A DNA stretch of 36,666 bases, from positions 1 through 36,666 of the forward strand of contig RDYN01000047.1 of the NCBI GenBank assembly GCA_004293365.1, given 5' to 3'. Below the pieces are notes generated by a model. It did no database searches and was not told the origin of the DNA. It saw only the letters and a list, made by a program, of their open reading frames with translations. The DNA is from Oscillatoriales cyanobacterium. GTDB lineage: Bacteria > Cyanobacteriota > Cyanobacteriia > Cyanobacteriales > Microcoleaceae. Below, in pieces: positions 1 through 36,666 of the stretch (the first letter of the stretch is position 1; every line of letters starts with the position of its first letter). Both the position numbers and the translations under genes were made by a program.

Positions 1-100
1 AAAGTCCTTACTACGAACATTATAAACCGGTTCGTAGTAAGGACTTCAGTCCTTTCTCAGGTTTTTAGTCAATTAGGACTAAAGTCCTTACTACGAACAA
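1..100. repeat. Dispersed palindromic repeat, truncated by window edge
   Basis: A 17-bp inverted repeat, AAGTCCTTACTACGAAC at 2-18 against its reverse complement at 31-47, is followed by a third copy of the arm at 83-99. The same family (GTAGTRMGGACTNNAGTCC arms) recurs at 4871-4995, as a half copy near 6302-6328, and at 28077-28226. It lies downstream of the minus-strand VWA gene stop and carries no coding sequence. Confidence 0.8.
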
Positions 101-131
101 TGCTGCCGATCGCAATTAAGCGAAAATCATA

Positions 132-1367
132 TTACTTAAGAACAGTTTTAGAAGCAATGCGAGTTTTCTTGCGATCGGCTTCCGTCAATTCTGCACCCGA
201 CTGCAAGCGAGTAGCAGAGCTTTGCAGCACAGTTGCGGCACTTTTATCGCCCATTTGCAGAGCAGTTTTAGCGGCAGTTTGCAGCATCGTGGCGGCACCC
301 GCGCGATCGCCCTGTTGTAACCTAGTTTCTGCGAGTTGAGTTTGGCGGTACTTAGCCAAAGCTAAAATGTGCTGCTGCACCATCGGATCGAGTGCCGGCT
401 GATAAACTTTCTGGACATTAGCCGAAACAGCAACAGGATCGGAAAGCAAACTTGAACCGACTGTCGGATCGTCGTAGCGAATTTGCAATTGCCCGATCGC
501 CTGCGTACCTTCCGGCAACTGTCCAATATAAATATTAGCCAAAACTACTCGCTCTACATCCTTCATTAAATCTCCCAGGCGCACCATAAAGCGATCGCCC
601 TCTTGCTGCACCGGTAATTCGATCGTGTCTGGGGCAACTTGGGCGATCGGTTTTAGTTCGGCTAACCGCACTTTTGGCATCAGCGAAAATAGCAAATAAG
701 CATTAGTCAAACCTACACCTTGGATGCGAGTAAACAGCTTGCCAAACTCATCAACCGCATCTTCCGGCCGCTGAATGTGAGCCAAAGCACCGCCGCCAGC
801 ATCAGCAATCTTTTCCAAAATATCCTGGTTCCAGTTATCCCCAAATCCCAGAGAATTTAAAGTCATGTTATACTCGGCGGCTAGTTTCGCCAACTTTAAA
901 CAGCGATTGTTGTCGCCGTGTTCATTTTCGCCGTCAGTTAGCAGAAACGCCTGAGATATTGCTTCTTTTTTACCTTTCCCCAACTCTTCAATACCTAACT
1001 TAATCCCCTCATCAATTGCTGTGCCGCCGGCGGGGCGCAATTGCTCGATTTGCCGTTTGATGCTGGCGGGATCTCCTACAACTTGATTGGGGACGAGGAC
1101 TTTGGCTTTGTGGTCAAAAGCCACCGCACAAAAGCGATCCCCGGGCTTCAACCTGTCCAGCAAGCGTCCGGCGGCTTGTTTGACGGTTTCCAAGGGGCGC
1201 CCGCCCATCGAGCCGCTGTGGTCGAGAATCAGGCACAGGTTTAAGGGTACGCTCTCGTCGATCGCGCTTGCCGTCGCCGACACTGAAACGGCTAGCTGGC
1301 GCTGGGTTGAGGGCGCAGCAGCATCAAGGTTGGGGTCGTTCAAGACCGGGAGCAAACTAACTTTCAT
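132..1367 (-). CDS. VWA domain-containing protein
   Basis: A 411-aa protein with an N-terminal von Willebrand factor A domain (about residues 40-215). The metal-ion-dependent adhesion site is complete: D49-H-S51-G-S53, T116 in GGTAIDEG and D145 in LLTDGE. The rest is a beta-rich middle and an alanine- and glutamine-rich helical C-terminus. No signal peptide or membrane segment is visible, so it is probably cytoplasmic. Cyanobacteria carry several such stand-alone VWA proteins, annotated only by domain, and the binding partner is unknown. It is transcribed divergently from clpR with 72 bp between the starts. The start at 1367 is chosen because the conserved fold begins soon after it. The family call is secure and the role unknown. 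Confidence 0.9.
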   Translation of the reverse strand: MKVSLLPVLNDPNLDAAAPSTQRQLAVSVSATASAIDESVPLNLCLILDHSGSMGGRPLETVKQAAGRLLDRLKPGDRFCAVAFDHKAKVLVPNQVVGDPASIKRQIEQLRPAGGTAIDEGIKLGIEELGKGKKEAISQAFLLTDGENEHGDNNRCLKLAKLAAEYNMTLNSLGFGDNWNQDILEKIADAGGGALAHIQRPEDAVDEFGKLFTRIQGVGLTNAYLLFSLMPKVRLAELKPIAQVAPDTIELPVQQEGDRFMVRLGDLMKDVERVVLANIYIGQLPEGTQAIGQLQIRYDDPTVGSSLLSDPVAVSANVQKVYQPALDPMVQQHILALAKYRQTQLAETRLQQGDRAGAATMLQTAAKTALQMGDKSAATVLQSSATRLQSGAELTEADRKKTRIASKTVLK

Positions 1368-1395
1368 GCGGGATACCTAAAGATTGCGCTAGTAT

Positions 1396-1407
1396 TTCTT
1401 ATAAGAA
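1396..1407. promoter_or_regulatory. 12-bp perfect palindrome between divergent genes
   Basis: TTCTTATAAGAA is a perfect palindrome in the 72-bp space between the VWA and clpR starts. It could be an operator for one or both genes. No convincing sigma-70 promoter could be placed around it, and an AT-rich 12-mer can arise by chance. Confidence 0.25.
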
Positions 1408-1439
1408 TAGCTCCATCAGTTCAGGCAACATTTCGGTTT

Positions 1440-2099
1440 ATGAACACACCAATTAAAGCTGTGCAATCGCAATATTACGGGGAAGGCAACTCTCGGACGC
1501 CGCCTCCCGATTTGCCATCCCTGTTGCTGAAGGAGCGGATCGTTTATCTGGGTATGCCTCTGGTGCCTGCGGTAACAGAACTGATTATCGCTGAACTGTT
1601 GTTCTTGCAGTACGAAGATCCGGATAAGCCGATCAAAATCTACATCAACTCGACAGGCACTTCTGGTTACAGCGGGGAACCCGTCGGCTTTGAAACGGAA
1701 GCTTTTGCTATCTGCGACACGATCAGGTACATTAAGCCGCCCGTGCAGACTATTTGTCTCGGTTCGGCAATGGGCATGGCTGCGATGCTGTTAGCGGCCG
1801 GTACAAAGGGCTTTCGGGCGAGTTTGCCCCACGCTTCGATCGTGTTGCACCAACCCAAAGCTTATACGCGGGGTCAAGCCAGCGACATTCAAATTCGGGC
1901 GAAGGAAGTGCTGGCAAATAAGGCGACGATGCTGGATATTTTGGCAAGCTGTACAGGCCAGCCGATCGACAAAATTACTAAAGATATGGATCGGTTGCTG
2001 TACATGACGCCCCAGGAAGCTAAAGAATACGGTTTGATCGATCGCGTTCTTGAAAGTTCGGAAGAATTGCCGAAACCGCTGGCGGCGGGAGTTATCTAA
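1440..2099 (+). CDS. clpR: ClpR, catalytically inactive ClpP-like subunit
   Basis: A 219-aa ClpP-fold protein. Aligned to E. coli ClpP, the nucleophile serine is replaced by Gly112 (SAMGMAAM instead of AASMGA) and the aspartate by Leu186. Only the histidine (H137 in VLHQP) of the triad remains. A short insertion after IYINS (GTSGYSGEP) is typical of ClpR. In Synechococcus the ClpR subunit forms a mixed tetradecamer with ClpP3 that works with ClpC, and the pair is essential there (established for that species). Here clpP3 follows on the same strand after 309 bp, longer than a tight operon and filled with repeats, so co-transcription is likely but not shown. The start ATG at 1440 gives the usual N-terminal length. 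Confidence 0.94.
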   Translation: MNTPIKAVQSQYYGEGNSRTPPPDLPSLLLKERIVYLGMPLVPAVTELIIAELLFLQYEDPDKPIKIYINSTGTSGYSGEPVGFETEAFAICDTIRYIKPPVQTICLGSAMGMAAMLLAAGTKGFRASLPHASIVLHQPKAYTRGQASDIQIRAKEVLANKATMLDILASCTGQPIDKITKDMDRLLYMTPQEAKEYGLIDRVLESSEELPKPLAAGVI

Positions 2100-2408
2100 T
2101 TTGGGAATGGGGAATTGGGAATGGGGAATTGGGCATAGGGCATAGGGCATAGGGCATAGGGCCCCGCGCGTTGCGGAGGGATGGGGAATTGGACATGAGT
2201 AGTAATTAAGGGTTAATGGCTAGTAGTTTTTACCCTGATTAGTTATTCAATAGTCTTTTAATGACTAACAATGACCAATTACCTGTTTGACCAATTACCT
2301 GTTTGACCAATTACCTGTTTGGCCGATGCCCGATCCCCCATTCCCAATGCCCCATTCCCAATGCCCAATGCCCGATTACCAATTACTAACTAAACGGAGT
2401 TCCGAATT
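2100..2408. repeat. clpR-clpP3 spacer filled with short repeats
   Basis: The spacer begins with G-rich heptad-like repeats (GGGGAATTGGGAAT, then GGGCATA units) to about 2165. A 16-bp unit, ACCAATTACCTGTTTG, follows as three tandem copies at 2274-2321. A C-rich block (CCCCATTCCCAATG units) at about 2335-2370 is complementary in character to the first block, so a transcript could fold across the spacer. No ORF of interest and no clear terminator were seen. Confidence 0.7.
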
Positions 2409-3002
2409 ATGCCTATAGGTGTGCCAAAAGTTCCCTACAAAATGCCTGGTGGTTATGATACTCAGTGGATTAATATCTACGATCGCCTTTACCGGGAACG
2501 AATTATTTTCTTGGGCAGGGACATTGACGATGAAATTGCCAATCAAATCATCGCGGTGATGCTGTATCTGGATTCGGAAGATGCGGGCAAAGATATTATT
2601 TTGTACATCAATTCCCCCGGCGGGATGGTGTCGGCAGGCATGGCTATTTTTGATACTATGCAGCACATTAAATCGGACGTGGTGACGATTTGTGTGGGCT
2701 TGGCTGCTTCGATGGGTTCTTTCCTGCTAGCTGCGGGTACCAAGGGCAAACGGTTAGCTTTGCCTCACTCGCGGATCATGATTCACCAGCCTTCTGGGGG
2801 CGCGCGGGGACAAGCAACGGATATTCAGATTGAGGCTAGGGAGATTTTGCGACTGCGCCACCAACTCAACGGTATCTATGCTAAAAATACCGGGAAGCCG
2901 ATCGAGAAAATCGAGAAAGACATGGATCGCGACTATTTCATGTCCGCCGAGGAAGCCAAAGAATACGGCTTGATCGACAGAGTAGTCGAAGATCGTCCTT
3001 GA
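2409..3002 (+). CDS. clpP3: ClpP3, ATP-dependent Clp protease proteolytic subunit
   Basis: A 197-aa serine protease subunit with an intact triad: S101 in [10 protein letters not shown]126 in MIHQP and D175 in MDRDYFMS. Spacing between the three matches E. coli ClpP (25 and 49 residues). It follows clpR, the arrangement seen for the essential cyanobacterial ClpP3/ClpR core, which degrades substrates delivered by the ClpC chaperone in the cytoplasm. The start ATG at 2409 is preceded by AACGGAGTTCCGAATT, giving a GGAG ribosome-binding site. The clpP3 name rests on the pairing with clpR and on the sequence type. Assignment to the ClpP family is certain. Confidence 0.94.
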
Positions 3003-3040
3003 CAGTTGACAGTTGACAGTTGACAGTTGACAGTTGACCT
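2999..3040 (+). repeat. TTGACAG heptanucleotide tandem repeat over the clpP3 stop
   Basis: Five perfect TTGACAG units run from 2999 to 3033, followed by a degenerate sixth. The first unit contains the clpP3 stop codon (TGA at 3000-3002). Each unit carries TTGACA, a perfect -35 hexamer, but no matching -10 element stands out at the right distance. Confidence 0.85.
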
Positions 3041-3143
3041 GCAAGTCCGAGGATTTGAGTAATGAATAGTCTTGTTTTAATTTCTCCCGCTTAAGGGAGA
3101 GGCTTTAAACCAATTCTTTCTGGTAAGTGGTTTTGATAGTGTA

Positions 3144-3218
3144 GTAGTGCGGGCAACCCTCGCACTACCATATTTCGCGGTAAATTTTGGCAGAATCTTT
3201 ACATTTAAGGATTCTGCC
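3144..3218. other. Two stable hairpins upstream of the J-domain gene
   Basis: GTAGTGCG at 3144-3151 pairs with CGCACTAC at 3161-3168 (8-bp stem, 9-nt loop). GGCAGAATC at 3189-3197 pairs with GATTCTGCC at 3210-3218 (9-bp stem, 12-nt loop). Neither is followed by a strong U-tract on the plus strand. They may end or attenuate the clpP3 transcript, or belong to the repeat background. Confidence 0.5.
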
Positions 3219-3254
3219 ATATTTAATGGTATTAGAAAACTTGATTCATGCTAA

Positions 3255-3881
3255 ATGGATATTGCAGATTATTACCGACAGTTAGGACTAAGGTCTGGTG
3301 CCACTTTATCGCAAGTTAAGGCCTCTTACCGAAAGTTAGCCAGACAGTATCACCCCGATGTGAATCCGGGAAACGAACAGGCTAAGAATAAGTTTATTGC
3401 TATTACTGAGGCTTATAAGTTTCTGGTGAATATTGCGCCCGCCGATGTTGCGGAGTCGAAAGCTGCCAATTCAAATGTGCCGCCTGCTGCGACAGCGCCA
3501 GCGGAGGCGGTGAAAGCTCAACCGCAGGCAGTTAAGGTAACTCGGAAACAGCAACCCACTGAAGATAAGCAGGATCTGTCGGCGGCGGAAGAAAAGTTAA
3601 AAAAAGATGCTTATTATGAACTGCAACAGTTGCTGAAATATCAGAGGTTTCCACGGGCGATCGCCCTAATTGAGGGTTTGGCCCAGCGGATGCCCGAAGA
3701 TCGGGAGGTGCGACAGTGGCAGGCGATCGCCTATCAGCGTTGGGGACGGCATTTGATCGGAGAAAAGCAGGTTGACAAGGCGAGAATTTATTTGAAAAAG
3801 GCGGTGAAAACTGACCCTCACAATCGGGCTTTGTGGGCGGAAGTTGAGCGTGATTTTCGCCGGTTGGAAGAGATTTATTGA
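3255..3881 (+). CDS. J-domain protein with C-terminal TPR-like region
   Basis: A 208-aa protein. Residues 1-65 form a J domain with the HPD tripeptide (QYHPDVNPG), which stimulates the ATPase of an Hsp70 (DnaK). A low-complexity Ala/Pro/Lys linker (about 70-105) follows, then a helical C-terminus (about 115-205) with two or three TPR-like repeats ending in ALWAEVERDFRRLEEIY. It lacks the Gly/Phe, zinc-finger and substrate-binding regions of DnaJ, so it is a specialised type III J protein. Such J-TPR proteins are common in cyanobacteria without an assigned client. The proximity to clpRP3 fits a proteostasis role, but that is inference. The start at 3255 places the J domain at the N-terminus as expected. 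Confidence 0.88.
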   Translation: MDIADYYRQLGLRSGATLSQVKASYRKLARQYHPDVNPGNEQAKNKFIAITEAYKFLVNIAPADVAESKAANSNVPPAATAPAEAVKAQPQAVKVTRKQQPTEDKQDLSAAEEKLKKDAYYELQQLLKYQRFPRAIALIEGLAQRMPEDREVRQWQAIAYQRWGRHLIGEKQVDKARIYLKKAVKTDPHNRALWAEVERDFRRLEEIY

Positions 3882-3918
3882 TTCGGGAATCGGGAATCGG
3901 GAATCGGGCATTGGGAAT
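3882..3918 (+). repeat. CGGGAAT heptad repeat after the J-domain gene
   Basis: Units of CGGGAAT repeat three times directly after the stop codon and grade into GGGCATTGGGAATT. The G-rich strand is the sense strand of the upstream gene. It sits between convergent genes (J-domain protein and Ser/Thr kinase). Confidence 0.75.
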
Positions 3919-3920
3919 TA

Positions 3921-4838
3921 TTAGTTCGATTCTGTAGAGGTAATCAAAAGGTCTATATTTTTGAGTTTTTCTAAAATGATTTGGGTGTTTTCCGGTCGGT
4001 TTTCGGGTAGCGGTTCCATCAATGAGTCGATCGAGTCTACGAAGGACTGGTCAACATCTAAAGCCTGGTTCCTCCAGTTAATCTTACCAGTTGCTGGATT
4101 GACGGGAAAGTCGATCGGCGGTAGACCTGTCAATAAATGCACAAAAGTACGTCCCAGGGCAAAAAAGTCCGATCGCGCTTCTGGTTTCCCTGCAATTTGT
4201 TCCGGCGCGGAGTATCCAGCAGAACCGATGGGTGCGGTATCGGTGTCTGCTTCTGTGGCGCAGCCGAAGTCAATTAATCGCAATTTTCCAGTGGCTTCAA
4301 GCATCAGATTGGATGGCTTAATATCCCGATGCACTAAATGATATTTGTGAATTGCCTGCAAAATATGGAGCATTTGTTGCAGCCAATCGATAGCTAGGGT
4401 TTGAGAAACCTGCTGGTTTTTAGTTAAGAATTGGGTCAAGTTTTCTCCGTCGATTTTTTCCATCACCAAACAAGACAATTTCTGGGAGTTATGGGGGAGT
4501 TTGATTTGGAAATAACCATCTGGTTCGACTTGGGGAACTCTGCCTTTTCCTCCTAGCCAAATCAATACCCGCGCTTCTTGTTGGAACAAACGAAGTAAAT
4601 CGGGATTGTGTGTGTGCTTCAAGACTTTTAACACTTTGAGTGTTCCCCATTCGTTGTCCCCGGTTCCCCAATCTTGGACTTCCAAGATGTCTGTGGGGCG
4701 TGCGGGATTGGGCGATCGCACTGGTTTAATGATGCGGTAGCGATCGGCAATTAGTAAAGCCGTACCGCAAGCCTGACAACTTTGAGCAGCAGCAGGATTT
4801 TCGCGTTGTTCGCATTGAGGGTTGATGCAGTAAATCAT
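3921..4838 (-). CDS. Serine/threonine protein kinase with N-terminal zinc ribbon
   Basis: A Hanks-type kinase. The N-terminus has a four-cysteine motif (YCINPQC, then SCQACG) typical of a cyanobacterial kinase subfamily. The kinase domain shows a degenerate glycine loop, a VLKVLK lysine strand, the catalytic loop HRDIKPSN, DFG and APEQ. It ends at about residue 300 without a transmembrane segment, so it is a soluble signalling kinase. I place the start at 4838 (MIYCINP), where family members begin. An in-frame ATG at 4901 would add 21 residues translated partly from a palindromic repeat and is unlikely. The ends are convergent with the J-domain gene. The substrate is unknown. Confidence 0.9.
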   Translation of the reverse strand: MIYCINPQCEQRENPAAAQSCQACGTALLIADRYRIIKPVRSPNPARPTDILEVQDWGTGDNEWGTLKVLKVLKHTHNPDLLRLFQQEARVLIWLGGKGRVPQVEPDGYFQIKLPHNSQKLSCLVMEKIDGENLTQFLTKNQQVSQTLAIDWLQQMLHILQAIHKYHLVHRDIKPSNLMLEATGKLRLIDFGCATEADTDTAPIGSAGYSAPEQIAGKPEARSDFFALGRTFVHLLTGLPPIDFPVNPATGKINWRNQALDVDQSFVDSIDSLMEPLPENRPENTQIILEKLKNIDLLITSTESN

Positions 4839-4870
4839 ATCATGTCCCGTGGATTGACCACAATAAGTAA

Positions 4871-4995
4871 GGTTTGTAGTGCGGACTTCAGTCCGCAGCA
4901 TAAAAGCGGACTGAAGTCCGCACTACGAACCGTTTTTGTTTGTAGTGCGGACTTCAGTCCGCAGCCTGGGAGCGGACTGAAGTCCGCACTACGAA
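4871..4995. repeat. Tandem pair of palindromic repeats upstream of the kinase
   Basis: Two copies (4871-4931 and 4938-4995) of a palindrome with outer arms GTTTGTAGTGCGGACT and inner GGACTGAAGTCCGC, each able to form a long hairpin. They belong to the same family as 1-100 and 28077-28226. They lie just upstream of the kinase start at 4838 and may have displaced its promoter region. Confidence 0.85.
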
Positions 4996-5079
4996 ATGAG
5001 TGATACTTTATGGGTTGAGAGCTTGCTCGGGCATTCTTTTTTGGTAAAGCGTATCGCTTTGATTGATAAAATAACATAA

Positions 5080-5110
5080 AACCCAGTAACTCTGACCTTG
5101 TTACTGGGTT
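5080..5110 (-). terminator. Intrinsic terminator of the tRNA-like transcript
   Basis: An 11-bp perfect stem (AACCCAGTAAC at 5080-5090 with GTTACTGGGTT at 5100-5110) and a 9-nt loop. Read on the minus strand it is followed by TTATGTTATTTTATC, a U-rich run. It lies about 60 nt downstream of the second tRNA-like element and would end a transcript coming from the 243-aa gene and the RNA elements. Confidence 0.8.
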
Positions 5111-5170
5111 TCTATTTACCGCCCATTTGCACACGCTACCACATTTAAGTCAAGGATTTAAGATTAATAT

Positions 5171-5244
5171 CATCGCGCTCTACCGATTGAGCTACTCCCC
5201 AGTGTTTGGTTGGGGAGGCTGGAATTGAACCAGCAACCTCGATG
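5171..5244 (-). tRNA. Candidate circularly permuted tRNA, element B (3' half first)
   Basis: On the minus strand the 3' half (5244 to 5207) comes first, then a 5-nt spacer AACAC, then the 5' half (5201 to 5171). The 3' half has CATCG, variable loop AGGTT, T arm GCTGG-TTCAATT-CCAGC, acceptor CTCCCCA, discriminator A and an encoded CCA. The 5' half has acceptor TGGGGAG, T8-A9, D arm GCTC-AATCGGTA-GAGC, G26 and CGATG. The halves match at both ends: seven of seven acceptor pairs and five of five anticodon-stem pairs. Only the anticodon loop is open, falling at the outer ends (5' half continues ATATTAATC, 3' half is preceded by AATCAGGT), so the anticodon cannot be assigned. A normal tRNA read in either direction is not possible here. 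An alternative is a relic of tandem tRNA copies that lost both outer halves. Confidence 0.75.
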
Positions 5245-5297
5245 ACCTGATTGTTCCTGACATTCGTTTTGGCGATCGGCGGTGAATGCTGAGTTTA

Positions 5298-5444
5298 GAG
5301 TAATAACTTGCTATTGAATTTGTACGCAACGCTGCCTCTGCCAATTTGGGCTACCCCTCATTATTAGGTTGAAGGGACAGGAGTCGAACCTGTACTGTCA
5401 CAGTTGTACGGTTTAAGTTGAAGTTTGAGATTGAACTTGTACTC
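5298..5444 (-). repeat. Related sequences flanking permuted element A
   Basis: A 13-bp sequence occurs on both sides of element A in the same orientation: ATTGAACTTGTAC at 5430-5442 and ATTGAATTTGTAC at 5313-5325 (12 of 13 identical). Weaker similarity continues for about 20 nt (CAA...TAAAC on the minus strand). This is what would be left if a tandem duplication of a tRNA-like unit with an extended anticodon loop had lost both outer halves, or if the flanks are shared processing signals. Confidence 0.5.
5322..5406 (-). tRNA. Candidate permuted tRNA-like RNA, element A
   Basis: Same order as element B. The 3' half (about 5406 to 5367) has a small hairpin ACTG-TGA-CAGT where a long variable arm would be, T arm ACAGG-TTCGACT-CCTGT, acceptor CCCTTCA, then ACC followed by T, so the terminal A is not encoded. 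After TAATAA comes the 5' half (5360 to about 5327) with acceptor TGAGGGG, T8-A9 and D arm GCC...GGC with a large AAATTGG-type loop. Acceptor halves pair in all seven positions with one G-U. The anticodon stem is imperfect: GTTG pairs with CAAC but the fifth pair fails. D-loop style and variable hairpin recall class II tRNAs (Leu/Ser). It may be degenerate or a structural RNA rather than a translating tRNA. Confidence 0.6.
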
Positions 5445-5484
5445 TGTTTATATCTTAAACCATAACTATCAAAAAAGCAAGCTA

Positions 5485-6216
5485 TTAGCGGAAAATAAAT
5501 TGAAAAATTCGCTCTCCTACTCTCTGTTCTTCAACTTCAGAATTGTTAGCTTCTTCGCGGGAAAACATCACAGCTTTCTGCAATATTTCCACCCTTTGCA
5601 GCAACTCATTGATCCGCTGCGCTGGTAAAGCTCCAGAAAACTTGACAGTGCGCCAGTAGCCGATCGTAATATCTTCGTAATAGACATCCACTTGAGCCGG
5701 ATGGTGTTCCGTAGCTTCAGCTTTAACGTGATTGCGGGGAGTTTTAAAAGTCTTGAGAGTTTGCACCGGTTCTGTTGCCCAACAGTCGGCTGAAGCATCA
5801 AAGTTCCAAGTCTCGGAAGCATCTAAAACAGGAAGTTTTTTGATAAATGCTTGCAACTCTGACAGTTGCTTTTCAATGAATAGTAAATAGCTGACTGGCA
5901 CTTGGCTCAAAAGCACGTTTCCGTCTACAGTTACGTCGGCACGGGCTCTGCAATTTGTCCAGTCTTTGGTTGCGGTTACGTCGAAGAGTTTGGTCAAAAC
6001 TTCTGTTGTTTTGCGGATAATCTCTTCGGCTTTGACTTCGACTTTTTTGGACTCGGGCGGCAGTTGTTCGCCTTCTTCGTCTTTGGGGCGGTACGTGCGG
6101 GAGATTCCCGAAAGCACGGCGGGCTTCTGGAGGGCTTTTTGGGCTTCTGCTAGTTCTTGGATCGATCGGCTTTTGATGCCTTTCTCGATCGCGATAATCT
6201 GATTTAATCGTGCCAT
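5485..6216 (-). CDS. Conserved protein of unknown function, linked to permuted tRNA-like RNAs
   Basis: A 243-aa soluble protein that I recognise only as a highly conserved uncharacterised family, also known from actinobacteria; from memory it may be DUF7873, unverified. No catalytic motif of a named family is evident. Distinctive stretches are RTYRPKDEEGEQLPPES (about 40-56), TKDWTNCRARADVTVDG, CWATEP, EATEHHPAQVDVYYED and IGYWRTVKFSGALPAQRINEL, then a C-terminal helix ending RIFQFIFR. N-terminal and C-terminal parts look helical. No signal peptide or membrane segment is seen. On the same strand, about 75 nt after its stop, come two permuted tRNA-like elements and then a terminator, which suggests a protein-RNA module. 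An RNA-related role is inference from this context. The start ATG at 6216 lacks a clear Shine-Dalgarno sequence, common in cyanobacteria. Confidence 0.85.
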   Translation of the reverse strand: MARLNQIIAIEKGIKSRSIQELAEAQKALQKPAVLSGISRTYRPKDEEGEQLPPESKKVEVKAEEIIRKTTEVLTKLFDVTATKDWTNCRARADVTVDGNVLLSQVPVSYLLFIEKQLSELQAFIKKLPVLDASETWNFDASADCWATEPVQTLKTFKTPRNHVKAEATEHHPAQVDVYYEDITIGYWRTVKFSGALPAQRINELLQRVEILQKAVMFSREEANNSEVEEQRVGERIFQFIFR

Positions 6217-6301
6217 AGTTCTAAATTATTGATGCTGAAGTCACGTCGAGTATGGTTGCAGGGCGATCGTCAAACTCTTTCTCGTGTGGCTTTTAGGGCT
6301 T

Positions 6302-6328
6302 TGAGGACTGAAGTCCTGACTGCAAACC
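6302..6328. repeat. Half copy of the palindromic AGGACTGAAGTCCT repeat
   Basis: GAGGACTGAAGTCCTGACTGCAAACC-like sequence is one arm of the family found at 28077-28226. It lies in the 216-bp region upstream of the 243-aa gene. Confidence 0.6.
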
Positions 6329-6362
6329 TTACGATTTTTAAGCTGACATCACAGACATTTGT

Positions 6363-6375
6363 AGTATGACATACT
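6363..6375. promoter_or_regulatory. 13-bp palindrome upstream of the 243-aa gene
   Basis: AGTATG-A-CATACT is a perfect interrupted palindrome 147 bp upstream of the 243-aa protein start, in the space between it and the SGNH gene end. It could be an operator. No strong promoter was identified around it. Confidence 0.3.
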
Positions 6376-6432
6376 TCAAATAGAATGACAACCTTTCCTT
6401 TGGAGGGGCCATGCCAAGAGTCCCCGCCCTGA

Positions 6433-7335
6433 CTAGCCCAACAATTTATGACTCAAAAACTTGGCAAAATCCCTAGCATCGCTGCGGATCAAGTGAATGC
6501 CGTCATTGGTGCGCCATTCTCGCGGGGGCGGGGGGGGCAACCACTCAAAGCGATCGGACGGAAACAGCTTTTTAGTCAATTCTCGGACTTGTTTTCTCCT
6601 GATTGCAGCGTCAACTCGCGACTCTTGAGGAATGTCAAATAAAATTATTTTTGCCCCGCTATTTTTATTGATTTCAGCGATTTGAGCTCTAATTACAGCA
6701 GCTTCTTTTTTGATATCTTCTGCATCTTTTTTAGACAAAGGTTGGCTTTGAATGTCAACTGTTGTTTGGATAGCTTTTTGCGATAATTCCGGAGTAAGAT
6801 TGCGAGCCTCTCCGCTATCTAGTGCCTCTTTTGTTGCTTTTTGATTTTGTTTAGAGCGTTGTTTTAACGAATGTATAAAAATACTAACTGGACGATATTC
6901 TTCTCTCAGTATTGGCAAATACTGGCGCATCCAATAAAAAACAGGATTGTACAAAGATTCAACTAAATCCCTATCTATTGTGCGACTAATAGTATCGTTA
7001 ATTTCTACCAAAATAATCGGAGGGTTGCTATTACTTTTTTTAACTATTTCTAAACCCGTCTGGCTCGATCCTCCCCCCAAAGCTATGCTCTTTACGCCCT
7101 TTCCAATGTCTGTAACATGAAGGTTGGCAGATAGAGAACTACCCACCATGACAATTTTCAGATCGGAATCATCATATACATACCTTTGAGCTTTGACAAT
7201 ATTATTTTGAATCAGGCTAACTCCGTCAGAAGCTGGCAACACTCCGCCACTGACGAGAACTTGATAAAAACTTATTACAAACAGGAAAATTAGTACCGGG
7301 CGCAGAATAGATCGCAACTTGTATTTTATAAACAT
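6433..7335 (-). CDS. SGNH-like partner of the MBOAT acyltransferase
   Basis: A 300-aa protein from the chosen start. One N-terminal transmembrane segment (about residues 10-30) anchors a periplasmic SGNH/AlgJ-like domain: block I VMVGSS, block II-like ALGGGSSQTG, and a C-terminal DGIH carrying the Asp-His pair. In AlgI/AlgJ, PatA/PatB and related systems the MBOAT protein moves acyl groups across the membrane and the SGNH protein transfers them to a glycan (established family knowledge). It sits 10 bp downstream of the MBOAT gene on the same strand. The start at 7335 (MFIKYKL) has an AGAAGG ribosome-binding site; the Met at 7383 lies inside the MBOAT gene. The glycan acceptor is unknown. Confidence 0.85.
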   Translation of the reverse strand: MFIKYKLRSILRPVLIFLFVISFYQVLVSGGVLPASDGVSLIQNNIVKAQRYVYDDSDLKIVMVGSSLSANLHVTDIGKGVKSIALGGGSSQTGLEIVKKSNSNPPIILVEINDTISRTIDRDLVESLYNPVFYWMRQYLPILREEYRPVSIFIHSLKQRSKQNQKATKEALDSGEARNLTPELSQKAIQTTVDIQSQPLSKKDAEDIKKEAAVIRAQIAEINKNSGAKIILFDIPQESRVDAAIRRKQVRELTKKLFPSDRFEWLPPPPPREWRTNDGIHLIRSDARDFAKFLSHKLLG

Positions 7336-7345
7336 TGAACACCTT

Positions 7346-8857
7346 CTAGAATTGGAAATAAATAAATTGTTTCGAGCTGCCACTGTTGAGGAATATCATT
7401 GCTAGCATAATTCCTAAAGCTACATCTTGATAAATACTCCAGAATTTTTGATTTTTTTTAAGTGAATCATGTTTCATCAGATTTTGCCAAGTGGGAAAAT
7501 GAGGAATGTGATAAATTACTACTGGTAGGGAAAAAGTTAGCGTCGGAATAATGTGAGTCCAACCAGGCTTGACTTTATAGTTGCGAACTAAAGTAACTAC
7601 GAAGTCAACTGCTTCTTCAAATCGTGGGAGTTTGAAAAGCAGCCATCCGAAGGAAACAAAAGAGAAAATTCCTACAACGCTAACGCTGTCAAATAATAAT
7701 TGCTGCCAGATTGGTTTGGTTTCTGCTGAATTGGGTTCTGGGGATTTATTTTTGGATTTGTCGAACCCAAAAAAGCGTTCTACTGCTAAACCAAATCCGT
7801 GATAAATGCCCCAAACTGCATAACTCCAAGCAGCACCGTGCCACAATCCGCCTAAAGTCATTACTGTCATTAAGTTAAGATAAGTTCTGATTTTTCCTTT
7901 ACGGTTTCCTCCTAGGGGAAAGTATAGATAATCTCTGAGCCAAGTTGATAGGGAAATGTGCCACCTTCTCCAGAATTCGGAGAGGGAACGGGAGATGTAG
8001 GGAAAGTTGAAGTTGTCGGGAATTGCGTAGCCCAAAGCCGCTGCTAAACCGATCGCAATTAAGGAGTAACCGGCAAAATCGGCAAAGATTTGGATTGAGT
8101 AGCCGAACAGCAGCGTCAGGTTGGTAATAGTTCCAAATCCTTGGTAGTAGGGAAAGCTGATCCAGAAGGTATAGTCTTTTAAGTTGTCGGCGACGACCAT
8201 TTTTAGAAAGTAGCCGACTGTAAGCGATCGAAAAATGAAATTGAAAGAAATGTCTTTTAAATATTTAGGCTCAATCTGGGGATAGAATGTCTTGGATTTT
8301 AAAATAGGGCCTGAGAGTAAGTTGGGGAAAAAGCTAATAAAGAATGAAGTATTGAGCAGGTGTTGGCTGAAGTTGGGCGAGACGTAAGCGTGGGATTCTG
8401 TTTCGCTTTCGCTTTTGTCTTTTTGACTCAGTACGTCTACGACTAAACTTATGCCTTCAAAGGTGTAGAAAGAAATACCGATTGGCAGTGGTAATTTTAA
8501 GAATAAATAAGCTATGCTGCCTTCGGTTCGAGCAATGTTAAAAACATCTGCAACAAAGTTAGTGAGCAAACCGGCGTATTTAAATAAGCTCAAAATTAAG
8601 ACATTCAGAACAACTCCTAATAAAGCCCAAAAGAAACGCTGTTTATTGTCGGAAATTCTGGCAACTTGAAAGCTGGCTGTAGCGTTGATCGCAATTGACA
8701 GGAGCAGGATCGATAGCAGTGCGGGAGCGTTCCAACTGTAAAATATGAAGCTGGCAATTATGAGGATGGGAACTTGCAGTTTTTGCAAGGGAGGCAAATA
8801 ATATATGGTGAAAACAATTGCAAAAAATACGAGAAATTCAATACTGTTAAATAACAT
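7346..8857 (-). CDS. MBOAT family O-acyltransferase (AlgI/DltB-like)
   Basis: A 503-aa polytopic membrane protein with roughly ten hydrophobic segments. It opens with MLFNSIEFLVFF, typical of AlgI-type proteins. Signature motifs are FWRRWHISLSTWLRDY with YFPLGGNRKG, and GGLWHGAAWSYAVWG, where the histidine is the conserved MBOAT active-site residue. The family transfers acetyl or other acyl groups to exported polysaccharides or teichoic acids. It forms an operon with the SGNH protein downstream (10 bp). The length matches AlgI relatives (460-520 aa). Substrate specificity is not predictable from this sequence, and alginate acetylation should not be assumed in a cyanobacterium. Confidence 0.93.
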   Translation of the reverse strand: MLFNSIEFLVFFAIVFTIYYLPPLQKLQVPILIIASFIFYSWNAPALLSILLLSIAINATASFQVARISDNKQRFFWALLGVVLNVLILSLFKYAGLLTNFVADVFNIARTEGSIAYLFLKLPLPIGISFYTFEGISLVVDVLSQKDKSESETESHAYVSPNFSQHLLNTSFFISFFPNLLSGPILKSKTFYPQIEPKYLKDISFNFIFRSLTVGYFLKMVVADNLKDYTFWISFPYYQGFGTITNLTLLFGYSIQIFADFAGYSLIAIGLAAALGYAIPDNFNFPYISRSLSEFWRRWHISLSTWLRDYLYFPLGGNRKGKIRTYLNLMTVMTLGGLWHGAAWSYAVWGIYHGFGLAVERFFGFDKSKNKSPEPNSAETKPIWQQLLFDSVSVVGIFSFVSFGWLLFKLPRFEEAVDFVVTLVRNYKVKPGWTHIIPTLTFSLPVVIYHIPHFPTWQNLMKHDSLKKNQKFWSIYQDVALGIMLAMIFLNSGSSKQFIYFQF

Positions 8858-9398
8858 ATTCTTTTGATTTCGGTCTTCGATAGGACTGACTCGCAGGGGG
8901 GTTCATACCTTGGTTTTTCATCGGTTTTTCAATCGATATCCCTCGCGTTGTCAGGTGGGATTTTTGTGAAAAAACCCAGTTTCTGCGTCCGAGAGTTTTT
9001 CACCTAAGTTGTGACACCATTTTCATAAAATAATGCAACTGTTGGCAAGCTTCAAACCCATATAAAATAAGCTATTTCTAATTTTTTGATATTCTATGCG
9101 AAAATCGAAAATCGAAAATGTTATCACTCACTATATCAAGGAGTGGCACTAATGCCAAGAGCGGACTCGTGGTGAGAGGTCGATCGCCCTTCCTGACCAA
9201 GTGTAGCAAATTTTACTTGTTTTTCGCGCTGCGACTACCTCCTGAGATAGATGCGGAAATACCTCCCGGGGCGAGTTGCAAGATCGGGAAACATTTCTTA
9301 ACATATAGATAACAAAGGGAATCCGAGGAGACACCAAAAATCCTTAAGCCCTTGGGGTGCCCGGTTAACCAGATTCTTCGCAAACAAGGGCTAAATCA
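8858..9398. other. 541-bp intergenic region with repeat fragments and a leader hairpin
   Basis: Holds a fragment of the AACCC(A/G)GTTTCT...GCGTCC repeat at about 8967-9010, three tandem CGAAAAT heptamers at 9099-9119, and a small TGGCA-CTAA-TGCCA hairpin near 9144. The leader of the next gene follows (see 9347-9392). Short ORFs on both strands have no family resemblance. Promoters for the MBOAT operon must lie at its left end, but I could not place them. Confidence 0.55.
9347..9392 (+). promoter_or_regulatory. Leader hairpin that covers the ribosome-binding site
   Basis: AGCCCTTG at 9347-9354 is the exact reverse complement of CAAGGGCT at 9385-9392. The second arm contains AAGGG, the ribosome-binding site 8 nt before the ATG at 9399. 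Pairing would hide it, so translation may depend on opening the structure. No known riboswitch class is recognised in the 30-nt loop. Confidence 0.45.
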
Positions 9399-9674
9399 AT
9401 GAACAAGCAGCAAAACTCCGAAGTTTCAGCATTTTTGCCAATGCTCCAAAAAGGCATTGGGCTGTTTGGGATTCTCTCTTGGATATTCGGGCTGACAGAT
9501 AGAAGCATTGCACTATTGTCTGACGGATATCTGTCCGCGATCGATATTGTGCAGCTATTTACAGCTTCCTTCTTTTTCGTTAGTTGGATATTTTTAAGCC
9601 CGTTTCTGAGTTTTAACTCCCAGAGTCAGCGGAAGGTAGAAGGCATTCGGCAGAAAGTAGAAGCTTCTCCCTAG
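9399..9674 (+). CDS. Small hypothetical membrane protein
   Basis: A 91-aa protein with two predicted transmembrane segments, at about residues 12-30 (LPMLQKGIGLFGILSWIF) and 52-72 (LFTASFFFVSWIFLSPFL), and charged ends. No family is recognised. Support for its being real comes from the good AAGGG ribosome-binding site, the hydrophobic pattern and the clean termination 3 bp from the convergent EI24 gene. A leader hairpin may control its translation. Function unknown. Confidence 0.6.
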   Translation: MNKQQNSEVSAFLPMLQKGIGLFGILSWIFGLTDRSIALLSDGYLSAIDIVQLFTASFFFVSWIFLSPFLSFNSQSQRKVEGIRQKVEASP

Positions 9675-9677
9675 TTG

Positions 9678-10571
9678 TTAAGTTGTAATGTTAGATTCTG
9701 TCGGGCTGTTGGTTTCTTGTGGGGCGAAGCGGGCGGGCCAAATGCGATCGCAAAAAAACAAAGTCCCCGCCGTCATACACAGTGGAATCGCCAACAGATT
9801 CAACAGGGGAATGCTCACCAAACCCAAACAAACCAAACCAAAACTCCCGCTAGCCGGCAAAGTCGCCCGAATTATCTCAAATTTCTCCTGAAAAGGTAGC
9901 TTCCGCCGCTCCAAAGGTGCATTTAAAAAGTCCAAACAGACAATAGTAGCGCCCAAAGCTACGCCTCCTAAACTGCTAAGAATAGAGCCTGGGCCGGGGA
10001 TAAAATTCAGCAGCAGGAGCGGTATGCCGATGCTGAACAAAAGTTGTAGTTTTCGGAGTTCAAAGGCGATCGCCATTTGTAGATCCCGAAAACTACTCGC
10101 CAAGTTCATTGGTGCTTCTGCGGGCAATTGACCGTTCCGCAGAAGTTCCAATTGTTCGGATAATTTGCCGTACCAGGGCGAACCTAAAATCACGCCAAAC
10201 TGGACTAACAAAAACCCGATTATTAACAAAAGTCCTGAAACTAAAAGTACGCGCAGCAGCCAGCCGAAACCGATTGTCAACCCGCCGAGAAAGCTCAGCC
10301 AAGCTGGCAAACTTGCAATTAAATCATTAAATCGGACGGATAAATCGGCAACTAAAACGTCTATGCCTGCCAAACTGGGAAATAGCAAGCTTAAATAAAG
10401 ACCGATACCAATTAAAAAATTTAGGACGACGGGAATTAATACATAAGTCCACAGCTTGGGAGTTTGCCAAATCAATGTGAAAGCTCGCAAAGGATAGGTG
10501 AAACCTGCGAGGAGTCCAAGGGGCGCGGTAATGACTGCGCGGGCGGGATTTGAATTGAGCTGTTTTGACAT
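9678..10571 (-). CDS. EI24 domain-containing membrane protein
   Basis: A 297-aa protein from the chosen start (MSKQLNSN). It has four or more long hydrophobic segments and the EI24/CysZ-like pattern: GFTYPLRAFTLIWQTPKLW near the N-terminus, LGSPWYGKLSEQLE in the middle, NFIPGPGSILSSLGG, and a C-terminal AGTLFFCDRIWP. CysZ in enterobacteria is a sulfate channel; for the cyanobacterial homologues transport is only inferred. The longer reading frame up to 10772 would overlap the divergent ComB-type gene and add an unrelated Cys/Arg-rich leader, so 10571 is preferred. It is divergent from the ComB-type gene (66 bp), which acts on a sulfonate, a suggestive but unproven sulfur link. Confidence 0.85.
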   Translation of the reverse strand: MSKQLNSNPARAVITAPLGLLAGFTYPLRAFTLIWQTPKLWTYVLIPVVLNFLIGIGLYLSLLFPSLAGIDVLVADLSVRFNDLIASLPAWLSFLGGLTIGFGWLLRVLLVSGLLLIIGFLLVQFGVILGSPWYGKLSEQLELLRNGQLPAEAPMNLASSFRDLQMAIAFELRKLQLLFSIGIPLLLLNFIPGPGSILSSLGGVALGATIVCLDFLNAPLERRKLPFQEKFEIIRATLPASGSFGLVCLGLVSIPLLNLLAIPLCMTAGTLFFCDRIWPARFAPQETNSPTESNITT

Positions 10572-10637
10572 ATTAGGGGTGAGAGTGCCACTTTCTATTA
10601 TTATTACGTATGAGGATTTATTGCAGGTTGCCCAAAA

Positions 10638-11387
10638 GTGAAGCTTTTTATTTACCATACCCCGGAACTTACGCCAGCAGACAAGATGCCGGCTTGCGCG
10701 ATCGCAGTTGATGTGCTGCGGGCGACTACGACAATGGCAACGGCCCTGAATAATGGGGCGGAAGCTGTGCAAGTTTTCAGCGACTTAGATAAGCTGATGG
10801 CAAGCAGCGAAAAATGGCCTGGAGACCAGCGGATTCGCGCCGGAGAGCGCGGTGGCGCGAAAGTTGACGGTTTTGACATGGGGAATTCGCCGTTGGACTG
10901 CGGGCCAGAAAAGGTGAGTGGAAAGCGAATTTTTATCAGTACAACTAACGGTACTCGGGCTTTGCAGCGAGTGCAAGATGCTGCAACGGTGTTGACGGCG
11001 GCTTTGATTAACCGCAAATCTGTGGTGCAGTTTCTGTTAAGCAAAAAGCCGGAAAGTATTTGGATTGTGGGTTCTGGTTGGGAAGGGAGTTATTCGTTGG
11101 AGGATACGGTGTGTGCTGGTGCGATCGCCCAAAGTCTGTTAGCAGAAAGCGGTATTCCTGCGATCGATTTTGCTGGTAACGATGAAGTGTTTGGGGCGAT
11201 CGCTCTTTATTTGCACTGGCAAGATCGGCTGCACGAATTGTTGGAAAAAGCGAGTCACGGCCAGCGCCTCCTCCGTTTAGGTGTGATTGAAGATTTAAAA
11301 TATTGCGCTGAATTGGATACTTTAGATGTGCTTCCCATGCAGCGAGAACCCGGTGTTTTGGTGAAGTCGGATTTTAAAATTTCTTAG
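10638..11387 (+). CDS. comB: 2-phosphosulfolactate phosphatase family protein
   Basis: A 249-aa protein of the ComB family. In methanogens ComB hydrolyses 2-phosphosulfolactate to sulfolactate in coenzyme M synthesis (established there). Cyanobacteria carry homologues without making coenzyme M, so the substrate here is open. Conserved motifs are [29 protein letters not shown] and [10 protein letters not shown], spread through the expected length. The start is GTG at 10638, since the next Met would remove the first conserved strand. It is divergent from the EI24 gene. The next gene downstream is far off and on the other strand, so it is probably monocistronic. Confidence 0.88.
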
Positions 11388-11488
11388 GCTGATTTCTAGG
11401 CTGCATCTTCGGAAAAAATGGTGAATTGAAATTGTCTGCGAGTGCAGTATTGGTAGATGTGCCGAAGAACACCTGGCATCAGAATAAT

Positions 11489-11610
11489 AGACCTCTTGCA
11501 AAAATAGGTAGAACGGGCTCTCCGGCCCATTCTACAAAATTTTTTTTCTTGTGGAACGGGCCGGAGAGCCGGTTCCAAAATTTGATTGAAAGGACTTTTG
11601 CAAGAGGTCT
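11489..11610. mobile_element. 122-bp MITE-like element
   Basis: Perfect 15-bp terminal inverted repeats (AGACCTCTTGCAAAA at 11489-11503 and its complement at 11596-11610) enclose a non-coding core that contains a second inverted repeat (GAACGGGCTCTCCGG against CCGGAGAGCC). It is flanked by AAT on both sides (11486-11488 and 11611-11613), consistent with a 3-bp target duplication. The ends resemble those of IS5-type elements from memory. No transposase is present, so it would move only in trans. Confidence 0.75.
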
Positions 11611-11733
11611 AATCATTTTCCGACAAGTCTAGTGCTGTCCCCGCTCGCGATCGGTATCATTCCGCTGGCGATCGGTATCATGCAGTGCTGTCCCCGCTGG
11701 CGATCGCTATCATTCCGAACCCAATTTGATATT

Positions 11734-11827
11734 AGTAAGGTGCGCATTGCGCACCCTACGAAAGTTAGTAGTTAGCGAACAGTAAGGTGCGCATTGCGCA
11801 CCCTACGAAAGTTAGTAGTTAGCGAAC
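11734..11827. repeat. Two tandem 47-bp units, each with a GGTGCGCATTGCGCACC hairpin
   Basis: Two identical units, at 11734-11780 and 11781-11827, begin AGTAAGGTGCGC and end GTTAGCGAAC. Each has a palindrome GGTGCGC-ATT-GCGCACC able to form a 7-bp stem. They lie downstream of the LpxB-related gene. Confidence 0.85.
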
Positions 11828-11914
11828 AATATCTTTTTCAAAGAAAGTAGAATTAAAAATAATTGGGTAGGATAGGATCACAACATTGTTGCGTCGTTAA
11901 TGTATTGCAGGCAA

Positions 11915-13297
11915 TTAAGAATTGCTGGATTCACCGCCGAACCGCTGAATTAAACACTCGGCAATTCGGGCTGATGCACCGCCTTCTCCCATGCGGCGCC
12001 AGCCATTTTCAGCGATTAGCTGCAACCTGTCGGGGTCGCGAAGCAAAGACTGGATGGTGCCGGCAACTTCGGCGGGATGTTTGACTAAAATTAATGAGGG
12101 GCCTAACAGGCGACTTTGAGCTTCTGCAAAGGCGGGAGTAAATTGCGGGCCGTTTCCGGGAATGGCGATCGCCGGTTTTCCTAAACCGACAAATTGTTCT
12201 GTAGCGGTTCCGGCCATTGCGATCGCTAAATCGGCTTGGTACAAACAATCGTTAAAACTTTGCTGAGTTAAAATCATCGTGGCTTTTCTCTGCACAAAAG
12301 TCAAGGGCAGTAGCAAATTAGGAGATTCTTTCCTAATTTCTTGAGCGTTAGAAACAGGAGGTCGCAAAATACTTCCTTCTCGTCGCTGGGTTCGAGTTTC
12401 GCCGTCTTGACGCCAGCCGAAAAATTCTAAACTAGGTCGCAAAGCTTCTAAGTTTAACTCCGGAGAAATGGCTCCGAAAAATAACAATTTGCGATCGCCA
12501 AACAGAGACAAAATTCCGGCTACAGCCTCTACTATTAGCAGCCAATTAGCATAGGCTTCCGGCGCTCGGGAACCGGGCAGTAAGGTGATGACGAGCGATC
12601 GCGACCTTTCCCGAAACTCTGCATCAGAGCCGTAAAAACGGGCGGGATTTTCCGGTTCGAGTCCGTCCATCATCGGATTGCCGAGATTGCAGGCGGGAAT
12701 TCCCAGCTTTTCTAAAGTCTCGGCGGTGAGGGCGTCCCGGACAAAAACGGCTTTACAGAGCTTTCTCGTCATCAACCAGCGCTCCCAAGGGAAATAAACC
12801 GATCGCGACCAAATCTTCCAAGCCCACGGGCGGGATTTGCCAGCCAGAGGCCCCTGCTCGTCCCGCACGTGATACTCGGACTTGGCTGTACCGACAAAGG
12901 CATAGGGCGCGCCGCTCAGCCAAGCAAACAGCAGCGGTACAATATCCCCGCAAGCTAAGATCGCCGCGTTGTGATTTCCCGACTGTTGTGGCGATCGCAC
13001 CCAAGCGCGGATAGCTTTAAACTGAGCTAGAGTCAACTGAAGCAACCCGCCTTTGACATCGCGCAAAAATTCCCTTCCATCCATGTAAATAAAGCCGCCT
13101 GAAGGCATCCGCTGCACCGGGCCGACGATCCGGGCGTTTTCTAGTTGAGCGAAAGCTTGCCCTTCCCCCACTAGCGGAAACACGGCTATTTCTGGGGGAT
13201 GTGGCTGCTGTTGCAGTTCTCGCAAGATGCGAAGGGCGATCGCATCTTCTCCGTGGCCGTTACTGAGGCAAAGTAATTTCAATCCCAACTCTCTCAA
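11915..13297 (-). CDS. Lipid-A-disaccharide synthase-related protein
   Basis: A 460-aa GT-B fold protein of the LpxB-related family common in cyanobacteria (I recall TIGR03492). Supporting motifs are LLCLSNGHGEDAIA at the N-terminus, a central LLPGSR, and the C-terminal MAGTATEQFVGLGKPAIAIPG with GPQFTPAFAEAQ, which match the LpxB/MurG-type nucleotide-sugar site. True LpxB joins UDP-diacylglucosamine and lipid X; cyanobacteria generally also have a canonical lpxB, so this paralogue may use another glycolipid substrate. An insertion rich in Arg/Glu (about residues 295-325) interrupts the central part. It stands alone, with repeats on both sides. Whether it is catalytic is unknown. Confidence 0.87.
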   Translation of the reverse strand: MRELGLKLLCLSNGHGEDAIALRILRELQQQPHPPEIAVFPLVGEGQAFAQLENARIVGPVQRMPSGGFIYMDGREFLRDVKGGLLQLTLAQFKAIRAWVRSPQQSGNHNAAILACGDIVPLLFAWLSGAPYAFVGTAKSEYHVRDEQGPLAGKSRPWAWKIWSRSVYFPWERWLMTRKLCKAVFVRDALTAETLEKLGIPACNLGNPMMDGLEPENPARFYGSDAEFRERSRSLVITLLPGSRAPEAYANWLLIVEAVAGILSLFGDRKLLFFGAISPELNLEALRPSLEFFGWRQDGETRTQRREGSILRPPVSNAQEIRKESPNLLLPLTFVQRKATMILTQQSFNDCLYQADLAIAMAGTATEQFVGLGKPAIAIPGNGPQFTPAFAEAQSRLLGPSLILVKHPAEVAGTIQSLLRDPDRLQLIAENGWRRMGEGGASARIAECLIQRFGGESSNS

Positions 13298-13326
13298 AAA
13301 CTGTCTCTCATATTATCGGGCAAACA

Positions 13327-13440
13327 GGGCATCGGGCATGGGGCATGGGGCATGGGGCATGGGGCATGGGGAAGAAGGCCTTCCCAGGGCATCGGCCTTC
13401 CCAGGGCCGAAAAGCATTGGGCATCGGGCATCGGGCATAC
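13327..13440. repeat. G-rich GGGGCAT heptad repeat with GGCCTTCCCAGGGC insert
   Basis: About six GGGGCAT units at 13327-13372 run into a palindromic module (GGCCTTCCCAGGGC) repeated twice, then three GGGCATC units. The G-runs with 3-nt loops fit the G-quadruplex pattern on the plus strand. It lies upstream of the LpxB-related gene and before a 13436-13470 half element of the TATAGC family. Confidence 0.8.
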
Positions 13441-13470
13441 CTCACTTTTTTGAGAACTACTATATAGCGG
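13436..13470. repeat. Single terminal repeat of the TATAGC...GAGGTA family
   Basis: CATACCTCACTTTTTTGAG followed by AACTACTATATAGCGG is one end of the element type seen complete at 20066-20190 and 31777-31886. No partner end is found nearby, so it is probably a solo remnant. It falls in the promoter region of the Uma2 gene. Confidence 0.6.
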
Positions 13471-13556
13471 AAAAAATGAAGTAAGTAGACCCGTGCGAGT
13501 CGGGCAATTTTTTGGTAAACTAGCAGGTGAAACTCCTATTTTAGAGGTAAAATCGG

Positions 13557-14120
13557 ATGGTACAAACCCTGCCAAAATCTCTGACACTCGAAGAGTTTCT
13601 GAAGTTGTCAGAGACCAAACCAGCCAGCGAGTACATTGACGGTGAAATCATTCAAAAACCCAGGCCTCAAGGAGAACATAGTGTCATTCAAGGCGAGTTC
13701 ACAAGTGCTGCTAATGCTACTCTCAAACTTCAAAAGGTGGCGCGAGCATTTCCAGAACTGCGGTGCATTTTTGGCGGTCGAGCGATCGTTCCCGACGTGA
13801 CTGTATTCACTTGGGAGCGAATTCCCCGCAAAGAAAATGGTGGTGTGGCAAATGTGTTTGCGATCGCCCCGGATTGGACAATTGAAATCCTCTCCCCCGA
13901 CCAAAACCAAACTAAAGTTACTAAAAATATTTTACATTGTCTCAAACACGGAACTCAAATGGGTTGGTTAATCGATCCTCAGGAGCGATCGGTTTTTGTA
14001 TATCGGCAAACTCAATCAACGGAGGTGTTTGACGAACCGGAACAATTATTGCCCGTGCCATCTTTTGCCAGGGAATTGCAACTGACAGTAGGAGAATTAT
14101 TTGGTTGGTTGTTAGATTGA
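13557..14120 (+). CDS. Uma2 family endonuclease-like protein
   Basis: A 187-aa protein of the Uma2 family (PD-(D/E)XK-like fold), hugely expanded in cyanobacteria and of unproven function. Typical features are the N-terminal SLTLEEFLKLSETKPASEYIDGEI, the IVPDV strand with the putative metal-binding Asp, and EILSPDQ with the catalytic Glu/Asp. KVTKNILHCLKHG and GWLIDP then follow as expected. It starts with ATG at 13557 after an AT-rich stretch with AGAGG at a usable distance. It is flanked by G-rich repeats on both sides. Family assignment is firm. Confidence 0.9.
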   Translation: MVQTLPKSLTLEEFLKLSETKPASEYIDGEIIQKPRPQGEHSVIQGEFTSAANATLKLQKVARAFPELRCIFGGRAIVPDVTVFTWERIPRKENGGVANVFAIAPDWTIEILSPDQNQTKVTKNILHCLKHGTQMGWLIDPQERSVFVYRQTQSTEVFDEPEQLLPVPSFARELQLTVGELFGWLLD

Positions 14121-14594
14121 AACAACACAATATTAGAGTAGAAGAGTATAGCCTTTCAAGCGAAAGATGAGGTACCCGACGGGCATAGGGCATGGGGCAT
14201 GGGGCATTGGGCATAGGGCATAGGGCATAGGGAATAGGGCATCGGCCTTCCCAGGGCAGAGAGGGCATCGGTTATTAGTTAATTGCTAACAATTACCAAT
14301 TTCTAAATTCCTAATGCTTTTCGGCCCTGGGAAGGCTGATGCCCAATGCTTTTCGGCCCTGGGAAGGCCTTCTTCCCCATGCTTTTCGGCCCTGGGAAGG
14401 CCTTCTTCCCCATGCCCCATGCCCCATGCCCCATGCCCTATGCCCAATGCCCAATGCCCAATGCCCGATGCCCCATGCCCCATGCCCCATGCCCAGGGAA
14501 GGCCTTCTTCCCCATGCCCCATGCCCCATGCCCTATTCCCAATGCCCCATGCCCCATGCCCCATGCCCCATGCCCCATGCCCCATGCCCCATAA
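14121..14594. repeat. 474-bp spacer made largely of heptad repeats
   Basis: On the plus strand G-rich GGGCATR units occupy 14181-14271. After about 40 bp of plain sequence, C-rich CCCCATG units fill 14400-14592, preceded by three copies of a 23-bp module (ATGCTTTTCGG then CCCTGGGAAGGC) at 14313-14405. Thus both flanking genes (Uma2 on plus, the hybrid kinase on minus) have the G-rich strand as their sense strand after the stop codon. ORFs here are pure repeat translation (Met-Pro-His-Ala-Pro-Cys) and are not genes. Confidence 0.85.
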
Positions 14595-17500
14595 CTACTT
14601 ACCCTCAATATACTGCTTTAAAATATTCCGAATTTGTTTGAGCTGAAATCCCTTAGCAAGTTGGCGCAACCTCGCGACAAACGGCATTAATTTAGGTTCT
14701 AAACTCTCGAGATTAGCACTCTCCTCAAAAATTTCTTCAATGTCGCCCATAGCCGCAAGTTTCAAAATTTTTGCTGCCGACTCAGCAGCCGCAGGTAACA
14801 GAGAAGAATAAGCAGGAAAATCAGATGGTGACAAACTGGGAGTTGTCCGCTTTGTGCTTTCCGAAGATTCCTCGTAAATCCATTCTAGTCCCAAATGCAC
14901 GCGCAACTGTTCCAAAAAGTGATTTGCTTCTATCGGCTTGGGCAGAAAATCATCGCACCCTGCAAGGATGCTTTCTTGCTGCGCCGACTCGAAAACGCTA
15001 GCTGACAAAGCGATTAAAACGACATCTTTTAATTCCGGCAACTGCCGCACTCTCCTTGCAGTTTCTAAGCCATCCATTACAGGCATCTGCAAGTCCATTA
15101 AAATCACATCAGGTTGAAATTCGACTGCTTTGTTGAGGCATTCTTGACCGTTACCGGCCTCTGCAACTTCAAATCCCAAACGCCCCAGCATCCTGCACAA
15201 CAAATCGCGATTTAGTTGATTGTCGTCCACGATGAGGACTTTTCGCTTGTTGCCCACAAAACCGACCAGCCAGCGTTTTTCCCGCAAAGGAGACACCTCT
15301 AAGTAGCGTTTGGCTGCCGGCAATTCTAAATCCAGCCAGAAAGTGCTGCCTTTTCCGAAAGTGCTGTTGACGCGAATTTCGCTGTCCATCAGTTTGGCTA
15401 ATTTCTGGCTGATCGAGAGTCCGAGACCCGTACCTTCAACAAAGGCATTGCCTCCTACTTGGTGGAAGGGCAAAAATATTTCTTCTAACTTGCTTTTATC
15501 TATTCCTGTCCCGGTATCCTCGACTTGAAAGCGGATTTTCAAAGCGTGTTTAGCTGCGATCGCATTGTGGGAGAACCGCATATAATTTTCTTTGAGTTCG
15601 GAACTCAAAAGCGAGAATTCGTAATTTTCTCCTTGGCTTCGACTCCAGGCCTCTGTGCCGACATAGCCGACTTTGAAAGTTACTCCGCCCCTGTTAGTAA
15701 ATTTAACGGCATTGCTGAGTAAATTTATCAGAACTTGGCGCAATCTTTTTTGATCGACTTGGACGCAGGTGGGCAGGGGCGATACTTGTTCGTAATTGAA
15801 ACAGATTCCTTTTTGATTGGCGCGCATCTGAAACAGGTCAGCAATGTTTTTCGTGAAATTTAGAAAATTTAACTCTTCCGGGTAGAGTTCCATTTTTCTA
15901 GCTTCGATTTTAGAAAGGTCTAAAACATCGTTGATTAACATCAGCAAGTGTTCACCGCACTGTTGAATGTTGCTGAGACTTTCTTGTTGATCGGAACTTA
16001 AGTCTTTGTCGGCTTTGAGGATTTGAGCGTAACCTAAAACCCCGTTTAAAGGCGTGCGGAGTTCGTGGCTCATGTTGGCGAGAAATTCGCTTTTGGCGCG
16101 GTTGGCGGTTTCGGCGGCTTCTTTAGCTAATTGTAGGGCTGCTTCGGCAAGTTTTCGATCGGCTATTTCGGTTTGTGCTTGTTGAAATAGCGTCGATTGC
16201 TGGATCGCGATCGCCAATTGCACGCACAATTGCCGGAGCGATTCTATTTCTGAGGAATCCCAGGAACGGGGGCCGCTGCAATCGTGGGCGATCAGCAGTC
16301 CCCAGAGTTGATTTTCTGCGGTGGATTGGGCAGGATAAATGCTTTCTCGTACTTTTAAAATCGGCACTACTAAGTTAGCTTTAACTTCAAAATCTTCGAG
16401 ACAATTAATGTAGCATTCGCTGAGGTTTTCCGTGTAAATATCTTCAATAGCTCGAATACAGCCTTGCTGGTAAATAGCAACAAATTTATCTCTAAAACAG
16501 GGATCTAAATTATTAAAACCTCGCAGCGAAGTTCGATTTTTTGCCACGGATTCCACAACTACAGTGCCGCTCCAGTCGGGATTAAAGCGGTAAATAACTG
16601 TGCGGTCTGTTTGCAAAAATTGCCGCACTTGTTCGACAGCAGCGGTGAGGATTTCTTCTAAATTGAGGGAGGAGCGAATGCGATCGAGCATGGCAACTAC
16701 CAGCCGTTCTCGCCTTAATTGCTGCAACAGCGCTATCTCGGCTTGTTTGCGTTCGGTGATGTCGGTAATTACTCCCACTAGCCCGATTAAATTGCCAATT
16801 TCATCTTTAATGCAGTCGGCGCGAAATAAAGTTGTTACCAGTTCGTTGCTTTTAGTTTGGATTTTGAGTTCGCCTTGCCAAGATTTGCCTTTACGGATAG
16901 TTTTAAACATTTCTAGCAGCACTTGAGTTTGCGGGTAAATTGCCGTTGCTCCCCCTGCTGCGTTCAGTTCTTCTGCTGTGTAGCCGTACCGCTGAATAAA
17001 GGCTTGATTGTGGTAGATCGATCGCCCTGTCAAGTCAGCAATGCCGATCGCATCGCTAGTGCTTTCCACGGCTTGAGTCACCCGCAGCAAATCTAATTCG
17101 GCTTGTTTGCGATCGCTAATATCAGTAATACTGCCGATATAGCCTTTAATTTCCTGCTTGTCTCCGATTTCGGCGATCGCTTGACCGATCGCCCAAATTA
17201 CACGACCGTCTGGACGCAGAAAGCGGTATTCTGATTTAAAAGGAATTTTGTTAATAATTGCTCGATACCATTCATTTTTCACCCGCTCCGCATCATCGGG
17301 ATGTAGGGCATTCATCCAGCCAGTTTCTGCTGCCAATTCTGAATTTAATCCCGTCATTTCTACCCACCGCTGATTCACATAAATAAAATTGCCAAACCCA
17401 TCGCTGTCAAATATACAAACCGGCGATGCTTCTGCCAAATTCTGATAGCGGCGCTGACTCAATTGCAGTGCGTATTCTGATTGTTTTCTTTTTGTGATAT

Positions 17501-19787
17501 CGCGGACAATGGCAATTATTTCGCCGCCTCCCAGCATTGTCAGCGACAATTCTTGAGGGAACATAGTACCGTCGCGACGCTGACCGGTTCCCTCTATATT
17601 GCAATACCCTGTTTCCTGGACGAGCGGCATTACTTCTCGTTCAAGATATTGAATTTCTGCGGGGGAGTAGAGCATTTTCCAGGTTTTGTCTTGCAGTTCG
17701 CTATGGTCAGCCCAGCCGTACATTCTGAGATAAGCATCGTTTGAATAAATACATTCTTTACGTTCGTTAAAAATGGCGATACCGTCATGAGCAGCGGCCA
17801 TTGCTACTGCTTGCCGCTGAAGTTCCGACTCAGCTTTTTTGCGAGAAGTAATGTCGCGAGCTACTGCATAAATCAAACCTTCTTCGCTAAAGGGCGATGC
17901 CGTCCACAGCAACCATTTGCAAGAACCATCTTTGCAGAGACAGCGGTTTTCAAAGTAAATGCTGGGCGTGCCACTTATTAGCTTTTCGGCTTCGATTAGA
18001 GTGGCTTCTCGATCGTCTGGATGAACAAATTCGAGCATCGGCTTGGCCAAAAGTTCAGCGCTGCTGTAGCCCAGGGCAGTTGACCAAGCCGGGTTTAATC
18101 GTTTAAAATAGCCGTCGAAACCGACAATGCAAAGCAAGTCTAAGGAAATCGTAAAAAAGCGATCGCGCTCTGTTTGTGCCTGCTTTAACTCAGTGATATC
18201 CATCACTAAACCGTCCCAGAGAATATCGCCTTCGCCCCCTGATTCGCTCTGATTATTGAGCCTTTCCGGTCTCGATGCTCCTTGCAGCCACTTAACTTTT
18301 CCGGATGGCAAAATCTGCCGCCACTGCTGCCGCCAAGGTTCCAGGGTAGCTGCTGAAATTGCGATCGATGCTTCTAAATCTAAGCGATCGTCTCCGTGAA
18401 TTCCGCTGAACATCAATTCCGAATTTTGCTCTATTGCTTCTGGCTCTAATTCGTAAAGTTCGCGGCTGCCAGAAGAGACGTAGGGAAAAGATGTTTCTCC
18501 AGTTGCTGACCTGCGAAATTGATAAATTACTCCGGGCAGGTTAGCTACCAATTTTTGAAATCGAGCTTCGCTTTGTTCCAGAGCTCTTTGCTGTCGTCTG
18601 TATTCGGTGAAATCTCTGATTGTCCCAACTATTACTTTACTGCCGTCTGCTCTTTTAAATACGCTTTTTTTGGTAGAGATGATGTGTTCTTTCCCTGCGG
18701 TGTCTGTGAATATTTCTTCGGTTTCCAAGGACATACCCGTTGTCAATACTTCTTCATCTTTTGCCCAAAAAACATCAGCCTCTGATTTGGGGAAAAAGTC
18801 ATAATCTGATTTACCGAGCAGTTCATCCCGCGATTTGCCGACCAACTGACAAACAGCATCATTTAAGATCATCCAGCGGTGCTGCTCGTCTTTAACAAAA
18901 ATTGGGTCTGGCGTAGCATTTATGGTGTGGTTTAAAAATTCTTCTGACGCTTTGAGTTTGGCTTCGTAGCGGTAGCGATCGCTCACGTCCAACACTACTT
19001 CGATCATCCGGTCAATAGACCCGTCTCGGCCGCGGATGCAGCGCAGCGAAACTCGCGTGTATACTATTTCGCCATCTTTTCTAAACCACCTTTTATCTGA
19101 GATGTAACCGTCGGTTTTACCTGCTAACATCTGAGACAATTTTTCAAAATTTGCCTCAAAATCCTCTGGATGAATCAACTCCAGCGAATGCTTTTGCAGG
19201 AGTTCGTCGCCCTCGTAGCCGAGCAAATTGCACAGCGCATCGTTAACTTCTATCCAATGGCAATTTTCACCAATTGTGGGGTCAATAATTGGAGCGGCGA
19301 TGGCAATTCCGATCAGAGAATTTTCCACCACCGAGCGATATTTTTCTTCGCTTTTTCGCAAAGCATCTTGAGTGTTTTGGCGTTCTATGGCGTAACGGAG
19401 CGATCGGATTAACAGTTCGCCGTCGATTTTTCTTTTGACTAAATAATCCTGTACGCCCACCGAAATCAACCGCAGCGCCAGCTCTTCGTCGTTTTGGCCG
19501 GTCAAAACTACGATCGGCACATTTACCCCGTACTCTTGTACCCGAGCCACCGTCTCGATGCCCTGACTGTCTGGCAGTGAAAGGTCTAATAAAATTATGT
19601 CAAAACTTTCTTGACTTAATCGCTGCTGCGCTTCGCTGAGGCGCTCTACTTTCGTCAGCAATATACACTGCCGGCCGCTAATTCCTGACAGCAAATCTTC
19701 AATAAGCTCAGCTTCCAGAGGGTTGTCTTCTACTAACAGAACCTTGAAGCAGGTAGGAGGTACAGCTAAGTTAAAAACTGCTTTCAT
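14595..19787 (-). CDS. Hybrid histidine kinase: REC-PAS(x7)-GAF-HisKA-HATPase-REC
   Basis: A 1730-aa soluble sensor kinase. Order: receiver domain (about 13-130), seven PAS domains in series (about 145-1030, each ending in a DIT(E/S)RK-like signature), one phytochrome-type GAF (about 1050-1215), HisKA with the phospho-acceptor H1241 in MSHELRTPLNG, HATPase (NLLSNAVKF, EDTGTG, GTGLGLSIS), a second receiver (LIVDDNQLN, VILMDLQMPVMDG), and a helical tail of about 95 residues without an obvious HPt histidine. The GAF carries Cys1097 in a DPCF motif and Cys1125 in ECY, 28 residues apart, as in dual-cysteine cyanobacteriochromes, so it may bind a bilin. No membrane segments are present. No dedicated output gene is adjacent; another kinase lies 425 bp upstream on the same strand. 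Confidence 0.93.
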   Translation of the reverse strand: MKAVFNLAVPPTCFKVLLVEDNPLEAELIEDLLSGISGRQCILLTKVERLSEAQQRLSQESFDIILLDLSLPDSQGIETVARVQEYGVNVPIVVLTGQNDEELALRLISVGVQDYLVKRKIDGELLIRSLRYAIERQNTQDALRKSEEKYRSVVENSLIGIAIAAPIIDPTIGENCHWIEVNDALCNLLGYEGDELLQKHSLELIHPEDFEANFEKLSQMLAGKTDGYISDKRWFRKDGEIVYTRVSLRCIRGRDGSIDRMIEVVLDVSDRYRYEAKLKASEEFLNHTINATPDPIFVKDEQHRWMILNDAVCQLVGKSRDELLGKSDYDFFPKSEADVFWAKDEEVLTTGMSLETEEIFTDTAGKEHIISTKKSVFKRADGSKVIVGTIRDFTEYRRQQRALEQSEARFQKLVANLPGVIYQFRRSATGETSFPYVSSGSRELYELEPEAIEQNSELMFSGIHGDDRLDLEASIAISAATLEPWRQQWRQILPSGKVKWLQGASRPERLNNQSESGGEGDILWDGLVMDITELKQAQTERDRFFTISLDLLCIVGFDGYFKRLNPAWSTALGYSSAELLAKPMLEFVHPDDREATLIEAEKLISGTPSIYFENRCLCKDGSCKWLLWTASPFSEEGLIYAVARDITSRKKAESELQRQAVAMAAAHDGIAIFNERKECIYSNDAYLRMYGWADHSELQDKTWKMLYSPAEIQYLEREVMPLVQETGYCNIEGTGQRRDGTMFPQELSLTMLGGGEIIAIVRDITKRKQSEYALQLSQRRYQNLAEASPVCIFDSDGFGNFIYVNQRWVEMTGLNSELAAETGWMNALHPDDAERVKNEWYRAIINKIPFKSEYRFLRPDGRVIWAIGQAIAEIGDKQEIKGYIGSITDISDRKQAELDLLRVTQAVESTSDAIGIADLTGRSIYHNQAFIQRYGYTAEELNAAGGATAIYPQTQVLLEMFKTIRKGKSWQGELKIQTKSNELVTTLFRADCIKDEIGNLIGLVGVITDITERKQAEIALLQQLRRERLVVAMLDRIRSSLNLEEILTAAVEQVRQFLQTDRTVIYRFNPDWSGTVVVESVAKNRTSLRGFNNLDPCFRDKFVAIYQQGCIRAIEDIYTENLSECYINCLEDFEVKANLVVPILKVRESIYPAQSTAENQLWGLLIAHDCSGPRSWDSSEIESLRQLCVQLAIAIQQSTLFQQAQTEIADRKLAEAALQLAKEAAETANRAKSEFLANMSHELRTPLNGVLGYAQILKADKDLSSDQQESLSNIQQCGEHLLMLINDVLDLSKIEARKMELYPEELNFLNFTKNIADLFQMRANQKGICFNYEQVSPLPTCVQVDQKRLRQVLINLLSNAVKFTNRGGVTFKVGYVGTEAWSRSQGENYEFSLLSSELKENYMRFSHNAIAAKHALKIRFQVEDTGTGIDKSKLEEIFLPFHQVGGNAFVEGTGLGLSISQKLAKLMDSEIRVNSTFGKGSTFWLDLELPAAKRYLEVSPLREKRWLVGFVGNKRKVLIVDDNQLNRDLLCRMLGRLGFEVAEAGNGQECLNKAVEFQPDVILMDLQMPVMDGLETARRVRQLPELKDVVLIALSASVFESAQQESILAGCDDFLPKPIEANHFLEQLRVHLGLEWIYEESSESTKRTTPSLSPSDFPAYSSLLPAAAESAAKILKLAAMGDIEEIFEESANLESLEPKLMPFVARLRQLAKGFQLKQIRNILKQYIEGK

Positions 19788-20211
19788 AATATTTATTAAT
19801 TAAAACTTTTGTCAAGCTAACTTGGATTTTATCTTTTATTGCCGGGGGAGTTATCGAATTGCACCTAAACATACATCGGCGATCGGATTGCAGTGTGAGG
19901 GAGCGCTACAAAACTTGTGTTTAAGAGTTAAAATTATATCACGAACTGACTCGGCTGTCAACGCGAAATATGTTTTATTCTAACTTGCAATTTAACTTCT
20001 ACCTTCTAGCTTTTGCCTAAAAATATAAGATTTAATTCAGCTTCTCCTGCCATCTAGTTTCTACATATAGCCTTTCTCAAATAAGTGAGGTATGCCCACG
20101 GAGGCCTGCTTGCCCTGTGCCCTAGGCCCGGCGCAGGCCTAGGCCCGGCGCAGGCCTATGAGCGCCGCACTGTTACTGAGAAAGGCTATAAGTGTGTGCC
20201 AGATGTCTCGA
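19788..20211. other. 424-bp spacer between kinase genes, with a TIR element
   Basis: Contains the element at 20066-20190. The remainder (19788-20065) is AT-rich leader sequence of the large kinase without a recognisable promoter pair. No coding sequence was seen. Confidence 0.6.
20066..20190. mobile_element. MITE-like element of the TATAGC family
   Basis: The ends are TATAGCCTTTCTCAAATAAG at 20066 and a complementary CTGAGAAAGGCTATA ending at 20190, a 125-bp unit. Inside are two copies of AGGCCCGGCGCAGGCCT, themselves near-palindromic. Related ends occur at 13436-13470, 31777-31886 and 32046-32074. Confidence 0.6.
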
Positions 20212-21504
20212 TTAAGGGAGAGTAAAGTGAAAAGTTGAACCTTGACCCGGTTCCGACTCCACCCACATAGATCCACCGTGACCTTCCACAATCTTTTGAC
20301 AAATTGCTAAACCAATACCTGTCCCAGAATATTCTCTTTGAGTGTGCAAGCGCTGGAAAATTTGAAAGATGCGTTCTTGATGCTGTGGAGCAATCCCAAT
20401 CCCATTATCCGACACAGAAAACAACCAGTTTTCCTTTTGTTTGCAAGCGGTAATATGAACGGCGGGCGGTGCATCTTGGCGATATTTAATTGCATTGCCG
20501 AGTAAATTTTGAAAAAGCTGTACGAGTTGAGAAATATCTCCCATTACCGCTGGCAATTCACTGTAGGTAACAACTGCTCGATCGTTGCGGATAGCCCCTT
20601 GCAGGTTGGCAATTGCTTGCTGGACTGCATGATTGCAATCTGTCACTTCAAAGGGTTTCTGACTGCGACCAACTCGCGAATATTCGAGCAAATCGTCAAT
20701 TAAAGTTTGCATTCTCGTGCAGCCCTGAACGATATTGCTGATAAACTTAATAGCTTGACTGTCGAGTTGGTCTTTGTAGCGTTTTTCTAAAAGTTGAGCG
20801 TAGCTGGCAATAGTTGCTAAAGGCGCTTGCAAGTCGTGGGAAGCCACATAAGCAAATTGTTCTAGTTCGGCATTCGACCGCGCCAATTCTTGGTTAGATT
20901 TTAAGAGGGCAGATTCAGCGCGCTGGCGGTTCGATATCTCTTGTTGGAGGAGCAAATTTTGCTCTTGCAGGGCTTTTTCAACGGCGAGGCGGTTGCTGAT
21001 TTCTTGTTGCAAAATCTGGTTTTTTTCGTAAAGACTTTTTTCCACGGCTAAGCGGCTGGTAATTTCTTCTTGAAGCAGCACATTTTGTTCTTTTAGCTGC
21101 TTTTGTAAATTCCGCAGCGTCAGGTGACTTTCGATGCGGGCGAGCACTTCTTCAAACTGAAATGGCTTGCTGATGTAGTCAACTGCTCCTACAGCAAATG
21201 CGTTTACTTTGTCGAACACTTCATCTTTAGCGCTGATAAAAATTACCGGAATTTCGCGAGTCTTCGCTTCAGATTTCAGGTGCTGACAGACTTCGTAACC
21301 GTTCATTTCCGGCATCATTATGTCGAGTAAAATCAAATCTGGCGGATTAGAATTGCAGGCTCTCAGGGCCATTTGCCCGTTAATCACGCAGCGGGGTGCG
21401 TACCCCCGATGAGTCAACATCGTAGACAACAGGCGCAGATTTTCTGGCGTATCGTCTACTACTAAAATGTTTCCTAATGGCGTCTCTGGTTGCTGATTGT
21501 TCAT
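20212..21504 (-). CDS. Response regulator-histidine kinase fusion
   Basis: A 430-aa protein with an N-terminal receiver (about 12-128; phospho-acceptor D61 in LILLDIMMPEMNG, conserved Lys in SKPF), a coiled coil, then HisKA with H223 in ASHDLQAPL and an HATPase domain (LLGNAIKYR, DNGIGI, GTGIGLAIC). The coiled coil holds three tandem 21-residue repeats (139-159, 160-180, 181-201; core LLQQEISNRLAVEKAL), each exactly three heptads. The architecture is common in cyanobacteria, where the receiver takes phosphate from another kinase and tunes the attached one. The large hybrid kinase downstream on the same strand is a candidate partner. Residues matching phytochrome-type DLQ(A/E)PL kinases suggest relation to light-signalling kinases, which is only a hint. 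Confidence 0.93.
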   Translation of the reverse strand: MNNQQPETPLGNILVVDDTPENLRLLSTMLTHRGYAPRCVINGQMALRACNSNPPDLILLDIMMPEMNGYEVCQHLKSEAKTREIPVIFISAKDEVFDKVNAFAVGAVDYISKPFQFEEVLARIESHLTLRNLQKQLKEQNVLLQEEITSRLAVEKSLYEKNQILQQEISNRLAVEKALQEQNLLLQQEISNRQRAESALLKSNQELARSNAELEQFAYVASHDLQAPLATIASYAQLLEKRYKDQLDSQAIKFISNIVQGCTRMQTLIDDLLEYSRVGRSQKPFEVTDCNHAVQQAIANLQGAIRNDRAVVTYSELPAVMGDISQLVQLFQNLLGNAIKYRQDAPPAVHITACKQKENWLFSVSDNGIGIAPQHQERIFQIFQRLHTQREYSGTGIGLAICQKIVEGHGGSMWVESEPGQGSTFHFTLP

Positions 21505-21846
21505 TGATTATTTTGCGGTTTTTACAAAAGATGTTTGCAGCAGATGTTGAAGGAAGAAGTTGGGCAACGAGCAGTGTACGGGATGTAATGGATGTAACGG
21601 ATTTCAGTCCGATGGAAGTTGGAAGAAGTCCGATGGAAGTCGGAAGAAGGAAGAAGGAATTTTTGGCAATGGTTGCAGTAATTAAGAACTTCCTAACCGT
21701 TTTGGGGGTTGCTATATCTTATTTTCTAATCAGAAAGAAATCAGTTATTAGTAGGAATATTGGGGAAATAGAATTAGGAATCAACTCAGAAACTGATTTT
21801 TTTATTGTTGGCGCGCAGCGTGCTGTGATTGTTCTTTTACCAATTC
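21505..21846. other. 342-bp spacer with a 21-bp tandem repeat
   Basis: GTCCGATGGAAGTYGGAAGAA occurs twice in tandem (21607-21627 and 21628-21648, one difference), followed by GGAAGAAGGAAGAAGG. The rest is AT-rich. A plus-strand ORF at 21477-21911 crosses this repeat and both neighbouring genes and looks spurious. Confidence 0.65.
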
Positions 21847-24165
21847 TTAAACCCCCAGCAATAGAGTCAGAGCATTGTTGTACCAAGTCAATCCTTTATC
21901 TAAAACCTTAAAGCCAGCTACTTTACACATAGATTCTAAAGCAGAAGCTGTAGGCAGCCACCACCAAGGGCCAAAGTTGTCGATCTCAAAAACTGCTTTT
22001 TCAATTACTCCGAGAATTGGTGTGCCGTAGGTGTACTGCTGCCAGTAAGCTGTTAAGATAGCTCGTTCTGCTTCGCCCAAAGCGGGAATGAAGATTACCC
22101 CAGAAGCTGGAATTTCGTACCGTCCCCGCTCGTTTTCTATAAGTTCTTGGGTAATTGCTGAAGTTAAGATTAAATACTGCCCTGTTATTTGACGCAAGCT
22201 CATTAAAATTTGCAAAGGGTGGGGGTGATGGTACAAAACTCCTGCACAGTGGACTACATCGTAAGGCTGGCCAATTTCTGCAAGCTGAATGTGATTTATA
22301 TCTTGACTGATACAATTATAATTAGCAATATTTAAACTTGCCATGCGATCGCGAAAATCTTGCCAAATGTGTGCGGATTCGGGCGTGACATCAATCATTG
22401 TCAGAGAAACTGCACCGTATTTGCTTGCTACAGATACTTTTTCGTTGACGGTGCCCCACAAGCCGCCGACTTCTGCAAAAGTCTGATTGTTGACGACTCG
22501 GGCAATGTAGCGATCGCGAATATCGTCATTCTCCAACTCTGCTAATATAGTGCGATCGCCCGTAGAGTCATTTTTCTGCAAAATTTCCGCCAATTTCCCG
22601 GATATTGCGGCATCTTGCGGCCGAATTTCTAACGCCATCAAGTACAAGACTGTAGCTGCGTCGGGGCGATCGCTCTCGGCAAACTTTTGGGCTGTTTCGC
22701 AGTAAAATTCAGGAGCGTGCAGCGGCTGCAATTCGTGGTGATAGTAACTCGTTGCCGGATCTAAACCTGACGGCACTCTTTTGATGAGAGCATCGCCTAA
22801 CTTGGCGTAAATGTTGGGGAGTTCTGGCTCAATTTGCAGCGCACAAAGGTAAGCAGAAACAGCCTCGTTCCAGTTGTGGATCTCAGTCAAAGCATCGCCT
22901 AAATTGTAATAAGACCAAGAAAAATTGGGGTTGAGTTCAATAGCGCGCTGATAAGCAGTAGCTGCTGCTTTCCACTGCTCGGTTTTTAACAGCGGTTCTC
23001 CTAAATTGTGGTAAGCCCAAGAAAAGTCTCTATTGAGTTCGATCGCCCGCTGGTAGGCGAAGATTGCTGCCAACCAATCCTGGAGTTTAGCTTTAGTTAA
23101 TGCTAAATTATAATGAGACCAAAAGAATTCGGAATTAAGGGCGATCGCCCGCTGGTAAGCTGTCGCCGCTTCCGACCATTTTTCTAATTGAAAAAGCGCA
23201 TCTCCCAACTTGTGACAAGAACCAGAAAAATTCGGGTCTAAGTCAACAGCGTGCTGGTATGCTGCTGCGGACTCCGACCATTTTTCTAATTTGCCGCAAG
23301 CTTCGCCGATGCTGTAGTAAGACCAAGAAAAATTTGGGTTAATTGCCACAGCCGTGCGGTACACAATAATAGCTTCTTGCCATTGTTCTAATTCGAGCAG
23401 AACGCTGCCTAAATTGTAGTAAGACCAAAAAGAATTCGGATTCAGCTCAATACTTTCGCGGTAGGCAGCTTCGGCTTCGCGCCAGAGTCCCTTGGCTTGC
23501 AAAACATTGCCTAATTTGTAATGAAAATCCGAAATATCCGGTTGAAGCTTGATAGCTTTGCGGTAGTTAACAATAGCTTCGTCCCACTGTTTTAGCGCGC
23601 TAGCAGCTTCGGCTAATTTGGTGTAAGCTTCACAACAACTAGAGTTTAAATAAATAGTGCGGTGGTAACAAACTAGAGCTTTTTGTGGCTTGTTTTGTGC
23701 CAATAAAGTATTGCCCAAATCGAGATATTCTTCGGGTATTTCTATCGGTTCCACGATCAGTGCTTGATACCAACAGTCGGCTGCTGGCTCAGCTTGACCG
23801 ACTTCGGTAAATATGCGGCTCAAATTGCGGTAAAATCCTGCAAAGTCTGGTTGCAGGGCGATCGCTTTTTGGTAACAGTCGATCGCTTCTTGCCATTGTT
23901 GCAAACGGGCGCAGAGTGTGCCGAGGTTAGCAAAAGCTTCGGCAAAATCCGGTTTGTGGGCGATCGCAACTTTATACCAATACCGGGCGTCTTCTAGCTT
24001 ACCCTGAGCTTGCAGCGCCTTTCCCAGGGTTTTGCAAGTCTCGGCGGAATCGGGGTGGGATGCGAGAATTTGGTGGCAAAGTGCGATCGTGCGATCGAAC
24101 TTCCCTAAAGCTAAATATATTTCTGCCTGTTGTTGCAAATCAACCGCTGCTGTTTCTGAATTCAC
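21847..24165 (-). CDS. TPR-repeat protein with C-terminal methyltransferase domain
   Basis: A 772-aa protein. Residues about 8-475 form a continuous array of some 13 tetratricopeptide repeats (recurring WxEAxxxYxxAIxLxPxxSxxYYNLG), built on a 34-residue period. After a linker the C-terminal part (about 545-772) resembles a class I SAM-dependent methyltransferase: FAEVGGLWG as a variant glycine motif, MIDVTP as the acidic strand end, and YDVVHCAGVLYHHPHP as motif IV/post-I. TPR-methyltransferase fusions occur near glycosyltransferases in cyanobacteria. This gene is divergent from the GT2-GT2-GT4 gene (354 bp), so modification of a glycan or of a glycosylation factor is plausible but inferred. 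The middle repeats are nearly identical, so copy number may vary. No signal peptide was seen. Confidence 0.85.
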   Translation of the reverse strand: MNSETAAVDLQQQAEIYLALGKFDRTIALCHQILASHPDSAETCKTLGKALQAQGKLEDARYWYKVAIAHKPDFAEAFANLGTLCARLQQWQEAIDCYQKAIALQPDFAGFYRNLSRIFTEVGQAEPAADCWYQALIVEPIEIPEEYLDLGNTLLAQNKPQKALVCYHRTIYLNSSCCEAYTKLAEAASALKQWDEAIVNYRKAIKLQPDISDFHYKLGNVLQAKGLWREAEAAYRESIELNPNSFWSYYNLGSVLLELEQWQEAIIVYRTAVAINPNFSWSYYSIGEACGKLEKWSESAAAYQHAVDLDPNFSGSCHKLGDALFQLEKWSEAATAYQRAIALNSEFFWSHYNLALTKAKLQDWLAAIFAYQRAIELNRDFSWAYHNLGEPLLKTEQWKAAATAYQRAIELNPNFSWSYYNLGDALTEIHNWNEAVSAYLCALQIEPELPNIYAKLGDALIKRVPSGLDPATSYYHHELQPLHAPEFYCETAQKFAESDRPDAATVLYLMALEIRPQDAAISGKLAEILQKNDSTGDRTILAELENDDIRDRYIARVVNNQTFAEVGGLWGTVNEKVSVASKYGAVSLTMIDVTPESAHIWQDFRDRMASLNIANYNCISQDINHIQLAEIGQPYDVVHCAGVLYHHPHPLQILMSLRQITGQYLILTSAITQELIENERGRYEIPASGVIFIPALGEAERAILTAYWQQYTYGTPILGVIEKAVFEIDNFGPWWWLPTASALESMCKVAGFKVLDKGLTWYNNALTLLLGV

Positions 24166-24519
24166 TTTAAGCGTTCCTGTTTAGTAATAATTCCCTGTGT
24201 AATTGTAAAGCAAAACCTCTCTAATATCCTCCAAATCATGCACCGACATCTGCCTGCCTGTAAATATCGAGTACCTGCACGGCATTTGTGCGATCCTCTT
24301 CGAGGGCTGCGCTAACGAACTTTAAGTTAATTTGTACGCAAGTCGAGGAAAAACCAATTTCGATTAAACTAAGATAGCAACCAGTTAAGTAAAGCCACCT
24401 AATAAAACTCAAAATACGGCTCGCGATCGAGCTTGTGGTGTATATCTTTTTCCCTCTTCCCTCTTCCTTCTTCCTTCTTCCTTCTTCCTTCTTCCTTATA
24501 CTTAACAGCGAGGTAAATA
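24166..24519. other. 354-bp divergent spacer with short repeats
   Basis: Holds a copy of the 28-bp GCGATCCTCTTCGAGGG-type repeat (24290-24317) and a pyrimidine-rich heptad array of TTCCTTC units at about 24450-24495 that ends 24 bp before the glycosyltransferase start. It contains the promoters of both flanking genes, but no clear -35/-10 pair was found. Confidence 0.6.
24290..24317. repeat. 28-bp repeat, intergenic copy
   Basis: Begins GCGATCCTCTTCGAGGG and ends GCTAACG. It differs by one base from the copies at 27716-27743 (inverted) and 32457-32484, which lie inside coding sequences. The core CCTCTTCGAGG is palindromic. Confidence 0.85.
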
Positions 24520-27500
24520 ATGTCAGCAGCCACACGCACACCGCAAGTCAGCGTAATTATAGCAGCATATAACGGATCTCGCTACATCGCGCAAGCAGTA
24601 GAAAGCGCCCTGTGCCAAACTTTTACAGATTTAGAAATTATCGTTGTAGACGACGGTTCGACAGACGAGACAGATCGGGTATTGCAGCCTTATTTTGACA
24701 GAATTCGCTACGTATATCAAGAAAATGCCGGAGTAGCAGCAGCCCGCAACCGAGGAATTCAGGAAGCCAAAGGAGAATTCATCGCTTTCTTAGATCAAGA
24801 TGACTTCTTTTTGCCAGATAAATTAGCAGCACAAATATCCCTATTTCGCTCCTCACCATCCTTAGGAATTGTTAACAGCGGCTGGCGCATTGTCAACCAG
24901 CAAGGCGAGAAAATTTCCGATATAAAACCTTGGGAGTATTTCCCCAAATTAGACTTAGAAACTTGGATAGTACAAATGCCCGTACTTCCCAGCGCCATGA
25001 TGTTTTCGCGCCAGTGGCTGGAACTTGCAGGCGGATTTAATTCAGAATTTGATTCAGTAGACGATTCAGATTTAGTCCTGCGTTTAGCAGTCTTGGGTTG
25101 CGAAGCAGCATGGCTGCATCAAGTGACAGTATCCTACCGCCAGCACGATCAAAATGTATCAATAAAAAAAGCCCTCAAACAAGCCAATCTTTTTATTACC
25201 TTAAAACAGCAATTTTTCGCCAAACCCCATTTACCGCAGCACATCCGCGAATTAGAAAATCCGGCTTTTTACGAAGCATTGACTTGGATGGCGTGGCAAT
25301 TGTACTATAGTAGCTATCCAGTAGAGGCGGTTGAATTTTTCCAAAAATCTATCCAGTACAGTCCTTATCCTCTAAAACCAACAGTCACAGATTGGCAGAA
25401 GCGTCTGAGTGCGATCGCTCAAACTTATGGAGTCACAATTGACTTTAAATCATTAAGAAACTTACCCGAATGGAAACAAATAATGGCTAGCATACCTACC
25501 TCAAAAACACCGCGAGTCAGCGTAGTCATCCCCGCCTACAACTGCGAAAGCTACATTGCTAGAGCTGTGGAGAGCGCTGTAAATCAAACTTACCAAGACT
25601 GGGAAATCATCGTCGTAGACGACGGTTCTACAGACAATACAAGGCAATTTTTAGAGCCGTACCGTGATGTAATTCAGTACGTATATCAAGAAAATCAAGG
25701 AGCAGCAAAAGCTCGAAACCGCGCTTGCGAAATGGCCAAAGGCGAATTTTTAGCATTTCTGGATGCCGACGACTTTTTCCTGCCCGAAAAACTCGCCAAA
25801 CAAATTGCTTGTTTTGAAGCTGACCCCACTTTAGGCATGGTACAAAACGGCTGGTTGATGGTTGATGAAACTGGAAAAGACATCTACCCAGTCATGCCTT
25901 GGGAAGACACGCCCAACTTAGATTTAGAAAGCTTTGTCCTGCACAAAAGCGTGCGTCCCAGTGCCATGATGGTGCGGCGCGAGTGGTGGGAACGTCTGGG
26001 CGGTTTTGACCATCGCTTTCCGCCAACAGAAGATTTAGATTTTGCTTTGCGTTTGGGTTTAAAAGGCTGCAAATGTGCGTGGTTGAAAGAGATATTAACC
26101 TGCTACCGCCAGCACGATAGCAATCTCATGTCCGGCGGGCAAAAAGTGATGAAAAGCATGGAAACTGTGATGGAGCAATTCTTCGCCCAACCCAATTTGC
26201 CCGATCGCATACGCCAATTACAAAATGCAGAACGTTACAAGTCTTTAGTGTGGATAGCGTGGCGGATGTACCACGACGGATATTTAACAGAGATGGTCGA
26301 GTGTTTGAGAAAATCTCTGTACTATACTCCTTATAATGGCACGGAAACAGTTTTTAAATGGTTGGAAACTTTTAGAGTTTCTTCGGAAAAATACACGAAA
26401 AACTTTGATGCTTATGCCTTAACCAATTTACAAGAATGGCAAGACATAGTAGCGGAGGCAGTCAACAATATCTATCAATTTAAATCAGCGCCTAGTTCAA
26501 TTGGCCGCAAACTTGCACCGCACGTACTCCTGTACGCAGAAGACCACGGAATCGGCGGTTTGGCGCAGTTCAACCACTCGCTGCTTTGCAAATTAGCAGC
26601 CGACGGCTACCGAGTTACTAGCGTGCAAACTAAAGCTTCTAATCCTTTAATTACCGAACAGCAGCAGCTAGGTATCGAGCATATTTGGCTGGAGTTCGAT
26701 ACGATGAGGGAGTTTTTGCGAATTGCCTACAATTGTACGGATGCTGAAAGAATTTACGCGGAAGCTAAACCGGATTTAATTATATTTAGCGATGGCTGGC
26801 CGATGGCAAATTTTGCGGCGAAACAAGTTGCTATCAAACAGAACATACCTTATGTAATTACTCTCGGTTATATCGATCGCACTTATCAACATTTCAACCG
26901 CGGCGATCAGATTCCCTATTTCGATGCAGTGGCCTATCAGTACAATTTAGCTAAAGCGGTGATAGCTGTTTCCCACGAGAATTTAAACTTGTTTAAGAGT
27001 TTGTTTAAAATGCCTCGGGAATGGGGCAAAGTAATTTATTACGGCAGGCCGAACAATTACTTTGAACCGCCCAATCTCTCAACCCGCCAACGCCTGCGCC
27101 AAGAACAAGGCATCCCCGAAGAAGCTGTGGTTTGTTTCACGGCGGCGAGACTGACTCCAATTAAAGGATATCAGTATCAATTGCAGGCGATCGCCCAACT
27201 GAAAAATCTCCCAATTTGGCCGCAAATTTACTTTGTTTGGGCCGGCCCCGGTTCCACCACCCACGACAATATGGAACCGGAATTGAGAGCAACTGTCAGC
27301 CAATTAGGAGTCAATGAACAGGTTAAATTCATCGGCCAGCGGTGGGATATTGCCGATTGGTTGGATGCCAGCGACATCTTTATTTTATCATCCAAAGCAG
27401 AGGGAATGCCGCTAGCAGTGATGGAAGCAATGGCGAAGGGATTACCCGTAATTGCTACAGCAGTCAGCGGGATTCCCGAAGAGTTGGGAGACACTGGAAA

Positions 27501-28047
27501 GTTAATCGCCGATCCGACAATTGACGCGCAACAGACTGCACAAGAGTTAGCTGAAACGGTAGAACTATGGGTACAAAATCCCGAATTGCGGAGGCTTGCA
27601 GGACAAGCTTGCAAACTGCGGGCCGAAGAACTTTTTAAGGAAGAACGGATGCTGTTAGAATACGCAGAAGTTGTCGCACAAGTTCTATCTGCTAGCGGCA
27701 ATCGAGATAAATTTGCGTTAGCGAAGCCCTCGAAGAGGATCGCCCCCAAAATCCAAAAGCAGATCGAAAAAGTTGACAGTATGCTCCATTACTATTATCT
27801 AGTATGGCAGGCATGGCAAGCTTGGGAGCGCGGGGATATGTCTGGGATGCTTGAGAAGTTGCAGTCAGCTTGGAAATGCACGCCATTGTTGACAAGCGAA
27901 ACTATCTTGAGTTGGATAACTAATTTTGTTGCCTTATCTTCAGAGAAAGGAGGTCAACTCGATACTTGTTCGCTCATTAATTCAGAAGCTTGGCAAGAAT
28001 TGATGGAATTAGTACAGGGTTTTGAAGTTGCTTTGTCTGTTCCTTAA
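24520..28047 (+). CDS. Three-domain glycosyltransferase (GT2-GT2-GT4 fusion)
   Basis: A 1175-aa protein. Two GT2 domains, at about 9-235 and 333-560, are internal duplicates: each has VSV(I/V)I(A/P)AYN, EIIVVDDGSTD, YVYQEN and AFLD(Q/A)DDF. They use nucleotide-diphosphate sugars by inversion. A GT4 domain follows (about 665-1050) with LYAEDHGIGGLAQ, AARLTPIKGYQYQL and the donor site EGMPLAVMEAMAKGLPVIAT. After each catalytic domain comes a related helical module of about 70 residues (from about 250, 575 and 1090; pattern WxAWxxY...AVEFFxKSxxxxPY...EWQxIM). A 28-bp repeat is read in frame at about residues 1066-1075. No membrane segment or signal is visible, so it acts in the cytoplasm, probably building a multi-sugar surface glycan. 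The start ATG at 24520 fits the fold. Confidence 0.92.
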   Translation: MSAATRTPQVSVIIAAYNGSRYIAQAVESALCQTFTDLEIIVVDDGSTDETDRVLQPYFDRIRYVYQENAGVAAARNRGIQEAKGEFIAFLDQDDFFLPDKLAAQISLFRSSPSLGIVNSGWRIVNQQGEKISDIKPWEYFPKLDLETWIVQMPVLPSAMMFSRQWLELAGGFNSEFDSVDDSDLVLRLAVLGCEAAWLHQVTVSYRQHDQNVSIKKALKQANLFITLKQQFFAKPHLPQHIRELENPAFYEALTWMAWQLYYSSYPVEAVEFFQKSIQYSPYPLKPTVTDWQKRLSAIAQTYGVTIDFKSLRNLPEWKQIMASIPTSKTPRVSVVIPAYNCESYIARAVESAVNQTYQDWEIIVVDDGSTDNTRQFLEPYRDVIQYVYQENQGAAKARNRACEMAKGEFLAFLDADDFFLPEKLAKQIACFEADPTLGMVQNGWLMVDETGKDIYPVMPWEDTPNLDLESFVLHKSVRPSAMMVRREWWERLGGFDHRFPPTEDLDFALRLGLKGCKCAWLKEILTCYRQHDSNLMSGGQKVMKSMETVMEQFFAQPNLPDRIRQLQNAERYKSLVWIAWRMYHDGYLTEMVECLRKSLYYTPYNGTETVFKWLETFRVSSEKYTKNFDAYALTNLQEWQDIVAEAVNNIYQFKSAPSSIGRKLAPHVLLYAEDHGIGGLAQFNHSLLCKLAADGYRVTSVQTKASNPLITEQQQLGIEHIWLEFDTMREFLRIAYNCTDAERIYAEAKPDLIIFSDGWPMANFAAKQVAIKQNIPYVITLGYIDRTYQHFNRGDQIPYFDAVAYQYNLAKAVIAVSHENLNLFKSLFKMPREWGKVIYYGRPNNYFEPPNLSTRQRLRQEQGIPEEAVVCFTAARLTPIKGYQYQLQAIAQLKNLPIWPQIYFVWAGPGSTTHDNMEPELRATVSQLGVNEQVKFIGQRWDIADWLDASDIFILSSKAEGMPLAVMEAMAKGLPVIATAVSGIPEELGDTGKLIADPTIDAQQTAQELAETVELWVQNPELRRLAGQACKLRAEELFKEERMLLEYAEVVAQVLSASGNRDKFALAKPSKRIAPKIQKQIEKVDSMLHYYYLVWQAWQAWERGDMSGMLEKLQSAWKCTPLLTSETILSWITNFVALSSEKGGQLDTCSLINSEAWQELMELVQGFEVALSVP
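27716..27743. repeat. 28-bp repeat inside the glycosyltransferase gene
   Basis: Inverted copy of the repeat at 32457-32484, identical over 28 bases. It adds about nine residues (around ALAKPSKRI) in the linker between the GT4 domain and the last helical module without breaking the frame. Confidence 0.85.
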
Positions 28048-28076
28048 GATTTTGTGAGTTTGGATTTCTGAAAAGC

Positions 28077-28226
28077 GGTTTGTAGTAAGGACTTTAGTCC
28101 TTATTAGCTAAAATATTTGAGAGAGGACTGAAGTCCTCACTACAAACCTATTGCGGTTTGTAGTAAGGACTTTAGTCCTTATTGCCTAAAATATTTGAGA
28201 GAGGACTGAAGTCCTCACTACAAACC
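28077..28226. repeat. Two tandem 72-bp palindromic units
   Basis: Units at 28077-28148 and 28155-28226 each start GGTTTGTAGTAAGGACT and end with the complement (AGTCCTCACTACAAACC). They differ at two or three positions only, implying recent duplication. Each could form a stem of about 28 bp with the A/T-rich centre as loop. The pair fills the space between the glycosyltransferase and the glycosidase and might act as a terminator in either direction. Confidence 0.88.
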
Positions 28227-28277
28227 TACTAATGTTTGTGATTGATTTCTGTTTTTCAATTTGCCACCACATACAAT

Positions 28278-29606
28278 ATGCAATTCACCTTCAAGTTCAA
28301 ACCTATTAATAAGCTGCTGCCAATTTGCTTAGCGATTGTCACTGTCTTGTTAATCGCGTATTTTGGGCCGCAGCCAACGATCGCCCAAATGCGATCGAAC
28401 GTCACAGTTGATTTTGGACAGCCAGCCACCGGCATCACCTCCATGAGCGGCATCTTGCACGGAATCGACCCCAGCAAGCCCCCCGATAGCTCGATTAAGC
28501 CCTTGCAGCCCAAGCTGTGGCGCGCCGGAAGACTCGATATTTACGATCGGGTAATCGCCAGCGGAGCCGAATTTCAACTATTAGTTAGCGACCTCTGGGG
28601 CTACGGCAGCAATCCCAAAGGCTGGCCCTATCAAAATTACCCCGCATGGGAAGCATTCATCCGACAATTAGCCCAGCAAAATAAGGGCAAAAAAATTATT
28701 TGGGATATCTGGAACGAACCCGATTTAGCAAATCCGTTTTGGAAGGGAAGCAGAGAACAATTCTTTGAAACTTACAAAAGGGCTTACAAAATTTTGCGGG
28801 AAGAATTGGGGCCGTCAGCGATGATTGGCGGGCCGAGCATCAGCACTTACAACAAAGAATATCTCGCGGCTTTTCTGGATTATTGCAAAGCGAACAAACT
28901 GGAAGTAAATTTTCTAGCTTGGCACGAACTCAATGATACCATAATTTTATTTGTTGACGATCACGTATTTGATGCTAAACGCAATTTTCAACAAAGTGCC
29001 TTTTACAAGGAACTGAAAATGCAAAAGATTTATGTCAACGAAATTGTCGGAGAATTAGCGCAGTATCAGCCGGGGGAAATTTTAGGTTATTTGTCTAACT
29101 TGGAGTATGCAAGAGCTGACGGTGCTTGCAGAGCTTGTTGGGATACAACAGTAGGTAAAAAAGTTAGCAATTGCTTCAATAATACGCTGAGTGGGATGGT
29201 TGTACCGAATACTTTTGAGCCGAGGGCGGCTTGGTGGACTTACAAAGCTTATGCTGATGGAGTGAATTCGCGGGTGCTGAGCCGATCGGACCACGATCGC
29301 CTTGTGGCCTTAGCTAGCAAGTCAAATCCCGAAGGTAAAGCACAGGTGCTTTTGGGTTATTTCGATCGCAATTATTCGTCAGCCACAACCGTCACCTTAA
29401 ATCTTGTGAATTTGCAGCAGCTTGGGATTAAAAGCGGTCAAAAAGTTAGTCTGAAATTAGAGAAGATTCCTAACAATCTCGAAGGCGCTGTGCAAAAGAT
29501 GGTTGCGGTTAAAGAAGAAAGTGTTTCGGTTGTTGGTAATAACTTGACTTATGTTGTTCCTAATGTCAATGTACATGAAGGTTATTTGCTGACTATCAAG
29601 CCCTAG
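28278..29606 (+). CDS. Secreted glycoside hydrolase-like protein (clan A, GH39-like)
   Basis: A 442-aa protein from the ATG at 28278 (a TTG at 28242 would add 12 residues). A hydrophobic N-terminal segment (ICLAIVTVLLIAYFGP) is a signal peptide or anchor. The body resembles a clan-A TIM barrel: WDIWNEPDL supplies the acid/base Glu, and KIYVNEIVG carries the probable nucleophile Glu. The C-terminal 100 residues (VTLNLVNLQQLG...) look like a beta-sandwich. GH39-type enzymes act on xylosides or on exopolysaccharides such as those in Psl systems. Located 230 bp behind the fused glycosyltransferase on the same strand, it may trim or release the glycan made by it. The substrate is not predictable. 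Confidence 0.82.
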   Translation: MQFTFKFKPINKLLPICLAIVTVLLIAYFGPQPTIAQMRSNVTVDFGQPATGITSMSGILHGIDPSKPPDSSIKPLQPKLWRAGRLDIYDRVIASGAEFQLLVSDLWGYGSNPKGWPYQNYPAWEAFIRQLAQQNKGKKIIWDIWNEPDLANPFWKGSREQFFETYKRAYKILREELGPSAMIGGPSISTYNKEYLAAFLDYCKANKLEVNFLAWHELNDTIILFVDDHVFDAKRNFQQSAFYKELKMQKIYVNEIVGELAQYQPGEILGYLSNLEYARADGACRACWDTTVGKKVSNCFNNTLSGMVVPNTFEPRAAWWTYKAYADGVNSRVLSRSDHDRLVALASKSNPEGKAQVLLGYFDRNYSSATTVTLNLVNLQQLGIKSGQKVSLKLEKIPNNLEGAVQKMVAVKEESVSVVGNNLTYVVPNVNVHEGYLLTIKP

Positions 29607-29686
29607 ATCCCCCCTAGCCCCCCTTAAAAAGGGGGGGACAAGAGTCTTCTCAAAGTCCCCCTTCTTAAGGGGGATTTAGGGGGATC
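29606..29686. repeat. 81-bp GATCCCCC inverted-repeat element
   Basis: Outer ends GATCCCCCC and GGGGGATC, inner arms CCCCCTTAAAAAGGGGG-like and CCCCCTTCTTAAGGGGG, central ACAAGAGT. The same 81-bp sequence occurs in opposite orientation at 35139-35219. Its first base is the last base of the glycosidase stop codon. Confidence 0.85.
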
Positions 29687-29736
29687 TGGTCTCGGCAAAA
29701 AGCGAGATTTCTCAAGTACCTACAAATACATAGGGT

Positions 29737-30036
29737 TTAGCTGGGATTTATCAAAGATTGTTGCACGGATTTCAGCCATTCTCTGACTGTTTGATTTTTC
29801 GATTGTGGGTCGTAGTAACAGCCTAATTCATCGAGGATGAATGTTTCTAAATCTGGTTCTGAAATCGACATTTCTAGCACTTGACCAAGTTCTTGCGATG
29901 CAGCTTCAATACTTTCGGGCGGTTCGCTGTTCAGGTAATTGTTGACTACATCGCTGGGAGTGTCAGCTTCTAGCGGCCAGTCTTGGTGAAAGTAGGAACT
30001 GAAAAATTGGGTTAAATGAGGAAATTGATTTATCAT
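29737..30036 (-). CDS. CdiI-type immunity protein
   Basis: A 99-aa acidic protein matching the contact-dependent inhibition immunity family that I know as CdiI_2: FPHLTQFFSSYFHQDWPLE at the N-terminus, then DVVNNYL, and C-terminal LGCYYDPQSKNQTVREWL. No signal peptide, so it is cytoplasmic. It follows the RNase A-like toxin gene with a 4-bp ATGA overlap, meaning translational coupling and a dedicated pair. It presumably binds and blocks that nuclease. Immunity proteins of this family are often encoded as orphans; here the partner is present. Confidence 0.88.
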   Translation of the reverse strand: MINQFPHLTQFFSSYFHQDWPLEADTPSDVVNNYLNSEPPESIEAASQELGQVLEMSISEPDLETFILDELGCYYDPQSKNQTVREWLKSVQQSLINPS

Positions 30037-30572
30037 TGGGGATAAGCTGTGAGAATAAAGTATCCGGGAGGTAATTTGTTGCTGCGCTGGAGGACGATTT
30101 TCAGGCGAGAGACTGGAGTTGCTTTGGATGAGCGGCGGCGCAGGCTAATGCCAATGATTTTGTTGGCGTTGTAGTCGATCGTATAACGATTGCCTCCTTT
30201 TTTCACCCAGGAGTCGATCGCACTTTTCTTTTTGTACATTGCTTCCGCAATCGCCACTTCTGCGACGGAACGGTTAGCAAAGGAAGATGCAGCAGCAATT
30301 CCCATTTCTCGTCCGAGTCGCTGTGCTAATTCTCCTTCTGTTTTACCAACGTGTCTCTCTAAAGTGTGTCCTCCTGCTGCTTCGTGAACATCCAATCCGC
30401 CGCCCGGTATCTTAGGGACAAAGGCTGTGGTGGTTTGTGGTATATTTGAGATTTCCCCTGCAAAAACAGCGCCACCAACAGCGGATATTGTCGAGTGCAA
30501 TAAGATTGTGATTGAGGCGATCGCGCAGATTATACCTAAAAATCTTTTTAGGCGATCGAGTTGAGTTTTCAT
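30033..30572 (-). CDS. Exported RNase A-like toxin (CdiA-CT RNase A family)
   Basis: A 179-aa protein. Residues 1-38 form a signal peptide (basic MKTQLDRLKR, hydrophobic core, likely cleavage after AVFA). The mature part, about 140 aa, matches the bacterial RNase A-like toxin domain found at the C-terminus of CdiA proteins: GGGLDVHEAAGGHTLERHVG with H63, H69 and H74, a helical AAASSFANRSVAEVAIAEA segment, and the terminal FILTAYP. Normally this domain is attached to a huge delivery protein; here it stands alone behind a Sec signal, an unusual form. The overlapping immunity gene protects the producer. The activity (RNA cleavage) is family knowledge and the delivery route is inferred. Confidence 0.85.
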   Translation of the reverse strand: MKTQLDRLKRFLGIICAIASITILLHSTISAVGGAVFAGEISNIPQTTTAFVPKIPGGGLDVHEAAGGHTLERHVGKTEGELAQRLGREMGIAAASSFANRSVAEVAIAEAMYKKKSAIDSWVKKGGNRYTIDYNANKIIGISLRRRSSKATPVSRLKIVLQRSNKLPPGYFILTAYPQ

Positions 30573-30940
30573 TGTGTTTTTTTATGTTCAGTATAGTTGT
30601 CTACTGTTTTTTTCTGTTTCCTAGTTTAGCATTAGTCATAGTCTTGGACGCACTGGTGACTAGAAACCGGGTTTTTTCACAATAATTATTCGAGATAACC
30701 CACAAATTAGGTAAAAAACCCGGTTTCTTTGAGGTTGATGCGTCCGGAACTGAGTGAGTTAGGAATTGCACGCAGCATTTAAATGTGCGATGCACAGTCC
30801 GCACCCTACATTGTATTTAGAATAGGATTTTTTTAGGGTTTACAAAGCTTCACTGAATCTGAGAAATTATTAATAATTATTTGAAAAAATCCCAGATAAT
30901 TGATGATAGATTAATTGATGAGCTTTCAAAAGGTGAAAAA
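30573..30940. other. 368-bp spacer with an AACCCGG hairpin repeat
   Basis: Contains the repeat at 30663-30727 and a GTGCGATGCACAGTCCGCACCC stretch near 30784. The region 30820-30940 holds an in-frame TTG extension of the cytidylyltransferase, which I consider leader rather than coding. No other gene was seen. Confidence 0.6.
30663..30727. repeat. GAAACCGGGTTTTTT hairpin repeat
   Basis: GAAACCGGGTTTTTTC at 30663 pairs with the complementary AAAAAACCCGGTTTC ending at 30727, followed by TGATGCGTCC a few bases on. A second full copy is at 36368-36431 and a fragment near 8967-9010. Confidence 0.8.
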
Positions 30941-31717
30941 ATGCAAGTAGTCATCCTGGCGGGCGGTCTTGGTACTCGTCTGAGAGAAGAAACAGAATTT
31001 CGCCCCAAGCCTTTAGTTGATGTCGGCGGGCGCCCGATTATTTGGCACATCATGAAAATATATGCCCACTACGGCTTCCAAAACTTCATTGTGTGCTTGG
31101 GCTATCGCGGCAACATGATTAAAGAATATTTCCTGAATTATGAAGCCATGAACAATGACTTTACGATCTGTCTGGGACGGAAAAATAGCATCACTTATCA
31201 GCAGGAACATCGCGAACAAGATTTTCAGGTAACGCTGGCTGACACTGGCGCAGAAAGCTTGACTGGAGGGCGGGTAAAACGGATCGAAAAATATATCGAT
31301 GACGAAAATTTCATGGTGACTTATGGTGATGGAGTTGCTGATGTCAATATTGAGAAATTGATGGAGTTTCACAAGTCTCACGGTAAGCTGGCAACTGTTA
31401 CTACTTTTCGGCCGATTTCGCGTTTTGGCATTTTGGATGTTGATAGTGAAGGTCAAGTACGAGAATTTGCTGAAAAACCTCAGATAGACGGCTGGATTAG
31501 TGTTGGATATATTATATTTAACCGCCGGGTATTTGAGTATTTGGGTGGGGATGATTGTGTTTTAGAACAGGAACCGATGCAGCGTTTGGCAGCAGATGGA
31601 CAGTTGATGGCTTACCGCCATGAAGGCTTCTTTTATGCGATGGATACTTTTCGGGAATATAAGTATTTAAACGAGCTTTGGGATGAAGGGAAGGCTCCTT
31701 GGAAAGTTTGGGAATAA
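30941..31717 (+). CDS. rfbF: Glucose-1-phosphate cytidylyltransferase
   Basis: A 258-aa enzyme, the usual RfbF length. It makes CDP-glucose from CTP and glucose-1-phosphate, the first step to CDP-linked dideoxy and branched sugars of surface polysaccharides. Motifs are the nucleotide-binding VILAGGLGTRLREETEFRPKP-type signature at the N-terminus, VTYGDGVADV with the metal-binding Asp, and EFAEKPQIDGWISVGY. The start at 30941 is preceded by AAAAGGTGAAAAA, a good ribosome-binding site; an upstream TTG would add 20 non-conserved residues. The usual partner, CDP-glucose 4,6-dehydratase, is not next to it in this window. Confidence 0.94.
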   Translation: MQVVILAGGLGTRLREETEFRPKPLVDVGGRPIIWHIMKIYAHYGFQNFIVCLGYRGNMIKEYFLNYEAMNNDFTICLGRKNSITYQQEHREQDFQVTLADTGAESLTGGRVKRIEKYIDDENFMVTYGDGVADVNIEKLMEFHKSHGKLATVTTFRPISRFGILDVDSEGQVREFAEKPQIDGWISVGYIIFNRRVFEYLGGDDCVLEQEPMQRLAADGQLMAYRHEGFFYAMDTFREYKYLNELWDEGKAPWKVWE

Positions 31718-31776
31718 GTTGGTTTTGGGGCGGGCAAGATGCCCGTCCCACAATCATTATCATAAAAAATAACAAC

Positions 31777-31886
31777 TATAGCGATTCTCAAAAAGATCAG
31801 GTATGTTGTTGGGATGCGAGCCCTATACGTCTAAGCGGTTATACAAGCCACCAGTCATACCTCATCTTTCTGAGAAAGGCTATATA
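31777..31886. mobile_element. 110-bp TIR element of the TATAGC family
   Basis: The left end TATAGCGATTCTCAAAAAG, continuing ATCAGGTATG, and the right end CATACCTCATCTTTCTGAG, continuing AAAGGCTATATA, are imperfect inverted repeats of about 30 bp (24 of 31 matching). The core has no ORF. Related elements lie at 20066-20190 and in part at 13436-13470. Confidence 0.65.
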
Positions 31887-31937
31887 ACATCGCTCCGAAA
31901 TATGAGGTATGAATGTAAATGGATTTTTTGATGCGAC

Positions 31938-32074
31938 CTCGCTGACTATATAATAAATATAAGAGGGCTAAAGCCCAACAACGTACCTCACTTTTGCAAC
32001 TCGCTGACTATATAATAAATATTAAGAGGGCTAAAGCCCAACAACGTACCTCACTTTTTTGAGAACCGCTATAT
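31938..32074. repeat. Tandem 62-bp repeat ending in a TATAGC-family end
   Basis: Units from 31938 and 32000 start CTCGCTGACTATATAATAAA, contain GAGGGCTAAAGCCCAACAAC (a small GGGC...GCCC hairpin) and finish GTACCTCACTTTT. The second passes into TTTGAGAACCGCTATATA, an end of the TATAGC family, so the repeat grew by duplication inside such an element. Confidence 0.75.
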
Positions 32075-32091
32075 AAAACTAATTATAAAAG

Positions 32092-33177
32092 ATGAATTTT
32101 CAAGATATTCTTGACAGCGCAGAAAGTTACCTGAAAGAGTGCGTTGCACCCCGCGCGAAAATTATCGACAGTGACTCGGAAGCGCTGAAAACAGCACTTT
32201 TAGGGTTGGAAAGTCGATCGCTCTTGGCGCTGCGAATTCCCCAAAAATGGGGCGGTGCGGACATTCCACCGCAGATTTTTTACGAATATCAGGAATTGAC
32301 GGCGCGATATTCTGGGGCTTTGTCTTTCCTGCAAACTCAGCACCACAGCGCAAGTGCGATGATTGCTAGCAGCGACAATGAAATGCTCAAAGGCAGATAC
32401 TTGCGCGCGATCGCCCAAAAAGAGTTACGCTTGGGTGTTGGGTTTTCGCATTTGAGGCGATCCTCTTCGAGGGCTTCGCTAACGGGAAATCCGGCAGTCA
32501 CCGCAACTCCGGTAAAAGATGGCTATTTACTGTCGGGGAATGTTCCTTGGATTACTGGTTTTGGCTTGTTTGAAAAGTTTATTGTGGCTGCGGTACTTCC
32601 AGACAATCGCGCGGTTTTTGGTTTGCTGCCTTTTGCTAATATTGAACGGGAATCTGGTAAAATAGCTGTCAGCGAAATTATGCAGTTAATCGCCATGAAT
32701 TCGACTAATACTGTGACAGCAACTCTTGATAATTGGTTGTTGCAGGAATCGGAAATAATTTCGGTTAAAGCTGTCGGTTGGATTGCGGAAAATGACAGCA
32801 AAAATATCCTGAATTTTGTGCCGGTTACTTTTGGCTGTATTCGCGCGGGATTGGATGTAATTGCAGCGGCGGCGATAGTTAAAGATTCGCCTGTAATAGC
32901 GGCGGCTTGCACAAAATTGGAGGTGAAGCTCGATCGGCTAAAACAGCATTTCTCACAATCTCAACATAGCTCAAAAGCCGAACAATTAGCGCTCCGAGCG
33001 GAAGCTATTGATTTGGCGGTGCGGTGCGGGCACGCTGCGGTGGTGGTTTCTAGCGGTGCCGCTAACGGTACGCTGCACCCGGCTGGGAGAGTTTATCGTG
33101 AGGCTTTGGTGTATACTGTTTCCGGGCAAACTAAGGATGTGATGGTCGCTACGCTCGATCGCATTGTCGATTTTTAG
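32092..33177 (+). CDS. Acyl-CoA dehydrogenase family protein, atypical
   Basis: A 361-aa flavoprotein-like sequence: an N-terminal helical domain (RIPQKWGGADIPPQ, YEYQELTARYSGALSFL), a middle beta domain (VKDGYLLSGNVPWITG) and a C-terminal helical bundle (CGHAAVVVSSGAANGTLHPAGRVYREAL). At the place of the catalytic Glu in YEGT of classic enzymes the sequence reads VSGQTKD, so the standard dehydrogenase base is missing. It could be a flavin monooxygenase of the DszC/acyl-CoA-dehydrogenase type 2 group, or use a Glu elsewhere. A 28-bp repeat is read in frame as about ten residues (RRSSSRASLTG, about 122-132). The next gene is a cyclase-family hydrolase, 195 bp on. Confidence 0.8.
   Translation: MNFQDILDSAESYLKECVAPRAKIIDSDSEALKTALLGLESRSLLALRIPQKWGGADIPPQIFYEYQELTARYSGALSFLQTQHHSASAMIASSDNEMLKGRYLRAIAQKELRLGVGFSHLRRSSSRASLTGNPAVTATPVKDGYLLSGNVPWITGFGLFEKFIVAAVLPDNRAVFGLLPFANIERESGKIAVSEIMQLIAMNSTNTVTATLDNWLLQESEIISVKAVGWIAENDSKNILNFVPVTFGCIRAGLDVIAAAAIVKDSPVIAAACTKLEVKLDRLKQHFSQSQHSSKAEQLALRAEAIDLAVRCGHAAVVVSSGAANGTLHPAGRVYREALVYTVSGQTKDVMVATLDRIVDF
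32457..32484. repeat. 28-bp repeat inside the acyl-CoA dehydrogenase-like gene
   Basis: Identical to the inverted copy at 27716-27743 and one base different from 24290-24317. It is translated in frame in the loop between FSHL and the GNPAVTATPVKDG strand. Confidence 0.85.
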
Positions 33178-33372
33178 GGTGCGTCGGTTAGAAGGATTTT
33201 CGATTAGAGCGATCGACTAATGGCTGATATTCAATCAGGCTATACCGGAATTATTAAACCGCAGAGGGCGCAGAGGACACAGAGAGAGAATAGAGAGATT
33301 ATAATGCAGGACGATGCTACCGGATTTGATATGACGCACCGTACCATTAAAATAATGTGAGTTTTTGTGGCG

Positions 33373-34104
33373 ATGACAAATAACTTCAAATCAAACAATT
33401 TAAAAACGATCGCCTACCGCGACATTATAGACTTAACCCATGCAATTCATCCAAACATTCCCATCTGGCCCGGCGATCCAGCGCCGGAATTTGAAACTGT
33501 ATCTGAAATAGACAAAAACGGCTATTTCCTGAGAAAATTTTCCATGGGAGAACACAGCGGCACTCACATCAACGCACCCAACAGCTTCGATCCAGCAGGC
33601 GCGAGTGTTGATAGTTATGCGCCGCAGTCGCTAGTTTTGCCGGGAATTGCGATCGACCTTCGCGAACAATGTCTTGCCAATCCCGACTACACTTTAACGA
33701 TAGATGATATATTAAATTGGGAACGCCAGCACAAATTTATTGCACCGGGAAGTCTAGTTCTATTATATACTGGATGGCAAGTCAAATGGAATGATGGGCG
33801 AACATTTTTCAATCCTGACGAAGACCGAGTTTGTCACTTTCCGGGATTTGGTCTAGCTGCGACTCAATTTTTGTTAGAAGAGCGATCGATTGCGGGAATT
33901 GGTATTGACACTCACGGAGTCGATCCGGGACAAGATGAAAGTTTTGCTGTCAACAAAATGGTATTGCAAAACCAGGGAATTGTGCTGGAAAATCTGGCAA
34001 ATCTCCACTTGTTACCTGCGGCAGACTTCACTTTGGCGATCGGAATATTACGCCTTTTGGGAGGTTCAGGTTCGCCTGTGTCGGTGTTAGCTTTTGTGGC
34101 TTAA
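33373..34104 (+). CDS. Cyclase family protein (kynurenine formamidase-like)
   Basis: A 243-aa metal-dependent hydrolase-like protein. IIDLTHAIHPNIPIWPGDP opens the domain. The signature HSGTHINAP holds the metal-binding histidines (HxGTHxDxP in the family, with Asn in place of Asp here). Later GIGIDTHGVDPGQ supplies a further His/Asp. Family members include arylformamidase and other amide- or lactone-cleaving enzymes; substrate unassigned. The ATG at 33373 is preferred over GTG at 33367 (two residues longer). It lies on the same strand as the upstream flavoprotein and the downstream DUF1995 gene but with gaps of 150-195 bp, so an operon is uncertain. Confidence 0.87.
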   Translation: MTNNFKSNNLKTIAYRDIIDLTHAIHPNIPIWPGDPAPEFETVSEIDKNGYFLRKFSMGEHSGTHINAPNSFDPAGASVDSYAPQSLVLPGIAIDLREQCLANPDYTLTIDDILNWERQHKFIAPGSLVLLYTGWQVKWNDGRTFFNPDEDRVCHFPGFGLAATQFLLEERSIAGIGIDTHGVDPGQDESFAVNKMVLQNQGIVLENLANLHLLPAADFTLAIGILRLLGGSGSPVSVLAFVA

Positions 34105-34253
34105 GCTGTGGCATCTTTGAATTGGATATTTCGGGCGGACTGGGAGCAGCGCCCCACAAGAGTTGGATTATTTATTAACACAAAATTTTTCTGCTGATTA
34201 GCTTAATGCGGTAAAATTGGATTGAGAGAAGTCGAGTAAAAATAATAAGATTA

Positions 34254-35000
34254 ATGACAGAACTGCCAAAGGATCTCAATGATGCGATCGCCCAATCGCG
34301 CACAGCCACCGCCGCAGCCCTCTCGGATGGCAAGAATCTCCTGCAAGTCGAATTAGTCTTTCCCGAAATTGCCCTGCAAGCACAGTCTATAACGCAACAA
34401 TTCTTACCAGAATTTGAGGAAAGCCACTCCGGGGTGAAAGTCTTTTTTCCCGATGCTGGTGCAGCCGCCCTCGCCCGCCGCGATTGGGGAGAAGTACCTT
34501 TTAAAATAAGTGATTTGGGCAGCAGCCGCACTCCTGTTGAAGATAATATAGCACCGGAAGATGAACTGTTTTTGGTCGTGAATCCGGCGGCGGTAGAGGT
34601 GTCGCAAGTCGAAAAACTTTATATAGCTGCGGCGGGCCGCCCTGTGATCTTGCTCAACCCGCGCCTGGAAGATGTTGCTACTATAGGTATAGGTTATGCA
34701 GGCCGTCAGTTGCGCGATCGATTCCTGAGCAAAATCGAATCCTGCTACTACATCAGACCCCTAGATAAGGCGGCTTTATTCCGCTGCTATCCGCAACCGT
34801 GGCAAGTCTGGCTGGAAATAAATGACGAATACGAATTAATTTCGGAAACTGCTCAAAAACCTGTGGGAGACGATTTAGAACGGATTTTAGCGAAGGCTAT
34901 GGGAGTCGCCGATCCTGATTCGACTGCACCGGCAAAACCGCTAAAAAAGAAAGGTTTTTTAGCAGAAATGCAGACTTTCCTCAAGGCTTTGACTCAGTAA
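34254..35000 (+). CDS. DUF1995 family protein
   Basis: A 248-aa protein typical of cyanobacteria and plastids. Features: LPKDLNDAIAQSRTATAAAL at the start, VELVFPEIALQA, VFFPDAGAAALARRDW, the central ELFLVVNPAAVEVSQVEKL, VILLNPRLED and a lysine-rich C-terminus followed by an amphipathic helix (GFLAEMQTFLKALTQ). A plant relative (LPA3) is involved in photosystem II assembly, so a thylakoid-related role is possible but unproven here. No signal or membrane segment is present. The start ATG at 34254 begins the conserved region directly. Confidence 0.88.
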   Translation: MTELPKDLNDAIAQSRTATAAALSDGKNLLQVELVFPEIALQAQSITQQFLPEFEESHSGVKVFFPDAGAAALARRDWGEVPFKISDLGSSRTPVEDNIAPEDELFLVVNPAAVEVSQVEKLYIAAAGRPVILLNPRLEDVATIGIGYAGRQLRDRFLSKIESCYYIRPLDKAALFRCYPQPWQVWLEINDEYELISETAQKPVGDDLERILAKAMGVADPDSTAPAKPLKKKGFLAEMQTFLKALTQ

Positions 35001-35138
35001 TATTGTAGAGTGCGTTAGCTAGAGTTATTTTCGATTTGCTCGATCGACTCATCGCTGCCGCACCCTACACCGTGAAATCATTGTTGAGTCAATCTAAAAT
35101 CGACTGATACCAATTTAATGGGTCGTTGCACATATCCG

Positions 35139-35219
35139 GATCCCCCTCGCATCCCCCTTAAGAAGGGGGACTTTGAGTAACTCTTGTCCCCCCCTTATTA
35201 AGGGGGGTTAGGGGGGATC
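35139..35219. repeat. 81-bp GATCCCCC inverted-repeat element, second copy
   Basis: Same length and order as 29606-29686 but in opposite orientation. Outer ends GATCCCCC and GGGGGGATC, central CTTTGAGTAACTCTTG. Confidence 0.85.
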
Positions 35220-35427
35220 AGATTCTATGCCGCTTCACAGAAAAATGGTATGACTCGGTAGTAGCAATTGCCAAAGCACAATTAACAGCGGTTATCAATT
35301 CTCCCAAAGACTCGCAGGAGAGGGCACTGCCGTGTCTTTAGGGTATCTTTGTACTTCAGTTGTACCGAAAGCTGGGATAACTTCTCATTATGGCGATCGG
35401 TAACTACGCAAACAAAATTGGAAAATT

Positions 35428-35456
35428 TTACCAAATCTTTATAAAAGTAGTATAAT
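35428..35456 (+). promoter_or_regulatory. Predicted sigma-70 promoter of the phosphoesterase gene
   Basis: A perfect -10 hexamer TATAAT at 35451-35456 stands 17 bp after TTACCA (35428-35433; four of six bases of TTGACA). Transcription would start near 35463, giving a leader of about 95 nt before the GTG at 35559. Confidence 0.5.
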
Positions 35457-35558
35457 GGGTGACACCCCTCCTCAGCAAAAGATCGGAGGAAATAGCAGCT
35501 AAATCAGATGCTATAAGCTAGTAATTAAGGTTTCGAGTCACGAAAGCGGATAAACACA

Positions 35559-36338
35559 GTGGAGCACCGGCGCATTGTTATTGGGGACGTACACGGGCAT
35601 TACGACGGGTTAATGCTTTTGCTAGAGGCACTGGCCCCGAGCTCGGACGATCGCGTATATTTTTTGGGAGATTTAATCGATCGCGGGCCGAAAAGCGCTC
35701 AGGTATTAGATTTTGTGCAGCAAAGCCCCTATCAAACGCTGCTGGGAAACCACGAACAACTGATGTTAGATGCTTTGTCGGGGCCGTCAGTGGATATGCG
35801 GGCGTGGCAATCTTGGCTGTACAGCGGTGGGGATGCGACTGTCGCTAGTTACAAAGAGACAGGGATGATGCCGTACAAACACTTAGATTGGCTGCGATCG
35901 CTCCCAACGCATTTAGACTTAGGGGATATTTGGCTGGTGCACGCGGGTGTCCATCCGACTATGCCAATTCACAAACAGTCGATCGAACAATTGTGCTGGA
36001 TTCGCAAGGAATTTCACGCCATACCGAAACCGTATTTTCCCGATAAATTAATTATTACCGGTCACACGATCACGTTTACCTTTGAGGGGGTGAGGCCTGG
36101 TGAATTAGTCAGGGGCCAAGGGTGGCTGGATATTGACACGGGCGCTTATCATCCAAAAAGTGGCTGGCTGACAGGATTTGACCTCAGTTATCGCAGAGTT
36201 TATCAGGTAAATGTGTTTAACAATCAAGTGCGAATTTTGCCGTTTGATGAAGTTGTCAGACAATTGAAGCCGCAGATTCCTTCTCCAAAAGCTCAGTTGA
36301 AACCTCAGTTGAGCTCAGTTGTTCAACAAGAAGCTTAA
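35559..36338 (+). CDS. Metallophosphoesterase (calcineurin-like)
   Basis: A 259-aa phosphoesterase with all five metal-site blocks: GDVHGH (9-14), GDLIDRGP, LGNHEQ, VHAGVHP and TGHT. It resembles PrpA/ApaH-type Ser/Thr phosphatases and diadenosine tetraphosphatases of bacteria; which substrate is used cannot be told from sequence. It probably binds Mn or Fe/Zn pairs and is cytoplasmic. Translation starts at GTG 35559, just before the first conserved strand (RRIVIGDVHG). The C-terminal 25 residues (KPQIPSPKAQLKPQL) are a repetitive Pro/Lys tail outside the fold. Confidence 0.92.
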   Translation: MEHRRIVIGDVHGHYDGLMLLLEALAPSSDDRVYFLGDLIDRGPKSAQVLDFVQQSPYQTLLGNHEQLMLDALSGPSVDMRAWQSWLYSGGDATVASYKETGMMPYKHLDWLRSLPTHLDLGDIWLVHAGVHPTMPIHKQSIEQLCWIRKEFHAIPKPYFPDKLIITGHTITFTFEGVRPGELVRGQGWLDIDTGAYHPKSGWLTGFDLSYRRVYQVNVFNNQVRILPFDEVVRQLKPQIPSPKAQLKPQLSSVVQQEA

Positions 36339-36367
36339 ATCTAATAGGACTTACGCACGGGGACTCA

Positions 36368-36431
36368 GAAACCGGGTTTTTTTACGAAAATCCTCTCTCC
36401 TCGTCACAGATTAGGTAAAAAACCCGGTTTC
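36368..36431. repeat. GAAACCGGGTTTTTTT hairpin repeat, second copy
   Basis: Counterpart of 30663-30727 with the same arms and the same flank (TGATGCGTCC then AGGACTGA). The centre differs (CCTCTCTCCTCG), so the arms are the conserved part. Confidence 0.8.
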
Positions 36432-36634
36432 TTTGGTACTGATGCGTCCAGGACTGACTAAATGAAGTGCTTGGAAAAGCTTGACAATCTCTTCTTGAGT
36501 CTCTATTGTTTGTAGTAGTGGAAAGCAAGGGTTTTTCACGCGGAACTTTGAAAATTGAATAGATTTTGCGGTAGTGCCCTGAAGGAAAGGATCGGAGTAA
36601 GCTATAATTAGAGAAGTGTTTCCCATAGCGTGAT

Positions 36635-36666
36635 ATGACATTAGAAATTAGTTGCCCTAATTGTTG
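36635..36666 (+). CDS. Start of a gene cut by the window edge
   Basis: An ATG at 36635 opens a frame reading MTLEISCPNC to the end. The CPNC pair suggests a zinc-ribbon N-terminus. A TATAAT at 36603-36608 lies 27 bp upstream, placing the 5' end close to the start codon. Ten residues are too few for a family. Confidence 0.35.
   Translation, partial: MTLEISCPNC

Follow-up and report, generated by a model that had tools for sequence, protein, structure and literature searches.

The tRNA-like RNAs with which the locus described here can be compared are of several kinds. In the circularly permuted tRNA genes of algae and archaea, the 3′ half of the tRNA precedes the 5′ half, and tmRNA has a dedicated protein partner, SmpB. 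The Y RNA named YrlA was described, in the accessible part of one report (PMC8394870), as an RNA whose stem binds the ring protein Rsr and whose tRNA-like domain binds PNPase. According to the same text, the tRNA-like domain is carried on a stem of the 5′ and 3′ strands and tethers Rsr to PNPase, while YrlA is itself a substrate of tRNA-modifying enzymes.

The window analyzed here is the whole stretch of 36,666 nt of cyanobacterial DNA. On its minus strand, at 5244-5171, the original prediction had placed a complete tRNA cloverleaf in permuted order, and the letters are exactly as claimed: T arm, acceptor, ACCA, AACAC, acceptor, TA and D arm. The T arm GCTGG-TTCAATT-CCAGC (5234-5218) is followed by the 3′ strand of the acceptor, CTCCCCA (5217-5211), which pairs with TGGGGAG (5201-5195) across the loop ACCAAACAC, where ACCA (5210-5207) precedes the AACAC spacer (5206-5202). 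After TA comes the D arm GCTC..GAGC (5192-5177), and the whole is enclosed by a helix, Pd, formed by CATCG (5244-5240) and CGATG (5175-5171), which had been taken for the anticodon stem. The pair counts given for the acceptor (7/7), the T arm (5/5), the D arm (4/4) and the supposed anticodon stem (5/5) all hold in the window. To call the structure a complete cloverleaf was too strong: the anticodon loop is absent, and the supposed anticodon stem extends outward into further helices, in which GTCA and GG pair with TGAC and CC, and ACCGCC pairs with GGCGGT. In addition, a second and similar module, missed by the original prediction, lies upstream of the reported site in the predicted RNA.

Both modules are ordered T arm, acceptor, D arm, and they stand in tandem in a predicted structured RNA of about 365 nt (minus strand, 5447-5082). 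The predicted RNA begins 37 nt downstream of an intact gene on the same strand (5485..6216) for a DUF7873 protein of 243 aa (PF25283; Pfam E 3.1e-113), its likely protein partner. At the 5′ end of the RNA there is a weak promoter-like pair picked by eye, TTTTGA (5474-5469) and TATAAA (5452-5447) with 16 nt between them; a consensus promoter scan reported none at the RNA start. Two covariance models, R1 for module 1 and R2 for module 2, were trained on cyanobacterial loci. Module 1 (5267..5447) is matched by R1 over 181 nt in G000 at E 9.5e-33, the window locus itself belonging to the training set of R1. Near its 5′ end AGAGTA (5440..5445) pairs with TACTCT (5297-5302) to form P1, the helix by which the linker is tied to the RNA's 5′ end. 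Module 1 has a T arm ACAGG-TTCGACT-CCTGT (5377..5393), an acceptor hairpin (5354..5376) of CCCTTCA (5376-5370) and TGAGGGG (5360-5354) with the loop ACCTAATAA and without CCA, and a D arm GCCC..AGGC (5334..5351) with GG in its loop and three pairs; the fourth position of this arm is C-A in the window and is unpaired in every alignment row. The conserved linker ATTACTCTAAACTCAGCATTCACCGCC (5278..5304) contains the 3′ strand of P1 and the 5′ strand of Pa.

Module 2 (5116..5290), which is the span of R2 and is covered by alignments A2, A4 and A6, contains the reported site as its tRNA-like core. Its outer stem (5118..5283), which shows covariation, is made of Pa (ACCGCC, 5283-5278, with GGCGGT, 5123-5118), Pb (5274-5270 with 5138-5134, one pair being C-A in the window itself) and Pc (GTCAGG, 5261-5256, with TCCTTGAC, 5156-5149). 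The RNA is closed by a terminator-like hairpin, CCCAGTAAC-AAGGTCAGA-GTTACTGGG (5082..5108), which was missed by a consensus scan with a loop limit of 8. When 5447-5116 was folded alone, the minimum energy structure recovered the tRNA-like core of module 2. The stability of this fold was modest, and the single-sequence fold is weak evidence because the z-score is only −1.52 and 7 of 100 shuffles were equally good; judged by sequence, the weight for the predicted RNA structure is on conservation and not on single-sequence folding. Elsewhere in the window, at 4873-4996, there are MITE-like palindromic repeats GTAGTGCGGACTTCAGTCCGC with inverted copies, which cause sub-threshold Rfam microRNA matches.

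At the DNA level, 22 of 59 related genomes contain a match, in some cases a short one. Sixteen oriented cyanobacterial loci were aligned with MAFFT, without fitting to the structure; L002 (a 100% match) and L015 and L016 (anchor motif not found) were left out. Conserved letters reach well past the tRNA-like parts in these 16 loci. For module 1 (A1, 15 loci, L013 being excluded for a long insertion in the acceptor loop), 94.8% of the cells are paired, compared with 39-47% in slid controls, and 12 of 31 pairs show two-sided changes, including 5/7 pairs of the acceptor. For module 2 and the terminal hairpin (A2, 16 loci), 96.5% are paired (slid controls 38-43%) and 28 of 47 pairs show two-sided changes, including all seven acceptor pairs, across the permutation, and six of the nine pairs of the terminal hairpin. 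The stems of the reported site are kept in relatives, and among the cyanobacterial loci compensatory changes were found in both the acceptor and the outer stems.

For the comparison across phyla, 51 loci were chosen and fitted to the models, and these alignments are hence biased towards the structure. Module 1 (51 loci) has 93.3% of its cells paired (slid controls 45-47%) and two-sided changes in 25 of 31 pairs; module 2 (50 loci) has 97.9% paired (slid controls 38-43%) and two-sided changes in 34 of 38. All acceptor pairs of both modules (7/7 in module 1) are among those that change on both sides, together with five of the six pairs of P1 and 16 of the 17 pairs of Pa, Pb and Pc, the three helices that lie beyond what had been read as an anticodon stem. 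The unfitted cyanobacterial alignments agree with the fitted ones. Changes on both sides of 7/7 acceptor pairs of module 2 across homologues show that these are not unrelated halves lying side by side, a point on which the original prediction was right. The T loop of module 1 reads TTCRANY in 49/49 homologues, that of module 2 being more variable. L144 and L150 (2/51 loci) keep P1 but have lost the rest of module 1 that resembles a tRNA; by eye, the same holds for L189, L199 and L201.

The RNA and the DUF7873 gene occur together. Among 388 genomes of the order, R1 has a match at E≤0.01 in 74, and DUF7873 is present in 59, several copies being fragmentary or broken. At E≤1e-4, R1 is matched in 47 of the 388; DUF7873 is present in 46 of these 47, and in 45 it lies directly upstream of the RNA on the same strand. 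Some of the weaker R1 matches in the order are partial, and some are without DUF7873. Because several copies of DUF7873 in the order (G020, G024, G028, G372 and others) are fragments or have a stop codon, the pair seems to have been lost repeatedly there.

A scan of a genome collection confirmed at least 443 DUF7873 stretches, and the named loci are the best 80 of these. The titles of these best 80 give Cyanobacteria, Chloroflexi, Actinomycetota, Armatimonadota, Acidobacteria, Deinococcales and Polyangiaceae, or genera thereof, and it is on these record titles that the spread over seven phyla rests. Within the best 80 of at least 443 loci, an R1 match lies downstream of DUF7873 in 72 (67 at E≤1e-6 and five at 1e-4 to 0.02), an R2 match lies beside it in 74 at E≤1e-10, and one or the other is found in 75, of which 11 are cyanobacterial and five (L135, L136, L137, L138 and L142) belong to the training set. 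L140, with a shortened DUF7873 gene and a shortened R2 remnant (E 7e-5), was not counted among the 75. No RNA match was found beside DUF7873 in L145 or in the Herpetosiphon loci L162, L163 and L166 of this set. If spurious ORFs that overlie the RNA are set aside, no other neighbor recurs in more than five of the best 80. A related protein that we take to be ADP-ribosylglycohydrolase-like is encoded downstream of DUF7873 in five of them (L162, L163, L166, L171 and L202), three of which are the Herpetosiphon loci without the RNA.

DUF7873 belongs to a large family: among the candidates scored, 4070 relatives were found at E≤0.001 with the window protein and 6788 with a divergent query. For the window protein, a fold of long helices with two long strands at 151-164 and 176-194 is predicted with fair confidence (pLDDT 83.6, pTM 0.68). 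In Foldseek no solved structure, Ro60/Rsr included, matches the model at E≤0.001, and a second look at the top 1000 with VIA-align gave middling matches only. As there is no clear structural relative, it is the gene pairing that suggests RNA binding by DUF7873. A divergent DUF7873-like clade (P0230-P0349, about 20% identity) is represented at L215 (2640-3359, minus strand), where the gene adjoins another unknown protein and no R2 match is found; some of these divergent proteins carry the source label MazG-like.

Gene and RNA are paired at the sequence level over a wide range of bacteria and phages, with both modules and with covarying stems. We consider it reasonably probable that the predicted two-module RNA and DUF7873 form an RNP working like Y RNA and Ro60, as a scaffold for tRNA-recognizing enzymes. 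The region 5447-5082 would be transcribed as one noncoding RNA, and DUF7873 would take the place of Rsr and bind the long stems. By analogy with YrlA, the tRNA-like modules would dock tRNA-recognizing enzymes, such as PNPase, TruB and Dus-type enzymes, and the DUF7873-RNA particle would bring the docked enzymes to RNA targets, steering decay, repair or protection.

The pair is also carried by phages. A DUF7873 relative is encoded in 72 of 50,697 phage records, and the protein occurs in 4 of 72,556 plasmid records. R1 is matched at E≤1e-4 downstream of DUF7873 in 8 of 11 named phage stretches (Racecar, Phendrix, NiceHouse, Pam2, Fryberger, KpLz-2_45, FBKp24 and PA-SR01); no match at this threshold was found in the stretches of the Microcoleus, Vibrio and Rhizobium phages, whose DUF7873 proteins are among the more divergent. 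Beside DUF7873, R1 or R2 is matched at E≤1e-4 in 28 of 33 viral contigs, with the RNA downstream of the gene in 27 and upstream in L233, and neither model is matched at E≤1e-4 in the other five. Annotated tRNA genes lie near DUF7873 in 8/11 phage stretches, up to 21 in 8.7 kb (Phendrix 21, Rhizobium phage 12, NiceHouse 10, Racecar 9, Vibrio K479 6, Fryberger 2, KpLz-2_45 2 and FBKp24 1), and none is annotated in the stretches of Pam2, PA-SR01 and the Microcoleus phage. Of 11 viral contigs scanned with ARAGORN, seven gave tRNA calls and four gave none. That phage copies so often sit among tRNA genes points to a possible role in the decay, repair or protection of tRNA. In phage FBKp24 (L259), an annotated 'tRNA-Sup-TTA' at 3518-3597 overlaps the R2 match at 3551-3670; it is probably part of the predicted RNA misannotated as a tRNA.

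The main rival explanation takes its support from these tRNA genes in 8/11 phage stretches and 7/11 viral contigs. It holds that the modules are bait, absorbing or inhibiting enzymes that attack or modify tRNA, and that DUF7873 shields the bait; phages would keep the pair next to the tRNAs they encode as a weapon against tRNA-targeting systems of the host. A competitive-inhibitor role proposed for the tRNA-like domain of YrlA, in the accessible part of PMC7790460, also speaks for it. Without an anticodon arm, however, the RNA would offer anticodon nucleases no normal target. Moreover, 4/11 viral contigs and 3/11 phage stretches are without a nearby tRNA gene, and so are most of the bacterial DUF7873-RNA loci (ARAGORN, 55 of the best 80 of at least 443). 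DUF7873 itself has no match to the defense-system models (best E 0.17). A decoy or guard of this kind appears to us rather unlikely.

Alternatively, the structure might act in cis, as a 3′ UTR element controlling or stabilizing the DUF7873 mRNA and possibly as an autoregulatory site for DUF7873. Its constant place is in keeping with this, since the median distance from gene to RNA is 44.5 nt, and in 55 of 72 loci (among the best 80 of at least 443) it lies between 20 and 60 nt. Two tRNA mimics with canonical T loops would, on the other hand, be more than such a role needs. The RNA is upstream of DUF7873 in L233, and it has no adjoining gene in G034, where there is no DUF7873 match, or in G077, where DUF7873 is on another contig. 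Such a role in cis seems improbable.

The original prediction had seen in the site a permuted or two-piece tRNA, in which a cut in the acceptor loop would leave CCA-ended halves that form a working tRNA. Every stem does pair across the permutation, and CCA follows the acceptor in module 2 of the window and in 14/49 (module 1) and 19/50 (module 2) homologues. However, the anticodon loop is absent and the outer stems covary (16/17 pairs), and the acceptor loop, which ranges from 4 to 91 nt in module 1 and from 6 to 117 nt in module 2, is mostly without CCA. In L013 (G003) the module 1 acceptor loop is longer by about 106 nt, a stretch that by eye has imperfect inverted ends; the loop therefore tolerates insertion. 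The permutation is genuine and kept by selection, but the reading as a permuted or two-piece tRNA is not supported, and we see very little likelihood left for it. RNase P or RNase Z may still cut the acceptor loop in the predicted RNA.

Another possibility is that the RNA is YrlA itself and that its partner Ro60 was overlooked. At its curated cut-offs Rfam 15 gave no family in the window; at a loose threshold YrlA (RF02553, cut-off 69 bits) was the best match, at 5263-5144 with 37.4 bits and E 2.6e-6, and a second match was found at 5421-5300 with 22.2 bits. The arms stand in the same order as in YrlA, but both matches are below the curated cut-off. The YrlA model has matches (E≤1) in 49 of the 59 related genomes, none of them above the cut-off (best 46.6 bits), and also in 11 of 14 control genomes; in five of ten loci of other phyla the matches score 25-41 bits. 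TROVE/Ro60 was found at E≤0.001 in 0/29 genomes of the genus, that of the window included, and in 7/59 of all genomes searched, and in the genus the known Y RNA partner is therefore lacking. Over the order, TROVE is present in 104/388 genomes and DUF7873 in 59/388, and both are present in 16, as expected for independence (15.8); no TROVE match is found in 37 of the 47 genomes with a strong R1 match. That the RNA is a YrlA with an overlooked partner is thus highly improbable. By way of working, the predicted RNA is classed with Y-RNA-like tRNA mimics and outside YrlA, because two features that define YrlA, a score of 69 bits and Ro60/TROVE nearby, are lacking.

Other sub-threshold YrlA matches were recorded as well. 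Those at L054 (G036), L059 (G055) and L060 (G050) lie about 1 kb or less from TROVE genes and probably represent the usual cyanobacterial Y RNA that accompanies Ro60. Further ones in the genus (G000:C204 at 41-73 kb; L037, L039, L041, L042, L044, L046 and L050), several of which lie no more than a few hundred nucleotides from unusual tRNA-like calls (Lys, Stop, unknown), are possibly degenerate tRNA arrays.

The YrlA-model matches at L036, L061 and L062 straddle two adjacent tRNA calls; the junction of tandem tRNAs can therefore mimic the order T arm, acceptor, D arm. In 55 of the best 80 of at least 443 loci scanned with ARAGORN, a normal-order tRNA was called over the 5′ part and T arm of module 1 in six, all of them Streptomyces (L172, L181, L184, L186, L203 and L207; four Phe, one Leu and one undefined). 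Decay of tandem tRNA genes could account for these calls and for the tRNA-like letters, but it is next to inconceivable given the two-sided compensatory changes in the acceptors across phyla, and ARAGORN calls no tRNA at the 19 loci L001-L019 or anywhere in the window.

In the literature searched, outside which most subscription papers lie, nothing was found on DUF7873 or on such a gene-RNA pair; a mention elsewhere is possible. The present results provide a candidate RNA partner for a large protein family of unknown function, and they indicate that Y-RNA-like tRNA mimicry is apparently not tied to Ro60. They open a question that can be tested in common laboratory bacteria and phages, namely what the job of the double tRNA mimic is and why several phages keep a copy among their tRNA genes. 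They are also a caution, since tRNA-like letters met in permuted order in a bacterial genome can belong to a tRNA-mimic RNA and not to tRNA genes.

Compared with the known systems, the predicted RNA shares with the permuted tRNA genes of algae and archaea the 3′ half of the tRNA body ahead of the 5′ half, but it has outer stems in place of the anticodon loop and mostly no CCA. With permuted two-piece tmRNA it shares a tRNA-like part whose 3′ strand comes ahead of its 5′ strand; in the window ARAGORN found no tmRNA, and Rfam gave a 42-nt fragment of 17.7 bits against a cut-off of 84. A jumbo-phage ROT/TROVE protein with a tRNA-like partner, as described in the accessible part of PMC7824862, is likewise a phage-borne protein with a tRNA-like RNA, but DUF7873 matches no TROVE model of Pfam at E≤0.001. 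With YrlA, in its complex with Rsr/Ro60 and PNPase (RYPER), the predicted RNA shares the order T arm, acceptor hairpin, D arm, and a tRNA-like domain set on a stem of flanking 5′ and 3′ strands, here P1 and Pa to Pd, which covary. It differs from YrlA in that it is longer, has two tandem modules and scores below the Rfam cut-off, and in that its gene partner is DUF7873 and not Ro60. We put forward tentatively, as a possibility we rate below an even chance, that beside tmRNA-SmpB and Y RNA-Ro60 this is a third kind of dedicated bacterial tRNA-mimic RNP, a mobile, phage-carried cassette found over seven phyla, in which DUF7873 would clamp two permuted mimics so as to direct enzymes that handle tRNA when there is conflict or damage to RNA.
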